Part shown: positions 1-64,000 of the stretch, one piece after another | Layout of the letters: the number at the start of each line of letters is the position of its first letter | Numbering within the stretch: the first letter of the stretch is position 1 | NCBI RefSeq assembly: GCF_024218775.1 | Contig: NZ_CP100404.1 | Location: 1,674,001 to 1,738,000 of the forward strand | DNA: 64,000 bases | Direction: 5' to 3' | From: Haloarcula marina | Lineage (GTDB): Archaea > Halobacteriota > Halobacteria > Halobacteriales > Haloarculaceae | Notes under the pieces: generated by a model | Databases searched by the model: none | Told to the model about the DNA's origin: nothing | The model's input: the letters and a program-made list of their open reading frames with translations, nothing else | Program-made: the position numbers and the translations under genes

Positions 1-558
1 GCCAGCGGCTACTGGTCCATCGGCGACCCGCAGAACGGCTACACCGCCATCTCGCTGCACGCGCTCGAGACGACCGGTATCGAGGAGATGTACGAGTACT
101 ACGGCTACTGTAACGACATCTTGGTCCGGTTGAACGTCGCCGGGATGCGCGTCCTCGACGTGCCCCGGCCCGCGAACTACGGCGAGGAAGAGAGCCACAT
201 CACCTACCGCTCGTACATCCCGAAGGTCTCCGGGATGCTCCTCCGAGATTTCCTCTGGCGCCTTCGGACGAAACACACGGCCGAGGGGCCGTACTCGATG
301 CTCGGGCTATTCGCGGCATCGGCGCTCGCGGGTCTCGGCGGCGTCGCCGACACGATTCGCCGCAGCGACTCTGCGGGCGAGGCGCTGGGCCGCCTGCTCG
401 TGACCCTCCTCCTCAGCGGGACGTTCCTCGTGGCCGCGCTTCTCATCGACCGGGGGAACGAGTCACACCTGGACGGCCGAGCGACGACTGACGCCGCCGA
501 GCAGCCCGCGACGACGGACGAATCACGGAGCGTCCCCGCGGCGACCGGACAGGACTGA
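1..558 (+). CDS. Glycosyltransferase family 2, C-terminal part (cut by window edge)
   Basis: The open frame runs in from the left edge, so only the last 185 residues are present. The visible part starts with a GDPQNGYTAIS-type segment, which in family 2 (GT-A) glycosyltransferases lies near the acceptor side of the active site. It is followed by the conserved tail seen in dolichol-phosphate-sugar synthase relatives. Two hydrophobic segments (about nt 295-345 and 385-450) would anchor the protein in the membrane, and a short acidic tail follows. Its likely role is transfer of a sugar from a nucleotide donor to a lipid or glycan on the cytoplasmic face. Donor and acceptor cannot be told. It lies at the head of a glycan locus on the same strand as the next gene. 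Confidence 0.8.
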   Translation, partial: ASGYWSIGDPQNGYTAISLHALETTGIEEMYEYYGYCNDILVRLNVAGMRVLDVPRPANYGEEESHITYRSYIPKVSGMLLRDFLWRLRTKHTAEGPYSMLGLFAASALAGLGGVADTIRRSDSAGEALGRLLVTLLLSGTFLVAALLIDRGNESHLDGRATTDAAEQPATTDESRSVPAATGQD

Positions 559-590
559 TTCCAGCAGCGCCTTACTTGGCATACGGCATC

Positions 591-596
591 TATAAC
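591..596 (+). promoter_or_regulatory. TATAAC promoter element
   Basis: TATAACAA lies 33 nt before the ATG at 624, where a TATA box of a leaderless haloarchaeal gene would sit. It is one of eleven related elements in the first 29 kb. Confidence 0.55.
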
Positions 597-623
597 AATT
601 CCCCGCTCTCCGTCAGAGAGCGT

Positions 624-2063
624 ATGGCCGGTAACTGGACGCGGCGAGAGTTGCTCGCCCGACTCGGGGCAGCGGGCGGTTTGGGGGCGCTCGCTGGATG
701 TCCAGGCGACGGGGAGACGGAGTCACCGACGGAAACGGAGACGGCGTCCCCCACGGACCCGCAACGGTCACCGGATTCGACCGACGGGGGGGAGACCCCG
801 ACGGCGTCCGCCTCGACGACGACCCCACAACCGCCGACCGCGTCTGACTACGACCGCGTCGTCGACGTTGTCGAGGCCGGGGCCGACCCGAACGGTCGCG
901 AAACCGTGCTCCCGGTCCTGAACGACATCGACCCGAACGATACGCTGGTCGAGTTCCCGCCGGGGGAGTACTTCATCGACGGCCAGTGGCGGCTTCACGA
1001 GTTCCAGAATTTCGCCGTCCGAGGGCCGGAGGCGACGATTACGACCGTTCCGAACTTCACCGGACCGCTGTTCGGGTTCGGCGGGACCGGGGACGCCTCG
1101 AACCTCGCCGTCGAAGGGTTCACCTTCGACTTCCGACAGCGTGACACCGGCCCGCGTCCACTCTACGGCAGGGTGAGAGACGGCCTCTACGTCGGCGACG
1201 TGACCGTCCGCGGCGAGTTCGACATCGACCAAGACGGGATGCGCTTCGACGTCACCGCGCCGGGCGGTACCGGCGTCGTCCGTAACCTCCGGATGCCCGA
1301 CGGCGGGCACCCGCGGTACCCGAATACCGGGTGTTACGTCGGCGAGACGCACCGCGGCCACCTCCGGTTCGAGGAGTGTCGCATCGACGGCTTCCCCGAC
1401 AACGGCCTGTACGCCTCGCCCGCCGTCGGCCGCGTCGACGTACTCGGCGGCGAGTACCGGAACAGCGGCGTCTCGAACGTCCGAGTGAGCGGTCCCGCGA
1501 CGGTCCGCGGCGTGACCGTTCGCTGCAACGAGGCGCGCGCCGGTGTTCCGAACATGCGGGGCATCCGCCTCCGCGAGGGGAGTGATATCCTCGTCGACAA
1601 CTGCCGGGTCGTGATGGACCGCGTCACGGAGAGCGACGGGGCCATCACCTGCGCCGAGTGGCTGGAGTCCGCCACCGTCAGGAACACGCACGTGACCGTC
1701 CGGGCCGACGGCGTCCGGGCGCTGTGGGCGAAAGCGCCGCGGTCACCGCTGTCGGGGAACCGGCAGTACCCGTTGCAGGTCCGAAATCTCACCGTCGACG
1801 GGTCGGCGGCGACGGACGCCGCGGTGATGGTGGCCGAGCGGCCGGGAACGCTGTTGGAGACTCTCTGCATCTGTCAGTCGGGAGCGGCCCGCGACGGCGT
1901 CCACCTGCTCGACTCCGGCCAGTCGACGCTCTCGGGTGCGAACATCACCGTCACCGGGACGCCGTTAGTGACGACCCGGTCGCCGCTCTCCAGACAGAAC
2001 ATCCGCCTGCGTTCGGTTTCTCCCGACGGCATTCTGCACCTGTCGCAGTGCGGGTGCGGGTGA
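624..2063 (+). CDS. Tat-exported lipoprotein with right-handed beta-helix (pectin-lyase-like) fold
   Basis: The ATG at 624 was chosen because it gives a textbook signal: twin arginines at residues 7-8, a hydrophobic stretch, and a lipobox LAGC with the lipidated Cys at residue 26. An in-frame TTG at 576 would put 16 unrelated residues before it. Residues 27 to about 75 are a Thr/Ser/Glu/Pro linker typical of surface lipoproteins. The remaining ~400 residues contain the ADPNGRETV-type start and repeated short beta-strand rungs of pectin-lyase-like parallel beta-helix proteins. Such proteins bind or cleave polysaccharides, but no catalytic triad can be assigned. Placement suggests action on the glycan made by this locus, outside the membrane. 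The product is 479 residues. Confidence 0.75.
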   Translation: MAGNWTRRELLARLGAAGGLGALAGCPGDGETESPTETETASPTDPQRSPDSTDGGETPTASASTTTPQPPTASDYDRVVDVVEAGADPNGRETVLPVLNDIDPNDTLVEFPPGEYFIDGQWRLHEFQNFAVRGPEATITTVPNFTGPLFGFGGTGDASNLAVEGFTFDFRQRDTGPRPLYGRVRDGLYVGDVTVRGEFDIDQDGMRFDVTAPGGTGVVRNLRMPDGGHPRYPNTGCYVGETHRGHLRFEECRIDGFPDNGLYASPAVGRVDVLGGEYRNSGVSNVRVSGPATVRGVTVRCNEARAGVPNMRGIRLREGSDILVDNCRVVMDRVTESDGAITCAEWLESATVRNTHVTVRADGVRALWAKAPRSPLSGNRQYPLQVRNLTVDGSAATDAAVMVAERPGTLLETLCICQSGAARDGVHLLDSGQSTLSGANITVTGTPLVTTRSPLSRQNIRLRSVSPDGILHLSQCGCG

Positions 2064-2093
2064 CGGCAGTCGTCCCGTCGACACGCGACGGCG

Positions 2094-3701
2094 TCAGGAC
2101 TCGTCGAGGTAGCCGAGATGCGCCAGTCGGTCGGCCACCTCGTGGTCGTCCCGAGTGGCCCGCCCGGAATCCTCGTAGTCGGGGTACGTTTCGGCGGGCG
2201 TCGGGTCGACGACGGAGAGCGGCCTCCCGTCCATCAGGTCCGAGCGAGGCACGCCGAGGGTGGCGAGGACAGTCGGCGCGATATCGAACAGGTGGGCGTC
2301 GGCCAGCGATTCGTCTCCGTCGATGTCGGGACCGGTCGCCGCGACGAGGCCGTCGCGCTTGTGGTTCCACGACTCGCGAGGGGTGCCGAAGCGCTCGCCC
2401 AGCAACGACCCGTTGAGGAAGTTCTCGAACTCGCGCGGGACGACCACCACGTCCGGCGCATCCTCGACGTACGGCCCCTCGAAAACGTCCTCGCGGGGAA
2501 ATACCGCCTCGAACACCGGTCGGCCGTCAGGGTCTTCGAGCGCGCTGAATCGCTCGATGACGGTGTCGCGAACTGCGTCGTACTCGTCGGGGCCGACGAC
2601 GCCGTCCGGTTCGCGCCCGGCGACGTTGAGGCGAACGCCGAGTTCGATGCGGTCGCGCATGTACGCCTGCGAGGCCGGGAAGTCGACCTGTTCGGTCCCG
2701 GCCCGGACGGCGTCCGTCGGCGCGACGCTGGCGACGAACTCCGCGAGGCCGAGCGGTTCGAGGACGGCCTCGATGCGCTGGCTAGTCACCCCGACGCTCG
2801 CCAACAGGGAGACGCCCCGTTCCAGTACGCCCGGACTCGGTTTCTCACCCGATTCCCCGCGCTGGAGGCGGCGGCGGGCGATGGCGTCCCAGGACGGCAT
2901 CCCCTCGCCGCCAGCCGTCGCTTCGAGCAGGTCCCAGTCGCGTAAGCATTCGTTAACGCGGATTTCGTAGCCGTTGTACTCGCCGATGCCGTGGTCGCTG
3001 ACGACGACGACGTTGTCGGGGTCAGCGGCCTCCAGCGCCGTCGCCACCGCGTCGTCGACGGAACTGAACACGCACTCGATAGCTGCCTCGTCGGTCGGTC
3101 GGCGGTGGAAGACGGTGTCGGTCTGCTGGAACTCCAGAAAGCCGAAGTCGGGGTCGAACCGGTCGACGAGGTACGCGAACGCGTCGCCCCGCGTCCGCGT
3201 GTGGGCCGCGATGTCGCCGAGTTCGGCCTCGCCCGGCGTGTCCATCGGGCCGTAGACGCTGTACTCACCGATGGCCTCGCGCACGTCGTCGAGGATTCCC
3301 TCGGGGTGTCCCGGCGGGTCTTCCGGTGAGACGTAGCCCGGAATCACCGCGCCGTCGATTTCGCTCGCGGGTGCGGTCACCGGGACGTTCACCACGACGC
3401 TCGATTTGTCGTGGTAATCTAGGAGTTCCCACAGCGAGTGAGCGCGCACGTCCGTCGCGTCGACAACGTCGTAGTCGTAACCGTCGAACCGCAGAAATCC
3501 GTATACGCCGTGCTTACCGGGGTTGACGCCGGTGTACAAGGACGGCCACGCGCTGGGGGTCCACGGCGGCAACTGTGAGGTCAGTGCGCCCGTGACGCTT
3601 CGCTCGAACACCGATTCGAGGGTCGGTAGCAGGCCGTCGTCCAGCAACGGGTCGAGGACGGGGTGACAGGTCCCGTCCAATCCCAAGAGGAGCGTCCGCA
3701 T
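2094..3701 (-). CDS. Alkaline phosphatase superfamily phosphodiesterase/phosphohydrolase
   Basis: This 535-residue protein belongs to the type I phosphodiesterase/nucleotide pyrophosphatase branch of the alkaline phosphatase superfamily. Evidence is the N-terminal LLLGLDG (metal-binding Asp9), PPWTPSAWPS with the probable nucleophile Thr48, the TGVNPGKHGVYGF loop, and the later VVVSDHG metal site. There is no signal peptide, so it should act in the cytoplasm. Relatives are frequent in archaeal glycan loci, where they may hydrolyse nucleotide-sugar or lipid-phosphate esters; the substrate here is unknown. It converges on the beta-helix lipoprotein gene. Its ATG sits 35 nt after a TATAAC element. 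Confidence 0.8.
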   Translation of the reverse strand: MRTLLLGLDGTCHPVLDPLLDDGLLPTLESVFERSVTGALTSQLPPWTPSAWPSLYTGVNPGKHGVYGFLRFDGYDYDVVDATDVRAHSLWELLDYHDKSSVVVNVPVTAPASEIDGAVIPGYVSPEDPPGHPEGILDDVREAIGEYSVYGPMDTPGEAELGDIAAHTRTRGDAFAYLVDRFDPDFGFLEFQQTDTVFHRRPTDEAAIECVFSSVDDAVATALEAADPDNVVVVSDHGIGEYNGYEIRVNECLRDWDLLEATAGGEGMPSWDAIARRRLQRGESGEKPSPGVLERGVSLLASVGVTSQRIEAVLEPLGLAEFVASVAPTDAVRAGTEQVDFPASQAYMRDRIELGVRLNVAGREPDGVVGPDEYDAVRDTVIERFSALEDPDGRPVFEAVFPREDVFEGPYVEDAPDVVVVPREFENFLNGSLLGERFGTPRESWNHKRDGLVAATGPDIDGDESLADAHLFDIAPTVLATLGVPRSDLMDGRPLSVVDPTPAETYPDYEDSGRATRDDHEVADRLAHLGYLDES

Positions 3702-3730
3702 TGGATGCGAGTGTCGCGTCAGCCCGCTTC

Positions 3731-3736
3731 GTTATA
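3731..3736 (-). promoter_or_regulatory. TATAAC promoter element (reverse strand)
   Basis: Reading the minus strand, TATAACGAA lies 35 nt before the start codon at 3701, as expected for the TATA box of a leaderless transcript. Confidence 0.5.
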
Positions 3737-3776
3737 CAACTATTACTGCCGGGTGCACGTCGCTAATCGTATCCTA

Positions 3777-3797
3777 TACTCTTCTTAGCAAAGAGTA
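3777..3797. promoter_or_regulatory. Inverted repeat between divergent genes (possible operator)
   Basis: Perfect 7-bp arms TACTCTT and AAGAGTA are separated by 7 nt. The repeat lies upstream of both the phosphohydrolase (minus) and the beta-helix/CBM protein (plus), so an operator is plausible; no protein can be named. Confidence 0.4.
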
Positions 3798-3983
3798 GAG
3801 TGTACTTATCCAACAATTTATCCGGCCTACTGCCGAACTATTGAATTAAGACGGTCTTTCCAGATACCAAGAGATACTGGTAACCATGCCGCACGTAGAG
3901 CGGAGACAACCCTGACTAAGTAAGCCACCCATAGCGAGGAGGTGGTCAAAACGGCTTTTTTAGTAGGTCAAACTTTCCCAGCC

Positions 3984-6428
3984 ATGGCAAAGCGCCAATC
4001 GGACGACCCAGCGGCGAAGGATAACCATACCAACCGGCGGACGTTCATGAAGACAGTCGGCGTCGCGGCGGCCGCCGCCGTCGGGAGTACGGCGGTCGGC
4101 AGCACGCTCGCCGCCGAGAACACCGTCGACCTGGCGAACGAGGGTCTTCAGAATGGTGACCTTATCGACCCGTATCTGGAGGACCACTTCGACGACGGGA
4201 ACAAGGTGCTGATTCCCGCGGGCGAGTACGATTACACCGGGGACGGCCTCGGTGGCGAGAAGGCTAACTGCGCCCTCATCGGGTCGGCGGACGGCGTCGT
4301 GTTCAACCGCCCGGACCCCGAGGAGACGGTACGACCGTCCATCCAGGCGACGGACGGAACGGTCCGGGTCGCGAACATCACCGTTCGCGGCGAACGCGGC
4401 GTCGAGCAGTCCCGTTGGCGCGTCGGGGCCGAGGAGGGCGCGACGATGGAGGTGTTCAACGTCAACGTTCCAGACGGAACCGTCGACGGGTCCGACTCGA
4501 CCGGTATCTACGCCGGGTCCGACCACGCGGGGACACTCCACGTCAAGGGCTGTTACTTCGAGGGCCTCGGTAACGTCGCCCTATACGTCTCTGACCCCTA
4601 CACGGGCGAGGACGGACAGGTCATCGTCGAGGACTGCGTGTTCCGCAACTCCAACTCCTCGATGATTCGGTTCGCTCCGAGCGAGAGCATCATCCGTGGC
4701 TGTTACTTCGAAGCGACGGAGACTGCCCCGTCCGAGGAGGGCTACGGCGGCGGCGACAGCCTCCGGGCCATCAAGATAGACGACGCCGGAGACGACGTGG
4801 TCATCGAGGACTGCGACTTCTACTGGGGCGAGACCGGCGGTGTGTGTGTCGACTTCCACGAGCGCGGTGAAGGCGGGTCCGGCGTCGTCCGCGACCTCCG
4901 CATCTACAACGAGAACAGCGACGTCTTCGACACCGAGTGGGACGTGGAGGGCAACTGGTCCGGCGAGAACATCGACATCTCTGGGCCGGGGAGCACGGAC
5001 CTCCCGTCCGGGTTCTCGGGTGCGACCGGTGGCGACGCCGAGTCGCCGAACACCGACTACGCCATCTGGACGCCGGTCAACGGCGACGGGTCCACGTCGA
5101 CTGACGGCAGTGGGTCGACTAGCTCTGACGGTTCGACCACGGACGGGTCCACCGACGACAGCGACACGTCGACGGACTCCTCCGACCCTTCGACCGTCCC
5201 GCTCGAGTCCTCCACGACGCTCCTGCCCCGCGACGGCACCGTCGGCGGTAGCGCCAACCTCGAATCCGACTGGGACGGCTACTCCGGCGACGGCTTCGTC
5301 AACTTCCCGGACTCGAACGGCTACGTCGAGTGGCCCGTCAGCGCCGACGGCGAGACGGAGTACGACCTGACGCTCCGCTACGCGCTCGGCTACGGCGAGC
5401 GGACCGGCGCGGTCATCGCCGACGGCAGTTCGACGCCCGTCACTGCCTCGGCCACGGGCGCGTGGACGACGTGGGAGACGGTCGAGACGACGGTCACCGT
5501 CCCCGACGGCGAATCGACGCTCCGCGTCGCCGCCACGGGCGAGGACTTCGGGAACCTGGACGCCGTGCAGGTCGAACCCGCCGCGTCGACTTCGGAAGGC
5601 AGCACGTCCGGGGATACCGCCGACTCGGGTGGCGACTCCACGTCCGACGGTACGTCCGGTGACGACACCTCGGACTCCGGCGAGGACTCCACGACCGACA
5701 CCACGGGCGACAGCGGTGGCGACTCCACCGAGACGGACGCCCCGTCGGTCAACGAGACGACCACCCTGTACCCGACCGACGCGATGATCGGCGGCGACGC
5801 CGAGTTGCAGACCGAACACGACGGGTACTCCGGCGACGGCTTCGTCAACTATCCCGTCGACGGCGGCTACGTCCAGTGGCCCGTCGCCACGACCGGCGGC
5901 GAGTACGACGTGACCATCCGCTACGCGCTGGGGCACGGCCCGTCCCGGACCGCGCGAATCAAGGCTGGAAACGACGTCGAGGAGGTGACCACGGAGTCCA
6001 CCGAGAGTTGGACCGCGTGGGACACCGTCTCCCTGACGATGACGCTCCCCGAGGGCGAGTCGTCGCTCCGAATCGAGTCGACCGGCGAGGACTTCGGGAA
6101 CCTCGACCGGGTCGAGATTACCCCCGTCAGCTCCGGTGACGGGTCCACGGGCGGGTCGACGCTCCCCAACCGCTTCGAAATCGACGGGACCGGTGACGCC
6201 GAGGAGTCCGCGGCCTACGCGGTCACCGTCTCCGGCGACATCACCCTCGACGAACAGCGCACCGAAGTCGTCGACACCAACCTCGCCGTCGACCTGCAGG
6301 ACGACGTCATCGAGGACGGAACGGTAACCGGGCAGGTCCGCAACGGCGTCGACGCCTACTACTACAGCGGAAACCTCCAGAGCATCGACCTCGAGGGCGA
6401 CGCGGACATCAACATCTTCCACGGGTAA
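3984..6428 (+). CDS. Tat-secreted beta-helix protein with two CBM-like modules and C-terminal domain
   Basis: The chosen ATG gives an 814-residue protein with a Tat signal (Arg18-Arg19, then FMKTVGVAAAAAVG) and no lipobox, so it is probably secreted. A T-rich box (about 3955-3961) lies 29 nt upstream. Residues ~45-370 form a parallel beta-helix of the pectin-lyase type. Two beta-sandwich modules resembling carbohydrate-binding families 6/35 follow (about 408-532 and 591-714). They share GYSGDGFVN and GEDFGNLD and are separated by Ser/Thr/Asp/Gly linkers. The last ~88 residues form a separate domain that I take to be a recurrent haloarchaeal C-terminal module. The layout fits an extracellular polysaccharide lyase or hydrolase, or a glycan-binding surface protein; no catalytic residue can be proved. 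Confidence 0.8.
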   Translation: MAKRQSDDPAAKDNHTNRRTFMKTVGVAAAAAVGSTAVGSTLAAENTVDLANEGLQNGDLIDPYLEDHFDDGNKVLIPAGEYDYTGDGLGGEKANCALIGSADGVVFNRPDPEETVRPSIQATDGTVRVANITVRGERGVEQSRWRVGAEEGATMEVFNVNVPDGTVDGSDSTGIYAGSDHAGTLHVKGCYFEGLGNVALYVSDPYTGEDGQVIVEDCVFRNSNSSMIRFAPSESIIRGCYFEATETAPSEEGYGGGDSLRAIKIDDAGDDVVIEDCDFYWGETGGVCVDFHERGEGGSGVVRDLRIYNENSDVFDTEWDVEGNWSGENIDISGPGSTDLPSGFSGATGGDAESPNTDYAIWTPVNGDGSTSTDGSGSTSSDGSTTDGSTDDSDTSTDSSDPSTVPLESSTTLLPRDGTVGGSANLESDWDGYSGDGFVNFPDSNGYVEWPVSADGETEYDLTLRYALGYGERTGAVIADGSSTPVTASATGAWTTWETVETTVTVPDGESTLRVAATGEDFGNLDAVQVEPAASTSEGSTSGDTADSGGDSTSDGTSGDDTSDSGEDSTTDTTGDSGGDSTETDAPSVNETTTLYPTDAMIGGDAELQTEHDGYSGDGFVNYPVDGGYVQWPVATTGGEYDVTIRYALGHGPSRTARIKAGNDVEEVTTESTESWTAWDTVSLTMTLPEGESSLRIESTGEDFGNLDRVEITPVSSGDGSTGGSTLPNRFEIDGTGDAEESAAYAVTVSGDITLDEQRTEVVDTNLAVDLQDDVIEDGTVTGQVRNGVDAYYYSGNLQSIDLEGDADINIFHG
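5206..6125 (+). repeat. Tandem duplication encoding two CBM-like modules
   Basis: The two ~125-codon modules align end to end. DNA coding for GYSGDGFVN (near 5279 and 5825) and GEDFGNLD (near 5539 and 6085) is almost identical. Elsewhere the copies have diverged, pointing to an intragenic duplication that is not recent. Confidence 0.7.
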
Positions 6429-6430
6429 CG

Positions 6431-6631
6431 ATGTTGACGTCAGAAGAATGGGACGCGGTCCCAGACGACCCCGATCCGCACGAGAACCTCGGCTACGAAC
6501 TGGTCGACCTGACGGTCATCCAGTCGGAGACCGACGACAAGTACGTCTTCCTCCCCGCGGAGGAGTCGAGCCTGCTCGAAGAGGCGTTCATCGTGGCCGA
6601 AGCGGACGTCCTCGTCGACCTGCGGGAGTGA
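6431..6631 (+). CDS. Small acidic hypothetical protein
   Basis: This 66-residue acidic protein starts with MLTSEEWDAV and is otherwise unremarkable, with no cysteine, signal or membrane segment. Its ATG is two bases after the stop of the beta-helix protein, so the two are probably co-transcribed and translationally coupled. Codon use is strongly GC3-biased like its neighbours, which supports it being real. I do not recognise a function. A short protein at 27205 begins similarly (LTSDEW), but the resemblance is too brief to claim kinship. Confidence 0.6.
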   Translation: MLTSEEWDAVPDDPDPHENLGYELVDLTVIQSETDDKYVFLPAEESSLLEEAFIVAEADVLVDLRE

Positions 6632-6648
6632 CACCGCCCTAGGAACTC

Positions 6649-6654
6649 CATAAC
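6649..6654 (+). promoter_or_regulatory. CATAAC promoter element
   Basis: CATAACTAA lies 62 nt before the next ATG, so the transcript would have a leader of about 30 nt rather than being leaderless. Confidence 0.4.
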
Positions 6655-6710
6655 TAATTGCTGGTTCGTGCTGGGGTCAGCCACCCCAGATTTCGGGACT
6701 ACGACCGACG

Positions 6711-7583
6711 ATGACCTACAGTGACTACATGCGCGGCGACGAAGCAATACTCGGCGTCGCACCGACCGGATACCGCTACTCGACGGACGTGAACGAGCAC
6801 CTGCCGGTGACGCCCGAAGCCGTCGCCAAACACGTCTACGAGTCGGCGTCGCTCGGCGCGTCGGTCGCACATCTCCACGGCCGCGACGAGGACGGCGACC
6901 CCGACGCGACTCGCCTCCCGGCGTTCGCGACGGCGGTCCGAGACATCTGCGCCGACGACGTGCTCATCGATTACGCCGTCGCTCCGGACTGCGAACTCGG
7001 CGACTTCTTCGCCGTCCTCGACGAGGACCCGGTCCCCGACATCGCCACCGTGCGGGTCGGCCCGGCGCACTACGAGTACCGCGGAACCACGACGACGACG
7101 CGCCGCGACGTGGACCGGTTCGTCGAGGGACTCGTCGACCGACGTATCAAGCCGAACTTGCTCGTCACCAACGGCCGCGACATTCACGAGGTGAACCGCC
7201 TCGTCGAGGAATCGGTCCTCGACGGGCCGCCGCTCGTGACGCTGTTGTTCGGCGCGCGCGACGGCACCGTCGCGACGCCGATGAACGCCCTCTCACTGCT
7301 GGAGGCCGTGCCGGACGAGGCACAGTGTCTGGTCCGCGCGACCGGACCGAACCAGTACCCGCTGACGACGCTCGCGTTCTTCCTCGGCGCGCACCCCGTT
7401 GTGGGCATGGAGGACAACCTCTTTTTCGACCCCGAACGCCCCGTCGAACGCAACGCGCAGTTGGTCCGGCAGGTGGCCGAAATCGCGCGCAACGCGCTCC
7501 GCCCGGTCGCCACCGCCGACGAGGCCCGCTCCCTCGTCGAACACCCGCGGATGCTCGCCGAAGACGACGGTATGCAAGCCTGA
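6711..7583 (+). CDS. Beta-keto acid cleavage enzyme (BKACE, DUF849) family
   Basis: This 290-residue protein matches the BKACE/DUF849 TIM-barrel family. His54 and His56 in AHLHGRD correspond to the family's HxH metal site, and the GMEDN segment (Glu234, Asp235) matches its conserved tail motif. Known members condense a beta-keto acid with acetyl-CoA to give acetoacetate and a CoA ester, the founding activity being 3-keto-5-aminohexanoate cleavage. Only family membership is supported here; the substrate is unknown. It is unexpected inside a glycan locus. It lies between an exported beta-helix protein and a sugar nucleotidyltransferase, all on the plus strand. Confidence 0.8.
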   Translation: MTYSDYMRGDEAILGVAPTGYRYSTDVNEHLPVTPEAVAKHVYESASLGASVAHLHGRDEDGDPDATRLPAFATAVRDICADDVLIDYAVAPDCELGDFFAVLDEDPVPDIATVRVGPAHYEYRGTTTTTRRDVDRFVEGLVDRRIKPNLLVTNGRDIHEVNRLVEESVLDGPPLVTLLFGARDGTVATPMNALSLLEAVPDEAQCLVRATGPNQYPLTTLAFFLGAHPVVGMEDNLFFDPERPVERNAQLVRQVAEIARNALRPVATADEARSLVEHPRMLAEDDGMQA

Positions 7584-7637
7584 GTCGAGCGAAGGCGGAC
7601 CATACCTTTGTCCGAAGAAGCGCCTCTCCACGGTACG

Positions 7638-8405
7638 ATGGACGCTGTGATACTCGCGGCCGGGCAGGGGACTCGCCTCCGACCACTCACCGACGACAAG
7701 CCCAAAGGGATGGTCGAAGTCGCCGGAAAGCCCATCCTCACGCACTGCTTCGAGCGACTCATCGAACTCGGGGCGTCCGGGCTACACGTCGTCGTCGGCT
7801 ACAAGAAACAAGCCATCATCAACTACTACGAGGACGAATTCGAGGGCGTCCCCATCACCTACACGCACCAACGCGAGCAGAAGGGACTGGCCCACGCCCT
7901 GCTGACCGTCGAAGAGCACATCGACGACGACTTCATGCTGATGCTCGGCGACAACATCTTCGAGGCCAACCTCCAGGACGTTGTGAACCGACAGCGAGAG
8001 GAACGCGCCGACGCCGCCTTCCTCGTCGAGGAAGTGCCGTGGGACGAAGCCTCCCGCTACGGGGTCTGTGACACCAACAAGTACGGCGAGATAACGAACG
8101 TCGTCGAAAAGCCCGACGACCCGCCCTCGAACCTGGTGATGACCGGCTTTTACACGTTCTCTCCGGCCATCTTCCACGCGTGTCACCTCGTCCAGCCCTC
8201 CGACCGCGGCGAGTACGAGATTTCGGACGCCGTCGACCTCCTCCTCCAGTCTGGCCGGACCATCGACGCCATCCGGATGAACGGCTGGCGGACGGACGTG
8301 GGCTACCCAGAAGACCGCGACGCCGCCGAGGAGCGACTGCAGGGCGAGGTTGAGACAGAACCCGTTCAGAGCGGGGTCTCGACCACGTCGTCCGGCGGGG
8401 AGTAG
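7638..8405 (+). CDS. Sugar-1-phosphate nucleotidyltransferase (RmlA/GalU/AglF-like)
   Basis: The ATG at 7638 starts directly at the Rossmann-like nucleotide site MDAVILAAGQGTRLRPLT, with the signature Lys23; an upstream in-frame TTG at 7608 is unlikely. LMLGDN carries the metal-binding Asp, and MTGFYTF and WRTDVG continue the family pattern. The enzyme joins a sugar 1-phosphate with a nucleoside triphosphate to give an NDP-sugar. Sequence alone does not separate UTP from dTTP specificity; archaeal relatives include AglF of the Haloferax N-glycosylation pathway. The 255-residue product lacks the C-terminal beta-helix of bifunctional GlmU-like enzymes. Its 3' end overlaps the convergent formyltransferase gene by 40 bp. 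Confidence 0.85.
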   Translation: MDAVILAAGQGTRLRPLTDDKPKGMVEVAGKPILTHCFERLIELGASGLHVVVGYKKQAIINYYEDEFEGVPITYTHQREQKGLAHALLTVEEHIDDDFMLMLGDNIFEANLQDVVNRQREERADAAFLVEEVPWDEASRYGVCDTNKYGEITNVVEKPDDPPSNLVMTGFYTFSPAIFHACHLVQPSDRGEYEISDAVDLLLQSGRTIDAIRMNGWRTDVGYPEDRDAAEERLQGEVETEPVQSGVSTTSSGGE

Positions 8406-9226
8406 TCCCCGCGTCGACAGCGGTCGGCCAGGAGCGCCTGAATCGTTTTCACTGCGAATCGTCCGACCGCCCGACCACGCGGGAGCGTATAGACCCGTCC
8501 GAGGTCATCCGCCGACAGCCTCACCGGTTCGAACGCCTCGTCGGTGACGCGCTTCACGCCGTCGGCGAGGACGTGGGCAGATGTCCGATAGAGACGACGG
8601 CGAACCGTCCGCCACCGGCGCGCATCGTCGATAGGCACGCGGTGTAAGGAGACGATTTCGCCGCCGTCGAGGCGTTCAGTTAGCCGCTGGAGGGAGACAC
8701 CCGCTTCGGGTTCGTCCCGGACGAACTCCCAGAACCCGGGAGGCTGTCCCCGATACTCGCGCAGGTCGCCGTGGTGAAACCGGAGAACACCGTGTGTCGG
8801 GGCCGTCAGTACCGGGCCGGTCAGGAATTCGCCGCCGAAGTACAGCGCCACGTCGGCGATGTCGGCGACCGTCTCGACCGTCTCGGCGGGGAGGCGGTGC
8901 TTCCACCCGTCGACCACCGACGGCGTACACGCGTGAGTGGTCACGCCGTCGAAGCAGGTCACGTCCGACAACCTCACGGTGCGCTTCTCCGGAGCGGAGC
9001 CGTATACGCTGTTGTACAATGAGGTACAGCCACTCACAGCCGCCCACTCACGGAGTTCGAGGGCGCGCCGGATTCGGTCGCCCGTCGTCCGTTCTCTCGG
9101 AACGCGGAGCTCGACGACAAGCGACAGTGTCGCGTCGCATTCGCGCAGCACGCGTTCGAGCGCGTCGACTTCCCATCGGGCCAGCGTCGGTCCGGCCAGG
9201 ACGGCGATTCGCGTGAGGTCCGTCAC
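8366..9226 (-). CDS. Formyltransferase-fold protein (putative sugar N-formyltransferase)
   Basis: The 286-residue protein has the formyltransferase core in its middle part. The segment FHHGDLREYRGQPPGFWEF corresponds to the NxHxxxLPxYRG loop, with His in place of the usual Asn two residues before the second His, and LDGGEIV matches the end of the fold. Family members transfer a formyl group from 10-formyl-tetrahydrofolate to an amine. In a glycan cluster an amino sugar is the likely acceptor, but the His-for-Asn change makes activity uncertain. It follows the deacetylase gene by 4 bp on the same strand, so the two form an operon. Confidence 0.65.
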   Translation of the reverse strand: MTDLTRIAVLAGPTLARWEVDALERVLRECDATLSLVVELRVPRERTTGDRIRRALELREWAAVSGCTSLYNSVYGSAPEKRTVRLSDVTCFDGVTTHACTPSVVDGWKHRLPAETVETVADIADVALYFGGEFLTGPVLTAPTHGVLRFHHGDLREYRGQPPGFWEFVRDEPEAGVSLQRLTERLDGGEIVSLHRVPIDDARRWRTVRRRLYRTSAHVLADGVKRVTDEAFEPVRLSADDLGRVYTLPRGRAVGRFAVKTIQALLADRCRRGDYSPPDDVVETPL

Positions 9227-9230
9227 GGCG

Positions 9231-10178
9231 TCACGGCCGCTTCGTCGGCGACTGCGCCCGAAGGGTCTCCCGCGCTACCTCGCGCATCGTCGCGACGCTG
9301 AGGTCCGTCTGCGCTCGCGTTCGGTCGATAGCGTCCAAAACGGCGCGGATTCGCTGGAGGTCGTCGTCGTCGGTGAGATTGTTCGGGTGAAGCCACAGGT
9401 GACAGACGCCGTCGCGCCGCGCGGCCGCCTCGATGCCGAGACGGGCCTGTTTGACGATGGGGTCGCCGACCGTCGCCGATAGCGCCCGCCGCGCGACGCC
9501 CTCGAACCCGAACAGGTACAGCGACGCCGGGATGTTCACGAGGCCGTGTTCGTCGATTTCCGGTGTGACCAGCGGCGGCGGTTGTTCGACGACTGTCGCG
9601 CGCGCGAGCTTTCTGGCCGGTTTCGCCAGTGAGCCTGCAGAGTGTCTGTTCGGCTTTCGTCCGCGGTAGCACGTGAAATCCGTCTCTGCCAGCGCGCCGC
9701 GGTGCCCGACGCGGTTGCGCGGGAAGACGAACGAGTCCATCGAGACGCCGAACGCCTCGGCGGCCTCGACGGCCCGTTGACACTCGGCGCTCGCCAGTTC
9801 TGGCGTGGCGTACGGGGCACCGAACTCGACGTGTGAGTAGGTGTGGGACCCGACGTCGTGCGGGACCGGGCCGTCGACGAGCGGTCGAATCAGGTCCGGC
9901 GCGAACCGCAACTCCGCGGCCATCGCGTCGGGACCGCGTTCGTGGTCGAACCATCCCGGCGGGGACGGATGACCGACGTGCGCGCCGTTACACTCCTCCT
10001 CGAACAGGTGGCCGACGACGGCCCACGTCGCCGGAACGTCGAACTCTTCGAACAGCGAGACGAGTCGCTCCCAGCCCCATCTGGAGCGCTCGATGCGGTC
10101 GGTCGGTCGTTCTTCCGGGGGGTAGTCGTGGAACCCCCAGCCGAGTTCGGCGTCCACTGAGACGACGACGGTTCCCAT
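9231..10178 (-). CDS. Polysaccharide deacetylase (NodB-like)
   Basis: This protein of 315 residues begins MGTVVVSVDAELGWGF, the beta-strand and acidic metal site of the NodB fold. GSHTYSHVEFG supplies the HxxxH zinc ligands, and HLWLHPNNL supplies the late His motif. I place the start at 10178: an ATG there lies 35 nt from a TATAAC box, whereas the upstream in-frame GTG at 10199 would be only 14 nt from it. The enzyme would remove N- or O-acyl groups from a sugar or oligosaccharide. It has no signal peptide, so it probably acts on a cytoplasmic precursor. It heads a two-gene operon with the formyltransferase-like gene, which could reuse the freed amine. Confidence 0.75.
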   Translation of the reverse strand: MGTVVVSVDAELGWGFHDYPPEERPTDRIERSRWGWERLVSLFEEFDVPATWAVVGHLFEEECNGAHVGHPSPPGWFDHERGPDAMAAELRFAPDLIRPLVDGPVPHDVGSHTYSHVEFGAPYATPELASAECQRAVEAAEAFGVSMDSFVFPRNRVGHRGALAETDFTCYRGRKPNRHSAGSLAKPARKLARATVVEQPPPLVTPEIDEHGLVNIPASLYLFGFEGVARRALSATVGDPIVKQARLGIEAAARRDGVCHLWLHPNNLTDDDDLQRIRAVLDAIDRTRAQTDLSVATMREVARETLRAQSPTKRP

Positions 10179-10207
10179 TTGTTGCCGAGTGGCTGTCACC
10201 CCTCTTG

Positions 10208-10213
10208 GTTATA
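10208..10213 (-). promoter_or_regulatory. TATAAC promoter element (reverse strand)
   Basis: On the minus strand TATAACCAA lies 35 nt before the ATG at 10178, supporting that start over the GTG at 10199. Confidence 0.5.
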
Positions 10214-10304
10214 CGACGTAGACGCATCGGTAGCATCAGCTTACCACTGTTCCCGCAGGGGGTTTCAAGACGGGGGTCTATCGACTCGACTGAGACAGGT
10301 TCTC

Positions 10305-10310
10305 CATAAC
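10305..10310 (+). promoter_or_regulatory. CATAAC promoter element
   Basis: CATAACAAA lies 30 nt before the ATG of a 24-codon reading frame at 10335 and about 100 nt before the acetyltransferase start, so the first codon read on the transcript would be that of the short frame. Confidence 0.5.
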
Positions 10311-10334
10311 AAAGCCCGGGAGTGGCCGAACTGG

Positions 10335-10409
10335 ATGCAGATGAACGGGTTTGATACAATCGACCGTCCCGCGGCGGTCAGTACGTTCGAACAGGGTGCG
10401 GACCGATGA
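10335..10409 (+). CDS. Possible 24-residue leader peptide coupled to the acetyltransferase
   Basis: A short frame starting MQMNGFDTIDRP begins 30 nt after a CATAAC box, where a leaderless transcript would start. It ends with a TGA that overlaps the ATG of the following gene (ATGA). This is the layout expected of an upstream peptide that couples translation to the next gene. The peptide resembles nothing I know and has no run of a single amino acid that would suggest attenuation. It may simply be leader sequence without function. Ribosome profiling or a conservation check across relatives would decide. Confidence 0.35.
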   Translation: MQMNGFDTIDRPAAVSTFEQGADR

Positions 10410-10987
10410 GTCAGAGCCAACTCGGAACCGGCTGTCGTATCGCGGACTCGGCGCGGATTCTGCCGCCCGAACAGGAGCAGACGCCCGCTCACATCGGCGA
10501 CGACGCGGTCGTGCGCTCCGGGACCATCATCTATCCGGACGTGGTGGTCGGCGACGGCTTCCAGACAGGACACGATTCGGTCATCCGCGAACAGACGACT
10601 ATCGGCCACGACGTGCTCGTGGGCACGCAGACAGTCATCGACGGTCAGTGCGACATCGGCGACGACGTGAGCATGCAGACCGGCGTGTACGTCCCGCCGC
10701 ACACCGACATCGCCGACCGGGTGTTCCTCGGCCCGCGAGCGGTCCTCACGAACGACCCGTATCCGCTCCGTCGCGATGTGGACCTCGTCGGGCCGAAACT
10801 CGAAGACGACGTGTCCGTGGGCGCGAACGCGACGATTCTGCCCGGCGTCACCGTCGGCGAGCGGTCGTTCGTCGCGGCCGGGGCCGTCGTCACCGGCGAC
10901 GTGCCGCCGAACACGCTGGCTATCGGCACCCCCGCAAAGCACCGGCCGCTCCCGGAAGTTCTCGACGCGCCGAACGAGCACCGATGA
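10406..10987 (+). CDS. Left-handed beta-helix acyltransferase (WbpD/WlbB-like N-acetyltransferase)
   Basis: The 193-residue protein consists of hexapeptide repeats ([LIV]GxxxX) from about residue 28 to 185, which form a left-handed parallel beta-helix trimer that binds acetyl-CoA in its grooves. The segments VFLGPRAVLTND and GANATILPGVTVGERSFV closely resemble the WbpD/WlbB branch, which acetylates the 3-amino group of UDP-2-acetamido-3-amino sugars. That fits the aminotransferase and oxidoreductase genes in this locus. It opens a tight operon: its stop overlaps the next start (ATGA), as do the next two junctions. SAT/xenobiotic acetyltransferase branches remain possible. Confidence 0.8.
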   Translation: MSQSQLGTGCRIADSARILPPEQEQTPAHIGDDAVVRSGTIIYPDVVVGDGFQTGHDSVIREQTTIGHDVLVGTQTVIDGQCDIGDDVSMQTGVYVPPHTDIADRVFLGPRAVLTNDPYPLRRDVDLVGPKLEDDVSVGANATILPGVTVGERSFVAAGAVVTGDVPPNTLAIGTPAKHRPLPEVLDAPNEHR

Positions 10988-11757
10988 CACGAGACTTCAC
11001 CGACGCGGCGTACGCCAGACTCCTCGATACGGCCCTCGACGCCGGGTACGAGTTTCTGACGGTCCGGGACTACATCCGGTGTGACGACCTGCCAGAACGG
11101 TTCGTTGTCCTCCGGCACGACGTGGACCGGAAACCCGAAAACTCGGCCCGGTTCGCGCGTATCGAGGCCGAGCGCGACGTTCCCAGCACCTACTACTTCC
11201 GGACGATAGACAAGGTGTTCAAGCCGGAGATACTCCGGGAAGTCGAATCGCTCGGCCACGAGGTCGGCTACCACTACGAGGACTTAGACCGCGCGGACGG
11301 GGACGTGGTGGAGGCCCGCCTCTCCTTCGGCGACCACCTCGAACGCCTCCGCGAACACGTCACCGTCGACACCGTCTGTATGCACGGCAATCCGCTGACA
11401 CCGCACGACAACCGCGACATGTGGGACACGGCGGCGGACCTCGAACCGTGGGACCTCCTCGGCGAGGCGTACCTCTCGATGGACTTCACGGACGTGACGT
11501 ACTTCTCGGACACCGGCCGGACGTGGGAAGACGGTGCGCTGAAGATCAAAGACCACACGATGGGCGAAGGCGAGAAGCGCGTCAGCGCCGACACGACGGC
11601 GGACCTCGAAGCGCTCCTTCGGAGCCATCGCGTCGACCGTGCGTGCCTGTTGACCCACCCCAACCGATGGGCCGACTCGACGCCGGAACTGGTCGCCGAA
11701 GTCGCGAAGGACACCATAACGAACGTCGGCAAGCGAGGGCTGACGCTCCTCAGATGA
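10984..11757 (+). CDS. Polysaccharide deacetylase-like protein
   Basis: A 257-residue protein with the NodB-type opening FVVLRHDVDRKPEN (catalytic/metal Asp pair) and a later HEVGYHYED segment carrying His ligands, followed by CMHGNPL and CLLTHPNRW. It lacks a signal peptide and membrane segments. The group of deacetylase-like proteins starting with RHDVD occurs often in glycan gene clusters and may act on cytoplasmic lipid-linked or nucleotide sugars. The start ATG overlaps the TGA of the acetyltransferase gene and its stop overlaps the next start, so expression is coupled. A true activity cannot be proved from sequence. Confidence 0.7.
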   Translation: MTRDFTDAAYARLLDTALDAGYEFLTVRDYIRCDDLPERFVVLRHDVDRKPENSARFARIEAERDVPSTYYFRTIDKVFKPEILREVESLGHEVGYHYEDLDRADGDVVEARLSFGDHLERLREHVTVDTVCMHGNPLTPHDNRDMWDTAADLEPWDLLGEAYLSMDFTDVTYFSDTGRTWEDGALKIKDHTMGEGEKRVSADTTADLEALLRSHRVDRACLLTHPNRWADSTPELVAEVAKDTITNVGKRGLTLLR

Positions 11758-12791
11758 ACGTCCACTTCGAAGTCGGCCACCCGGCCCACGTTCACCTGTT
11801 CAAACACGCCATCTGGGAGTTGCAGGACCGGGGTCACGAGACGTTCGTCACCGCCCGCGAAAAGGAGGTGACCACGGACCTACTGGACGCCTACGACATC
11901 GACTATAAGGTGTTGTCGCGGCAGGCCGACTCGACGCCGAAACTCATCTTGGAGTGGGCGGTCCGCGAACTCAAACTCATCCGCGCCATCCGGCAGTTCG
12001 ACTCGGACGTGGTGGTCAGCCACCTCAGTCCGGTCGCGGCGCAGGCCGCGAAACTGACCGGGACGCCGAGCGTGACGTTCACCGACGACGAGGTGGAGAC
12101 GCGCACGCTGGCGAAACTGACCGTCCCCTTCACCTCGCGCATCTGTACCCCGGCGTGCTTCGAGTTGGACTACAACGGCAAACACCGCCGCTACGACGGC
12201 TATCACGAACTCGCGTACCTCCACCCCGACCGCTTCGAACCGGACCCCGAACCGCTGCGCGAAGCGGGCGTCACTGTCGACGAACCGTACTACGTCCTGC
12301 GGTTCGTCTCGTGGGCCGCGCACCACGACGTGGGCCAGTCGGGCTTCAGTAACGCCGCGAAACAGGAACTCGTCGAGTATCTCTCCGAGCGCGGGCAGGT
12401 GTACATCACCAGCGAATCCCCGCTCCCCGCGGCGTTCGAGGAGTACCGCCTCCCGGTGCCGCCCGAGACGATTCACGACCTGCTGTACTACGCCGACGGC
12501 TACGTCGGCGACTCACAGACGATGGCTATCGAGGCGGGCGTCCTCGGGACGCCCGCAGTCCGGTCGAACTCCTTCGTCGGCGACGACGACCTCTCGACGT
12601 TCCGCGAACTCGAAGAGTGGGGACTCGTCTACAACATCCGCGACGAGAACGAGGCCGTCGAGAAAGTGAAATCGCTCGTCGAGAGTCCCGAGACGGCCGC
12701 CGAGTGGGACTACCGACGAGAGCGCCTGCTCGAAGAGCGCGTCGACGTGACCGACGTGGTCGTCGAGGAGACGCTGGCCGCGGGCCGATGA
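11754..12791 (+). CDS. DUF354-family glycosyltransferase-like protein
   Basis: The 345-residue product starts MNVHFEVGHPAHVHLFKH, the typical N-terminus of DUF354 proteins, which have the two-Rossmann-domain GT-B fold seen in UDP-GlcNAc 2-epimerases and MurG-like transferases. GYVGDSQTMAIEAGVLGTPAVR near residue 245 is the conserved nucleotide-sugar-binding segment of the C-terminal half. It probably transfers, or epimerises, an activated sugar in the cytoplasm. Overlapping ATGA junctions at both ends place it third in a four-gene coupled operon. Within DUF354 the donor sugar is not predictable. Confidence 0.75.
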   Translation: MNVHFEVGHPAHVHLFKHAIWELQDRGHETFVTAREKEVTTDLLDAYDIDYKVLSRQADSTPKLILEWAVRELKLIRAIRQFDSDVVVSHLSPVAAQAAKLTGTPSVTFTDDEVETRTLAKLTVPFTSRICTPACFELDYNGKHRRYDGYHELAYLHPDRFEPDPEPLREAGVTVDEPYYVLRFVSWAAHHDVGQSGFSNAAKQELVEYLSERGQVYITSESPLPAAFEEYRLPVPPETIHDLLYYADGYVGDSQTMAIEAGVLGTPAVRSNSFVGDDDLSTFRELEEWGLVYNIRDENEAVEKVKSLVESPETAAEWDYRRERLLEERVDVTDVVVEETLAAGR

Positions 12792-13678
12792 GCTACCCTA
12801 CCGCCGACGAGTGGGTCCCCGAAGACCACGAGTTCGCCCTCTGTCTGACCCACGACGTGGACCGCCCGTACAAGACCTACCAGTCGCTCTTTTACGCGCT
12901 GACGCGGCGCGACCCGTCCCACCTCCTCGACCTCGCCCCGCACCGGACGCCCTACTGGACGTTCGACGACCTGCTCGACTTCGAGCGCGAAGCGGGGGTG
13001 CGGTCGGCCTTTTACATGCTCGACGAGCAGTCGCTGTTCGGCGACCGCCCGATGTCGGAGTGGCTGACGATGGAGGGCTGGCAACTGTTCGCCGGACGGT
13101 ACGACCTCGAAGACGACCGTATCCGGCGACTCATCCGAACGCTCCGCCGCGGCGGATGGGAGGTCGGACTGCACGGTTCCTACGAGGCCGTAAACGACCG
13201 CGACCGCCTCCGAGCGGAGAAAGACCGACTCGAAGGTGTCCTCGGAGAACCCGTCGTCGGCGGCCGCCAGCACTACCTCCGTCTCGAACGCCCCGAGACG
13301 TGGGAGCACTACCGCGCCATCGGTTTGCAGTACGACACGACGCTCGGGAGCCCCACGGAGTACGGGTTCACCGACGGCTACCACCCGTTCCGTCCCTTCG
13401 ACGACGAGTTCGTCGTCTTCCCGCTGACCGTGATGGAGGCGGCGCTGCCGGACCCCGCCGAGGACTTCGACCGCGCGTGGGCCGAGTGTGAGTCCCTCCT
13501 CGACGAGGCCGACGACAACGACGCGGTGATGACCGCGCTGTGGCATCCCCGCTATTTCAGCGACGACCATCCCGGGTTTGGCCGCCTCTACCGTCGCCTC
13601 GTCGAGGCGGCGCTGTCTCGCGGTGCGTGGGTCGGACCGCCCGGTGACCTCTACGCCGACCGCTTAGGAACCCGATAA
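12788..13678 (+). CDS. Polysaccharide deacetylase-like protein (third in the locus)
   Basis: The protein (296 residues) has the motif LCLTHDVDRPYKTY near residue 25, a middle segment GWEVGLHGSYEAV with the His ligand, and a late LWHPRYFS. These are the three landmarks of a degenerate polysaccharide-deacetylase barrel. No signal peptide is present. Its start overlaps the end of the DUF354 gene, so it is the last gene of the coupled group 10406-13678. Since three deacetylase-like proteins sit within 4.5 kb and differ strongly from one another, each probably treats a different substrate or step. Confidence 0.7.
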   Translation: MSYPTADEWVPEDHEFALCLTHDVDRPYKTYQSLFYALTRRDPSHLLDLAPHRTPYWTFDDLLDFEREAGVRSAFYMLDEQSLFGDRPMSEWLTMEGWQLFAGRYDLEDDRIRRLIRTLRRGGWEVGLHGSYEAVNDRDRLRAEKDRLEGVLGEPVVGGRQHYLRLERPETWEHYRAIGLQYDTTLGSPTEYGFTDGYHPFRPFDDEFVVFPLTVMEAALPDPAEDFDRAWAECESLLDEADDNDAVMTALWHPRYFSDDHPGFGRLYRRLVEAALSRGAWVGPPGDLYADRLGTR

Positions 13679-13679
13679 C
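13674..13679 (+). promoter_or_regulatory. GATAAC promoter element
   Basis: GATAACCAA, a variant of the locus element, overlaps the stop codon of the preceding gene and lies 41 nt before the next ATG. Confidence 0.35.
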
Positions 13680-13714
13680 CAATACCGTCGCCAAGTGACT
13701 CCGGAGCGAGCAAG

Positions 13715-14719
13715 ATGGAAGTCGAACGATTGACACTCTCGGAGTGGGGGGACGCACTACCCGAGACCGGTTACGAGGTGTTCCACACGCCAGCGGCGCT
13801 GTCGGCAATCGACGCACACGTCGACGGGGAACTCGTCCTCTACGGCGGTTTCAAGGGCCATCAGGCAGTCGGTCTGATGCCCATCGTGGAGACGCGACGA
13901 ACCATCGGTCGAACTCTCATGTCGCCCCCGCCGGGGATGAACATCCCGCGGTTGGGGCCGATAGTGATGCCGACCAGTCCGAAACAGCGCAAGCGCGAGC
14001 GAGTGAACAAGAAGTTCGTCGAGGCGGTCCTCGAAGACCTCGGCGCGATGGGACCGCTCTCGCTGGTCAGAATGCTGACCCCGCGACAGTACGGCGACCC
14101 GCGGCCGTTCCAGTGGGCCGACTTCAAACTCTCGACGCAGTTCACCTACGTCGTCGACCTCGACCAGCAGGGCGTCGACCCGGTGCTCTCCTCGTTCAGC
14201 AAGAGCCTCCGACGGGACATCCGACGGGGCAGCGAGAGCGACATCACCGTTTCAGTCGAGGGCCTCGACAGCGCACGGGAGATATTCGAGGCGACGCGGA
14301 CCCGCTACAACGACCAGAGCCGCGGCTTCCCGATGACCTGGGACTACGTCCGCGACCTCTTCACCGGACTCGGCGACGACGCCCGCGCGTACGTTGCCCG
14401 GACCGGCGACGGCGAGTTCCTGTCCGGCGTGACGGTGTTGTACGGCCCTGAGACGGCGTACTTCTGGCAGGGCGGGACGCGGATGGACCACGATGGGGTC
14501 AGCGTCAACAGCCTCGTCCACTGGCGGGTCATCGAGGACATCCTCGAAGACTCCGCGCTCGAACAAGTCGACGAGTACGACCTCATGGGCGCGAACACGA
14601 AGCGACTGTGTGACTACAAGGGGAAGTTCGCAGGCGAACTGGTTCCGTACTACACCATCGAGACGGATAGCACGGCAATGAACCTCGCGAAATCGGCCTT
14701 CATGGCCGTGACACGGTGA
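13715..14719 (+). CDS. FemAB/GNAT-fold acyl- or aminoacyltransferase
   Basis: This 334-residue protein has the double GNAT architecture of FemAB and BioF2-like transferases. A first half contains GLMPIVETRRT. The second half, from about residue 150, contains SFSKSLRRDIRRG, then the acceptor/cofactor strand FLSGVTVLYGPETAYFWQGG, and ends with the YDLMGANTKRLCDYKGKFAGEL segment typical of the family. Bacterial members add amino acids to peptidoglycan precursors or acyl groups to exopolysaccharide. Archaea lack murein, so here it likely modifies an amino sugar of the surface glycan. The neighbouring glycosyltransferase start is within six bases of its stop, indicating co-transcription. Confidence 0.75.
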   Translation: MEVERLTLSEWGDALPETGYEVFHTPAALSAIDAHVDGELVLYGGFKGHQAVGLMPIVETRRTIGRTLMSPPPGMNIPRLGPIVMPTSPKQRKRERVNKKFVEAVLEDLGAMGPLSLVRMLTPRQYGDPRPFQWADFKLSTQFTYVVDLDQQGVDPVLSSFSKSLRRDIRRGSESDITVSVEGLDSAREIFEATRTRYNDQSRGFPMTWDYVRDLFTGLGDDARAYVARTGDGEFLSGVTVLYGPETAYFWQGGTRMDHDGVSVNSLVHWRVIEDILEDSALEQVDEYDLMGANTKRLCDYKGKFAGELVPYYTIETDSTAMNLAKSAFMAVTR

Positions 14720-14724
14720 CTCCA

Positions 14725-15669
14725 ATGCGTGTACTCAACCTCGTCACGAACAAGGACGCCCAGTTCTTCCGGGCGCAGGTCCAGGAGTTAGAGCGACGCG
14801 GCGTCGAACTGACCACGCTCTCGGTGCCGGGCCGCAACCGCTCCGAGTCGATCGACCCAGACGAGGACGGCCAGCGGTCGGTGCTGGACTACGTCCGCTT
14901 CTACCCGTCCGTCCTGGCGAACTCGCTGGACGACTACGACCTCATCCACGCGAACTACGGCCTGACCGCGCCGATGGCCGTCGCCCAGCCGAAACTACCG
15001 GTCGTCCTCTCGCTGTGGGGGAGCGACCTGATGGGCAAGTACGGTCCCGTCACCCAGCGGTTCGCCCGCTACTGCGACGAGGTCATCGTCATGTCCGACG
15101 GGATGGCCGAGATTTACGAGGGCGAGTGTCTGGTCATCCCCCACGGCGTCGATTTAGAGCAGTTCCGCCCCATCGAGCGCGGCATCGCCCGACAGGAACT
15201 CGGATGGCCCAAGGACGAACACATCGTCCTGTTCCCCTATCCGCCGAAACGTGACGTGAAGAACTACCCGCGCGCAGAGCGAATCGTCGACCGGGTCAGC
15301 GACCGAGTCGACGGGCCGGTGTCGCTCCGGACGGCGACGGGCGTCGCCCACGAACGAATGCCGTACTACCTCAACGCGGCCGACGCGATGATTATGACTT
15401 CGCTCCGCGAAGGGTCGCCCAACACCGTCAAAGAGGCGATGGCCTGCAACCTCCCCGTCGTCTCGACGGACGTGGGCGACGTGCGCTCGCGCCTCGCCAC
15501 CGTCGAACCGTCGACGGTCAGCGACGACGACGACGCGTTAGTCGAGGGCCTCGCCTCGGTACTCGATGCGGGGCACCGGTCGAACGGGCGAGAGTACGCC
15601 CGCGACATCTCGCTGACTCGGATGGGCGAGCGCCTCGTCGCCGTCTACGAGGACGTAGCACAGAACTGA
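14725..15669 (+). CDS. Glycosyltransferase family 4 (GT-B)
   Basis: I start the protein at the ATG giving MRVLNLVTNKDAQFFRAQV, the usual GT4 N-terminal strand; an alternative GTG at 14716 overlaps the previous stop. The 314-residue product has an N-terminal acceptor domain and a C-terminal donor domain with ADAMIMTSLREGSPNTVKEAMAC. The latter is the EX7E motif (Glu of LREGSPN and Glu of VKEAMA) that binds the sugar-nucleotide. It would add a sugar to the growing lipid-linked glycan on the inner membrane face. It is the last gene before a new CATAAC promoter. Confidence 0.85.
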   Translation: MRVLNLVTNKDAQFFRAQVQELERRGVELTTLSVPGRNRSESIDPDEDGQRSVLDYVRFYPSVLANSLDDYDLIHANYGLTAPMAVAQPKLPVVLSLWGSDLMGKYGPVTQRFARYCDEVIVMSDGMAEIYEGECLVIPHGVDLEQFRPIERGIARQELGWPKDEHIVLFPYPPKRDVKNYPRAERIVDRVSDRVDGPVSLRTATGVAHERMPYYLNAADAMIMTSLREGSPNTVKEAMACNLPVVSTDVGDVRSRLATVEPSTVSDDDDALVEGLASVLDAGHRSNGREYARDISLTRMGERLVAVYEDVAQN

Positions 15670-15702
15670 GAATAAATACGACCATACCGCCCACAGAGAA
15701 TC

Positions 15703-15708
15703 CATAAC
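15703..15708 (+). promoter_or_regulatory. CATAAC promoter element
   Basis: CATAACAAT lies 45 nt upstream of the ATG at 15748, implying a leader of roughly 15-18 nt. Confidence 0.45.
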
Positions 15709-15747
15709 AATGTCAGGACACTCCCCAGCAGGGTTCAGATAGTCGTC

Positions 15748-17577
15748 ATGTCTTCGAAACGTCGCCGCCACGTCGCCGTCCTCCTCGTCGGATACGTGCT
15801 CTACACGGCCGGGGTCCTCGTCGCCGCGCAGCACCCGCCGACGGGCTACGAGATCTCCATCTACACCGCCACCCCGATGCTGTTCTGGGTCGGGTCCGGC
15901 GTCGCCTTCCTCGCCGCCGTCCTCGTGGGTCTGACCGTGCCCGGCGGAACCGCCCGCCACCGCCTGTCGCTCCTCCTCGGGATGCTCGTCGGCATCAGCG
16001 TGGCCACGCTCCCGATGATTCGGGACTACTACTACTACGGTATCGGCGACGCCCTGAGCTACCTCGGTTGGACGCGGATGATAGCCGAAGGCGCGCTCAA
16101 TCCCGTGAACTTCCTGTATCCGGGTATCCACAGCACGGCCGTCGTCTTGACCTCGATGAGCGGCCTGCCGCCGCGGCGCACACTCCAGTTGGTCGTCCCG
16201 GTGTTCATCGCGCTGTACGTCCTGTTCACCGGCCTCTGTGTCGCGCGTATCGCCGGGCGGTCGAACGCGCTGGCCGTCGGCGTGTTCTTCGCGCTGCTGT
16301 TTTTGCCCATCAACAACATCCACACCTACATCTTCCCGTACCCGACGAGCGCGGCCATCTTCTTCACGCCGTTCGCGCTGTACCTCCTCTTCCGGTACGT
16401 CGGCGACGGTCAATCGCTGCTCACCGTCGCCGGGCGGCGCGTGGTGACGCCCGTCGGCCTGTTGCTGACGCTGGCGGGCATCACCGCCATCCTCCTGCAC
16501 CCGCAGTCGGGCGCGAACGTCCTGTTCATCGTCGCCGCCGGATTCGGATTGCAGGTGCTCGCGCACGCCTCGAGGCGCTACGGCCTCGCCAACCGCATCG
16601 CCGACCACCGCTCGCTCGCACCGCAGGCCATCGTCGTGGGTCTCTTTTTCGCAGTGTGGACGCCGCGGTTCGACCGCGCGACGGGGACCCTCCAGACGGT
16701 GGTCACGGGCCTGCTGTACGGGGCGAACCCCGCCGACGAAATCTCGCAGTCGGGGAGTTCGCTCTCGGCGCTCGGGAGCGGTCTCGACGAACTGTTCGTC
16801 AAGATTTTCCTCGTCAGCGCCGTCCTCTCTGTCGTCGCCGGGTTGGTGATGCTCGCGACGATGAGCGGCCGCCTCGACGACCGCTATCCCGACCGGAACG
16901 ACCTGTTGCGGTACGTCACGTTCGGGTTCATCCCGGTGTTCATGCTGTTCGGTATCTTCTTCATCACCAGCGTCACCCGTCAGCCGTTCCGCTACCTCGG
17001 GTTCATGATGGTGTTCGTCACCATCCTCGTCGCCGTCGCGGTCAGCGACGGCATCCCGGTCAGTTTCTCCCTCTCGGAGAAGAACTGGCAAGCCGCCGTC
17101 GCCGTCGTGTTGGTCCTCCTGATTGTGCCCCAGGCGCTCATCCTGCACCAGTCGCCGCACATGTACAAGGACTCCGACCACGTCCCAGAGACGTACATGG
17201 AGGGCCACGTCACCACCTTCGAACAGCGCGACCCGTCGGTGTGGTTCGCCGGGCCGCGCGGCGGGCCGCGGCGCTTCGTCGACGCCTACTACGGGACGAC
17301 CTACTCCGACTACACGCCCACCGGCGAACACTTCCCCGGCAAGGAGGAGAAGATACCGTTCCGGGTGTTCGGCAACAACGAGACGACCTTCTACTCGCAC
17401 TGTCGGTACGTGCCGCTGACCTCGCGGGACTACGAGAAGGAAATCGCGCTGTACGAAGGCTTCCGATACTCCGCCGAGGACTTCCGGTCGTTCAGACAGA
17501 ACCCGGACATCTACCGGGTCCAATCCAACGGCGACTACCGCCTGTACTTCGTCCGAGGTGAGGACTGCCTTCGATGA
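15748..17577 (+). CDS. Polytopic membrane protein, possible glycan polymerase/GT-C-like enzyme
   Basis: The 609-residue protein has about twelve or thirteen hydrophobic segments between residues 8 and ~470, followed by a soluble C-terminal part of ~135 residues rich in aromatic and charged residues. An acidic/aromatic extracytoplasmic loop (RDYYYYGIGDALSYLGWTR) follows the third segment. This recalls the catalytic first loop of GT-C and O-antigen-polymerase-like proteins, although no invariant motif proves it. It overlaps the flippase gene by four bases (ATGA), so the two are coupled. That is the classic pairing of a polymerase or lipid-linked glycosyltransferase with a Wzx flippase. I cannot assign the reaction. 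Confidence 0.6.
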   Translation: MSSKRRRHVAVLLVGYVLYTAGVLVAAQHPPTGYEISIYTATPMLFWVGSGVAFLAAVLVGLTVPGGTARHRLSLLLGMLVGISVATLPMIRDYYYYGIGDALSYLGWTRMIAEGALNPVNFLYPGIHSTAVVLTSMSGLPPRRTLQLVVPVFIALYVLFTGLCVARIAGRSNALAVGVFFALLFLPINNIHTYIFPYPTSAAIFFTPFALYLLFRYVGDGQSLLTVAGRRVVTPVGLLLTLAGITAILLHPQSGANVLFIVAAGFGLQVLAHASRRYGLANRIADHRSLAPQAIVVGLFFAVWTPRFDRATGTLQTVVTGLLYGANPADEISQSGSSLSALGSGLDELFVKIFLVSAVLSVVAGLVMLATMSGRLDDRYPDRNDLLRYVTFGFIPVFMLFGIFFITSVTRQPFRYLGFMMVFVTILVAVAVSDGIPVSFSLSEKNWQAAVAVVLVLLIVPQALILHQSPHMYKDSDHVPETYMEGHVTTFEQRDPSVWFAGPRGGPRRFVDAYYGTTYSDYTPTGEHFPGKEEKIPFRVFGNNETTFYSHCRYVPLTSRDYEKEIALYEGFRYSAEDFRSFRQNPDIYRVQSNGDYRLYFVRGEDCLR

Positions 17578-19046
17578 GCAGCATCAGCGAGCGCATCGCC
17601 ACCGGATTTAAGGCCTCGCTCGCCGCCCGCGCCGTCCACGCACTCGCCAACGGCGCGCTGCTCATCATCCTCACGCGGTACCTGCTCGACCCGGAGCAGT
17701 ACGGTCTGCTGTACTTCGCCATCTCCGTGGTCGGCGTCGCGGAACTGTTCGCGACGCTGGGCATCCCCAACGCCACCGCGCGGTACGTCAACGAGTACCT
17801 CGAACGCGACGACACGCAGGTCCGACACATCATCTGGTGGTCGCTGCTGATCATCTCGGGTATCGCGGTCACCGTCGCCGTCGTCATCACGGTTGTGAGC
17901 GAGCCGTTGGCGACACTCCTGGGGCGGCCGTCGGTCACGTCAGCCCTGTTCGTCGGCGGTCTCTACGTCCTCGGTCGGTCCCTGTCGGGCTACCTCAAGT
18001 CGGTCTTCCAGGCGTTCAACCGCGTCACCTACAGCGCCGCGCTGACGGCGGTCAACAGCGTGACGCGACTGGTCGCCGCGACGGGACTCGTCGTCCTGGG
18101 CTATGGTGTCACAGGGGCGATGGCTGGGTACGTCATCGGCTTCTTCACTGCCACTGTCGTCGGCCTCGTCCTGTTGTACACGCGCTTCTACCGCGACCTC
18201 CCGGCGACGGACGACCCGGAGTCCGGCCTCCGGCGGCGACTCATCGAATACAGCGTCCCGACGGCCGCGACCCGCGCGAGCGTCGTCGTCGACAGCAAGA
18301 TAGACACCGTCCTCGTCGGCATACTCGCGACGCCCGCCGCCGTCGGGTTCTACACGCTCGCGCGACAGATTGCCGACCTCTGCATCGTCCCCGCACAGTC
18401 GCTCGGGTTCACCATCTCACCGACGCTGGGCGAGCAGTCGGCGGCCGAGAACCGCGAGCGCGCGGGGGGAATCTACGACACGTCGCTCCGCAACGTCCTC
18501 CTGCTGTACGTTCCCGCGGCCGCCGGACTCGTCGTCGTCGCCCGCCCCACGGTCCGGTACGTCGTCGGCCCGGACTACCTCGGCGCGGTCCCGCTCATCC
18601 AGTTATACGCGCTGTTCGTGGTGGTCCGCGCGGTCCACAAGATTACCGGGTCGGCCCTCGACTACCTCGGTCTGGCCCGGGTGCGGGCCATCGCCCGCGG
18701 GGCCAGCGCCGTCGGCAACCTCGGCCTGAACGTCCTGCTCATCCCGCCGCTGGGCGCACTGGGGGCCGGTATCGCGACGGTCATCACGTACACTGCGTAC
18801 ACGTTCGTCAACGTCTACTACATCCACCGCGAGTTGCCCTTTGACGCCCACGGCGTCGTGAACCACCTCGCGCGCGTCTCGGCCATCGCCCTCGTCATGG
18901 GCGGCGTCGTGTTCACGCTCCTCCCCAGAGTCGACGGCCTGCTCACGCTCTCGGCCGCGATTCTGGTCGGGGGCGTCGTCTGGGCGGCGTTGGCCGTCGC
19001 CAGCGGAATGTTGAAACCCCGCGTCGTCCTGTCGTTCATCTCGTAA
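17574..19046 (+). CDS. Wzx-type flippase, polysaccharide biosynthesis protein (MVF/MATE superfamily)
   Basis: A 490-residue membrane protein with 12-14 transmembrane helices and the family pattern of oligosaccharide flippases: RYLLDPEQYGLLYFAISVVG near residue 40, LGIPNATARYVNEY, and paired helices with Gly/Pro-rich loops to the end. It would move the lipid-linked oligosaccharide across the cytoplasmic membrane for polymerisation, transfer to S-layer protein or secretion. Its start overlaps the preceding membrane-protein gene, which fits joint action. There is no sign of truncation. Confidence 0.85.
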   Translation: MSSISERIATGFKASLAARAVHALANGALLIILTRYLLDPEQYGLLYFAISVVGVAELFATLGIPNATARYVNEYLERDDTQVRHIIWWSLLIISGIAVTVAVVITVVSEPLATLLGRPSVTSALFVGGLYVLGRSLSGYLKSVFQAFNRVTYSAALTAVNSVTRLVAATGLVVLGYGVTGAMAGYVIGFFTATVVGLVLLYTRFYRDLPATDDPESGLRRRLIEYSVPTAATRASVVVDSKIDTVLVGILATPAAVGFYTLARQIADLCIVPAQSLGFTISPTLGEQSAAENRERAGGIYDTSLRNVLLLYVPAAAGLVVVARPTVRYVVGPDYLGAVPLIQLYALFVVVRAVHKITGSALDYLGLARVRAIARGASAVGNLGLNVLLIPPLGALGAGIATVITYTAYTFVNVYYIHRELPFDAHGVVNHLARVSAIALVMGGVVFTLLPRVDGLLTLSAAILVGGVVWAALAVASGMLKPRVVLSFIS

Positions 19047-19055
19047 CAAGGAGTC

Positions 19056-19061
19056 CATAAC
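19056..19061 (+). promoter_or_regulatory. CATAAC promoter element
   Basis: CATAACTAC lies 34 nt before the ATG at 19090, the TATA-box position of a leaderless transcript, just after the flippase stop codon. Confidence 0.5.
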
Positions 19062-19089
19062 TACGCCCGTCGTTCAGGTACGCATCGCT

Positions 19090-19947
19090 ATGCCTTCGGT
19101 CGCGTTCATGGGAAGCCATCCCCTCGGCGAACGGTGCCTCGAACTGCTCACGGACCACGACGACTTCGACGTGGAACTCGTCGTCACCTACGGTCCCGAC
19201 GAGGACACGTGGTGGGACGGGTGCCTGTACGACCTCGCGTCTGACCTCGGTCACGCCGTCGTCACGCGCGAGGACGAACGGCGAGTACTCGACCACGACA
19301 TCGACTACCTCGTCAGCGTCTACTACCCCAACATCCTCGGCGAGGAACTGCTGTCCCACCCGAACGTCGCCCCGCTGAACCTCCATCAGGCCGAACTCCC
19401 GCGCTACCGGGGGAGCAACGTCTTCAGTCACGCCATCCTGAACGCCCGCGGCGACGACCACTGGAAGTACGGGACGACGTTCCACATCATGGCCCCCGAA
19501 GTCGACGCCGGGGACATCCTCGCCCGGAGTTTCGTCCCGATTCGGGAGACGGATACCGCCCGCACACTGTACGACCGCGTCACCGAGGCGTCCGTCGAGA
19601 TGTTCCGCGAACAGTTGCCGACCCTCGTCGACGGCGACGTTCACAGCCTCGCGACTCCGCAGGACGCCTACGACGGCGAGCGCTACTTCTACACCAAAGC
19701 CAGCCTCGACGGCGCGAAGGAGATTCCCCCCGAGCGACTGGCGGCCGACGACGAACAGACGCAACTGGAGGTGTACGACAAGATTCGCGCCCTCGACTTC
19801 CCGCCGTTCCAACCGGCCTACACCACCCTCGCCGGTCGACGCATCAACCTCACGGCCACCTCCTACACCGACCTGTTCGAGTCGTCGTCGGTCCCCGAGT
19901 TCGACGTCGAGGAGACCGTGTCGGCGTCGGCCCCGGCACAGGACTGA
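19090..19947 (+). CDS. Sugar N-formyltransferase (methionyl-tRNA formyltransferase-like)
   Basis: The 285-residue protein has the intact formyltransferase site. LNLHQAELPRYRGSN supplies Asn97 and His99, and EVDAGDIL supplies the Asp of the N-H-D triad. It lacks the tRNA-binding C-terminal domain of methionyl-tRNA formyltransferase, and archaea do not formylate initiator tRNA. A nucleotide-linked amino sugar is therefore the likely acceptor and 10-formyl-tetrahydrofolate the donor, as in the bacterial VioF/QdtF group. It has its own CATAAC promoter and sits between the flippase and a convergent AI-2E-family gene. The aminotransferases of the locus could supply the amino sugar. Confidence 0.8.
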   Translation: MPSVAFMGSHPLGERCLELLTDHDDFDVELVVTYGPDEDTWWDGCLYDLASDLGHAVVTREDERRVLDHDIDYLVSVYYPNILGEELLSHPNVAPLNLHQAELPRYRGSNVFSHAILNARGDDHWKYGTTFHIMAPEVDAGDILARSFVPIRETDTARTLYDRVTEASVEMFREQLPTLVDGDVHSLATPQDAYDGERYFYTKASLDGAKEIPPERLAADDEQTQLEVYDKIRALDFPPFQPAYTTLAGRRINLTATSYTDLFESSSVPEFDVEETVSASAPAQD

Positions 19948-20016
19948 GCGGTTCGCGAAGCCTGTTCTCTGTCCGGAGGTCCGCGGTCGACCACCGACGC
20001 CGCCGGACCGTCGTCC

Positions 20017-21345
20017 TCACTCGTCCGTAACCGGTCGGTCGGTCGCATCGGGCCTCGTGGGCGGTCGGTCCACCGCCGTCCCCGATGCCTCTGCGTCTGA
20101 ACTCTCTGACGGAAGCGCTTGCTCGGACGCCCGTGACTGTCCTGCGTGGCCGTCCGGCCGGTCACCTGATTCCCGGTCCGGTTCCGGCGCGTTCAGAAGC
20201 CACGGCACGAGAATCCGGCCGAACTCGAACGTCGCGACGAACAAGAGCGGTGCCAAGAAGATACCGAACCATCCGAAGAGGAGCGGGCCGACGGTGTACG
20301 CGAGCATCACCGCGCCGACGTGCAGCGTCCGACCGCTGACGTAGGGACGGAGCAACTGGTCGGGAATGTAGTCCACGATGACGATGGAGACGCCGAAGAA
20401 CACGACTGGAAACCAGAGCGTTTCCGGGTCGAACCACAGCGCCCGTCCGAGGAGATACGCGCCGACCGGCCACGTGACGAGTTTGATACCGACGACCGGA
20501 ACGAGGCTCGCCGCGCCGACGAGGAGGCCCAGAAACGCCGCTTCCGGGATTCTGGTCGTCGCCGGTGCGAAGGCGTTGAGCAGCGTGTACGTCGTGGCGG
20601 CGAGCATCCCGGTGAGGAGCGCGTTCAGGATGTTTCCGAAGTAGACGTTGTGGAGGTCTCTGTCGACCGTTTCGAAGTAGGATTCCAGGGGGCTCCCCTC
20701 CTCGACGAACGTGGTTCGAGCCCACCGAGCGATTCGGTAGTCGTCTTTGAGCAGGTAGAAGACGATGATGAGGACGATAAAGGCGTGAATGCCGACGTTG
20801 ACGGCGACGCTGACCCACCCGAGTATCGACCCCACGATGTTCCCCGTGAAGGTTCCGATATCGACCTCAGCGAGCCTGCTCGGGTCTCTGAGGACCTCCT
20901 CGACGAAGACGCCCAGTTGGCTCAGTAACGCGGTGAGGTCGAGATACGGCTGGATGAACGCCTCCACGTTATCGAGGATGTCCGACTCGATGAGGTCGTT
21001 CAACGAAGCGATCAGGATGGCGAACGCCCACCCCACGACGAACAGCAACGGCAACGCGACTGCGGTGAGCGTGAGGGCGACGGCCACCGTCCGTGACTCG
21101 AATCGTGGCTCGAAGCGACGCAACACCGGACGCGTCACGTAGTAGACGAACAGCCCCATAACCACGGTCCCGACGTATCGCCAGCCTACGTAGAGGAGTC
21201 CGGCGACGAGGACGAGCATGACGAACCAGAGCGCCGCGCGTCCGCGCTCGACCGCGGGCCACTCGACGGCCACACTGATTCGCCTGAAGCCGTCCGTCTC
21301 GGGGGACTCGGGCGCCGACGGGTCGGTACTGGGGTCTTCGGCCAT
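20017..21345 (-). CDS. AI-2E/PerM family membrane transporter
   Basis: The ATG at 21345 gives MAEDPSTDPS and a 442-residue protein; in-frame codons upstream to 21504 look non-coding. After an acidic N-terminus come about seven or eight transmembrane helices with the family pattern: FVYYVTRPVLRRFEPRF, a long periplasmic-side segment, FYLLKDDYRIARW and a C-terminal GILVGAASLVPVVG-like reentrant region. PF01594 members have been linked to export of autoinducer-2 or to Na+/H+ exchange; the archaeal substrate is unknown. The C-terminal ~60 residues are polar, Glu/Asp/Ser-rich and probably disordered. It marks the end of the first plus-strand glycan block. Confidence 0.8.
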   Translation of the reverse strand: MAEDPSTDPSAPESPETDGFRRISVAVEWPAVERGRAALWFVMLVLVAGLLYVGWRYVGTVVMGLFVYYVTRPVLRRFEPRFESRTVAVALTLTAVALPLLFVVGWAFAILIASLNDLIESDILDNVEAFIQPYLDLTALLSQLGVFVEEVLRDPSRLAEVDIGTFTGNIVGSILGWVSVAVNVGIHAFIVLIIVFYLLKDDYRIARWARTTFVEEGSPLESYFETVDRDLHNVYFGNILNALLTGMLAATTYTLLNAFAPATTRIPEAAFLGLLVGAASLVPVVGIKLVTWPVGAYLLGRALWFDPETLWFPVVFFGVSIVIVDYIPDQLLRPYVSGRTLHVGAVMLAYTVGPLLFGWFGIFLAPLLFVATFEFGRILVPWLLNAPEPDRESGDRPDGHAGQSRASEQALPSESSDAEASGTAVDRPPTRPDATDRPVTDE

Positions 21346-21979
21346 AGGGATAGACTGCCTCTGTGACGTGTTATCGAACGTACAGGTAATAGAACGTGAG
21401 GTCTTCAGATAGCTCTTTCTCGTGTGTGAGGTGTCCGGGAGTCGACGCGTTCGGCCACGCGTCGACGCGTGGTCGGGCCACGACCCACCGATTACGCGAG
21501 ACACCGTTTCTCAAACATATCGTCCGCAGAGCGAGTACCACACTCTGCTGTCGCGCCGAGTGGTACGTCTCACACCGGTGGGTTCCGCCGTGTAGCGGAA
21601 CGCCGCCGAACCGGGGACGGGGACCGCTCAAATTATCAACACACTCATATTTTTTACGCTCTCGGAGCGTCATGTGTTCCATGCGACTAGTTTCAGCGTC
21701 GGCACCCCCATGGAGAGAAGAGGGGGCTCACGAGTCACTCGGTGAGCGGCGTCTCGACTACGCCGTCTTCGACGAGGCGGACAGCGAGGGAGTCGAACTC
21801 GGCAGAGTCGAGGTCGTCGAGGCACAGGTATCCGGCGTCTCGGCGAGGAGACCGCTGGTCTGTGGGTCGGGCGCTGGGGCCGCAGGCCACTGGGACGCGG
21901 AGGGAGGGCAGCCCAGACGCACGCCGACAGCGTGGTGCCACGACGAGGAAACCGGTATTTGGGGCCTAGAGAGACGACC
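21346..21979. other. 634-bp divergent intergenic region
   Basis: No gene is supported here; open frames have poor codon bias. A minus-strand stretch (about 21735-21840) reads with good third-position bias and could be the remains of a gene end. The region holds strong palindromes near 21439-21470 and an inverted repeat GCAGAG/CTCTGC near 21520-21542. A TATTTGG box near 21956 would serve the GTG start at 21980. Confidence 0.5.
21439..21470. promoter_or_regulatory. Nested palindromes (possible operator)
   Basis: GTCGACGCG at 21439-21447 is repeated inverted at 21456-21464, and the 18 bp at 21453-21470 (CCACGCGTCGACGCGTGG) form a perfect palindrome. The site lies between divergently transcribed genes. 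Confidence 0.45.
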
Positions 21980-23314
21980 GTGACTGATTCGTACTACCTT
22001 ATCAGCGACCTCCACATCGGGGGCGACGAGCAACTGGGACACGTCGATTTCCTGGAGGAGTTGCTGTCGTTCCTCCGGATGCTCGAAACGACCGATGAGG
22101 ACGCCGAGTTGATAATCAACGGTGACGCGTTCGGTCTGTGGGAGTTCACCGACCTCGACGGACTCGACAAGTTCGACGCGCTCGTCGACCGGTATCCGGA
22201 ACTGTTCGAGCAGTTGAGAGCGACGGGCGGTCAGGTCCCGATCACGCTGATACCCGGAAATCACGACTACGAACTCGCGGCATATTCCGAGTACGTCGAC
22301 CGTTTGGCCGAGTTCAACGTCACGCTTCGACAGGAAATCTCGATCACACGGGACGTCGGTGACTACGTCGTCTACATCGAGCACGGGATGCAGCGCGACT
22401 CCAACAACCAGATTCCGGATTTCGGGAACCCGTACGCGAACCCACCGGGATACTTCGTCAACAGACAGATAACGAGTCGCGCCGGTCGCCTCTCCGGTCG
22501 CGGGAAGTTCAACTGGCTCAAGGATATCCAGGCGGTGACGCCGATGACCCAGATTCCGGCGTGGATGGTGTCCAACTACTTCTATCGTGAGATGAGTCCG
22601 TGGCTCAGATACGTCTCCGCGCCGTTTCTATTCCTGTTCAACATCGGATTCCTCTACATCCTGGCGTTCGGACTCGATGCGGTCGGCCTCTGGTCGCTGC
22701 CGATGGACCTCGTCGAACGCTTCCTCGAACTGTTCGGCCCCGTCGGGATGCTGGTCGACCTGCTGTTGACTGCGAACCTCGCTATCACCGTGGTACTGAT
22801 ACTCGTCGCTATACCGCTGTACGTTCTCGGCAGAGACGTTCGGAAGACGCTCTGGCGGTTCGGTATCGACCGACCGGAGGACCGGAGTTCGACGGGAGAG
22901 ACCTATCTCGACGGTGCGAGAGCCGTGTTCGCGTCCGACCCGGAAATCGCCGTGTTCGTCTACGGGCACACTCACCGACCCTCGGTCACCGAAGTGGCCG
23001 ACAGGGTCGTCGTCAACACGGGAACGTGGCTGAAGCGACTCCGGCGGGTCGAACCGGTATTCGGCGTCCTGCCGCCGGTCTTTTACTCGTGGTACCAACT
23101 CAACTACGTCCGCGTCTCTGCGACCGAGGACGGCGGCGTCGCCGTCGACTACGAAGTCGTGGAGAAGCCAGCGCCGAACGAGGAGACGTGGTTCCAGCGC
23201 CTCGTCACGAGAGCACCGAAGCGGGAGGACCAGATTCCGTCCCGAACCGTCGTCCGACCCACGAGTGACCCGGTGCCAGCGGCCGTAGGAGGGTCCGACC
23301 AAGAGAGCGGGTGA
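21980..23314 (+). CDS. Membrane-inserted calcineurin-like metallophosphoesterase
   Basis: I choose the GTG at 21980, which opens directly on TDSYYLISDLHIGG and lies ~26 nt after a TATTTGG box; a GTG at 21932 is possible. The 444-residue protein has the metallophosphoesterase motifs DLH (Asp10, His12), NGDAFGLW, GNHDYE near residue 93, an EHG near 135, and the final GHTH near 328. Between the last two lies an insertion with two long hydrophobic hairpins (about residues 211-235 and 253-284). The enzyme is therefore membrane-bound with its metal site in the cytoplasm. Relatives include UDP-2,3-diacylglucosamine hydrolases and phosphodiesterases; the substrate here is unknown, perhaps a lipid or nucleotide-sugar pyrophosphate. 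Confidence 0.75.
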   Translation: MTDSYYLISDLHIGGDEQLGHVDFLEELLSFLRMLETTDEDAELIINGDAFGLWEFTDLDGLDKFDALVDRYPELFEQLRATGGQVPITLIPGNHDYELAAYSEYVDRLAEFNVTLRQEISITRDVGDYVVYIEHGMQRDSNNQIPDFGNPYANPPGYFVNRQITSRAGRLSGRGKFNWLKDIQAVTPMTQIPAWMVSNYFYREMSPWLRYVSAPFLFLFNIGFLYILAFGLDAVGLWSLPMDLVERFLELFGPVGMLVDLLLTANLAITVVLILVAIPLYVLGRDVRKTLWRFGIDRPEDRSSTGETYLDGARAVFASDPEIAVFVYGHTHRPSVTEVADRVVVNTGTWLKRLRRVEPVFGVLPPVFYSWYQLNYVRVSATEDGGVAVDYEVVEKPAPNEETWFQRLVTRAPKREDQIPSRTVVRPTSDPVPAAVGGSDQESG

Positions 23315-23510
23315 CTGATTGGGGGCCAGCAGTCGCTATGACTCTCTGGATGACCGTCGCGAATCCGTTCATCATCGCGGAACCCCTCTCACTGCGCGTC
23401 CTTTTCGTGCGCTCGGCCTCGACGATTCCCCCTGACTCGTGAGTTCCGCCCCGCGACGCTATCGACGGCGTAACCACCGGGGTCTGGGGGGACCCCCGCC
23501 GAGAACGGGA

Positions 23511-24524
23511 CTAGTCGTCGCCGTACTGCCCGACGAGCGCCGGTTCGTCCATCGAGACGACGATGTCTTCTCGCGCGGAGCGCTCGGCGTGTTCGAGCGT
23601 CTCGATGGCGCGCGCACCGACGGTCCCGCTCGCGGGCGGGTCTTCGCCGCTTTTCGAGGCATCGGCGAACGACTCGACTTCGAGCTTCAGGGGTTCTTGC
23701 TCGTCGGTGACGTGAACCATCGAGCCGTCGTTGCGCGAATTGAGGCCGCCGTCGGGGTCAGAGAACACCTCGGCGTCGAACACTTCGAGCTTCGTGTTCT
23801 CGAGGTAGTCGATGTACGCCGAGCGGTTCGACCCGACGACGATGAGGTCCCTGGTCTTATCGAAGACGGGGACCTGCCACGAGGAGTTGATGACGCCGGT
23901 GGCCTTCCCGTAGCCGAGCGTCAGCGTCGACGTCTCGACGATGTCCTCTCTGACGAAGGAGTCGAACCGGCCGTGGATGGTGTCGGGGCGACGGTCCAGG
24001 AGGTAGTCGTAGATGTCTACGTCGTGGACCGCGAGCGAGTAGAGGACGCCCGTGGTCCGCCGCGGGACGCGGAAGGAGAAGCGCCGGGTCTGGAGGTACT
24101 TGATGCGGCCGAGTTCGCCGCGGTCGATACGGCGCTTCAAGGCCCGCAGGGCGGGGTGGTAGCGGAAGATGTGACCCACGCCGAGCGAACAGTCCTGCTC
24201 GTCGGCGGTTTCGACGAGGTCCCATGCATCCGTCGAGTTCAGCGCCAGCGGTTTCTCGATGAGGAGGTCCGTGCCCTGCCCGAGCAACGTCTTCCCGATG
24301 TCGAGGTGGGTGGTCGACGGCGTCGCCACCGTCGCGGCGTCCACGTCCAACTCGTCAATACTGGTCACGTACGGCACGTCGTAGGAATCCGCGAGCGACT
24401 GGACGCGCTGTTCGTCCGTATCGCAGATGACCACCTCGTCGAAGTGACCCTCGTCTTGCAGTTCGCGGGCGACTCGGACGTGGTTCTTCCCCCAGTATCC
24501 GGTCCCGACGACGCCGTACCTCAT
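23511..24524 (-). CDS. Gfo/Idh/MocA-family sugar oxidoreductase
   Basis: A 337-residue protein with the N-terminal NAD(P) fold MRYGVVGTGYWGKNHVR (GxGxxG), the LLIEKPLA catalytic EKP motif near residue 95, and the VHDVDIYDYLL segment carrying the active-site His. In glycan loci such enzymes oxidise or reduce C3 (WbpB/WlbA type) or C4 of NDP-sugars so that an aminotransferase can install an amine. The start overlaps the end of the aminotransferase gene by four bases, so the pair is translated together and probably carries out sequential oxidation and transamination. Confidence 0.8.
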   Translation of the reverse strand: MRYGVVGTGYWGKNHVRVARELQDEGHFDEVVICDTDEQRVQSLADSYDVPYVTSIDELDVDAATVATPSTTHLDIGKTLLGQGTDLLIEKPLALNSTDAWDLVETADEQDCSLGVGHIFRYHPALRALKRRIDRGELGRIKYLQTRRFSFRVPRRTTGVLYSLAVHDVDIYDYLLDRRPDTIHGRFDSFVREDIVETSTLTLGYGKATGVINSSWQVPVFDKTRDLIVVGSNRSAYIDYLENTKLEVFDAEVFSDPDGGLNSRNDGSMVHVTDEQEPLKLEVESFADASKSGEDPPASGTVGARAIETLEHAERSAREDIVVSMDEPALVGQYGDD

Positions 24525-25621
24525 TCGTAGTACCTCCGGATGGCGTCGCTGACCCGGTCTATCTCCGCATCGGTGATGCGGGGGTGCATCGGGAGCGAGA
24601 GGATGCGCGAGCAGATTCGCTCCGTTTCGGGGAGCGTCGGGCGCTCGCTCAGTTCCTTCTGCATTGCCGGGGTGAGGTGGACCGGCGGGTCGTAGTGGAT
24701 GCCGGTCTGGATGCCCTGTTCCTCCAGATACAACTGCAGGTCGTCTCGGTCCGGCACTTGGACGACGAACAGGTGGTAGACGTGGGTCCCGTTGTCGCGT
24801 TCGACCGGGAGTTCCACTTCGGGAACGTCGCCGAGGTTCTCGCGGTAGCGCGCCGCGGCGGCCGCCCGGTCGGCGTTCCAGTCGGCGAGGTGCGATAGCT
24901 GTTCGAGTCCGGCGGCGGCGCTGACCTCGTTGAGTCGGTGATTGAGGCCGAGTCGGACGTGATTACCGTCCGCGTCGCGGCCGTGGTTCCGGAGTTGGCG
25001 GGCGGTGCGAGCGAGTTCGTCGTCGTCGGTGACGAGCATCCCGCCGTCGCCCGCGACGGTCATGTTCTTCGAGGGGTAGAAACTGAAACATCCCACGTCG
25101 CCGAGACTCCCGGTTCGTTCGCCGCGGTAGGTCGCGCCGTGGGCCTGACACGAATCCTCGAAGACCGTGAGGTCGTGGGCGTCGGCGACGCTCCAGACGG
25201 CGTGCATCGCCGCCGGTTGGCCGTAGAGGTGGACCGGCACGACGGCCTGCGGGTTGTCGGCCTTCGACGCCTTCCGAGCGAGGTCGGTCCCGCTCATCGT
25301 GTACGTCTGCGGGTTCACGTCGACGAACACCGGTTCTGCGCCGAGTTCGAGGACGGGGCTGACCGTCGCGAAGAAGGTGTGTGCCGGGACCAGTACGGAG
25401 TCGCCTGGGCCGATACCGGCGGCTTTCATCGAGAGGTGTAACGCGGCGGTGCCGCTGCTGACGCCGACGGCGTGGGCTGTGCCACACGTCTCGGCGAACT
25501 GTCGTTCGAGCTCTTGCACACGCGGGCCCTTGACGTAGCGCCGCGATTCGAGGGTTTCGACGACACGCTCGACGATGTCGTCGTCGACGTAGACGTCTGT
25601 GAACGGGACCTGTTCCGTCAT
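24521..25621 (-). CDS. DegT/DnrJ/EryC1/StrS sugar aminotransferase
   Basis: The 366-residue PLP enzyme has the family landmarks SGTAALHLSM, VLVPAHTFFAT, EDSCQAHGATY and FSFYPSKNM with the PLP-binding Lys185. I start it at the ATG at 25621, 35 nt from a TATAAC box; the in-frame GTG at 25645 would be too close to that box to be transcribed. It would transaminate a keto-NDP-sugar with glutamate, using the product of the coupled Gfo/Idh/MocA oxidoreductase. The result is an amino sugar that the acetyl- or formyltransferases of the locus could cap. A close relative stands at 28688. Confidence 0.85.
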   Translation of the reverse strand: MTEQVPFTDVYVDDDIVERVVETLESRRYVKGPRVQELERQFAETCGTAHAVGVSSGTAALHLSMKAAGIGPGDSVLVPAHTFFATVSPVLELGAEPVFVDVNPQTYTMSGTDLARKASKADNPQAVVPVHLYGQPAAMHAVWSVADAHDLTVFEDSCQAHGATYRGERTGSLGDVGCFSFYPSKNMTVAGDGGMLVTDDDELARTARQLRNHGRDADGNHVRLGLNHRLNEVSAAAGLEQLSHLADWNADRAAAAARYRENLGDVPEVELPVERDNGTHVYHLFVVQVPDRDDLQLYLEEQGIQTGIHYDPPVHLTPAMQKELSERPTLPETERICSRILSLPMHPRITDAEIDRVSDAIRRYYE

Positions 25622-25650
25622 CGGGTGGCGGTTGCGGTGATTCACTCATT

Positions 25651-25656
25651 GTTATA
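25651..25656 (-). promoter_or_regulatory. TATAAC promoter element (reverse strand)
   Basis: On the minus strand TATAACAAT lies 35 nt before the ATG at 25621 and decides the start of the aminotransferase. Confidence 0.5.
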
Positions 25657-25755
25657 CTCAGCGTTCGCCCGACGATGGGCGCGCTCGCGTGCGTCTGACA
25701 GGTCCCTGCGTCGGCTATCGGGGCGTAGGCACCGCCAACGAACGGTTCGTCACCC

Positions 25756-25761
25756 CATAAC
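25756..25761 (+). promoter_or_regulatory. CATAAC promoter element
   Basis: CATAACTTA lies 36 nt before the ATG at 25792; it pairs divergently with the TATAAC element about 100 bp to the left. Confidence 0.5.
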
Positions 25762-25791
25762 TTACGCCGCGGTCTGACTGCACACGTCTAG

Positions 25792-26718
25792 ATGGCGATA
25801 GCGTCTCTCAGCGACCGGCAGATACTGGTTACCGGCGGCGCGGGCTTCATCGGGAGTCACCTCACCGCGGCGCTCGCACCCGAGAACGACGTGACCGTCC
25901 TCGACGATTTCTCGACGGGCGACCGGACGAACCTCCCCGAGGGCGTCGCGGTCCACGAGGGCGACGTGCGCGACGAATCGACCGTCGACGAGGCGATGGC
26001 GGGCGCGGACGTGGTCTTCCACGAGGCGGCCATGGTCAGTGTTCCCGAGTCAGTCGAGCGCCCGCAGGCGTGTCACGAACTGAACGGGACGGCCACGCTC
26101 GGCGTCTTGGAGTGCGCCCGCCGCCACGACGCACGGGTCGTCATGGCGTCTTCCGCCGCCGTCTACGGCGACCCGGAATCCGTGCCCGTCGCCGAGGACG
26201 CGCGACTCGACCCGTCGTCGCCCTACGGCTTCGAGAAGCGACTCAACGAGCAGTACGCGCAGTTCTACGCGGAGACGTACGACCTCCCGACCGTCCCGCT
26301 TCGGTACTTCAACGTCTACGGGCCGCGCGGACTGGACGGCGAGTACGCGGGCGTCATCGGGACGTTCGTTCGGCAGGCCCAGTCGGGTGACCCGCTGACA
26401 GTCGAGGGTGACGGCGAGCAGACCCGCGACTTCGTCTACGTCGACGACGTGGTGCGGGCGAACCTCTGTGCCGCGACGACGGACGCCGTCGGCCGTCCGT
26501 TCAACGTCGGCACCGGCGAGAGCGTCACCATCAACTACCTCGCGGAGGCGGTTCGCGACGTGGTGGGTGCGGACGTGCCTATCGAGCACGGCCCGGCCCG
26601 AATCGGCGACATCGACCGAAGCGAGGCCGACGTGCGTCGGGCCGCGGAAGACCTGGGGTTCGAGGCCAACGTCGGCCTCCGAAAGGGACTGTCGCGCACG
26701 CTCGACGCCGAGAGATGA
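25792..26718 (+). CDS. NAD-dependent sugar epimerase/dehydratase (extended SDR, GalE/WbpP-like)
   Basis: The 308-residue protein has the NAD site ILVTGGAGFIGSHL (residues 11-24), MASSAAVYGD with the catalytic Ser/Thr region, and YGFEK with Tyr145 and Lys149 of the YxxxK pair. The tail RYFNVYGPRG and DFVYVDDVV completes the extended short-chain dehydrogenase pattern. It most likely interconverts UDP-glucose/galactose or their N-acetyl forms at C4; dehydratase activity cannot be ruled out. It is transcribed divergently from the aminotransferase gene, both under ATAAC-type promoters, so they may be coregulated. Confidence 0.85.
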   Translation: MAIASLSDRQILVTGGAGFIGSHLTAALAPENDVTVLDDFSTGDRTNLPEGVAVHEGDVRDESTVDEAMAGADVVFHEAAMVSVPESVERPQACHELNGTATLGVLECARRHDARVVMASSAAVYGDPESVPVAEDARLDPSSPYGFEKRLNEQYAQFYAETYDLPTVPLRYFNVYGPRGLDGEYAGVIGTFVRQAQSGDPLTVEGDGEQTRDFVYVDDVVRANLCAATTDAVGRPFNVGTGESVTINYLAEAVRDVVGADVPIEHGPARIGDIDRSEADVRRAAEDLGFEANVGLRKGLSRTLDAER

Positions 26719-26863
26719 GCAACGCGTGGTGTCGACCCGGGGAAACGCGAATTCGCCGAGCCGAGAGTAGCCAGGACCTGTTGCTGTCTTCGGATTTTAA
26801 GCCGTTCTTTCGGTCGGCCACCGAGAAAGTCAAATATTATATACCATCTGTGCGTTGACACTG

Positions 26864-27136
26864 ATGATGCAGCATTGTGATACGAAGACGCGGGAAAACG
26901 TAAGTCCCGTTCCCAGCGATCGCTCGATGAGTACGACTATCGCCCATGAACTCGCTGCGGTGATGGGTATCGACCCGGTGGAAATGACACCGCTAGCGGA
27001 TTCCGTGGACACTGACGCGCTGGACGCGCTGTTCGGTACCGCGGCCACGGACGCCCAGTTCCAGTTCACGCACGAGGGATATCGCGTACTCGTCACGCCG
27101 ACGGGCATCGCGATCCGACCGCCGAATCTCGACTGA
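26864..27136 (+). CDS. HalOD1 domain protein
   Basis: From an ATG at 26864, 28-30 nt after an ATATTATATA box, this gives 90 residues. Residues ~25-90 match the haloarchaeal output domain HalOD1: an N-terminal helix with a GIDPVEMTPLADSVD segment, then DALDALF, then beta strands FQFTHEGYRVLVTPTGIAI. HalOD1 domains occur alone or at the end of sensor proteins and are believed to pass signals in haloarchaeal regulation; their binding partner is unknown. The N-terminal 23 residues are extra, and an internal ATG (26927) would give the bare domain. It is one of several small regulatory proteins between 26.8 and 28.4 kb. Confidence 0.75.
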   Translation: MMQHCDTKTRENVSPVPSDRSMSTTIAHELAAVMGIDPVEMTPLADSVDTDALDALFGTAATDAQFQFTHEGYRVLVTPTGIAIRPPNLD

Positions 27137-27204
27137 GCGAAAGAGGCTGTTTCCGCGCATAATCTACGAATTACGAAGTCGCTTGACGTGTTCTACGCTG
27201 TTGC

Positions 27205-27351
27205 ATGAGTGGCCATCTGACGTCGGACGAGTGGCAACGCATCACTGAGTTCGCCGAGACTCCCAAACATCAGCGTCGGCCGGAACAACTGCTCCCCGAA
27301 GGTGAACGCGAACTCGACGAGAACAGGAAAGAAAACAACGCGCGGGACTGA
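27205..27351 (+). CDS. Small hydrophilic hypothetical protein (48 aa)
   Basis: A short frame begins MSGHLTSDEWQRITEF and ends in a highly charged tail. Codon use is acceptable for a haloarchaeon. It has no cysteines, signal or membrane segment. A CATAATC box lies 48 nt upstream and an AATTACG box 36 nt upstream. It stops 7 bp before the end of the convergent winged-helix gene. I do not recognise it. Confidence 0.45.
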   Translation: MSGHLTSDEWQRITEFAETPKHQRRPEQLLPEGERELDENRKENNARD

Positions 27352-27358
27352 CTATTCG

Positions 27359-27640
27359 TCACACCATGTTTTCGGTCTCGATGGTCTGCCAGACGTCTAG
27401 CCCGGCGTCGGTGATGCCGTAGACGCGGCCCTTGCGCCGGTCCTCGGAGACGAGCAGGCGGACGAGATCGTTGTCCCGTAGCTCTTGGAGCGCCCGAGAG
27501 ACGTGTGCGATGCTGAGGTCCGTTTCGTCGGCGATGAGCGACGGCGTCGCGGGTCCCTCTGAGAGTCGTTGCAACGTTGCGATGCGATAGCGGGAGCTGA
27601 TCACGTAGCTGACTTTGTCCCACGGGTCCGAATTCGTCAT
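27359..27640 (-). CDS. Winged-helix (MarR/ArsR-like) transcriptional regulator
   Basis: The 93-residue protein is a single winged helix-turn-helix. YVISSRYRIATLQRLSEG forms the first helices, TPSLIADETDLSIAHVSRAL forms the turn and recognition helix, and RKGRVYGITDAGLDVWQ forms the wing and last strand. No ligand domain is present. The start is supported by an AGGAG Shine-Dalgarno sequence seven bases before the ATG, unusual in this leaderless-rich region. A CGGTAACAG sequence just upstream also occurs before the DUF7344 gene to its right. The target genes are unknown. Confidence 0.75.
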   Translation of the reverse strand: MTNSDPWDKVSYVISSRYRIATLQRLSEGPATPSLIADETDLSIAHVSRALQELRDNDLVRLLVSEDRRKGRVYGITDAGLDVWQTIETENMV

Positions 27641-27647
27641 TTACTTT

Positions 27648-27652
27648 CTCCT
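27648..27652 (-). promoter_or_regulatory. Shine-Dalgarno sequence
   Basis: AGGAG on the minus strand stands seven bases before the ATG at 27640, marking a leadered transcript for the winged-helix gene. Confidence 0.55.
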
Positions 27653-27821
27653 CGTGTCCTGTTACCGGAATAGTGCTTGCGAGGTACTGTCGCTGGATGT
27701 ACCGTGTGGTGGTTGCTGAGGGACATGAATAACCATTTCGTTGTTTCGAACGAGTAAGGCCTTCCAATACCGCACCACCGCCCCTTCGAGCGACGGTCGC
27801 CGACCGACGGCGTGGATAGAC

Positions 27822-28352
27822 TCATCGGAGTTCCGGCGGCCGGGTATTCGCCCGGCGTCGATAGTCCAGACACTGTGCGGCGGTGACGACTGTGAGGAGT
27901 CCCACGACGAGCGTCGCGACGAGCGTCGTCGGGACGGCGACGGCCGAACCGGCGAGCGCTGCGCCGACGAGTGCGAGACCCGTGACTCCAGCGGTCGCAC
28001 CGCTGAAACGAGGCCAAGGGACCACCGGCGCGATTGGCCCGAGGTAGCGGTCCGTCTCGGTGACCGAAGTCGTCGGCGCGACGGTCCGCTCCGTTTCGTC
28101 GTACTCGACGAGTCCGGCCGCTTCGAGCGTCGGGATGTGCGTCTGGTACAGCGAGACGTAGATACGCTTCTGCTCGGCGGTATCGATGTCGTCCGGCGAC
28201 GTTCCGGCTTCCTGCGCGCCGATGCCCCGTGCGAGACGCATCAGCTCCACCGGGGCGTCGGCCTCCCGGAGCGTCGAGAGAATGAATCGACGACGGCTGT
28301 TACTCATCACTCCGAAGGCTGTATCGCGGGCGAGCGGTGTCTCCCCACTCAT
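27822..28352 (-). CDS. Membrane-tethered DUF7344 winged-helix protein
   Basis: The 176-residue protein starts with a DUF7344 winged helix (about residues 8-95). Its marks are FGVMSNSRRRFILSTL, a mid segment QKRIYVSLYQTHIPTLE, and AGLVEYDE. Two hydrophobic helices follow (about 118-140 and 143-162), ending in a short basic tail. It should sit in the membrane with its DNA-binding part in the cytoplasm. DUF7344 proteins are abundant in haloarchaea and presumed regulators with unknown ligands. Its promoter region carries TACGTAACAAAG, shared with the DUF7344 gene at 32467. Confidence 0.75.
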   Translation of the reverse strand: MSGETPLARDTAFGVMSNSRRRFILSTLREADAPVELMRLARGIGAQEAGTSPDDIDTAEQKRIYVSLYQTHIPTLEAAGLVEYDETERTVAPTTSVTETDRYLGPIAPVVPWPRFSGATAGVTGLALVGAALAGSAVAVPTTLVATLVVGLLTVVTAAQCLDYRRRANTRPPELR

Positions 28353-28436
28353 CGTGGCCTCCTCGGACCGGGCGGTCGCCTGTCGAACTGGCCGGGTTGT
28401 AGAGCCACTGTTACCGTTACAGACAGGATGATTGTG

Positions 28437-28448
28437 CTTTGTTACGTA
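28437..28448 (-). promoter_or_regulatory. TACGTAACAAAG element upstream of DUF7344 gene
   Basis: This 12-mer (minus strand) recurs exactly at 32304-32315 ahead of the other membrane DUF7344 gene. Further GTAAC copies follow toward the gene, near 28408-28420. Confidence 0.45.
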
Positions 28449-28585
28449 TCACATATCCACTGGTGGGCAGACAGTACTCCAATCGAAGCATTGGGTTATC
28501 CAGACGCAAACACGCGTTTCGAAGGGCGAGCGCCCGGTAATCCGAGAATACAGCCGCGATATCACGCGTCGTGACACAAGCCCTG

Positions 28586-28591
28586 CATAAC
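28586..28591 (+). promoter_or_regulatory. CATAAC promoter element
   Basis: CATAACAAT lies 102 nt before the aminotransferase start, so the transcript should carry a leader of about 75 nt. Confidence 0.4.
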
Positions 28592-28687
28592 AATGGCTTC
28601 ACTTTGCCTGCCGCAAACCGTGATAGTCGTACAATCAACGCCGACCCTCCAACGTCGGCCCGGTCCCTCCACCGGCGGTGACCGCGC

Positions 28688-29788
28688 ATGAGTGACGCGC
28701 GCTCGTTCGAGCCTACGATGTCCATCGCGTCACCCGATGTCGGCCGCGACGAATTGCGCCGCATTCACGACGTCCTCCGCTCCGGCCACTTGAGCGGCGG
28801 CGACGAAGTGGACGCGTTCGGCGCTGAGTTCGCAGAGTACTGTGACGTCGCCCACGGCGTCCCGACCAGCAACGGGACGACCGCTCTCCACGCCGCGCTG
28901 GTCGCGCTTGGTGTCGGCCCCGGCGACACCGTCCTGACGACCCCGTTCTCGTTCGTCGCGACCGCGAACGCGGTCAGACACGCGGGCGCGGACCCGGTGT
29001 TCGCGGACATCGACCCGCAGACGTACAACCTCGACCCGGACAGCGTCGCCGAGACGATGGCCGACCGTGACGTCGACGCCATCCTCGCGGTCCACCTCTA
29101 CGGCTGTCCGGCCCCGATGCAGGAACTGCGAGCGCTCGCCGACGAGCACGACGCCGCTCTCATCGAGGACGCGGCGCAGGCTCACGGCGCGACCTACCGC
29201 GGCGACCCCGTCGGAAGCCTGGGTGACGCCGCCTGCTTCAGCTTCTACCCCACGAAGAATATGACGACCGGCGAGGGTGGTATCGTCGTCACCGACGACG
29301 AGACAGTCGCTGAGAACTGCTGGGAGTTCATCGACCACGGGCGCGACGGCGAAGGCAACCACGCGTCGGTCGGTCACAACTTCAGGATGACGGACATCTG
29401 CGCCGCGGTCGGACGGGTCCAACTCGAGAAACTCAACGACTACGTCGAGGCACGCCGGAACAACGCCGCGGAGTACACCGAGGCGCTCGTCGGGTCGGAC
29501 CTCGTGGCCCCCGTCGAACCCGCGGGGTCACGGCACTCCTACCACCAGTACACGATTCGGTGCGCCGACCGCGAGGCGGTGCAGGACCACCTCGAACGCT
29601 ACGGCGTCCCGTCGGCGGTGTACTACCCGCGCCCGATTCACGAAGAGCCAGCCTACGAGGACGTTACGACGTCGCTACCGGCCGCTGAACGCGCCGCCGA
29701 CGAGGTACTCTCGGTTCCGGTCCACCCGGACCTCTCGGCGCGCGACGTGCGCGCAGTCAGCCTCGCACTTATGGAGTACGACCAATGA
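28688..29788 (+). CDS. DegT/DnrJ/EryC1/StrS sugar aminotransferase (WbpE-like)
   Basis: The 366-residue PLP enzyme has SNGTTALHAAL, VLTTPFSFVATANAV, EDAAQAHGATY and FSFYPTKNM with the PLP Lys190. It is closely related to the aminotransferase at 24521. It begins a three-gene operon with a Gfo/Idh/MocA oxidoreductase (ATGA overlap) and a nucleotide-sugar 6-dehydrogenase. That set equals WbpE, WbpB and WbpA of the bacterial UDP-2,3-diacetamido-2,3-dideoxy-glucuronate pathway, where this step installs the 3-amino group. Confidence 0.85.
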   Translation: MSDARSFEPTMSIASPDVGRDELRRIHDVLRSGHLSGGDEVDAFGAEFAEYCDVAHGVPTSNGTTALHAALVALGVGPGDTVLTTPFSFVATANAVRHAGADPVFADIDPQTYNLDPDSVAETMADRDVDAILAVHLYGCPAPMQELRALADEHDAALIEDAAQAHGATYRGDPVGSLGDAACFSFYPTKNMTTGEGGIVVTDDETVAENCWEFIDHGRDGEGNHASVGHNFRMTDICAAVGRVQLEKLNDYVEARRNNAAEYTEALVGSDLVAPVEPAGSRHSYHQYTIRCADREAVQDHLERYGVPSAVYYPRPIHEEPAYEDVTTSLPAAERAADEVLSVPVHPDLSARDVRAVSLALMEYDQ

Positions 29789-30792
29789 ACACAGACGAGA
29801 CTCTCGCGGCGGGCGTCGTCGGCGTCGGCAGCATGGGCAGGCACCACGCTCGCGTGTACAACGAGATACCCGGCGTCGAACTCGCAGGCGTCGCGGACGC
29901 CGACGAAGTGGCCGCCGCCGAAGTCGCCGCCGAGTACAGCACCGGGTTCGCGGACATCGGCGAGTTGCTGGAGGTCGTCGACCTGGTCTCCATCGCCGTC
30001 CCGACGCGATTCCACTACGACGTGGCGATGCAGGCCATCGAGGCTGGCGTCTCGGTCCTCATCGAGAAGCCGTTCGTCCGCGACCCCGAGGATGGGCGGG
30101 AACTCATCGACCGCGCCCGCGAGGTGGGCGTCCAATTACAGGTCGGTCACATCGAACGGTTCAACCCCGTCGTCGACGTCCTCGACGAGGTGCTCGCGGA
30201 CCTCGAGCCGATAGCCGCCTCGGCCCGGCGACTCGGACCGCCGGTGTCCCGCGACGTGGAAGACGACGTGGTGATGGACCTGATGATTCACGACATCGAC
30301 GTCATCTGTTCGTTACTGGACGACGACGTGGCGGGCGTCACGGCCATCGGCGCGTCCGACGGCGACTACGCCGACGCTCAGATCGAGTTCGCGGGCGGGA
30401 CGGTCTGCTCGCTCACGGCGAGTCGCATCACTCAGGAGCGGATTCGGGACCTCTCGGTCACCACCCGTGAGTGTCACATCGCCGTCGATTTCATGGACCA
30501 GTCGATGCGCATCTACCGCCACTCGGACCCGTCGTACCAGACGAACAACGGCGACGTACGGTACACGCAGGAGAGCATCATCGAGCGACCGTCCATCGAG
30601 AGTGACGAACCGCTGAAGCGCGAACTCCGGTCGTTCGTCGACTGCGTACGGACTGGGTCGACGCCGCGGATCACCGGTGAGGACGGCCTCCGCGCGCTGG
30701 CTATCGCGCGCGAGATAAGCGATATCGCGTACTCTCGTGACCTCGCTGTCGAGGGGGTGAGCATCGCCGATGGCAGCACAGTCCGGGAGTGA
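29785..30792 (+). CDS. Gfo/Idh/MocA-family sugar 3-dehydrogenase (WbpB-like)
   Basis: A 335-residue protein with the GVVGVGSMGRHHAR dinucleotide site, VLIEKPF (catalytic Lys-Pro pair) near residue 95 and MDLMIHDIDVICSLL with the conserved His/Asp. In the proposed pathway it would oxidise C3 of the UDP-sugar acid so that the coupled aminotransferase can act. Its ATG overlaps the aminotransferase stop, and its own 3' end overlaps the next gene by 23 bp. This tight packing supports a common pathway. General sugar or inositol dehydrogenase activity is the alternative. Confidence 0.8.
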   Translation: MNTDETLAAGVVGVGSMGRHHARVYNEIPGVELAGVADADEVAAAEVAAEYSTGFADIGELLEVVDLVSIAVPTRFHYDVAMQAIEAGVSVLIEKPFVRDPEDGRELIDRAREVGVQLQVGHIERFNPVVDVLDEVLADLEPIAASARRLGPPVSRDVEDDVVMDLMIHDIDVICSLLDDDVAGVTAIGASDGDYADAQIEFAGGTVCSLTASRITQERIRDLSVTTRECHIAVDFMDQSMRIYRHSDPSYQTNNGDVRYTQESIIERPSIESDEPLKRELRSFVDCVRTGSTPRITGEDGLRALAIAREISDIAYSRDLAVEGVSIADGSTVRE

Positions 30793-32140
30793 AGTCTACG
30801 CCGCGGAGCGCGGCGGGTGGGCGCTCCAAGAGGCGTTCGTCTCGGGGCAGATTCCCGTCGCCGTCTACGGCCTCGGGAAGATGGGACTGCCGCTTGCCGC
30901 GGTGTTCGCCGAGGTCAGCGGCAACGTCACCGGCGTCGACATCGACCCCGACGTGGTCGCGTCCATCGAACGCGGCGAGTCGACCGTCAGCGGCGAACCC
31001 GGCCTCGCCGAACTCGTCGCTGACCTCGCGGCCGATGGGTCGCTCTCGGCCACCGCCGACCCGGAGGCCGCGGCGACTGACGCCCGGGTCCACGTCGTCA
31101 TCGTCCCCACGCTGTTAGACGAGACGAACGAACCGGACCTCGCGACGCTGCTGGCCGCCGTCGACGGCATCGCCGCGGGCCTCTCGCCGGGCGACCTCGT
31201 CGTCATCGAGTCGACGGTCCCGCCGGGGACGACCCGCGACGTGGTGACGCCGCGACTCGCGGAGCAGAGCGGCCTCGACCCCAGCGAGTTCGGCGTCGCC
31301 TTCTGTCCCGAACGGACCGCCAGCGGCCGCGCGCTCCAAGACATCCGCGGAGCGTATCCGAAGGTCGTCGGGGGCGTCGACGCCGAGAGCGAACGCGTCG
31401 CGGGACTGCTGTACGACGAACTCACCAGCAACGAGGTTCTCTACGCAGGCGACGCGACGACGGCGGAGTGCGTGAAGGTGTTCGAAGGCATCTACCGCGA
31501 CGTGAACATCGCGCTGGCGAACGAACTCGCCCGCGTGACGGACCCGCTCTCGGTCGACGTGAACCGCGCGATAGAGGTCGCCAACACCCAACCGTTCTGC
31601 AACATCCACGAGCCCGGACCGGGCGTCGGCGGGCACTGCATCCCGCTGTACCCGTACTTCCTCACCTCGCAGGTGGAGACGGACCTGCCGCTCGTGGAGA
31701 CGAGTCGGTCGGTCAACGACGCGATGCCGTCGTTCGTCACGAGCACGCTCGTCGGGATGCTCGACGACGAAGGCGTCGACGTGACCGACGCCACGGTCCT
31801 GCTGCTCGGCGTCGCGTACCGCGGCGGGGTCGACGAGACGCGGAAGACCCCCGCCCGCCCCATCGCCCAGCAACTCGACGAACTCGGCGCGGACGTGTGG
31901 GCGACCGACCCGGTGGTCGACGTGGCGAGCGTCCCGGACCTCCCCGCTCACGCGCTCTCGCACGACGCCGTGGAGTACTCGGGCGACGAGTTCGACGGGG
32001 TCGTTCTCGTGACCGCACACGACGAGTACCACAGCCTCGACTACGGCAGCTTCGCGGACGCCGTCGCCGTCGACACCCGCGACGTCCTCCCTGACGTGCC
32101 GATGTCGGTCTATACTCTCGGTAGCGGAATACGCCAGTAG
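30770..32140 (+). CDS. UDP-N-acetyl-hexosamine/hexose 6-dehydrogenase (WbpA/WecC-like)
   Basis: The 456-residue protein is a UDP-glucose/GDP-mannose dehydrogenase family member. It has an N-terminal Rossmann site VAVYGLGKMGLPLA, a central domain with the catalytic Cys290 in GVGGHCIPLYPYF, and a C-terminal UDP-binding domain with LLLGVAYRGGVDETRKTP. It oxidises C6 of a UDP-sugar to the carboxylate with two NAD+. The GHCIPLYPYF form is typical of the UDP-N-acetylhexosamine branch rather than of UDP-glucose dehydrogenase. The N-terminal ~25 residues are extra relative to the fold. It closes the 28688-32140 operon. Confidence 0.85.
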   Translation: MAAQSGSEVYAAERGGWALQEAFVSGQIPVAVYGLGKMGLPLAAVFAEVSGNVTGVDIDPDVVASIERGESTVSGEPGLAELVADLAADGSLSATADPEAAATDARVHVVIVPTLLDETNEPDLATLLAAVDGIAAGLSPGDLVVIESTVPPGTTRDVVTPRLAEQSGLDPSEFGVAFCPERTASGRALQDIRGAYPKVVGGVDAESERVAGLLYDELTSNEVLYAGDATTAECVKVFEGIYRDVNIALANELARVTDPLSVDVNRAIEVANTQPFCNIHEPGPGVGGHCIPLYPYFLTSQVETDLPLVETSRSVNDAMPSFVTSTLVGMLDDEGVDVTDATVLLLGVAYRGGVDETRKTPARPIAQQLDELGADVWATDPVVDVASVPDLPAHALSHDAVEYSGDEFDGVVLVTAHDEYHSLDYGSFADAVAVDTRDVLPDVPMSVYTLGSGIRQ

Positions 32141-32303
32141 GGCCCTTGAAAAATCCGGCAGGCCCGTCCGAACTGCCGTCGCCCAGTCAGGGTGCAAACC
32201 GTTTCGATTGTCGCGATAGTCGCTCACGCCGACAATCTCGTATTACTCTCCGATAGAGAGTGCATTTCGTCAGGGTAATCATCCGCCTACATGTAACGAA
32301 TCT

Positions 32304-32315
32304 TACGTAACAAAG
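32304..32315 (+). promoter_or_regulatory. TACGTAACAAAG element upstream of DUF7344 gene
   Basis: This exact 12-mer also occurs upstream of the DUF7344 gene at 27822. Here it directly precedes a TATTAAG box and could act as a BRE or an operator. Confidence 0.45.
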
Positions 32316-32453
32316 TATTAAGTAGCGAAAGCGTGTCTCATTTGACAGGCGCTTGGGTTCGGACGGACGCCTCGTCACGACCGCGTTGTGGGTGTGTGCG
32401 ACTTCACCAACCGGTCACGACAAACCGTCGTCGTCCGCGTCCGGGCGTAGCCC

Positions 32454-32459
32454 AGGAGG
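32454..32459 (+). promoter_or_regulatory. Shine-Dalgarno sequence AGGAGG
   Basis: A full AGGAGG seven bases before the ATG at 32467 fixes that start and excludes the upstream in-frame TTG at 32353. Confidence 0.65.
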
Positions 32460-32466
32460 GCTATCA

Positions 32467-33108
32467 ATGAGTACCCAGGACCAAACCCCCATCGAGAAGG
32501 ACCAGACCCCCATCGAATCGGATTTAGACGAATCGACCTCTGAGACAGCAGCGGTCGATGCAGAAGCGCAGGACCAGGAAGCCGAGACGCAGGCGACAGA
32601 GACGGACCTCTCGCTCGACCTCATCTTCGAGATTCTGAAGAACAGCCGCCGCCGCGAAGTACTCCACTATCTCCGGGACCACGAAGAGGGCGAGCGCGTG
32701 TCACTCGGCGAACTCGCCGAACACGTCGCCGCCATCGAGAACGACACGACGACGGAGGCACTGACCTCCAGCGAGCGAAAGCGCGTGTACGTCGGCCTCT
32801 ACCAGTGTCATCTTCCGAAGATGGACGACATGGGCGTCGTGGAGTTCAACCAGAACCGCGGTCACGTCGAACTCGCGCCCGCCGCCGAGCAACTGACCGA
32901 GTACCTCGACCGGCCCGCCGAGTCGGCGCGCGTCCCGTGGCACCGCTACTACGCGGTCATCTCGGGCATCGGCGTCGCCGTCCTCGGCCTCGCCGTGGGA
33001 CTCGGACTGGCTCAGAGCGTGCTCTTGCTGATGGTGGGCCTCGTCGTGGCCACGTTCGCGTTCTGTTCCGGAACGCACTGGTACGTCGAATCCCAGACCG
33101 AAGAGTAA
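32467..33108 (+). CDS. Membrane-tethered DUF7344 winged-helix protein
   Basis: A 213-residue protein with an acidic Gln/Glu/Thr-rich N-terminus (to ~45) that contains an imperfect repeat DQTPIE. The DUF7344 winged helix follows (about 47-150: IFEILKNSRRREVLHYL, LAEHVAAIEND, SERKRVYVGLYQCHLPKMD), then two hydrophobic helices (about 162-200). Unlike most genes here it has a leader and a strong Shine-Dalgarno site. It follows the dehydrogenase operon and shares a promoter element with the DUF7344 gene on its other side, so the two may respond to the same signal or regulate each other. Confidence 0.75.
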   Translation: MSTQDQTPIEKDQTPIESDLDESTSETAAVDAEAQDQEAETQATETDLSLDLIFEILKNSRRREVLHYLRDHEEGERVSLGELAEHVAAIENDTTTEALTSSERKRVYVGLYQCHLPKMDDMGVVEFNQNRGHVELAPAAEQLTEYLDRPAESARVPWHRYYAVISGIGVAVLGLAVGLGLAQSVLLLMVGLVVATFAFCSGTHWYVESQTEE

Positions 33109-33412
33109 CACCCGTCTCCCGACTAACGGCCCTCGACGAACCGTTTGCCGTCCATCGGTTTTCTCACTCCCATTCGTTCCCGACGTGACGAGCGCCGCCG
33201 CTGTCGGCGGACGTGGCATCGCGGGTCAGCGCCAGCGAGTACCGCCACGCTGGGCTGACGAGAGTTACGGACTCGAAGACACAGCGAAAATGGTGACCGG
33301 CGAGGAGTTCGCACGTGAGTCGGGGTGGGGTACACAGGTGGATGGCCGGTCAGCCATTTTCCGGTCTGCGTCGGACACAAGTGGGTGGTGTACCGTGGGG
33401 ATGGTGGTGCTT

Positions 33413-33430
33413 CGGTGTCGGCCGACACCG
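33413..33430. promoter_or_regulatory. 18-bp perfect palindrome CGGTGTCGGCCGACACCG
   Basis: It is followed at once by a second inverted pair, GTGTC-5 nt-GACAC (33430-33444), with single GACAC copies on either side. This is the pattern of a cluster of dimer-binding sites. Confidence 0.4.
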
Positions 33431-33613
33431 TGTCTCCGCGACACAATGATGTCGGCATTTCCACGTGGGTTTGACACACACATTGTAACACTCTGCCTAG
33501 CCCTACCGACACCGCGTTCGGTCGTCTCGCTACGGATGCGCCCAGATTCCGCCACTCGCAGTCGAACGACTGCCCCCGCGGTAGCGGTCCGCCGTCGTCC
33601 CGCGGTAGGTTCG

Positions 33614-33641
33614 GTTTACTCGGCAGTAAACGGCGTTTACT
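33614..33641. promoter_or_regulatory. Triple GTTTACT half-site (possible operator)
   Basis: GTTTACT, AGTAAAC and GTTTACT alternate in orientation with 4- and 3-nt gaps, so the first two form a perfect inverted repeat and the last two form another. Confidence 0.4.
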
Positions 33642-33800
33642 ACCGATATGGGGGAGGGGAAGTCGGGACGAGTCCGGTAGATTCGGTGCAGTGGCCCCCC
33701 AATATCGGGCCGATCCTTCGACTGCCTGCCCGACCCACACCGCCCACAGATTCCTGTCGCTCAGATAGTATTATATCCACGGAACTGGTACTCTCTAGAT

Positions 33801-33965
33801 ATGGGCGACACGAAAGAGAGCCGTGACGACAAGGCGCTCCGTGAGGAGAAACGACAGCGGGAGGACGAACTGGAGACCGAAGTCGAGGAATTGGACGAGG
33901 CGGAAGCCGCCGACGAGCGACGCGAAGAACAGGAAGCGGAAGACGAACTCGCCGCGGACGAGTGA
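33801..33965 (+). CDS. Small highly charged coiled-coil-like protein (54 aa)
   Basis: Starting MGDTKESRDDKALREEKRQR, over half of the residues are Glu, Asp, Arg or Lys with a helical heptad-like spacing of Leu and Ala, so a single charged helix or coiled coil is expected. A TTATAT box lies 30 nt before the ATG, matching a leaderless gene, and codon bias is good. No function is known to me. Such short charged proteins could be adaptors or salt-adapted chaperone-like peptides; this is a guess. Confidence 0.6.
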   Translation: MGDTKESRDDKALREEKRQREDELETEVEELDEAEAADERREEQEAEDELAADE

Positions 33966-34507
33966 ACACACGGTATCGAGTGTCGACGGATGAGCACCCG
34001 GTGTCGTCACTCGACACCGCGCGTCGCGAGAGGTCGGGGGTACCTCGGACCGGACTCCCAGTGTATCGGTCCGTGTGTGGGTTCGGACGTACCCCACAGC
34101 CTCCGTTCCGGCCATCGAAACGACGGTCGTCTATGACCGTACGTATCGGACTTGTCGCGAATCGTGCCGAGGGAAAGGACCAGTGGAATCCTCGACGCGG
34201 CCGCGACAAATATAGCTTGTACAGTGTCCCATATCATCATGTGGAGATTACTGCGCGGAAAGTCGCGGTAAGCCCCACGACGGACTCCGTCCTGCGGAGA
34301 CCGTTCGAGGTAAGCCAGCGTTTGTCCGCCAGTGACACCGCGGCCGTCGTTCCTCTCACCCGTGCTGCCGTTCATCGCCGACGCTACCCGTCACGGTGCG
34401 GGTTTTCACTCGACGGTGTTCGGTCCGCACGCCGTCCTCAATCGGAATCCAGACCGAGGTCCACCGTAGGGTTAAGTACCACTCCCGCGTCAGTATCGCG
34501 TGCTATC
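33966..34507. other. 542-bp region without a supported gene
   Basis: Composition is less GC-rich than in coding DNA and no frame shows haloarchaeal third-position bias. Apart from a GTTAAGTAC box near 34471 that can serve the Hsp20 gene, I see no clear element. Confidence 0.45.
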
Positions 34508-34885
34508 ATGACTCGTAGACGGCGACTCCGCCCGACGCGTCGAGCAACGGACGACAGCGCGGAGACGGAACCACCCGAACCGTTCTCTGTCGATATCGCG
34601 ACGGACGGTGACGCGTTCGTCGTCACCGCGGAACTCCCCGGCGTCCGCACGCAGGACATCGACGTGACGGTCCGAAAGAATCGGCTCCGAATCGACGTTA
34701 CGGCGGAGAGCGACGACGTCGAGGGCACCTACCTTCGGCGCGAGCGGAACCGGCCCGCGGGTAGCCGCGTCGTCGAACTCCCGGGACCGGTGGTCGAAAA
34801 GCGGGCGTCAGCGTCCTACAACGGCGGCGTCCTCCGTCTCCGTCTCCCGAAGCGGGACCAACGGCGACGCGTCGGCGTGGAATAA
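34508..34885 (+). CDS. Hsp20/alpha-crystallin family small heat-shock protein
   Basis: From the ATG at 34508 the 125-residue protein has a short basic N-terminus (MTRRRRLRPTRR) and then an alpha-crystallin domain: FVVTAELPGVRTQDIDVTVRKNRL, then YNGGVLRLRLPK, the A-x-x-x-n-GVL-x-L motif. The canonical C-terminal IxI anchor is weak (VGVE). Small heat-shock proteins hold unfolding proteins in ATP-independent oligomers. A GTTAAGTAC box about 35 nt upstream is the likely promoter. The basic start is unusual in an acidic proteome. Confidence 0.75.
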   Translation: MTRRRRLRPTRRATDDSAETEPPEPFSVDIATDGDAFVVTAELPGVRTQDIDVTVRKNRLRIDVTAESDDVEGTYLRRERNRPAGSRVVELPGPVVEKRASASYNGGVLRLRLPKRDQRRRVGVE

Positions 34886-34924
34886 GCGGCCATACGTCGA
34901 GACGGTTCCGCCCACAATGGCCCG

Positions 34925-35116
34925 CTACGCCCGCCGGAGGTTCACCGCACGCGGCCCCCGTTCGCCGCGTTCGATGTCGAACGTCACTGCCTCTCCTTCC
35001 TCCAAATCCGGGTCGATTTCGGACTGGTGGAAGAACACGTCTTCCTCGCGGGCGTCCGTCTCGATGAATCCGTATCCCTTCTCGTCGTGGACGAACGTGA
35101 CCGTTCCTCGTGGCAT
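34925..35116 (-). CDS. cspA: Cold-shock domain protein
   Basis: The 63-residue protein is a complete cold-shock domain, a five-stranded OB barrel. It has the RNP1-like motif KGYGFIE and the RNP2-like DVFFHQSEI. It binds single-stranded RNA or DNA and acts as an RNA chaperone. A TTTAGG box 28 nt before the ATG fits leaderless expression. The tail (RGERGPRAVNL) matches the usual end of the family, so the gene is intact. It stands alone, facing the Hsp20 gene tail to tail. Confidence 0.9.
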   Translation of the reverse strand: MPRGTVTFVHDEKGYGFIETDAREEDVFFHQSEIDPDLEEGEAVTFDIERGERGPRAVNLRRA

Positions 35117-35176
35117 ACGGTACCGTCCGTGCCGCAGCGACCTAAACGTCCGGTCGCCACTCCCGCGAGCGCGCAG

Positions 35177-37765
35177 TCACTCGATTCGCTCGACGGTCCC
35201 GCTCACCCCGTCGACGCGGACGCGGTCCCCCGTCTTCAGCCTGGTCGTCGCGTCGTCGACGCCGACCACCGCCGGGATGCCGTACTCGCGGGCCACGAGC
35301 GACCCGTGGGTCAGTCGTCCGCCGACTTCGGTGACGACGGCGGCCGCGTTCAAGAACAGCGGCGTCCACCCGGGGTCCGTGTAGGGGGCCACCAACACCT
35401 CCCCACGGGCGATTCGGGTCCTCGCGGGGTCGGTGACGACACGCACGTCGCCTTCGACGACGCCCGGTGCCGCCCCGGTTCCGGCGAGCGTCACCGCTCC
35501 CGGCGTCCCGTCGATGGGACCGGTCGCGCGCAGAACCTCCCCCTCGCTCGTCAGTAACCGCGGCGGAGCGAGGGCCGTCGCTCGCTCGTACGCCTGCCGT
35601 CGGGCCGTCACGTCGACACCGGCGAGGGTACGCGGGTCCGCGACGGCGGCCCGAAGTTCGTCGTAGGTCAAGTGCCAGACGTCGTCCCGACTTTCGAGCG
35701 CTCCCGCCCGTTCGAGTTGCCGACCGGCCGCCAGCGTCTGCTGTCGTAGTTCGTCCAGCAAACGGACGAGCGCGTACTTCGGCAATTCTCTGAGGCCGAT
35801 GTAGCCGCGGTACATCGTGGCGAGTCGGCGGACCAGCGGCCGCAACGGACGGGGCGCGGCCGACACCAGCGCGGCCTTCGCGTCCGCTGCGCGCGCCTGC
35901 AACTCATCGCCTTGATGGGTCGGTGAATCGGCGTCCGGGGCCGCGATGTAGCCGCTCACGACGTTCAACAGCGTACTCGGGTCTTCCCGGTACCGCGGGC
36001 GACTCCAGTCGATTTCGCCCACGGCGCGGAACCCGAACGCGTCGAGAAATGCGTCGACGGCCGCGACGAACGCCTCGGCGTCGTCCCGGTCCCGGAGGTC
36101 CGCCATCGTCGTCCCTTCGCGGAGCGCCCGTTCGACCGCTGGCGTCTCCTGTGCGACGGCGGCCACGTCGGCCAGCGCGGCGTTCATCTGGTAGACCACG
36201 TCGTCGGTGATGCCGAGCGCCAGTTCGTCGACGCGCTCCCGTTCCTCGGGGACCAACCGGCGGAGCAGGGCACCCGCGATGATGCCCGAGAGGAACCGCG
36301 AGTAGAACGGGTCGAGCAACCAGTCCGCCCCGTTCCCGAGTTCCCGCACGGCCGCGTCGAGTCGCGCGGGGAGTGTCTGCGGCGCGCGAATCCGTTCGAT
36401 AGCCCGGTCGCACTCCTCGTCGTACGTCGCCTTCAGCGCGGTGGGGGCATCCAGCGGGTCGCCGGTGACCATCGTCCGCGGCACTCCGCCGACGAGGCGG
36501 TACGCCAGTCCGACGACGCGGCGAAGCGTGCCTCGGTTGTCGAGCGCGGCGGCCAGTGGCAGCCCTCTCCCCGTGGCAGGAAACTGCTCGGGCGCGTCGG
36601 CGATGAACGACCGCATGGCGGCCGCGCCCGGTTCGTCTATCACGTCGAAGTTGTCGAGCAATCGCCGTCGGAGTCGTGGTTCCCGGAGGTACGGCGTCAC
36701 GTCGATGTACAGCCGGTTCCCCGCGGTCGCAATGTCCCAGCCGTCCATCCCGAGGTCTGAGAACACGCTCTCGATGAGCGTCGCCCACGTGTCGAGGACG
36801 AGCGTCGGCATGGCGTCGGGCATCCCCTGGCGGTGACCGAAACTGTAGTACACGTGGACGGCATCGTCGGGCGTCGGTTCCGGGACCGGGAACAGCGAAG
36901 TAATCGGCCGCGCTTGCAGAATCGAGATGTCGCCGTCTCGAATCGCCCACTCCACGTCTTGGGGGGACCCCAGCGCCGACTCGATTCGGGTGCCCAGCGT
37001 CGAGAGCGCCCGCACGTCGCTCTCCGAGAGAATCGGCTCGGACCGTTCCGGGCCGACCGCGTACTCGACGATTCGGTCGGTGGGACGGTCGAATCTGATA
37101 GAGTCGGCCGTGGTCCGCCCCGAGACGAGTCGGTCGCCCCGTCCCGGTCCCGCGTCGATGACGGTCACGGGTCGCCGCCCGCTGACCGGGTCGGCGGTGA
37201 AGAGGATGCCCGAGGCGTCCGGTTCGACGAACGCGTGGACGACGACGGCCATCGCCGCGTCGGTCACGTCGATGTCGTTGCGGGCGCGGTACACCACGGC
37301 GCGCTCGGTGAACAGACTGGCGAGGCAGTCCCGCACCGCCGTCGCGACGGCGTCGGTGCCTTCGACGCCGAGGAACGAGTCGTACTGTCCCGCGAAGGAC
37401 GTTCCGGGGAGGTCTTCCGTCGTCGCCGACGACCGAACCGCTACCGGGCCGGACGGTCGGTCGCGGTCCAGCGCGTCGACCACCGAAGATGGGAGGGGCG
37501 TCGACCGAATCCGCTCGCGGAGTTCGGCGGCGAGGTCCGCCCGTGCCGCCCCGTCGCCGCGGTCCACTGCTGCTTCGAGGTCGCTCAGCAGGTCGCCCAC
37601 TCCGGCGGTCTCGACGACGGTTCGGTACGTCTCGGTCGTGACGACGACACCACCGGGAACCGGCAGACCGAGTGACAGCAGACGGGCGAGCGTCGCCCCT
37701 TTCGCGCCGCTGACGGCGGGTTCCGTCGCAACTGGGTCCGTCAGCAGGCAGACGGTGTCGGACAT
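35177..37765 (-). CDS. PEP-synthase/rifampin-phosphotransferase-like enzyme (ATP-grasp plus swivelling His domain)
   Basis: The ATG at 37765 gives MSDTVCLLTDPVATEPAVSG and 862 residues. Residues 1-~300 are the PPDK/PEP-synthase ATP-binding domain (AKGATLARL near 21; RSSATTEDLPGTSFAGQYDS at 111-130). A long helical middle domain follows. The last ~95 residues are the PEP-utiliser mobile domain with the phosphorylated His820 in TEVGGRLTHGSLVARE. The C-terminal TIM barrel that binds PEP/pyruvate in true PEP synthase is absent. Length and domain order match rifampin phosphotransferases, where the middle domain binds the acceptor. The substrate here is unknown; drug or small-molecule phosphorylation is one possibility. 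It is a single gene facing a UspA gene head to head. Confidence 0.75.
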   Translation of the reverse strand: MSDTVCLLTDPVATEPAVSGAKGATLARLLSLGLPVPGGVVVTTETYRTVVETAGVGDLLSDLEAAVDRGDGAARADLAAELRERIRSTPLPSSVVDALDRDRPSGPVAVRSSATTEDLPGTSFAGQYDSFLGVEGTDAVATAVRDCLASLFTERAVVYRARNDIDVTDAAMAVVVHAFVEPDASGILFTADPVSGRRPVTVIDAGPGRGDRLVSGRTTADSIRFDRPTDRIVEYAVGPERSEPILSESDVRALSTLGTRIESALGSPQDVEWAIRDGDISILQARPITSLFPVPEPTPDDAVHVYYSFGHRQGMPDAMPTLVLDTWATLIESVFSDLGMDGWDIATAGNRLYIDVTPYLREPRLRRRLLDNFDVIDEPGAAAMRSFIADAPEQFPATGRGLPLAAALDNRGTLRRVVGLAYRLVGGVPRTMVTGDPLDAPTALKATYDEECDRAIERIRAPQTLPARLDAAVRELGNGADWLLDPFYSRFLSGIIAGALLRRLVPEERERVDELALGITDDVVYQMNAALADVAAVAQETPAVERALREGTTMADLRDRDDAEAFVAAVDAFLDAFGFRAVGEIDWSRPRYREDPSTLLNVVSGYIAAPDADSPTHQGDELQARAADAKAALVSAAPRPLRPLVRRLATMYRGYIGLRELPKYALVRLLDELRQQTLAAGRQLERAGALESRDDVWHLTYDELRAAVADPRTLAGVDVTARRQAYERATALAPPRLLTSEGEVLRATGPIDGTPGAVTLAGTGAAPGVVEGDVRVVTDPARTRIARGEVLVAPYTDPGWTPLFLNAAAVVTEVGGRLTHGSLVAREYGIPAVVGVDDATTRLKTGDRVRVDGVSGTVERIE

Positions 37766-37887
37766 GGTTCTCGGAGCATTCGAGCGCCCGTCGCAAGAAC
37801 ATATCCGGCATACTCCGAGCAAGGGGTCGATACCGAGGGGGTGTCACCACCGAATCATGTTTCCCGAAGCTCCCCCAACAGTACCGT

Positions 37888-38322
37888 ATGTACAGCCGAA
37901 TCTTGGTTCCGACAGACGGGAGCCCCGGGACCGCGTCGGCCATCGAACACGCGGTCGAGCACGCCCGTACCTACGACGCGACCCTTCACACGCTCTACGT
38001 CGTTGACACGACCATCGCCGCGGACGCCGGTGTCGCTGGCGTCTACGGTGCGCTGGAGGACACCGGTCGTGAAGCGATAGACGCAGTCAGGACCGCGGCC
38101 GCTCGCGCTGGTGTCGACGCCGCCGAAGCGTCGCTGGCACGCGGCGCACCGTACCGCGTGATTCTCGACTACGTCGACGAAAACGACATCGACCTCGTCG
38201 TGATGGGGACGCACGGCCGCCGCGGCCTCGAACGGTACCTCCTCGGAAGTACCACCGAGAAGGTCGTTCGGTTGGCCGATGTGCCGGTGTTGACCGTACG
38301 GATGACTGACGACTCGGCATGA
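37888..38322 (+). CDS. UspA-family universal stress protein
   Basis: This 144-residue protein has the Usp fold: RILVPTDGSPGTASAIEHA at the start and the ATP-binding G-2x-G-9x-G-S pattern near residue 110 (MGTHGRRGLERYLLGSTTEKV). It is therefore probably the ATP-binding type that dimerises and responds to stress. It lies head to head with the PEP-synthase-like gene. A second UspA at 39358 differs by lacking a full glycine pattern. Confidence 0.85.
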   Translation: MYSRILVPTDGSPGTASAIEHAVEHARTYDATLHTLYVVDTTIAADAGVAGVYGALEDTGREAIDAVRTAAARAGVDAAEASLARGAPYRVILDYVDENDIDLVVMGTHGRRGLERYLLGSTTEKVVRLADVPVLTVRMTDDSA

Positions 38323-38346
38323 GAACCGGCGTGCCGTGCTTGCCCG

Positions 38347-39339
38347 TCACGCCATCGGAACGACGAGCGTGTCCCCTTCGCGTTCGATAGTGGTCCCGAA
38401 CGGCGCGGACAGTTCCCGCATGCGGTCCCGACTCCACGCGGCCGCGTCGGGACGGGCCTCGTGAACGGCGAAGTCGCGTATCTCCGTCGGTCGCAACCGG
38501 ACCTCTGTGACTGTCCCGTCCGCGGCGAGAGCGAGTTCGAACAGGAAGCTCCGGTCGTTGCGGAGCGACTCGGAGACGGCGTAGTCGTCGACGAAATCGC
38601 CGGTGTCGTACAGTATCGGCCGCCCTTCGTACACTTCGACGCCGTGGAACACGTGCGCGCTGTGCCCGTGGACGGCGTCGACGCCCTCGTCGACCAGCCA
38701 TCGGGCGAACGCGCGGAACTTCGGGGAGGGGGCCGTCACCATGTTCGGTCCCCAGTGGAGCGACGCCACGACGAGGTCCGGGTCGCGTTCGCGCGCCCTG
38801 TCCAGTGCCTCGCCGACGCGCTCTCGGGTGGTAGCGTCCTCAACGTCGATGTCGACGTAGGCGGTTCCCGGAGCGGTAGGCGTCGCGGCGTACTCCGGCG
38901 TGTTGTCGGTCAGCGAGATGACGGCCACTTCGACCGGTCCGGCCTCGAACAGCGCGGGTTCGAGCGCCGCCGACAGCGTTCGGCCCGCGCCACTGCGGGC
39001 GATGTCCGCCTCGTCCAACACGTCGAGCGTGTCGAGTAACGCCGCCTCCTCGTAGTCGAGGACGTGGTTGTTGGCGAGCGCACAGCAGTCGACACCGGCC
39101 GCTTCGAGCGCTGGAACGGCCCACCGCGGGTTCGCCCGGAAGTGAAACGCCCGTTCGGTGCGCTCCCACGGACGCCCGCGTGTCGAGAGACAGCACTCGA
39201 GGTTGAGACACAGGCCGTCCAGCGTGGTGAGGCGCGGTAGCAGGTCGCCCCAGACGGCCCGGGGAGGGCGCTGTAACTGTCGCTCGTCGACCAGGCGCCC
39301 GAGCATCACGTCGCCAGTCAGGCCGAGTGTCGTCGTCAT
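38347..39339 (-). CDS. CapA/PgsA-family metallophosphatase-like protein
   Basis: The 330-residue protein has the CapA-family landmarks LGLTGDVMLGR, LNLECCLS, ALANNHVLDYE, VASLHWGPNM, DAVHGHSAHVFHGVEVY and LYDTGDFVDDY. The fold is that of calcineurin-like metal-dependent enzymes. In Bacillus, CapA belongs to poly-gamma-glutamate synthesis and export. The partner genes capB and capC are not in this window, and this protein lacks the usual N-terminal membrane anchor, so the role is open; hydrolysis of a surface polymer or precursor is plausible. It sits between two UspA genes. Confidence 0.8.
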   Translation of the reverse strand: MTTTLGLTGDVMLGRLVDERQLQRPPRAVWGDLLPRLTTLDGLCLNLECCLSTRGRPWERTERAFHFRANPRWAVPALEAAGVDCCALANNHVLDYEEAALLDTLDVLDEADIARSGAGRTLSAALEPALFEAGPVEVAVISLTDNTPEYAATPTAPGTAYVDIDVEDATTRERVGEALDRARERDPDLVVASLHWGPNMVTAPSPKFRAFARWLVDEGVDAVHGHSAHVFHGVEVYEGRPILYDTGDFVDDYAVSESLRNDRSFLFELALAADGTVTEVRLRPTEIRDFAVHEARPDAAAWSRDRMRELSAPFGTTIEREGDTLVVPMA

Positions 39340-39357
39340 TCGCTACGCCGTGGGTCG

Positions 39358-39783
39358 CTACGCTTTCTGCGGCCCCTCGACGACCACGCACTCGCAGTCG
39401 GCCGCCTCGGCCACCTTTCGACCGACGCCCGAGAAGTGTTCCTCGTGCTCGCCGTGTTCGCCGAGGACGATAGTCTTCGCGCCCACTTCCCGCGCGTAGT
39501 CGAGGATGACCTCGTGGGGTATCCCGTGCCGGGTGTCGCCCTCGATGTTCACGCCCGTACCGTCGGCCAGTTCCCGCACGTCGGCGATTGTCATCGTGGC
39601 GTGGTCCTCCGCGAAGATAGTCGCCAGTTCGGTCGAACTCAGCGCCGGTTCGTTGAAGCGGCGCTCGTCGACCACGCTGATGACGTACAACGGGAGGTCC
39701 TCGGCCGCGGATAGTTCGACGGCGTGTTTGGCGGCCGCGCGTGCGTACTCGCTCCCATCAGTCGCTAACAGGATGGACTCCAT
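39358..39783 (-). CDS. UspA-family universal stress protein
   Basis: I start at the ATG at 39783 (MESILLATDGSEYARAAAKHA); an upstream in-frame codon at 39801 adds six unlike residues. The 141-residue protein has the Usp fold, and its terminal motif GEHGEHEEHFSGVGRKV keeps only part of the ATP-binding glycine pattern, with acidic replacements. It may bind nucleotide weakly or not at all. It follows, or precedes in transcription, the CapA-like gene on the same strand with an 18-bp gap. Confidence 0.8.
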   Translation of the reverse strand: MESILLATDGSEYARAAAKHAVELSAAEDLPLYVISVVDERRFNEPALSSTELATIFAEDHATMTIADVRELADGTGVNIEGDTRHGIPHEVILDYAREVGAKTIVLGEHGEHEEHFSGVGRKVAEAADCECVVVEGPQKA

Positions 39784-39888
39784 ACGCGGCGTACAACCCA
39801 ACAGCAGTTAAGCGTTTGTCACTTTCCGACATCGTACCGTCTCGCGCCTCCCGTAATTATACCACGCCCCGGCGACGTACACGTGGCT

Positions 39889-40416
39889 ATGCCCGACACA
39901 AACCGCGTCGCAATCCTCGGGGGGACGTTCACGCCCCTCCACAACGGCCACCGCGCGCTCCTCCACAGCGCGTTCCAGACGGCGAGCCACGACGGTGACG
40001 GCGACGGGCACGTCGTCGTCGGCCTCACTTCGACCGAACTCGCGAGCGAGACGCGGAGCGATCCCTCGCACGCCGACCGTTTGGGCGCGTTCGCCGACCG
40101 ACGGGCAGCGCTGGACACCGCGCTCGACCGCGTCAGCCGCGCCTACACGGCGTCGTGGGAAATCGTCAAAATCGAAGACACGTTCGGCCCGGCGCTGACC
40201 CGCGAGGACGCCGACGCTCTCGTGGTCGCGCCGGAGGGGAAGGCCCAACGTCGCGCGCACGAACTGAACGACCGTCGCATCGAACGCGGCTATCGCCCGC
40301 TGGAACTCCACACCTCGCCGTTCGTCGTCGCCGAAGACGGTTACCGAATCAGTAGCACCCGCATCCGGAACGGCGAAATCGACGTTCACGGGCAGGTACT
40401 CGACACCGACGAATGA
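39889..40416 (+). CDS. coaD: Phosphopantetheine adenylyltransferase, archaeal type
   Basis: The ATG at 39889, 31 nt after a TTATACC box, gives 175 residues opening NRVAILGGTFTPLHNGHRAL. That is the nucleotidyltransferase site with T/HxxH (HNGH). Near the end, GYRISSTRIRNGEID carries the ISST motif. The archaeal branch (COG1019) makes dephospho-CoA from 4'-phosphopantetheine and ATP, the fourth step of CoA synthesis. A GTG six bases upstream is a less likely start. The gene stands alone. Confidence 0.8.
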   Translation: MPDTNRVAILGGTFTPLHNGHRALLHSAFQTASHDGDGDGHVVVGLTSTELASETRSDPSHADRLGAFADRRAALDTALDRVSRAYTASWEIVKIEDTFGPALTREDADALVVAPEGKAQRRAHELNDRRIERGYRPLELHTSPFVVAEDGYRISSTRIRNGEIDVHGQVLDTDE

Positions 40417-40477
40417 GGCCAGCGTAGACAGGCACCGGACCCCCTCCGGCCCGACGATGGCCGCCTCGACGCTGGCG

Positions 40478-40783
40478 TCAGTCCGGTGGCCCCTCCTCGC
40501 CAGGTTCCGACAACGTCTCCGACAGGCCGTCTTCCCGAACCATCGCCGACACGTACTCCGAAACCGTTTCCACTCCGTCATCACCGCCGAGTTCCCGCGA
40601 CACCGACAGGTGTTGGTCCTGCTCTTCGACCCATTCCTGCGTCCCGGTCACTCGCTCGAAGATGTCTTGCAATTGCCGCTGACGCGGTCCACGTGGACCA
40701 CCGTCACCGCTCGAAGCCGAATGACTACTCATCGGGACACTCCACTGTGCGTCGTCCGCGTTCGCTGTGTGACAATCAAACAC
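40478..40783 (-). CDS. Small acidic conserved-looking hypothetical protein
   Basis: A 101-residue frame starts MFDCHTANADDAQWSVPMSS. An internal ATG at 40732 would give an 84-residue form, but an AAATA box lies 33 nt before 40783 and favours the longer product. The middle (RQLQDIFERVTGTQEWVEEQ) is helical with good codon bias, and the C-terminus is acidic. No domain is recognised. It stands between the coaD gene and a membrane-protein gene on the minus strand. Confidence 0.55.
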   Translation of the reverse strand: MFDCHTANADDAQWSVPMSSHSASSGDGGPRGPRQRQLQDIFERVTGTQEWVEEQDQHLSVSRELGGDDGVETVSEYVSAMVREDGLSETLSEPGEEGPPD

Positions 40784-40851
40784 ATACCACAGTACGGCCC
40801 AAAGGAGACATGGTATTTAGTATTCACCACCCACGACCCGTCAGGACGCTC

Positions 40852-40879
40852 TTACGCTCGCTTCGCTTCCGGAGCGTAA
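40852..40879. terminator. Hairpin TTACGCTC...GAGCGTAA
   Basis: Perfect 8-bp arms flank a 12-nt loop about 100 bp downstream of the membrane-protein gene at 40975 and just upstream of the promoter at ~40816. A transcript-end hairpin is possible, but no T-run follows on the minus strand. Confidence 0.35.
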
Positions 40880-40974
40880 CCGACCGGCGAAAGCGACGCC
40901 GGTATCGGCGTCCCGTCTCGCGGGTAAGAGGCTGTTACTACCGGCGTCGTACGCACGACCGTCGATACCGCGGC

Positions 40975-41610
40975 TTAGGCATCCGTCGACCCGGCGGATG
41001 CGTCGGACCGGCGGAGGTACTCCTCACTCAGTGCCAGCGCCCCGCCGTAGACAACATAGGCGACGAGCGTCGAAACGACGACGGAAAGGCGGTCTAGAAC
41101 CGCACTCTCGGGAGCGACGGCGAGGCGGACGACGACCGACACCGACCACACGACGAGTCCGAATAATGCGCCGTGAAACAACCGCGAATCACCGGGCAAT
41201 AACCGTGCGAACGCCGGATACACAGTCGGCCAGGCCACGACGTACAGGACGCCGAACCAGAGCAGTCGGAGGACTGTCACGGCCGCCCTGGGCAGACGGA
41301 CGGCGGCTTCACCCGACAGCGGGAGAACGAGCGCGGCAAACGCGTACGCCCCTGTGACGCCGAGCACACTCTCGACGAAGACGAGGACTGCCGCCAACGC
41401 TGTCGTCGCGGCGACACCCACACCGGCCATCGTACGAACCCGACGCATTCCGTACCGCTTCGATTCGGGCGGTAAAAAGTATGCCTCGCGTTCCGAGAGG
41501 TACTGTCTCTCGAAGGGACCTTCGCCGGGAAGCGGCCCACTGCCCGAAACGAGGTAAGTTTCGCTTACGGATAGCGTTCCGTCGACGGATTGCAGTCGTG
41601 TCGTGGTCAC
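40975..41610 (-). CDS. Membrane protein of unknown function
   Basis: The proposed GTG at 41610 gives 211 residues. An N-terminal cytoplasmic part of ~60 (LQSVDGTLSVSETYLVSGSG, then EREAYFLPPESKRYGMRRV) precedes about four or five hydrophobic helices between ~65 and 200. The helices are rich in Ala, Val and Leu, and a short acidic tail follows. The frame remains open to 41784, but codon use there is worse. I do not recognise a family. It is transcribed divergently from the SMC-like gene, with about 190 bp between. Confidence 0.5.
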   Translation of the reverse strand: MTTTRLQSVDGTLSVSETYLVSGSGPLPGEGPFERQYLSEREAYFLPPESKRYGMRRVRTMAGVGVAATTALAAVLVFVESVLGVTGAYAFAALVLPLSGEAAVRLPRAAVTVLRLLWFGVLYVVAWPTVYPAFARLLPGDSRLFHGALFGLVVWSVSVVVRLAVAPESAVLDRLSVVVSTLVAYVVYGGALALSEEYLRRSDASAGSTDA

Positions 41611-41802
41611 GTCACTGTCTCTCTTCGTACCGCAACGGTCACCCTCATCGGGCACGCCGGGCGACTCCACCGACAACCGGTCGTGGAAAGGACACCTCGC
41701 CGGTGGGCAGGCCGCCGTACGTGGGTAGATAACGCTCGTACCGTTGTTAGTAACATTTGCCAAGGCGGAAGAATCATAATACAACAGCTACAAGCGGTGG
41801 CA

Positions 41803-43770
41803 ATGACACAATCTGTTCAAGATAGCAGAAAAGCGGTATTCGATGTCGAGAACGTCGGGGGTATCGACCAGACCAGCGTCGAGATACCGCCCGGCGTCAC
41901 CGTTCTGACTGGCAAGAACGCGACGAATCGTACCTCGTTCCTCCAGTCCATTATGGCCGCGATGGGGAGCACGAACGTCTCGATAAAGGGGGACGCCGAC
42001 GAAGCGCGCGTCGAACTGACGTACGACGGGGAGACGTACGAACGCACGCTCACTCGCGCGGGGACCGAAACCGTCGAGAAGAACGGTTCCGGATATCTGG
42101 AAGACCCGTCGGTCGCCGACCTCTTTTCGTTCCTCCTGGAGACGAACGAGGCCCGGCAGGCCGTTGCCGTCGGCGACGACCTTCGCGAACTCATCATGCG
42201 GCCGGTGGATACCGACGAGATTACCGCCGAGATAGAGCGCGTCGAACGCGAGAAAGGGGAGCTAAACGAGGAAATCGCGGCGCTCGAATCGCTGAAGCGT
42301 GAACTCCCCAACCTCGAACAGCGGCGCTCGAGGCTCCGCGACGAAATCGAAGAGACCGAAGCGGAACTCGCGGAAGTCGAAGAACAAATCGACGAGAGCG
42401 GCCGCGACGTCGAAGAGACCCGGCAGGAACAGGAGAAACTGGAGTCGAAACTCGACGAACTCCGCGAATGCCGCGCAGACCTCCGCTCGGTTCGGTCGGA
42501 CATCGACCGCCAGCAAGAGAGCATCGACGCCCTCCGCTCGGAACGGACCGAGTTGTCCGACGAACTCGAAGAGGCCGAGGCCGACGACGGCGACGACGTG
42601 GCGGGCATCGACGCTCGCATCGACCGCCTCCGCGAGGAGAAACGACAGCTCAACTCCGAGACGAACGACCTCCAGAGCGTCATCAACTTCAACGAGCAGA
42701 TGCTCGCGGGCGGCAACGACACCGTCGTCGACGCCGTCCAGTCCGACGGTGCGGGGACCACCGAAGACGGCGGCGACATCACCGAGCAACTGCTCTCGGA
42801 CGACGACTCCATCACCTGCTGGACGTGTGGGACCGGTGTCGACAGCGCGGACATCGAGCGCACGCTCGACCAACTGCGCGACCTCCGCAAGCAGAAGTTG
42901 AACGAGGTTTCCGGTCTGGAGGACGAACTCGCCGAGTTGAAGTCGAAACAGCGAGAGCGCCAACAGCGCCAACAGCGCATCCGCTCGGTCCAGCAGAAAC
43001 TCGACGACGTCGAGCGCGAAATCGAGACGCGCGAATCCCGACTTGAGGACCTCCGCGAGGACCGGTCGGATCTCACCGACGAGGTGGAAGCCCTCGAAGC
43101 GGAAGTCGAAGACCTTCGAACCGAGGACTTCGGCGACATCCTGGACCTCCACAAGGAGGCCAACCAGTTACAGTTCGAACTGGACGAGAAGGAGTCCGAA
43201 CTGGAGTCGCTGACCGAGGAGATCGAGTCCAAAGAAGAGCAGATCGTCGCGGAAGACGAACTTCGCGAGGAGCGCGACGAACTCGTCGACGAACTCACCG
43301 ACCTGCGGACTCGCATCGACCAGATAGAGTCCGAGGCCGTCGAACAGTTCAACGAGCACATGGAGGAGGTTCTCGACATCCTCGGCTACGACAACATCTC
43401 CCGCATCTGGATCGAACGCATCGAGACGACGGTCCGTGAGGGGCGGAAGAAAGTCGACAAGACGGTGTTCGAACTGCACGTCGTCCGGAGCACGGAGTCC
43501 GGCGCGGCCTACGAGGACACCGTCGACCATCTCTCGGAATCCGAGCGCGAGGTGACCGGCCTCATCTTCGCGCTCGCTGGGTATCTGGTCCACGACCTCT
43601 ACGAGGACGTGCCGTTCATGCTGCTCGACTCGTTGGAGGCCATCGATTCCGAGCGTATCGCGTCGCTGGTGGACTACTTCTCGGGGTATGCCGACCACCT
43701 CGTCGTCGCGCTCCTGCCCGAGGACGCGCAGGCGCTCTCGGACGACTACGCTCGCGTCGAGAGCATCTAA
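41803..43770 (+). CDS. sph3: SMC/Rad50-like coiled-coil protein with degenerate ATPase motifs (Sph3-like)
   Basis: The ATG at 41803, 27 nt after a CATAATAC box, gives 655 residues. The ends form an ABC-type head, and residues ~146-330 and ~345-545 are long coiled coils that meet at a zinc-hook-like CWTC (Cys339, Cys342). Each ATPase motif deviates: Walker A reads TGKNATNRTS (Arg43 where Lys is expected), the signature reads LSESE (from residue 577) instead of LSGGE, and Walker B reads FMLLDSLEA (Ser610 after Asp609). It fits the archaea-specific SMC-related group that includes haloarchaeal Sph proteins. The rdfA homologue converges on it with a gap of 8 bp, as I recall for the Haloferax shape genes. 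The exact paralogue name is inferred from that neighbour. Confidence 0.75.
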   Translation: MTQSVQDSRKAVFDVENVGGIDQTSVEIPPGVTVLTGKNATNRTSFLQSIMAAMGSTNVSIKGDADEARVELTYDGETYERTLTRAGTETVEKNGSGYLEDPSVADLFSFLLETNEARQAVAVGDDLRELIMRPVDTDEITAEIERVEREKGELNEEIAALESLKRELPNLEQRRSRLRDEIEETEAELAEVEEQIDESGRDVEETRQEQEKLESKLDELRECRADLRSVRSDIDRQQESIDALRSERTELSDELEEAEADDGDDVAGIDARIDRLREEKRQLNSETNDLQSVINFNEQMLAGGNDTVVDAVQSDGAGTTEDGGDITEQLLSDDDSITCWTCGTGVDSADIERTLDQLRDLRKQKLNEVSGLEDELAELKSKQRERQQRQQRIRSVQQKLDDVEREIETRESRLEDLREDRSDLTDEVEALEAEVEDLRTEDFGDILDLHKEANQLQFELDEKESELESLTEEIESKEEQIVAEDELREERDELVDELTDLRTRIDQIESEAVEQFNEHMEEVLDILGYDNISRIWIERIETTVREGRKKVDKTVFELHVVRSTESGAAYEDTVDHLSESEREVTGLIFALAGYLVHDLYEDVPFMLLDSLEAIDSERIASLVDYFSGYADHLVVALLPEDAQALSDDYARVESI

Positions 43771-43778
43771 GACCCGAC

Positions 43779-44393
43779 TCAGCTCTCGGCTTCGCAATCA
43801 CACCCGCCGCGTTCCAACAGTTCGGCGACGGAGTACTGGGCGTTGCAGTCTTCGCAGAACACGTCGACGCTGACGAACAGGCGGAAGTCGCCGAGCGTGA
43901 TTCGGTCAGTCTTCGACAACCGCTCGAGTTTCTCGCGAGAGACGACTTCCGTTCGGGTAGTCAGGCGCTCGATTTGTTCGCGTTCGCGTGCGACCTGTTC
44001 CTCGTCCGTCGCGTGGTCGTAGCTCGCGCCGCGAACGTCCTGTAGATAGCTCCGGATAGCCTGATAGGTCACGAAATCGCTGGTCAGCGAGTCCACGTCG
44101 ATACCGGCGTCTTCGAGGTCGCGTTTCGCGTCGGTGACACGACCGGCGCTGGCGTCGTCGTCGGTCAGTAGTCGGTAGTACATCTGGACGCCGTCGTCGA
44201 CGGTGTCCATCCCGTGGTCGCGCAGTTGACGACGGAGCAATTCCTTGTTGAACAGTTCCGCCAGCGCGCGGAGGCTCTTTCGTTCCTCTCCCTCTGCGGT
44301 CCAGTAGGCCTCCAGTTCGGCCCCGAACCCGTCGAGTTCGTAGGCGTCGATGAGACGACCCACTTTCGTCGTCGGTAACTCTTCGTTTGACAT
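43779..44393 (-). CDS. rdfA: Rod-determining factor RdfA homologue
   Basis: The 204-residue protein begins TTKVGRLIDAYELDGFGAELEAYW, which I recognise as the RdfA N-terminus. Helical segments with a RREQLRDHGM-like region follow (LLRRQLRDHGMDTV), and it ends with a zinc-ribbon-like cluster CEDC...CDC. In Haloferax volcanii RdfA is needed for rod shape and is encoded beside the SMC-like Sph3. Here too the two genes are neighbours, converging with 8 bp between stops. An ATATTT box about 35 nt upstream of the ATG supports the start. How the protein works is not known. Confidence 0.75.
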   Translation of the reverse strand: MSNEELPTTKVGRLIDAYELDGFGAELEAYWTAEGEERKSLRALAELFNKELLRRQLRDHGMDTVDDGVQMYYRLLTDDDASAGRVTDAKRDLEDAGIDVDSLTSDFVTYQAIRSYLQDVRGASYDHATDEEQVAREREQIERLTTRTEVVSREKLERLSKTDRITLGDFRLFVSVDVFCEDCNAQYSVAELLERGGCDCEAES

Positions 44394-44509
44394 ATAGAGT
44401 ATTTGTGGCCGGTGCTGAAATATGCCTTGCGTCTGTCTCGTTCGGTCGCGACGGTGGGCTCACCCCAGCGGACACTACCTTTATACTGTCTGTCTGAGTA
44501 ACATGTGGT

Positions 44510-45187
44510 ATGAACTACGAAATCACTCACCGACCGTCCTACGCCCAACTCGCACTCTCGCTGGAGCGGGGGGAGTCGGTCCGGGCCGAGGGCGGTGCGA
44601 TGGTCAGCCACACCGGGAACCTCGACGTGGAGACGAACGCCGAAGGCGGCCTGCTGAAGTCGCTGTCCCGGTCGGTCCTCGGCGGCGAGTCGTTCTTCAT
44701 GAACACCTTCACCGCGACGGACGACACCACGCTCAAACTGGCCCCCGCGCTGTCCGGCGACGTGCAGCACCACGAACTCGCCGACGAGACGCTGTACGTC
44801 CAGTCCACGTCGTTCATCGCCTCGGACCCGGCTATCGACGTCGACACGAAATTCGGCGGCGGAAAGACGTTCTTCGGTGGTGAAGGGCTCTTTCTGTTGA
44901 AACTCTCCGGAACCGGTCCCGCGTTCATCTCCAGTTACGGCGCAATCGACGAGATACACGTAGAGTCCGGCGAGACTGCCGTCGTCGACACCGGTCATAT
45001 CGTCGCCTTCGAGGAATCGCTCGACTTCTCCATTCAAAAGGTCGGCGGCATCAAGTCGACGCTGTTCAGCGGTGAGGGCCTCGTCTGCGAGTTCACGGGC
45101 GAAGGCACCGTCTGGACCCAGACTCGCAGTCCGGACGCCTTCCTCTCGTGGCTCATTCCGAAACTGCCGACGCAGAGCTCGAACTGA
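44510..45187 (+). CDS. AIM24/TIGR00266 family protein
   Basis: A 225-residue protein with the AIM24-type beta-rich fold: MVSHTGNLDVETNAEGGLLKSL, SFFMNTFTA, the Gly-rich GGKTFFGGEGLFLLKLSGTG, and HIVAFEESLDFSIQKVGG. The family is found from bacteria to mitochondria with unknown biochemistry; it forms a tubby-like or trimeric beta structure. A TTATACT box sits 29 nt before the ATG. It is transcribed divergently from rdfA, with ~115 bp between, and stands alone. Confidence 0.8.
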   Translation: MNYEITHRPSYAQLALSLERGESVRAEGGAMVSHTGNLDVETNAEGGLLKSLSRSVLGGESFFMNTFTATDDTTLKLAPALSGDVQHHELADETLYVQSTSFIASDPAIDVDTKFGGGKTFFGGEGLFLLKLSGTGPAFISSYGAIDEIHVESGETAVVDTGHIVAFEESLDFSIQKVGGIKSTLFSGEGLVCEFTGEGTVWTQTRSPDAFLSWLIPKLPTQSSN

Positions 45188-45263
45188 CCCGTTCCGGCGC
45201 CAATTCGGGAGGAGGAATTTCCGCTTTCGAGGGGATTTTACCGGATGTGTGACAACTTATCGC

Positions 45264-45716
45264 ATGAAATTTTTCGACGATATCGAGGTCGGTGACGCCG
45301 AGGAGTTCGGTGCGTACGACGTGACGAAAGCGGAGATAATCGAGTTCGGCGAGAAGTACGACCCCCAACCGTTCCACGTGGACGAAGGCGCGGCCGAGGA
45401 GTCGTTCTTCGGGGAGTTGGTGGCTTCGGGATGGCACACGGCGGCGATATGTATGCGGTTGAACGTCGACCGGACGAAGCAGTCCGAGATTGCCGCACGT
45501 GCTGGTGTCGGGGTCGACGCACTGCGCTGGCACGAACTGGTTCGTCCGGGAGATACGCTCTACCTCCGTACGGAAGTGCTCGAGAAACGTCCGTCCGACG
45601 GCCACTCCGACAGGGGGTACGTCACCGTTTCCATGGCGGGTGTGAATCAGAACGACGTAGTGGTCATCTCGTTCGAGGCGACTATCATCGTCGCGCGCGA
45701 CGTCGCGTCGCCGTGA
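45264..45716 (+). CDS. MaoC-like hotdog-fold hydratase
   Basis: The ATG at 45264 follows a GATTTTACC box by about 30 nt and gives 150 residues. The sequence FGEKYDPQPFHVDEGAAEES contains the R-hydratase catalytic motif (Asp and His of YDPQPFHVD). GELVASGWHTAAICMRL and RWHELVRPGDTLYLRTEV complete the MaoC hotdog fold. Such proteins hydrate or dehydrate enoyl-CoA thioesters, for example in beta-oxidation or 3-hydroxybutyrate metabolism; the specific substrate cannot be told. It stands alone and converges on the glycerate kinase gene. Confidence 0.85.
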   Translation: MKFFDDIEVGDAEEFGAYDVTKAEIIEFGEKYDPQPFHVDEGAAEESFFGELVASGWHTAAICMRLNVDRTKQSEIAARAGVGVDALRWHELVRPGDTLYLRTEVLEKRPSDGHSDRGYVTVSMAGVNQNDVVVISFEATIIVARDVASP

Positions 45717-45732
45717 CCGACGCTCCCGGGAG

Positions 45733-47097
45733 TCACTCCGGCGGCGGTGATTCGACCACGACCACCCGCAGGTCGTTGACGTTCGTCGTCGTCGGTCCCG
45801 TCTCGACGAGCGCGTCGTTGGCGTCCAGATACCCCTCCGCGTCGTTCTCGGCGAGGGCGCGTCGGGCCGCCGTCCGGTCGTCGACGGTACCGCCCGAGAC
45901 GAGTGCGCCCGCGTACGCCGAGTTGCCGTCGATGCCGTCGGTGTCGGCGCTCGCGACGACGACATCGTCCGCCGACCCGCGCGCGACCGCCCCGTGGCGC
46001 TCGATTGCGCAACTCAGCGCGAACTCCTGATTGGGGCCGCCGCGGCCGTCCCCGTCCCCGCGTATCGTCACCGTCGTCTCGCCGCCCGAGAGGAGCACCC
46101 CGGGCGGGTCGACCGGTTCGCCGACGGCGGCTGCGGACTCGGCGATGCCGACCACTACCTTCCCGGCCTCGCGTGCCTCGCCGCGGACGCGCGAACCCAG
46201 GACCAGCGGCGTGTAGCCGCGTTCCTCGGCGACTTCCGCGGCGGCCGACAGCGCCGTGTCGTTGTTCGCGAGGACGTGAATCTCGACGCCGTCGAGTGCG
46301 GGATCACCGGCTTTCGGTGTCTCGGGGTACGTCCCGTCCGCGCCGTCCGTCAATCGGCGGCGGACGGCGGACGGCACGTCGAGGTCGTACGTCTCGACGA
46401 CGTCGAGCGCATCTTCATACGTGGTGTCGTCGGCGACGAGTGGGCCGCTGGCGATGACGCTCAGGTCGTCGCCGATAACGTCGCTGAACAGCAGGCCCGC
46501 GACCCGTGCGTCGCCGAGTCGGTGGGCCAGTCGACCCCCCTTTATCGCCGAGAGATGCTTCCGGACGGCGTTTATCTCGTCTATCGACGCCCCGGCCCCG
46601 AGTAACGATTCGGTGACGGCCTGGAGGTCCGCCAGTTCGACGGGGTCCGCGGGGGCCGCCATCAGCGCGCTCCCGCCGCCGGTCACGACCGCGAGGACGA
46701 GGTCGTTCGGTCCCGCCGATTCGGCGAGTTCGAGCATCTGGCGCGTGCTCTCGACGCCCGACGCGGTCGGAACCGGGTGGTCGCCGTCGAGAACGCGCAC
46801 GCGGTCGGTCTCGACCGGGTTGTCCGTGACGACCGCTCCGTCGTCGATTCGGTCGCCTAAGACGGTCTCTAAGGCCGCCGCGACGTAGCCGGCGGCGTTG
46901 CCTCCGCCGAGAACGAGGACGCGGTCGAACGCCGAGAGGTCGTACGCCGAGTCCTGTACGCGGAGCACGTCGCCCGAGAGCGACACCCGTTCCGAGACGA
47001 CCCGGCGCGGGTCGGCCGCCTCGATGCCCGCTTCGAGGCAGTCGAGGGCCAGCGTCGCCGACGGCGTGGCCGGGAGCGTGTCGCGGTTCCGTATCAT
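45733..47097 (-). CDS. gckA: Glycerate 2-kinase (GckA, MOFRL/DUF4147)
   Basis: The 454-residue protein has both parts of the family. The DUF4147 domain contains VLVLGGGNAAGYVAAAL, VVTGGGSALMAAPAD and NAVRKHLSAIKGGRLAH; the MOFRL domain contains LLSGGETTVTIRGDGDGRGGPNQEFAL and ADTDGIDGNSAYAGALV. It phosphorylates D-glycerate at C2, feeding 2-phosphoglycerate to the lower glycolytic pathway. In haloarchaea GckA handles glycerate from fructose or other sources. It is divergent from the LarA-like gene (~120 bp gap), so a common role in hydroxyacid metabolism is possible. Confidence 0.85.
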   Translation of the reverse strand: MIRNRDTLPATPSATLALDCLEAGIEAADPRRVVSERVSLSGDVLRVQDSAYDLSAFDRVLVLGGGNAAGYVAAALETVLGDRIDDGAVVTDNPVETDRVRVLDGDHPVPTASGVESTRQMLELAESAGPNDLVLAVVTGGGSALMAAPADPVELADLQAVTESLLGAGASIDEINAVRKHLSAIKGGRLAHRLGDARVAGLLFSDVIGDDLSVIASGPLVADDTTYEDALDVVETYDLDVPSAVRRRLTDGADGTYPETPKAGDPALDGVEIHVLANNDTALSAAAEVAEERGYTPLVLGSRVRGEAREAGKVVVGIAESAAAVGEPVDPPGVLLSGGETTVTIRGDGDGRGGPNQEFALSCAIERHGAVARGSADDVVVASADTDGIDGNSAYAGALVSGGTVDDRTAARRALAENDAEGYLDANDALVETGPTTTNVNDLRVVVVESPPPE

Positions 47098-47219
47098 GGC
47101 TCTCTCAACCCGGCCCTGCTACATAGTTGCCACGGCGGGGAGCAACGAAACGTCGTTTCAGACTGTAACGACGCCACAGCGGACCGTACGCTTATGGCGC
47201 CCGCACGCGCCTCTGGAAC

Positions 47220-48554
47220 ATGGACCGCGAATCACTCTCCGTGCCCGAATCGGTCGTCCTGAACGCCACCGGCGACCAGCCGATACCGGAGATGGGCGTC
47301 GTCGAACAGGTCTGGGAGACGGACCCGATAGCTCCCGCGGACATCCCTGAATTGACCCGCCGCGCCGTCGAATCGCTCGACTGGTCGGGCGTCCCCGACG
47401 GCGGCGAGGTGGCAATCGGTGCGGGAAGTCGCGGCATCGCCAACCTCGCCGCAATCGTCGGCGGTGTCGTCGCTGCCGTCGACGGACTGGGGTACGACCC
47501 GTTCGTCTTCCCGGCGATGGGGAGTCACGGCGGCGCCACGGGCGAGGGCCAGCGGGAGAAACTCGAAGCGCTGGGCGTCACCGAAGACGCCATCGGCTGT
47601 GAGATTCGGTCAAGCATGGACGTAGTGGAGGTCGGTCGGACGGCCGAGCGAGACGTGCCGGTCGTCGCCGACGCTAACGCCGTCGGGGCCGACGCCATCC
47701 TCCCGGTCAACCGCGTCAAGCCCCACACGGACTTCGACGGGGACGTGGAGAGCGGCCTCTCGAAGATGCTCGTCATCGGGATGGGGAAACAGCGGGGCGC
47801 GAAAATCGCCCACGAGTGGGCCGTCGACTGGAGTTTCCGGAACATGATTCCCGAGATTACCGAGCAGTTGCTCGCCGAACTCCCGGTCGTCGGCGGCGTC
47901 GCCATCGTCGAGGACCAGCACGACGATACGGCGCTCGTCGAAGGAATTACGCCGGACGGCTTCCTCGACCGGGAGCGAGAACTGCTGAGGACGGCGTACG
48001 ACATCATGCCGACGATTCCGTTCGACGAACTTGACGTGGTCGTCGTCGACCGCTTCGGGAAGGACGTGAGCGGACAGGGGATGGACACGAACGTCATCGG
48101 CCGCCGGCCGTTCGCCATCAACGAACCGGCCCCCGAGTCGCCAGACATCAAACGCATCTTCGCCCGGAGTCTCACGGAGACGACGAAGGGCAACGCGATG
48201 GGGATGGGGTCGGCGGACTTCGTTCACGAGGCGGTCCTCCGCGAACTGGAAGCGGAGAAGACGCTCATCAACGCCATCACGGCAAGTACAGTCCGCGGCG
48301 TCCGCCTGCCGCCCGTGGTCGAGACGGACCGGGCCGGACTCGTCGCGTCGCTCTCGACTGGCGGCGTGGTCCCGGTCGCGGAGGCCCGCGTCATCCGGGT
48401 CACGGACACGATGCGACTCGACCGGATGTACGCGTCGTCGGCACTCGTCGACGAAGCGCGAGAGCGGTCGGACCTCCGGGTAGTCGCCGACCCGATGCCG
48501 GTCGAGTTCGACGAGGACGGCCAGTTTGCCGCGCCGACGCCTCACGAGAGTTGA
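47220..48554 (+). CDS. LarA-like DUF2088 (nickel-pincer-dependent lactate racemase family) protein
   Basis: The 444-residue protein has a DUF2088 core with AIGAGSRGIANLAAIVGG, FPAMGSHGGATGEGQREKL (the conserved His region of the LarA N-domain) and LPVNRVKPHTDFDGDVESG. It also has the SGQGMDTNVIG loop and a C-terminal domain with MGMGSADFVHEAVL. LarA relatives catalyse racemisation or epimerisation of 2-hydroxyacids with a nickel pincer cofactor; other DUF2088 proteins act on related acids. The cofactor-binding Lys is not certain. It pairs divergently with the glycerate kinase, which suggests the substrate could be glycerate, tartronate or lactate. Confidence 0.7.
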   Translation: MDRESLSVPESVVLNATGDQPIPEMGVVEQVWETDPIAPADIPELTRRAVESLDWSGVPDGGEVAIGAGSRGIANLAAIVGGVVAAVDGLGYDPFVFPAMGSHGGATGEGQREKLEALGVTEDAIGCEIRSSMDVVEVGRTAERDVPVVADANAVGADAILPVNRVKPHTDFDGDVESGLSKMLVIGMGKQRGAKIAHEWAVDWSFRNMIPEITEQLLAELPVVGGVAIVEDQHDDTALVEGITPDGFLDRERELLRTAYDIMPTIPFDELDVVVVDRFGKDVSGQGMDTNVIGRRPFAINEPAPESPDIKRIFARSLTETTKGNAMGMGSADFVHEAVLRELEAEKTLINAITASTVRGVRLPPVVETDRAGLVASLSTGGVVPVAEARVIRVTDTMRLDRMYASSALVDEARERSDLRVVADPMPVEFDEDGQFAAPTPHES

Positions 48555-48576
48555 GACGGCCGCGAGACGAGGACGG

Positions 48577-48924
48577 TCAGTCCTGCAAGACTTCGGCCAA
48601 CCGCGCCTCGCCGAGCGTATCCACCAACCGCGCGAGGTCGACCACGCGGTCCTCGCCGAGGGTGTCGACGAGTTCGCGTATCTCCTCGGGGTCGAACGTC
48701 CGGGCGACGTAGCCCAGATTCTCGACCATCTCGGTCGTCCGTTCGACGGCGTCCTCGTCCGGTGAGAGACTCAGCGGCCGGTTCGTGAATCGGCCGTCGG
48801 CGTTGTAGTAACAGAACCGCAGTTCAGCCCCGTCGGCGTCGTCTGGGTCGACCACCTGCACGACCCCGCGCCCCTCCTCCCACTCGTCCACCGTCACTTC
48901 GAGCAGCGTTTCGTATCGTGTCAT
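48577..48924 (-). CDS. Conserved hypothetical acidic protein (115 aa)
   Basis: The protein begins MTRYETLLEVTVDEWEEGRG and has a first half predicted as beta strands (VVQVVDPDDADGAELRFCYYNADG). The second half is helical and contains the repeated LVDTLGE(D/A)R segment (near residues 86 and 100). No domain is recognised. A TATTAC-like box 28 nt upstream and an AGGAG eight bases before the ATG both mark the start, so translation is probably leadered or mixed. Confidence 0.6.
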   Translation of the reverse strand: MTRYETLLEVTVDEWEEGRGVVQVVDPDDADGAELRFCYYNADGRFTNRPLSLSPDEDAVERTTEMVENLGYVARTFDPEEIRELVDTLGEDRVVDLARLVDTLGEARLAEVLQD

Positions 48925-49471
48925 GGTGAAGTCTCCTAACGCTGCCGTAATATTCGTACCGATTCAAAATAGTCGAACAATTGTATCCGATTGCGAGACG
49001 CAAGGAATGGTGGTTTTAGAAAGTACCATTCGATATCTCGCCGCACCGACGCCCACGCCGTCGGCGTCGATTCACCTTGCCGGGTAAGGACTTCGTACGT
49101 TCCACGGCCGTCGCGCCCTCGACCCCGCCTCGTACACGCCGACGCGGTAAGGCTCGCTTTCGAGAGCGCGCCCGAGAAGCAATCGGCACGGTACCAGATA
49201 ATACAACGCGTCGCGAAACCGAACTAACCTAACTGCATCCCAACCAGATTGAGGTGGTATCTAACCGTACGTAACACGAAACAACAACGTTGAGAGAGGT
49301 TTCAGAGAGATAATAATCTCTTTCTGCCGGGAGAGTGGCACAAACAGTAAAAATAGTCACAGATGTGTGGATTAAACTTGAATCGTCCACAAGAGGACGG
49401 TTCTATCACTGCACGAGAATATTTTCGGACCCGAAACAGCTATCAACGGTGTCACGCAGTGCCTATCCAAG
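48925..49471. other. 547-bp A/T-rich intergenic region with hairpin
   Basis: No gene is supported; frames lack codon bias. A hairpin with 7-bp arms CGACGCC/GGCGTCG (49047-49053 and 49063-49069) lies near its left third. A TACGTAACA copy sits at 49268-49276 and an AATATTTT box near 49424. The stretch from ~49210 to 49460 is markedly A/T-rich, consistent with promoters of the next gene. Confidence 0.5.
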
Positions 49472-51277
49472 ATGCGAGTGCGGAGCCTGTCGACTATCTT
49501 ACTGGTTATGGTCGTGCTAACCGGACTATTCGCGGGTCCGGTCCACGCCGCTAGCGTCCCGACGGCCGCGAACGAGACGGCGGGGGCGAGCGCCGACGGC
49601 GCTATCGACCGAGTCACGACCACGTACGATGCGTGGGAACAGGGGTCCACCACGTACGTGTGGAAACAGACTGCCGACGGGCGCACGGTCAACACGTACA
49701 TCGTCGACGTCGCCGTCACGGAGGCTGAGGCGGGACTCGAACTCTGCCTCGACGCCGACGGCGACCGCAGGTGTACGCCGGTCCGCGGCGGAGTGACGAC
49801 GTTCACGCTCTCGCCGAACGCGAGCGTCGACGCCCAGTCGCTCACGTTCACGCTCCGCAACGCGACGACGGGCGCGACCGCTGACGTACGAACCGTCACG
49901 TACCAGCGAATCTCCCGCGGTGGCGACGTGGACCAAGACGGCCTCGCCAACGACAGGGAACTCGCCCTCGGGACCAACGTCACCGGCGCGGACACGGACG
50001 GCGACGGCCTCGCCGACGGTGTGGAAATCGACAAGCACGGGACGGACCCGACGGTGGCCGATACGGACGGCGACGGCCTCAGCGACCGGACCGACCTGAG
50101 CGTCGGCGCTGACCCGACGAAGGCCGACACGGACGGCGACGGTGTTCGAGACCAGCGCGAATTGGAGTTGGACACGGACCCGAACGGAAGCGACACTGAC
50201 GGCGACGGTATCGCGGACGGGGCGGAACTCGACGCCGGGACGGACCCGACGAAGGCCGACACGGACGGCGACGGCCTCGGTGACGGGCGCGAACTCGAAC
50301 TCGGGACGAGCGTCGTGGTCGCCGACAGCGACGGCGACGGTATCGGCGACGGTCAGGAGGTGACGCTCGGCACCGACCCCACGTCGGCCTACACGGACGA
50401 CGACGGCCTCCCCGACGGCGAGGAGCGAACGCTGGGCCTCGACCCGACGGCTGCCGACTCCGACGGTGACGGTCTGTGGGACGGAGCGGAACTCGATGTC
50501 GGAACCGACCCGAGCGTCGTCGACTCCGACGGCGACGGCCTGCGCGACGGTCGGGAGGTCCACGAACTCGGGACGGACCCGCTGGCCGGTGATACTGACG
50601 GGGACTTCCTGACCGACGAGATGGAGGTGGACATGGGGACCGACCCGACGAACCTCAGCACGGCCGCGTGGCTGACCAGCGCGCTCCTCGGGTTCGCCGT
50701 CGGTATCGGCCTCACCGTCACCGCCGTCGCCAGCGGCGGTACGGGCGCGCTGGTCGCTCGTGTGCGTTCCCGGGCACGACAGGTCCGTGAGGTGGTGGCT
50801 GAGCGAGCGACGCTGGCGGGCGACGCTGACGGAACTGAGGCCGAGACGACGGTACCGACGGGCCAAGATGCGGGTTCCGCCTCCGACCCCAGTCGTCCCG
50901 TCGACGCTGAGCCAGTCGCTGCTGAGGCCGCGTCCGACGAGCATGGGTCCGCAACGGGCGACGAGGAACCCCCGCCGACGTACGAGTCCGCCGCGGCGGC
51001 GTTCGAAGCGGCCGACCCCGGGCGTCTCGCGGACGAGGAGTGTATCCTCCGCATGCTGGCCGCCGAGGACGGCCGGATGCGACAGAGCGAAATCGTCGCC
51101 GCCTCGGACTGGTCGAAGGCGAAGGTTAGCCGGTTGCTCTCTCGGATGGCCGCCGACGAGGACGTGGTGAAGGTGCGCATCGGTCGGGAGAACCTCATCT
51201 GTCTCGAACACGCGACGCCCGAGTCGGTGGAGACGGACTCCCCTGGCGACGGGACGCAAAGCTCCGCGACGGTCTGA
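49472..51277 (+). CDS. Membrane-anchored winged-helix protein with extracellular TSP3-like calcium repeats
   Basis: The 601-residue protein has a Sec signal peptide (MRVRSLSTILLVMVVLTGLF, cleavage near residue 27) and an extracellular beta domain (~40-145). Eleven tandem repeats of the thrombospondin type-3/DxDxDGxxD form follow (about 151-390), then one transmembrane helix (about 397-420). An acidic linker leads to a cytoplasmic winged helix-turn-helix (about 519-580: CILRMLAAEDGRMRQSEI, ASDWSKAKVSRLLSRM). The repeats typically bind calcium. The layout suggests a one-component sensor coupling extracellular calcium, or the state of the surface layer, to transcription. Cleavage of the cytoplasmic part could be needed for DNA binding. 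The ligand is inferred, not shown. Confidence 0.75.
   Translation: MRVRSLSTILLVMVVLTGLFAGPVHAASVPTAANETAGASADGAIDRVTTTYDAWEQGSTTYVWKQTADGRTVNTYIVDVAVTEAEAGLELCLDADGDRRCTPVRGGVTTFTLSPNASVDAQSLTFTLRNATTGATADVRTVTYQRISRGGDVDQDGLANDRELALGTNVTGADTDGDGLADGVEIDKHGTDPTVADTDGDGLSDRTDLSVGADPTKADTDGDGVRDQRELELDTDPNGSDTDGDGIADGAELDAGTDPTKADTDGDGLGDGRELELGTSVVVADSDGDGIGDGQEVTLGTDPTSAYTDDDGLPDGEERTLGLDPTAADSDGDGLWDGAELDVGTDPSVVDSDGDGLRDGREVHELGTDPLAGDTDGDFLTDEMEVDMGTDPTNLSTAAWLTSALLGFAVGIGLTVTAVASGGTGALVARVRSRARQVREVVAERATLAGDADGTEAETTVPTGQDAGSASDPSRPVDAEPVAAEAASDEHGSATGDEEPPPTYESAAAAFEAADPGRLADEECILRMLAAEDGRMRQSEIVAASDWSKAKVSRLLSRMAADEDVVKVRIGRENLICLEHATPESVETDSPGDGTQSSATV
49922..50641 (+). repeat. Eleven tandem DxDxDG-type repeats (in coding DNA)
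   Basis: The unit is GTDPT-x(4-5)-DTDGDGLxDGxE with 20-24 codons per copy. Many copies share the DNA GACACGGACGGCGACGG or close variants, so the array could expand or contract by recombination. Confidence 0.75.
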
Positions 51278-51714
51278 GGCGACGGCGCGCCCCACGTGGG
51301 ACCGCGTGTCGCGGTAATTCGCCGCTGTCGGCGCTACTGAGGACGGCCGGGTGCCGCGGCTCGCGCACGCCTATCTGAACTTCTCGACAGCGTCGCGTAT
51401 CACCAGCGTCCCCACTCTGACCGCCACTGTCGACCTATCCCGCTCCCTCGCTCTAGGCCCGTCGGGGCGCACTGTCGCCGGCGATGACCGTTCCCAGAGA
51501 GCGCACAGGCGAACTCGCAGTCGGTCGTGTGCGCCGGCGGAGCGAACACTCCGATTTCCGACCGTTTCACCGAGTTTCACCGAAATCGAGGGATTGAAAC
51601 GCCGAAACGGGAATCCCGGAACCTCGGGGAACTGTCTGGAACGGTTCCGGACGCCGCAATCGACCGGAACGTTCGCCCCGCTATATCCCGGTCCTCACCG
51701 AAGGGGTACTCGAG
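51278..51714. other. 437-bp region without a supported gene
   Basis: Open frames here lack third-position bias. The right end holds GCTATATCCC (~51681), which is a plausible TATA box about 33 nt before the DUF7344 ATG at 51715. Nothing else stands out. Confidence 0.45.
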
Positions 51715-52434
51715 ATGGCTACGACAGAACTACACCACGAACCAACGACTCCGGGGCCGGAGACGCCCGACCCGTCAGACGAGGCGGCGTTGACGCGCGA
51801 CGAGATATTCCACGTCTTGCAGTGCCGACGACGCCGACTGGTGTTGAAGTACCTCGACGAGTACGGCGGCAACGGCCCCGCGCGGATGGGCGATATCGCC
51901 GAACACGTCGCCGCCGTCGAACAGGAGACGACCGTCGACCGACTCACCTCCCAACAGCGCCAGCGCGTCTACATCTCCCTGTATCAGTCTCACCTCAAGA
52001 CGCTGGACCGCCTCGGTATCGTCGACTACGACCGTGACCGGGGGTTCGTCGAACGAACCGCGCTCGCCGCCGAGTTCGACCAGTTCCTCGCGAACGAACC
52101 CACGCTCCTGGCGCGAACGGACGGCGGTGACGCCCAAACGGATAGCGTGGACGCCCACGCAGACCGGCGGGTGAGCGCGAGCGCACCCGTCGACCCCGCC
52201 GCCGGAAACGCGGCCGCCGACGGGAACGAGGAGACGGACACGCACTGGCATCGCCGATACCTCTACGCCGCAGCCGCGAGCGCGCTCACTGCGACGGCCA
52301 TCGCTGGCGACGTCGTCTCGATTCCGCTCGGCCCACAGGGGGGGTTAGCCGTCCTCGTGAGCCTGCTGTTCGTGGTCCTCGCGGTGACCCACTGGAACAG
52401 CGCGAGTTCGCCGAGGCGACCCGACTCGCAGTGA
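51715..52434 (+). CDS. Membrane-tethered DUF7344 winged-helix protein
   Basis: A 239-residue protein with a Pro/Glu-rich N-terminus (to ~25) and a DUF7344 winged helix (~27-125: DEIFHVLQCRRRRLVLKYL, IAEHVAAVEQETT, QRQRVYISLYQSHLKTLD, LGIVDYDRDRGFVE). A long acidic linker and two C-terminal hydrophobic helices (~180-225) follow. It is built like the proteins at 27822 and 32467 but has a much longer linker. It follows the calcium-repeat sensor and precedes a metal ATPase. Its cytoplasmic wing probably binds DNA. Confidence 0.75.
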   Translation: MATTELHHEPTTPGPETPDPSDEAALTRDEIFHVLQCRRRRLVLKYLDEYGGNGPARMGDIAEHVAAVEQETTVDRLTSQQRQRVYISLYQSHLKTLDRLGIVDYDRDRGFVERTALAAEFDQFLANEPTLLARTDGGDAQTDSVDAHADRRVSASAPVDPAAGNAAADGNEETDTHWHRRYLYAAAASALTATAIAGDVVSIPLGPQGGLAVLVSLLFVVLAVTHWNSASSPRRPDSQ

Positions 52435-52552
52435 CTCGGCCGCAAACCGACGCCGAATTAATAAATCTCAGCGATATTTTATAAACAAATTCTATCTTAG
52501 CGGGGTTTCGTAACAGCTGGATTAATAATCTGTGGCTCGCTAGTCTCCAGTA

Positions 52553-55132
52553 ATGAATACACACGAACACGACCCCCCGGAGACGGACGGGTCACCCGAC
52601 CCGACCGGTGGCGGGAGTCCCCCACCGGACGACGGGGGAGCGACCGTCGAGTTGGCGGTGCCGACGATGGACTGTGCCTCCTGTGCGGGCAAGGTCGAGA
52701 ACAGCGTCCGGTCCCTCGACGGGGTCCGCGACGTGGACCCGCAGGTGACCACCGGGACGCTACGCGTCGTTTACGACCCCGAAACGACCGACGCGAGCGC
52801 GATTCGCGAACGCGTGGAAGCCGCGGGGTACGCCGTCGAGGACGACGCCCTCTCGACGCTGCAACTCTCCGCCCCGGAGATGGATTGTGGCTCCTGTGCG
52901 GGCAAGGTCGAGTCGGCGCTCGCCCGGGTCCCGGGCGTCACGGCCTACGAGACACAGCCCACGCTGGGGAAAATCGGGGTCACCTACGACGCGACGCGGA
53001 CGAGCGAAGGCGAAATCGTGGCCGCCGTCGAGTCTGCGGGCTACGAGGTGACGGAGACGACCGGTGAGGGAACGACCGGAGACGGCACCGAATCCGACGG
53101 GGACGAACGGAGCCTCTGGCGAAGTCCGCGGGCGGTGAAGACGTGGATTAGCGGCGTCTTCGTAGCCTTCGGTCTGCTCTTCGAGTTCGTCATCACCGGC
53201 GCGAACGTTCAGATTGGGACCCTCCTCGAATCGGAACTCCTCCTCGCGGACCTCCTGTTCCTCGTCGCCGTCGCCGTCGGCGGGCAGGCGATTCTCCGGA
53301 ACGGGTACTACTCGGCGCGCAACCGCAATCTCGACATCGACCTGTTGATGTCCATCGCTATCCTCGGCGCGCTACTCGCCAGCCTCGGTTTCGGCGAGGG
53401 CCTGTACTTCGAGGCGGCGACGCTCGCGTTCCTGTTCAGCGTCGCGGAACTGCTCGAACGCTACTCGATGGACCGGGCGCGCGAGTCGCTGGCCGAACTG
53501 ATGGACCTCTCACCGGACGAGGCGACGGTCAAGCGCGACGGCGGGACCCAGACGGTTCCCGTCGAGGACGTCCACGTCGGCGACGTGGTCGTCGTCAAAC
53601 CGGGCGAGAAGATACCGATGGACGGCACCGTCGTCGACGGTGAGAGCGCGGTCAACCAAGCGCCGATTACCGGCGAGAGCGTCCCCGTCGACAAGACGGA
53701 CGGCGACGAGGTGTACGCGGGAACCATCAACGAACAGGGCTATCTCGAAGTCGAGGTCACCGCCGACGCCGGAGAGGACACGCTCTCGAACATCGTCGCG
53801 ATGGTCGAAGACGCCCAGTCGAACAAGACCGAGCGCGAGCAGTTCGTCGAGCGATTCTCGGCGTACTACACGCCGCTGGTCGTCGGGTTCGCCGTCCTCG
53901 TCACCCTCGCCAGTCCGTTCGTCCTCGGGACGACGTGGTCGACGGCGTTCGTCCACGGTCTGACGTTGCTCGTCCTCGCGTGCCCCTGCGCGTTCGTCAT
54001 CTCGACGCCCGTCTCTGTCGTCTCGGGCATCACCAGCGCCGCGAAGAACGGCGTCCTCATCAAGGGCGGCGACCACCTCGAAGCGATGGGCGCAGTCGAG
54101 GCCGTCGCCTTCGACAAGACGGGGACGCTCACGAAGGGCGAACTCACCGTCACCGACGTGGTGCCGTTGCACGGCAACTCCGAAGCGGACGTGCTCAAAT
54201 GCGCCCGCGGCCTCGAAGCCCGGAGCGAACACCCCATCGGCGACGCCATCGTCGCCGAGGCCGGGAGTGCGAACGTCGGCAAACCGGACATCGAGGGCTT
54301 CGAGAGCCTCACCGGCAAGGGCGTGCGTGCTGACCTCGGGGGCACACCGCACTTCGCGGGAAAACCCGGCCTGTTCGAGGAACTGGGCTTCGACCTCTCG
54401 CACGTCCACGCGACGACCGACGGCGGCCTGGTCACGCAGACGGCCCACCAGATGTGCGAGCGCAACAACTGTCTGGACCTGCTCGAAGACATCGTCCCGG
54501 CCCTCCAGTCGGAGGGGAAGACCGTCGTCCTCGTGGGCACGGAGACGGAGTTAGAGGGGCTCATCGCGGTGGCCGACGAGGTTCGGCCCGAGGCGGCGGC
54601 CGCGATTTCGCGCCTGAAGGCTCTCGGCGTCGAGCGGACCGTGATGCTCACCGGGGACAACGACCGCACCGCGAAGGCCATCGCGGAACAGGTCGGCGTC
54701 GACGACTACCGCGCCGAACTGCTCCCCGACGAGAAGGTCGCCGAAGTCGAATCACTCGTCGAGGAGTACGACGGCGTCGCGATGGTCGGCGACGGCATCA
54801 ACGACGCCCCGGCGCTGGCCTCCGCGACGGTTGGCGTCGCCATGGGCGCGGCCGGAACCGACACCGCACTGGAAACGGCCGACATCGCCCTGATGGGCGA
54901 CGACCTCTCGAAGTTGCCGTACCTGTACGAACTGGCCCACGACGCCAACGGCGTCATCCGACAGAACGTCTGGGCCAGCCTCGCGGTCAAGGCGGGACTC
55001 GCGCTGGCCGTCCCGTTCAACTACGTCCCCATCTGGTTGGCCGTCCTCGCCGGCGACGCCGGGATGACGACGGCCGTCACCGGCAACGCGATGCGACTCT
55101 CGCGGATTCGGCCCGCGACTGACGACGAGTAA
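52553..55132 (+). CDS. P1B-type heavy-metal-transporting ATPase (Zn/Cd/Co-type)
   Basis: The 859-residue protein has two N-terminal HMA domains with CxxC sites (Cys41/Cys44 and Cys112/Cys115) and the eight-helix P1B membrane core. It carries CPC at 477-479, the phosphorylation motif DKTGT at Asp521, a SEHPIG motif in the nucleotide domain, and GDGINDAPALA near 745. The ISTPVSVVSGIT and VLAGDAGMTTAVTGNAM segments of the late helices fit the Zn2+/Cd2+/Co2+ class (ZntA) rather than copper exporters. It pumps divalent soft metals out of the cell at ATP expense. A Cys pair in the N-domain (HQMCERNNC) is unusual and may affect regulation. The gene stands alone. Confidence 0.85.
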   Translation: MNTHEHDPPETDGSPDPTGGGSPPPDDGGATVELAVPTMDCASCAGKVENSVRSLDGVRDVDPQVTTGTLRVVYDPETTDASAIRERVEAAGYAVEDDALSTLQLSAPEMDCGSCAGKVESALARVPGVTAYETQPTLGKIGVTYDATRTSEGEIVAAVESAGYEVTETTGEGTTGDGTESDGDERSLWRSPRAVKTWISGVFVAFGLLFEFVITGANVQIGTLLESELLLADLLFLVAVAVGGQAILRNGYYSARNRNLDIDLLMSIAILGALLASLGFGEGLYFEAATLAFLFSVAELLERYSMDRARESLAELMDLSPDEATVKRDGGTQTVPVEDVHVGDVVVVKPGEKIPMDGTVVDGESAVNQAPITGESVPVDKTDGDEVYAGTINEQGYLEVEVTADAGEDTLSNIVAMVEDAQSNKTEREQFVERFSAYYTPLVVGFAVLVTLASPFVLGTTWSTAFVHGLTLLVLACPCAFVISTPVSVVSGITSAAKNGVLIKGGDHLEAMGAVEAVAFDKTGTLTKGELTVTDVVPLHGNSEADVLKCARGLEARSEHPIGDAIVAEAGSANVGKPDIEGFESLTGKGVRADLGGTPHFAGKPGLFEELGFDLSHVHATTDGGLVTQTAHQMCERNNCLDLLEDIVPALQSEGKTVVLVGTETELEGLIAVADEVRPEAAAAISRLKALGVERTVMLTGDNDRTAKAIAEQVGVDDYRAELLPDEKVAEVESLVEEYDGVAMVGDGINDAPALASATVGVAMGAAGTDTALETADIALMGDDLSKLPYLYELAHDANGVIRQNVWASLAVKAGLALAVPFNYVPIWLAVLAGDAGMTTAVTGNAMRLSRIRPATDDE

Positions 55133-55168
55133 GGCCTGGAACCGCACTGGGCGCCGTCGTCTTCCGTT

Positions 55169-56116
55169 CTACGCGCCGTCTTCGCCGTCGACGACGGACA
55201 GCACCTCGGCGAGTGACGGGATACCGGCCTGTGCGCCGGGCGTTCGGGTCGACAGCGATGCGGCCACCGCCGCTACCTCTACCGCCCGCTGGAGCGAGGC
55301 CCCGTCGGCGAGTCGGGCGGCGAGGAAGCCGTTGAGTACGTCGCCCGCGCCTGTCGTGTCGACGGCGTCGACGGGTGGCGGCGTCACCGTGAACCGCTCG
55401 CCGTCCTCGACGACGATGTCGTCCGGGCCGCGTTTGTGAACCACCACGCCGTCGTAGGCGTCGACGTGCGGTGACAGCGCCTCGTACTCGGCGTCGTTGG
55501 GTGTGAGGTAGTCGACGGCGTCGTATTCGAGGAACCGTTCGGCCCCCGCGACCGGCGAGGGGTCCAGAACGACGGCGGGGCGGTCCGCCGCGTCCGCGAG
55601 TCGGGAGAGCAACCCCTCGACTGGGGCAGGTGGAACCTCGTTCTGGAGGAGCAGGCAATCCGCGTCGCGAATCGCCGCCTCGTGAGCACGCACGTACGAG
55701 TCGTCTACCGCACCGTTCGCCCCCGCACGGACGACGATGCGGTTGTCGCCGCCGGGTTCGACGAAGACGTACGCCGTCCCGGTCGGTTCGGCCGCCGCCC
55801 CGATGCGCTCGGTGACGACGCCGCTGTCCCGTAAGTTGTCGAGGACGCCCAGGTTGGTGGCGTCCTGGCCGACTTTCCCAAGCATCGTCGTCTCGGCGGC
55901 CCCCTTCGCGGCGGCGACGGCCTGATTCGCGCCCTTCCCGCCCTGTAACAAGCGGTCGGGTTCGGCCCCGATTTCGGGCGGCACGTCCGGTACCTCAACC
56001 GTCTCACCACGCCGTGGGAACCACTCGTAGCGGGACTCCAAGACCCGCGCCTCATCGTCGGTCACCGTCCGAATCCTGTCGACGTTGATGCTCCCGAGGC
56101 TGACGACGCGGGCCAT
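55169..56116 (-). CDS. rbsK: PfkB-family sugar kinase (ribokinase-like)
   Basis: The 315-residue protein has the pfkB signatures: LLQGGKGANQAVAAA near residue 58, and VDTTGAGDVLNGFLAARLADG near 255 with the catalytic Asp. Substrate-side SINVDRIRTV near the N-terminus and NEVP/LQNEV fit the ribokinase subgroup. It would phosphorylate a pentose, perhaps ribose from nucleoside breakdown. Adenosine kinase or 2-keto-3-deoxysugar kinases are related alternatives. It is transcribed away from the ATPase and shares its strand with the AddAB-like genes upstream. Confidence 0.75.
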   Translation of the reverse strand: MARVVSLGSINVDRIRTVTDDEARVLESRYEWFPRRGETVEVPDVPPEIGAEPDRLLQGGKGANQAVAAAKGAAETTMLGKVGQDATNLGVLDNLRDSGVVTERIGAAAEPTGTAYVFVEPGGDNRIVVRAGANGAVDDSYVRAHEAAIRDADCLLLQNEVPPAPVEGLLSRLADAADRPAVVLDPSPVAGAERFLEYDAVDYLTPNDAEYEALSPHVDAYDGVVVHKRGPDDIVVEDGERFTVTPPPVDAVDTTGAGDVLNGFLAARLADGASLQRAVEVAAVAASLSTRTPGAQAGIPSLAEVLSVVDGEDGA

Positions 56117-56157
56117 GGCGCACTAGACTCGCGCCCGCGTGATTACGCTGACGCCGG

Positions 56158-59100
56158 TCAGCCGAGTCCCGACAGCCACGCCTCGATTGACCGCTTCGGT
56201 GGAGTCGGCCGTCTTGTGTCGACCGATTCGCCGAGGTGGGTGAGCGCGGGGACTACATCGACCCCATCGGGGAGTTGTCGCCGGAGGAGCCATCCGTAAA
56301 CGGAGGTCTGGAGGTCGTATCTCGCCCGCGTCTCGTCGTCTGGGGACGCCAACAGCACCTTCAGGTCGTCGACGTACCACGTTCCGTCTGGAGCGACGGA
56401 GACGACGTCGACTCGGTTCTGCGTCTCGATGTCGAGGCCGTCGACCCGGAGGACGGCGTCGAGCGAATCTTCGACGTACCGCCGTTCGCTGGCGCGCAGT
56501 CGCGCCCACGTCTCCGTGTCTGCGAACTGCGGACAGATGGTGTTGCGGACGTATTCGCACACTGCGTCCCGCTCTGACCGCGTCGCCCCCGGCCCGTTCT
56601 CGCGGACGCTCGCGTCCAGCGCCTCGGCCAGCGTCCCCTCGCAGGCCCGAAGCGTGGCGGTCGACACCCGCTGGTCCACCGCCCTCGCCAGCACGTCGTG
56701 GACGACGGTTCCCACCGCGTCCGGTCCGATATCGTCCAGCGGCAGGGCGAGGTCCGCGGCGGTGTCGTCTCTGTCCGTGTGAAGTGCCCGACCGAGGAGG
56801 TGCGCGAGTCGGTGACGGTCGGGGTCGCTCGCGAGGGGATAGAGGGTGCTGGCGTTGACGTATCGGGGTGTCCATCCGGTCTGCGTCTCTCGGGGAGACA
56901 GGGCGGCGCGAGGTGTCGGCCTGCCCGGCGCGGACCCGCTTCCCGACACCATCGGCACGTCGTTGACGCCGACGGTCAGTTCCCGTCGTCCGCCGGGGCA
57001 CGGGACGGTAGTCCGGTACGTGTCGCCGTCGGGAACGCGGTCGTACCCCAGCGCCCGCTGGAGGGTTTCGATTCTGCTGTCACGGGGCGGGGCCGACCAC
57101 CCCGGACGGGGGAGCGAGAGCACGAGGTGGTCGCGGGCGCGGGTCATCGCGACGTAGAGGAGTCGCCAGCGGTCGGCCCGGTGTGCGGCCGCCACGTCGG
57201 CGAGACCCGGTGGCCCAGCCAACCGCTCGCCGTCCCCGTTTTCGACCCAGTGGGTGGTCGCCCAGCGGAGCGACCGCTCCCCCAGAAAGTCGAAGTCGCC
57301 GCTGTGACCGTCGCGGCCCCCGTCGACGGGCGTCCGCGACACCGTGGGCGGTGGCGCGAGCGCCAGCGTCTCCCCGTGGGCGACGAACGTCTCGCTGTGC
57401 GGCCCGTGAGCCCCGAGCGGTCGGCTCAAGTCCGCGAGACAGACGACTTCGTCCTCGTCGCCTTTCATGTTGTGCATGGTCCGGAACACCACGTCGTAGG
57501 CGTCAGCGTCGCCCGCGGGAACGAGCGGCCCGGATTTCGGGTCGTCGCGGTACGACCCGAGGACGGCCGCGAGGTCGGCCATCGTGTAGCGGTCCTCGCC
57601 CTCCCAGTCGCGGACGTGCGCGAGCAGCGAATCGAGCGTCGCGAGCGAACGGGGCGGGTCCTCGACTCGGTCGAACGGGTCGGTCGCCAGTTCGAGGGTC
57701 TCGACCACGTCTTCGACGACTATCCTGCCCGGGTCGGCGGTGTGTCTCGCCCGCCGAGACGCGAGTTCGCGGAGGCCGTCGACGAACGCCGATTCGGTGT
57801 CGTCCAATCGAGCGGCGTCGACGCCAGAGATGTCGGGTCCCGCGTCAGCGACGGTTTCAGTCGGGAGGGGTACGGCATCGTCGCTCATCAGCGCTTTCGT
57901 TCGTTCGGGGTCGAACGGGTCTTGCAACCACCGCACGACCGCACAGACGAGTTCGACCAGCGGGGTCGCGAACAGGTACTCGCTCGCGTTCGCGACCGAC
58001 AAGCCCCGGTTCTCCAGACGCGCCGCGAGGGCGTCCATGTTCGAGCGGGTGTCGAAGAGGACCGTGACGGAGTCGGTCCCGTCCTCGAACGGGTCGGCGG
58101 CGAGGACGCTTTCGATGTATCCCGCGAGCACCGGGGCCTCGCCGCGTTCGAACCACGTCGCGCTCCCGGGGATGCCCGTTGGTCTGTAGGTGGCGACGTG
58201 AACCGACGGCGTCGTCGTCCGCTCCCGCGCCGTCGAGATAGGTGCGTACGGATCTCCGATGTCGACGCCCCCGCCCCGCGTCTCGTCGGCGAATACATCC
58301 GCGAACACTGCATCGACGGCGGCGGTCACGTCGGGCCGCATCCGGTAGGTCCGCTGTCCGCGTTCGGTCACGTGGACGGACCACTCCCTGCCGAAGTACC
58401 GCCCGGTTCGGGCGGCGCGAGCGAACAGGTCAGGACGGGCGTTTCGCCAGGCGTAGATGCACTGGTTCACGTCGCCCGCCAGCAACACCCGGGCGTCGTC
58501 GGGAACCAGTGCCGCGAGCGCGTCGTGCTGGACGACCGAAACGTCTTGGGCCTCGTCTATGACGAGCGTCTCGAAGTGTGCAGCGTGTCGCTCGCGCACT
58601 CGCTCGCGGAACTCCGGGTCCGTCTCCGGTCCACCTCCCGCCGCGTCGTCGTCTGGGTCGAAGAACGCCGCGACCCAGTACGCCACGTCGGCGTGGGCGA
58701 GGACGCCGCGCTCGCGACAGGCGTCGTCGTACGCTCGCTCGTACGCGGCGACGAGGGTACAGAACTCCTCGACGCGCGCCGTCCACGTGTCGTAACACTC
58801 GCGGTCCCGAGAGACGGCTTCGGCCTCCGAACCTTCGTAGGAATTTTCGAACGTCTCGGCGGTGTTAGCGTCGTAGAACTGTTCCACGTCGGCCCGCAGG
58901 TCCCGGAACTCTTCCGGCGGCCCGTCGGGATACGCGTCTTCGACCGTGGCGCGGAGTCGACGGCGGAACTCGTGGTCGTCGAGTCGGCGCTCGCGCTTCG
59001 CCTCCCGGGCGGCCTCCAGTAGTTCCCCGAGGACGGTGGCCGGGTCGGAGTCCTCGTCGGCGTACTCCCTCGCCACGCGCGCGAACGTGTCGCCGTGGGC

Positions 59101-59589
59101 CGCCGACGTTCGGACGGCGGCGCGACACGACTCCCGGACCGTCGAGAGCAGGGCGTCGTTGCCGACGGTCGGCATCTCCGCGAAGCCGAGTTCGGCCGCG
59201 ATGTCGCGGAACGCTATCCCGAGTATCTTGTCTATCGTGCCGACGTATTCTGACCGTCGAAGCCGTCGGTGGAGCCGGTCGGCAGTCGCCGCGTCGCCGA
59301 CGAGCGAGTCAGCGTCGTCTTCGGCCAGCGTGTCTATCGCCGCGTGCATCCCCGGTTCGATGCTCCCGGCGTCTTCCCGGGAGAACGAGACGACGGAGAG
59401 GCGGCGTTCGGGGCAGGCGACACCGTCGGCGTCTGCCCCGGCGAGTGCCTCCGCCGCGACTCGCTCGACGGTCGTCGACTTCCCGAATCCGGCGGGGCAG
59501 GCCAGCACGAACAGGCCGCTGTCGTGGGCGACAAAGGCGTCCCGTATCCTGGCCTGTGCGCCTTCCAGTGACGGTGGCGCGTCGCTCAT
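56158..59589 (-). CDS. UvrD/Rep-family helicase with C-terminal PD-(D/E)XK nuclease (AddA/RecB-like)
   Basis: The 1143-residue protein has Walker A (ACPAGFGKSTT, residues 30-40) and Walker B DEAQD with LLAGDVNQCIYAWR (motif III/IV), and later superfamily 1A motifs (RWRLLYVAMTRARDHLVL near 850). The C-terminal ~250 residues contain a RecB-type nuclease: DVVSVAPDG then YVDDLKVL (D-x-K) and LQTSVYGWLL (QxxxY). That equals AddA architecture: ATP-driven 3'-5' translocation plus nuclease. Its ATG overlaps the stop of the AddB-like gene by four bases, and both are on the minus strand. A role in double-strand break end processing or foreign DNA degradation is likely. Confidence 0.75.
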   Translation of the reverse strand: MSDAPPSLEGAQARIRDAFVAHDSGLFVLACPAGFGKSTTVERVAAEALAGADADGVACPERRLSVVSFSREDAGSIEPGMHAAIDTLAEDDADSLVGDAATADRLHRRLRRSEYVGTIDKILGIAFRDIAAELGFAEMPTVGNDALLSTVRESCRAAVRTSAAHGDTFARVAREYADEDSDPATVLGELLEAAREAKRERRLDDHEFRRRLRATVEDAYPDGPPEEFRDLRADVEQFYDANTAETFENSYEGSEAEAVSRDRECYDTWTARVEEFCTLVAAYERAYDDACRERGVLAHADVAYWVAAFFDPDDDAAGGGPETDPEFRERVRERHAAHFETLVIDEAQDVSVVQHDALAALVPDDARVLLAGDVNQCIYAWRNARPDLFARAARTGRYFGREWSVHVTERGQRTYRMRPDVTAAVDAVFADVFADETRGGGVDIGDPYAPISTARERTTTPSVHVATYRPTGIPGSATWFERGEAPVLAGYIESVLAADPFEDGTDSVTVLFDTRSNMDALAARLENRGLSVANASEYLFATPLVELVCAVVRWLQDPFDPERTKALMSDDAVPLPTETVADAGPDISGVDAARLDDTESAFVDGLRELASRRARHTADPGRIVVEDVVETLELATDPFDRVEDPPRSLATLDSLLAHVRDWEGEDRYTMADLAAVLGSYRDDPKSGPLVPAGDADAYDVVFRTMHNMKGDEDEVVCLADLSRPLGAHGPHSETFVAHGETLALAPPPTVSRTPVDGGRDGHSGDFDFLGERSLRWATTHWVENGDGERLAGPPGLADVAAAHRADRWRLLYVAMTRARDHLVLSLPRPGWSAPPRDSRIETLQRALGYDRVPDGDTYRTTVPCPGGRRELTVGVNDVPMVSGSGSAPGRPTPRAALSPRETQTGWTPRYVNASTLYPLASDPDRHRLAHLLGRALHTDRDDTAADLALPLDDIGPDAVGTVVHDVLARAVDQRVSTATLRACEGTLAEALDASVRENGPGATRSERDAVCEYVRNTICPQFADTETWARLRASERRYVEDSLDAVLRVDGLDIETQNRVDVVSVAPDGTWYVDDLKVLLASPDDETRARYDLQTSVYGWLLRRQLPDGVDVVPALTHLGESVDTRRPTPPKRSIEAWLSGLG

Positions 59590-61658
59590 CGCACCACCTC
59601 ACTCTCGACGGTGGCGGCAAGACGGTCCGGCAATCCCGTGCCCGCGATGAGCCGATTGTACTCGTCTGCCCCCACTACGGCCGGTTCGAGACCGTCCAAC
59701 AGCGGCGACCGCTGATAGGCCACACCATCAACGTCCTCTGTGAAGCGGGTCACGACGAGGTGCGCCGAGGCCGTGCTGACGGCGTCGGCGAGGTGGTCGT
59801 ACTCGCGGGCTTCGGTCCACGCGCCCCGGACGCCGAGGTGTCGCGCCGCCTGCGAATCCCCGTCGACCACGGCGGTCCGGAATTCGGCCGGGAGCGCACC
59901 GCGGGGCCGCCGGGGCCACTCACCGTCGACGAAGCCGACGGCCACGACGTAGGGGTACGTCCTAAGCCACGTGTCCGTTGCGTCGAGCACGTCGATGCGT
60001 TCGGCGTTGTCGTGTTCTCGCCGCCCCGGACGGGCCGTCGCAATCGCGTCCAACACGTCTCGAACCGTCTCCCACGAGCGTTCCACGTGGGACCGGGCGA
60101 GCCAATCGTCGTACTTCGCCCGGGTTTCTCTGAGGAGGTGGTCGTCGCCGTCGACGCCCGCCACGCGCTCGACGGCCCGTGCGGTCCGCGCAGTCTCGGT
60201 GTAATCGGGACCGTCGCGGTCCGCCCGCTTCGGGAGGACGTTGTCGTCGAACGCGTCGGCGATGGGGCCGAGGACGCCGACCACGTCTTCCGGAGCGGGG
60301 GTCGTCGGTTGCTGGCGACACCAGTTCACCAGTCCGAGCACTCGCCTGCGGGCCGTCTCGTCGCTATCCACCTCTCTGAGCAGTCGTTCCGTCCACTCCG
60401 AAAGGGAGGCCGGTTCCCCGTCGCCGATGGCCCGTTCGACCGCGCTGAGTCCCGCATGGCTGACCGGCGACGAACCGGTCCCGCGCGGGGCGGTCCACTG
60501 GAGGCGGAGCGGGCGACAGAGCGTCGCCGCGTCCACGTCATCCGTCGCGGCGGCCGCGAGGAGGTCACAGGTCGCCACGACCAGTCGATAGGGGAGGCTC
60601 TGGTCGAGGTCCAACTGCGTCCACACCGAGAGATGGCGGCCGTAGACCGGCATCGCGCGCGCGAGGTGACGCTCGTACGCGTCGGCGTCCCGAGCGACGA
60701 CGGCGATGTCGCTCGGCGAGACACCCGATTGGAGGACCCCGTCGACCAATGCGGCGACCGCTCGGGCTTCTTCGTCGCGAGTCCGGGCGATGAGTTCGGT
60801 AACGGTGGCGTCGACGAGGGATTCGAGCGTCGGCGCTCGCACGTTACACGACCGTCCTCCCGCGTCCTCGGCCAGCAACCGCTCGTCGAGTCGCGCCGCG
60901 ATTTGCGGTCCCGTCCCCGCCCGAAGGTAGAGGTGTACTGCGGTGTCAGTCGTCGCCGCGAGCGCGTCCAAGAAGTCCAGGAGCGGCGTCCCGAGCGTGC
61001 TGACTCCGGCGAGGGTGACTCGCTCGACATTGGGAAAGGCCCCAGCCCACGCGTCGCCGTCGGTGGCGCGAAGTCGCTCCGTCGCCGCCTCGATCACCGC
61101 GCCCGGTCCGAGAAACCCCGCCGCCCGTTCCCGTACTGTCCGCTCGACCGCTCGGATACCGTCGAACGCGTCCCGGGTGTCGGCGGCGACGACGGACGGG
61201 AGTTGTGCGCAGATGTCTCGGACTGCGGCTTCCCGTTCGGGATTGCGGCCGGTCAGGAGGAGGCGTTCTTCGCGGAGCGCTTCGACGCGTTCGGCCGCGG
61301 CGGCGAGATCGCTACCGACCACGGCGCGGAGTCGCTCGACCGCGTCGGGCGGGTCGGCCAACACGTCATCCAGCAGACGGCGACGGTCGAGTCGGTCGAG
61401 GACCGTCCGGTCGTCCCCCGCGATGCGACCAGCGACCTCGACGGGCGTCCGTACCAGCATCGAGGTCCGCGGCCGACGTGCGGCGGCCAGCGCACGGTTG
61501 AGGTTTCGTTTGTGCAACTGCTCGGGCGTCATCACGAGGTCTGTCGGCGGTCGCTCGCGGTGTGCTCGGTCGAGGAGGCTCTGCGCTCGACCGACGTGAA
61601 CCGTTCCGGATCGAAACGTCCCCGTGGCCGACGGCTGGGCTATGTGCTCCCGGCTCAC
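59586..61658 (-). CDS. AddB-like partner subunit (superfamily I-like fold, Walker A lost)
   Basis: The 690-residue protein looks like AddB: SLLDRAHRERPPTDLVMTPEQL at the start, helical middle, TLAGVSTLGTPLLDFLDAL and IAVVARDADAYERHLARAM (motif-IV-like), then VAVGFVDGEWPRRP and HLVVTRFTEDVDG near the end. The expected N-terminal ATP site is replaced by VHVGRAQSLL, which has no GxGK. The typical Fe-S/nuclease C-terminal domain of bacterial AddB is also missing, since the protein is about 450 residues shorter. It is therefore probably a structural or DNA-binding subunit for the coupled AddA-like helicase-nuclease. Confidence 0.7.
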   Translation of the reverse strand: MSREHIAQPSATGTFRSGTVHVGRAQSLLDRAHRERPPTDLVMTPEQLHKRNLNRALAAARRPRTSMLVRTPVEVAGRIAGDDRTVLDRLDRRRLLDDVLADPPDAVERLRAVVGSDLAAAAERVEALREERLLLTGRNPEREAAVRDICAQLPSVVAADTRDAFDGIRAVERTVRERAAGFLGPGAVIEAATERLRATDGDAWAGAFPNVERVTLAGVSTLGTPLLDFLDALAATTDTAVHLYLRAGTGPQIAARLDERLLAEDAGGRSCNVRAPTLESLVDATVTELIARTRDEEARAVAALVDGVLQSGVSPSDIAVVARDADAYERHLARAMPVYGRHLSVWTQLDLDQSLPYRLVVATCDLLAAAATDDVDAATLCRPLRLQWTAPRGTGSSPVSHAGLSAVERAIGDGEPASLSEWTERLLREVDSDETARRRVLGLVNWCRQQPTTPAPEDVVGVLGPIADAFDDNVLPKRADRDGPDYTETARTARAVERVAGVDGDDHLLRETRAKYDDWLARSHVERSWETVRDVLDAIATARPGRREHDNAERIDVLDATDTWLRTYPYVVAVGFVDGEWPRRPRGALPAEFRTAVVDGDSQAARHLGVRGAWTEAREYDHLADAVSTASAHLVVTRFTEDVDGVAYQRSPLLDGLEPAVVGADEYNRLIAGTGLPDRLAATVESEVVR

Positions 61659-61747
61659 TGTATCGAACAGATAGGTTCAGCCGGTGGGACAAAAGGACGT
61701 TGCCACGGAGTGAAAGTGAAACGCCCGGCCACGGGCCTGTCCGCCAC

Positions 61748-62185
61748 TCACCGTTCGGTGACGGTGAGGACTTTCCCGGCCGCGACGGTCTGTCCCATGT
61801 CTCGGACGGCGAACGAACCGAGTTCGGGAATCTCCGAAGAGAGTTCGACGCTGAGCGGTTTCTGCGGTCGGACGGTGACGATGGCCGCGTCGCCGTTCTC
61901 GATGAAGTCCGGGTTTTCCTCGGCGACTTCACCGGTGGACGGGTCGAGTTTGCCCTCCAACGACTCGAATAGTCAATCCGCGTTCGCGTTCCTCGGCGAG
62001 GTTGGCCATGACGTAGGCGAACTCGAACCGCCCTTCCCCTTCGACTGTGCCTCTTCGCGATACTGTTCGATGATGTGCTCCGGGACGCTCCCCGTCTCGA
62101 ACAGTAGTCGGCCGACGAGGGTACTCTTCCCGTGGTCGACGTGGCCGATTATCGCGAGGTTCTGGTGTGGTGTGTGGGAATTCAT
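61748..62185 (-). pseudogene. Decayed elongation factor 1-alpha gene (internal deletion and frameshift)
   Basis: Reading the minus strand, the 5' part encodes [20 protein letters not shown] and about 75 further codons of EF-1A. The frame breaks at a lost base near 62032 (after codons for GKGG). The 3' part encodes the end of EF-1A ([20 protein letters not shown] to TVTER). The central ~285 codons, including most of the GTPase and domain 2, are missing. The remaining frames are about 65 and 60 codons. It cannot make a working factor; a functional copy must lie elsewhere. It lies upstream of the AddB-like gene, on the same strand. Confidence 0.85.
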
Positions 62186-62375
62186 AGGTCTAGCTCCGCG
62201 TTAGTCCCACCCTCGCTGACACCATCTCGGCCGGTGCGCTCAAAGGTTAGATGACCAACAATAGGGGTGCGGCGAACGGAGAGATTTCACAGATAGTTCG
62301 TCACAGATTACATTCTCGTCTCGGACCCCGTGATAATGGGAAGGGGTTATATTTTCCGACGGATTCGAATTAGTC

Positions 62376-62747
62376 ATGGTAAATCATGAGGTAATCGGCG
62401 GGCGATTGACTGATGACGAAGTGTACGACCTATTGAGTCACCCGCACCGCATCAGCGCCATTCGATGCCTCCGTCGGCAGGACGAAGCCGTCTCGTTCAA
62501 CGAGTTGGCAGAATACATCGCGATGGAAGTCGAACCGGACGGCGATATTCGGAACGGAGAGTTGATTGGGCGAATCAAGACGCAACTACATCACGCACAC
62601 CTCCCGAAGTTGCTCGACGCGGGCGTCGTCGAGTTCTCTCAGGAAACTGACCTCGTGCGGCTCACCGCCGAGGAGGAACTCCGGCCGTTTTTCACCGAAG
62701 TCTCGCGAATCAAAGTGACCACGCAACTCACGGCGGCGGACTGGTAG
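62376..62747 (+). CDS. Soluble DUF7344 winged-helix protein
   Basis: The 123-residue protein is a bare DUF7344 domain: DDEVYDLLSHPHRISAIRCL, FNELAEYIAMEV, GRIKTQLHHAHLPKLL and DAGVVEFSQETDLVRLT. It has no membrane segments, unlike the other three relatives in this window, so it should act directly as a DNA-binding protein. A TTATATTTT box sits 28 nt before the ATG. It is separated from the tyrosine recombinase gene by ~170 bp. Confidence 0.75.
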   Translation: MVNHEVIGGRLTDDEVYDLLSHPHRISAIRCLRRQDEAVSFNELAEYIAMEVEPDGDIRNGELIGRIKTQLHHAHLPKLLDAGVVEFSQETDLVRLTAEEELRPFFTEVSRIKVTTQLTAADW

Positions 62748-62917
62748 CCCGTCTCTGCGACTCTCCCCCTCGCATCCCATTATTCGACAGTGCCGCCTGT
62801 GCCCTCGGTTCGTCTCGGTTTTCCCGCCACAACGCTTCCAATTAGATATAGCACTATGAGATTTATGTGTTCGCAGGGAACCGGATAGAGATATCCAAAA
62901 ACCGATAAGTCCGGGCG

Positions 62918-63958
62918 CTACTGGCCCAATGAGTAGATATTCGCCTCGTAGACCTCTCGAACCCTGTTGCCCCATTCGTGTGTGTACGTGTCGATAACGT
63001 CCTGAGCCACGTCGCCGCGGAGATACTTCACGACGCCGCGGTCCCCAGTCCGGTCCCGCAGATGGGTGGTGAAGAAGTGTCGGAAGTAGTGCGGCGTGAC
63101 GTTCTCCTCGGTCCCGCCGCCCTCCCGGTACCATCCGTGTCCCCGGGCGTGCCGTTCCACGATGTGGTGGACCATATCGGGCGTTACACGCCTGCCCCAG
63201 TCCCCACTCGTCGAGACGAACAGCGGCATCGCTTCCGACCGCGTATCCGGCCGAATCGCCAGCCAGCGACGGAGGACGCGTGCCAACTCGTCGTCGACGG
63301 GAACGGTCGTATCACGTTTTCGCTTGTTCGATGCCGTCCGTTCCTCGCCGTTGAGGACGCTCCCGCGCGCGGGTTCCGCGGCGATGTAGAGCGAGTCCGG
63401 CCGACCGTCTAGGGCGGCACGAGCAGGTATCTCCGGCCGTGGACCGGGGTCTGCGAGCGAGAGGTCCCGAACGTCGAGATTACAGAGTTCCCCGACACGC
63501 ATCCCGGTCTTGAGTAAGGTGACGACGAGCGCCTGTTCCAGCGGATGTGTGACGGTATCGACGAACTGCCGCATCGACGCAACGTCTATCTCCCTGCGCG
63601 TGGGGTCCGTGTTGATGGCCTCGTCCATCTCCTCGACGACGAGCGTCATCGGGTTCGACTCGAAGGCCCCGACCTGGGTCATGTACGCGTAGAATCGGTG
63701 GAGATAGGACGCGTACGTCGCGACGGTACTCTCGCTCGCGTCACCCCGGAGGCTGTGGACGTACGCCATACAGTCCCGATGAGACGCTTCTGCGATGGGG
63801 ACAGGCCGCCCGCCGTCTTTGAGGAAGGTTTCGAAGTCGCGCAGCACTCGTTCGTAAAACTCCCGGGTTCGCTCGCTCTTGCCGTGGTAGGTGATATCTT
63901 CGAGGAAGTAGCCGACCGGGTCGCTGACGGCGTCGGTCGACTGCGTATCGGAACTCAT
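62918..63958 (-). CDS. Tyrosine recombinase/integrase (XerC/D-like)
   Basis: The 346-residue protein has an N-terminal SAM-like DNA-binding domain (~15-110: EFYERVLRDFETFL, YLHRFYAYM). The catalytic domain has Arg154 (GMRVGELC), Lys212/214 (SNKRKRDTT), His290-x-x-Arg293 (PHYFRHF) and Tyr325 (DTYTHEW). The usual second His/Trp (LGH) is replaced by LRGD. Haloarchaeal genomes encode several such recombinases; some are chromosomal, others belong to integrated elements. No tRNA or att repeat is visible in the window, so mobility is not supported. It should cut and rejoin DNA at specific sites as a tetramer. Confidence 0.8.
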   Translation of the reverse strand: MSSDTQSTDAVSDPVGYFLEDITYHGKSERTREFYERVLRDFETFLKDGGRPVPIAEASHRDCMAYVHSLRGDASESTVATYASYLHRFYAYMTQVGAFESNPMTLVVEEMDEAINTDPTRREIDVASMRQFVDTVTHPLEQALVVTLLKTGMRVGELCNLDVRDLSLADPGPRPEIPARAALDGRPDSLYIAAEPARGSVLNGEERTASNKRKRDTTVPVDDELARVLRRWLAIRPDTRSEAMPLFVSTSGDWGRRVTPDMVHHIVERHARGHGWYREGGGTEENVTPHYFRHFFTTHLRDRTGDRGVVKYLRGDVAQDVIDTYTHEWGNRVREVYEANIYSLGQ

Positions 63959-64000
63959 TCCGCCAACACGTACCCCCCGTGGCGACCGCTGTATCGAACC

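Follow-up and report, generated by a model that had tools for sequence, protein, structure and literature searches.

Little is known about how archaea relay the state of their envelope to transcription, and a gene of Haloarcula marina raises the question of whether a single protein chain could do so and what it would read. The gene lies in the window, the whole 64,000-nucleotide stretch of contig NZ_CP100404.1 (positions 1,674,001 to 1,738,000) that was analysed. An earlier note on this DNA had described its product as a predicted one-component sensor in which a signal peptide, eleven DxDxDG repeats, one transmembrane (TM) helix and a cytoplasmic winged helix-turn-helix (wHTH) give extracellular divalent cations or the state of the S-layer a direct path to transcription. 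Pfam searches, hydropathy and an AF2 model together place these features in one chain. The list of domains was real but incomplete, as it missed an Ig-like head in front of the repeats, and the account overlooked three paralogues of related layout and a constant neighbouring gene with a DUF7344 domain (Table 1).

Table 1. Features of the regulator gene, its partner and the promoter between them, numbered from the first letter of the window
Feature	Position	Strand	Evidence
TSP3-stalked membrane regulator gene	49472..51277	+	ORF, 601 aa, ATG start; Pfam matches; orthologues of the same layout
Predicted signal peptide, residues 1-27	49472..49552	+	Hydrophobic stretch 6-24, then AxA-type site; model helix 3-19
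Predicted Ig-like beta-sandwich head, residues 44-147, near-invariant Cys92/Cys101	49601..49912	+	Alignment; AF2 domain model, pLDDT 79; fold class only
Eleven TSP3 repeats, residues 152-396	49925..50659	+	PF18884, E=2.9e-49; repeat listing; ligand conservation
Predicted TM helix, residues 397-420, conserved GFxxGxG	50660..50731	+	Hydropathy; conserved G407, F408, G411; model
Predicted basic juxtamembrane helix, residues 424-447	50741..50812	+	Model, low confidence
Predicted disordered cytoplasmic linker, residues 448-505	50813..50986	+	pLDDT about 30; 5% identity among orthologues
DUF7343 winged helix, residues 507-578	50990..51205	+	PF24034, E=1.7e-24; 65% mean identity; model pLDDT 77-90
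Conserved repeat element ahead of the partner gene, in diverged form, with TATAT at 51682-51686	51638..51675	+	Alignment of orthologous promoters
Partner gene, product of 239 aa with a DUF7344 winged helix and, C-terminally, two TM helices	51715..52434	+	PF24035, E=1.1e-26; TM prediction; constant adjacency

The repeats match TSP3_bac (PF18884) in 10 stretches with 164.9 bits (cut-off 25), and the winged helix matches DUF7343 (PF24034) over residues 519-578 with 85.9 bits (cut-off 27.6) while also exceeding the cut-off of HTH_IclR. The hydrophobic stretches, residues 6-24 and 401-419, correspond to the signal peptide and the TM helix. As the earlier note counted, there are eleven repeats in all (period 22-24 aa), but only nine are strictly DxDxDG, the other two being the variants YTDDDG and DTDGDF. 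In the full-length AF2 model the repeats mostly have a pLDDT >90, falling to about 80 in the last ones, and are followed by the TM helix, the juxtamembrane helix, the disordered linker and a confident winged helix. Orthologue alignment, model and structural neighbours agree that the wHTH fold is conserved. A sequence search with the TM-wHTH part returned no solved relatives at E 0.1.

The head is an Ig-like beta-sandwich of about 100 residues, recognized from alignment and the AF2 model, with a near-invariant pair of cysteines and an invariant tryptophan. Pfam offers no convincing family name for it, and fold searches go no further than the Ig-like class (best VIA Z 9.9, best Foldseek E 6e-3), so no family is claimed.

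Orthologues were sought in 391 genomes of the class, using the head domain and an alignment from the TM helix to the C-terminal end as queries. The head domain gives 24 matches, mostly in the window's own genus, and 22 of these proteins retain head, about ten repeats, TM helix and wHTH. The alignment separates 23 genomes at E 1.8e-46 or better from other DUF7343 proteins at 1.8e-35 and weaker. The architecture search that the earlier note had advised is thereby answered: 18 of the 24 Haloarcula-type genomes sampled are among these 23, and the full layout is present in other haloarchaeal families too, the named carriers being Haloarcula and Halomicroarcula species, Halovivax asiaticus, Halorussus salinisoli and HArc-gm2. 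Because the same layout recurs in orthologues, it is not a product of chance. Mean identity to the window protein is 65% in the wHTH, 60% in the repeats, 56% in the TM helix, 30% in the head and 5% in the cytoplasmic linker. Viral contigs gave no relatives, and a viral origin was rejected. Two head-domain matches were rejected as orthologues, one interrupted by in-frame stops (genome G077) and one located close to the C-terminal end of a 949-aa protein that has no TSP3 repeats (genome G238). The latter protein (L184:1546-4395) resembles the AglB oligosaccharyltransferase, and the likeness of its C-terminal stretch to the Ig-like head (E 1.7e-5) makes a link between the head domain and N-glycosylation possible.

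The distribution of glycosylation sequons and the charge around the TM helix support a topology with the repeats outside and the wHTH inside. Among 34 orthologues, 264 N-X-S/T sequons fall between the signal peptide and the TM helix and 0 after it, against expectations of 94 and 10.5 when each part of the protein is shuffled separately; 0 of 200 shuffles reached either observed count. The net charge of the window protein is -2 just before the TM helix and +3 just after. Both results agree with the orientation that the earlier note had assumed.

Across 377 repeats, an acidic residue (Asp or Glu) occupies positions 1, 3, 5 and 12 in about 99% of cases or more, and Asp occupies position 9 in 89%, figures that lean upward because the rule used to detect repeats demands some of the ligand residues; several non-ligand positions vary freely. 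This pattern supports the prediction that the repeats bind cations. Conserved calcium ligands are, however, predicted equally by a sensor and by a structural stalk. A model in which the repeats do the sensing, their folding following external Ca/Mg or the assembly state of the S-layer and driving transcription directly, can draw on the near-invariance of the ligands and on the calcium dependence of the Haloferax S-layer (PMC8640222). Yet a stalk would conserve the ligands just as well, a separate conserved head domain is present, and the number of repeats ranges among orthologues from 6 (Halovivax) to about 11, which fits a stalk. The abundance of divalent cations in natural brines may, moreover, keep the sites filled most of the time. 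Direct sensing by the repeats is accordingly rated unlikely, and a calcium-stiffened stalk presenting the Ig-like head would account for them equally well or better.

Membrane-bound regulators of the ToxR type carry their DNA-binding domain at the N-terminus. The present regulator resembles the ToxR, CadC and ArnR types in joining a DNA-binding domain and a TM region in one chain, but its winged helix is C-terminal, behind a cleavable signal peptide. Transmembrane transcription regulators (TTRs), defined as single chains that combine a predicted DNA-binding domain with one or more TM regions, are widespread, with single-pass types the commonest (PMC10269533), and by its predicted domains the regulator is one of them. 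Archaeal TTRs that have been studied are ArnR and ArnR1, and in ArnR the HTH is at the N-terminus and a pair of TM helices at the C-terminus (PMC6396743). The statement in the earlier note that no characterised protein has this layout may therefore hold for the TSP3 version, but TTRs as such were already described and DUF7343 membrane regulators are almost universal in haloarchaea, relatives of the TM-wHTH part occurring in 387 of the 391 genomes.

The window genome has four strong DUF7343 proteins, the regulator and three uncharacterised paralogues (L001, L002 and L003). All three paralogues match PF24036 (DUF7345) and share with the regulator a signal peptide, one TM helix and a C-terminal DUF7343 winged helix inside the cell, but their ectodomain is DUF7345 instead of a head on TSP3 repeats; the regulator has no PF24036 match in Pfam and so falls outside this DUF7345-DUF7343 subfamily. 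Short DUF7343 versions with little ectodomain are found in other haloarchaea, many of them Natrialbaceae. Given these differences, the ectodomain appears to be swapped on a common TM-wHTH chassis, with the TSP3-stalked head as the variant seen here. The layout is thus not new as a kind; what is unusual is the TSP3-stalked head together with the constant DUF7344 neighbour. The literature searched yielded no paper naming DUF7343 and none connecting transcription, archaea and TSP3 repeats. Bacterial TSP3-repeat surface proteins (PF18884; CglD and MtsD in NCBIfam) have the same calcium-type repeats but, to our knowledge, no DNA-binding domain; the CglD and MtsD models align with the regulator over the repeats only and score far below their cut-offs. 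The only other TSP3 protein of the window genome (L010:637-2745; G000:C1 about 2782900-2783800) is without DUF7343 and, with a HELGH-motif domain after its repeats, looks like a surface metalloprotease.

The DUF7344 gene lies directly downstream of the regulator in 12 of 12 named loci with the full layout (L049-L060, the more distant TSP3 protein of L062 being excepted), while the other neighbours differ between lineages. Its product has the winged helix at the N-terminus and the TM helices at the C-terminus. By coordinates, a same-strand DUF7344 match lies no more than about 1 kb away in each of the 23 regulator-bearing genomes; this adjacent copy scores >122 bits in 22 of them, and in G142 a copy of 85 bits stands at the right position. 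All nine relatives tested that are without the regulator have only lower-scoring DUF7344 members (best 107 bits, interrupted by stops), which appear to be weaker paralogues and not orthologues of the partner. The constancy of this neighbour suggests that the regulator probably passes a surface signal straight to the DUF7344 gene. In the glycan locus of G336, which has no TSP3 regulator, a short-ectodomain DUF7343 membrane protein is encoded next to a DUF7344 gene (L183:4425-5939) with glmS/asnB-like genes beside them, as if the ectodomain had been swapped; DUF7343-DUF7344 pairing may thus be more general than the TSP3 regulator.

A candidate operator is found in the promoter of the partner. 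Haloarcula relatives share a direct repeat, GAAACAGTC-N9-GGAACAGTC, before the DUF7344 gene and a few bases upstream of its TATA box, and this is the most conserved stretch of the intergenic region (0.96 vs a mean of 0.57). In each of 12 genomes the pattern GAAACAGYC-N6..9-GGAACAGTC has a single occurrence, which invariably lies between regulator and partner; its reversed control has none. The window genome carries the element in diverged form. Its binding protein could also be DUF7344 or some other factor, and conservation at one promoter is not enough to identify the regulator of the gene. When up to three mismatches were allowed, the further sites carried two or three; a wider regulon acting through this repeat was rejected, since such sites are about as frequent as a rough chance estimate and those recurring between genomes are unlike promoter sites. 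Three of them read in context gave no clear story. In the window's genome a tandem half-site (TAAACGGTCTGAACAGTCTGAACAGTC) stands just upstream of a 228-aa gene (L180:1483-1509; G000:C1:2667182-2667208).

The reading that we favour, at roughly even confidence, is that of a transmembrane one-component regulator with its head presented on a calcium-stiffened stalk, acting through the direct repeat to control the adjacent DUF7344 partner. It builds on domain layout, topology, ligand conservation, the constant partner and the conserved promoter element, all read from sequence. The Ig-like head would be held off the membrane by eleven TSP3 repeats folded around divalent cations, most likely Ca2+, and the GFxxGxG helix would join this stalk to the basic helix, the flexible linker and the cytoplasmic DUF7343 winged helix. 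A change outside, either contact of the head with a ligand or the envelope or a shift in the folding state of the stalk, would change how the TM and juxtamembrane helices pair, and with this the DNA binding of the winged helix. Its main and perhaps dedicated target would be the DUF7344 gene, reached through the direct repeat just upstream of the TATA box.

The glycines of the TM helix, G407 and G411, are conserved among orthologues together with F408. Being helix-weakening, they would also suit a latent factor, in which cleavage of the glycine-rich TM helix by a rhomboid-type protease, set off by an outside signal, would free the wHTH fragment to act in the cytoplasm. The long disordered linker of the model is in keeping with such release, as is the report, taken from a reference title in PMC12186497, that deletion of a haloarchaeal rhomboid alters an S-layer N-glycan. 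However, GxxxG-type motifs suit helix pairing as well and no protease gene is constantly linked to the regulator in the loci compared, and we consider proteolytic release quite improbable. Still more doubtful is a surface adhesin or structural protein, not driven by any signal, whose wHTH would anchor the chromosome or a partner at the envelope: structural or adhesive functions are common among TSP3 proteins elsewhere, the best NCBIfam matches are motility and cohesion proteins and the structural neighbours of the wHTH include a plasmid centromere-binding protein, but the constant second wHTH gene and the conserved element in its promoter point to transcription, and the paralogues bear a different ectodomain on the same wHTH, as regulators do.

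If the stalked regulator does switch its partner gene, the two proteins would then act on further genes, plausibly those for cell-surface glycans. Glycan genes surround the pair in five of the six loci examined: G298, G368, G264, G138 and G071 have it in clusters with glucosamine synthase (a label that is our reading of the sequence) and AsnB-like genes and, variously, genes for a nucleotide-sugar dehydrogenase, glycosyltransferase, flippase, nucleotidyltransferase or sulfatase. The window itself contains a surface-polysaccharide cluster with DUF7344 genes at 7-33 kb. Most Haloarcula loci are without the glycan setting, the AsnB-like gene and a His-rich lipoprotein found elsewhere, so control of surface glycans by the pair is a suggestion only. 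Haloferax volcanii changes its S-layer glycans with salinity, according to reference titles in PMC12186497. Tentatively, the regulator and DUF7344 might form an undescribed archaeal transmembrane signalling module of two winged-helix proteins, both tethered to the membrane, whose calcium-stiffened stalk reads the state of the envelope (S-layer, glycan or divalent cations) and tunes the production of surface glycans. With a surface-stalked regulator, a constant membrane wHTH partner and a candidate operator, the locus offers a small, conserved and genetically testable unit, and with it a first concrete entry point to DUF7343 and DUF7344, two families common in haloarchaea to which Pfam assigns no function.

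Around and inside the polysaccharide cluster, a stretch of about 80 kb (G000:C1:1658386-1736660) holds 7 of the genome's 26 DUF7344 matches, including those at window positions 27822-28352, 32392-33108, 51715-52434 and 62376-62747. Inside the cluster, a gene for a 93-aa HTH protein with a weak DUF7343 match adjoins a DUF7344 gene (window 27359-28352), possibly as the pair's soluble counterpart. The AsnB-like gene and the His-rich lipoprotein were rejected as constant partners, both being absent from most Haloarcula including the window genome. In three lineages this conserved surface lipoprotein, with HPHPHG, HFH and WHAH motifs, is encoded near the regulator pair (L187:6062-7051, L190:13878-14789, L060:3395-4462), and it is possibly metal-binding.
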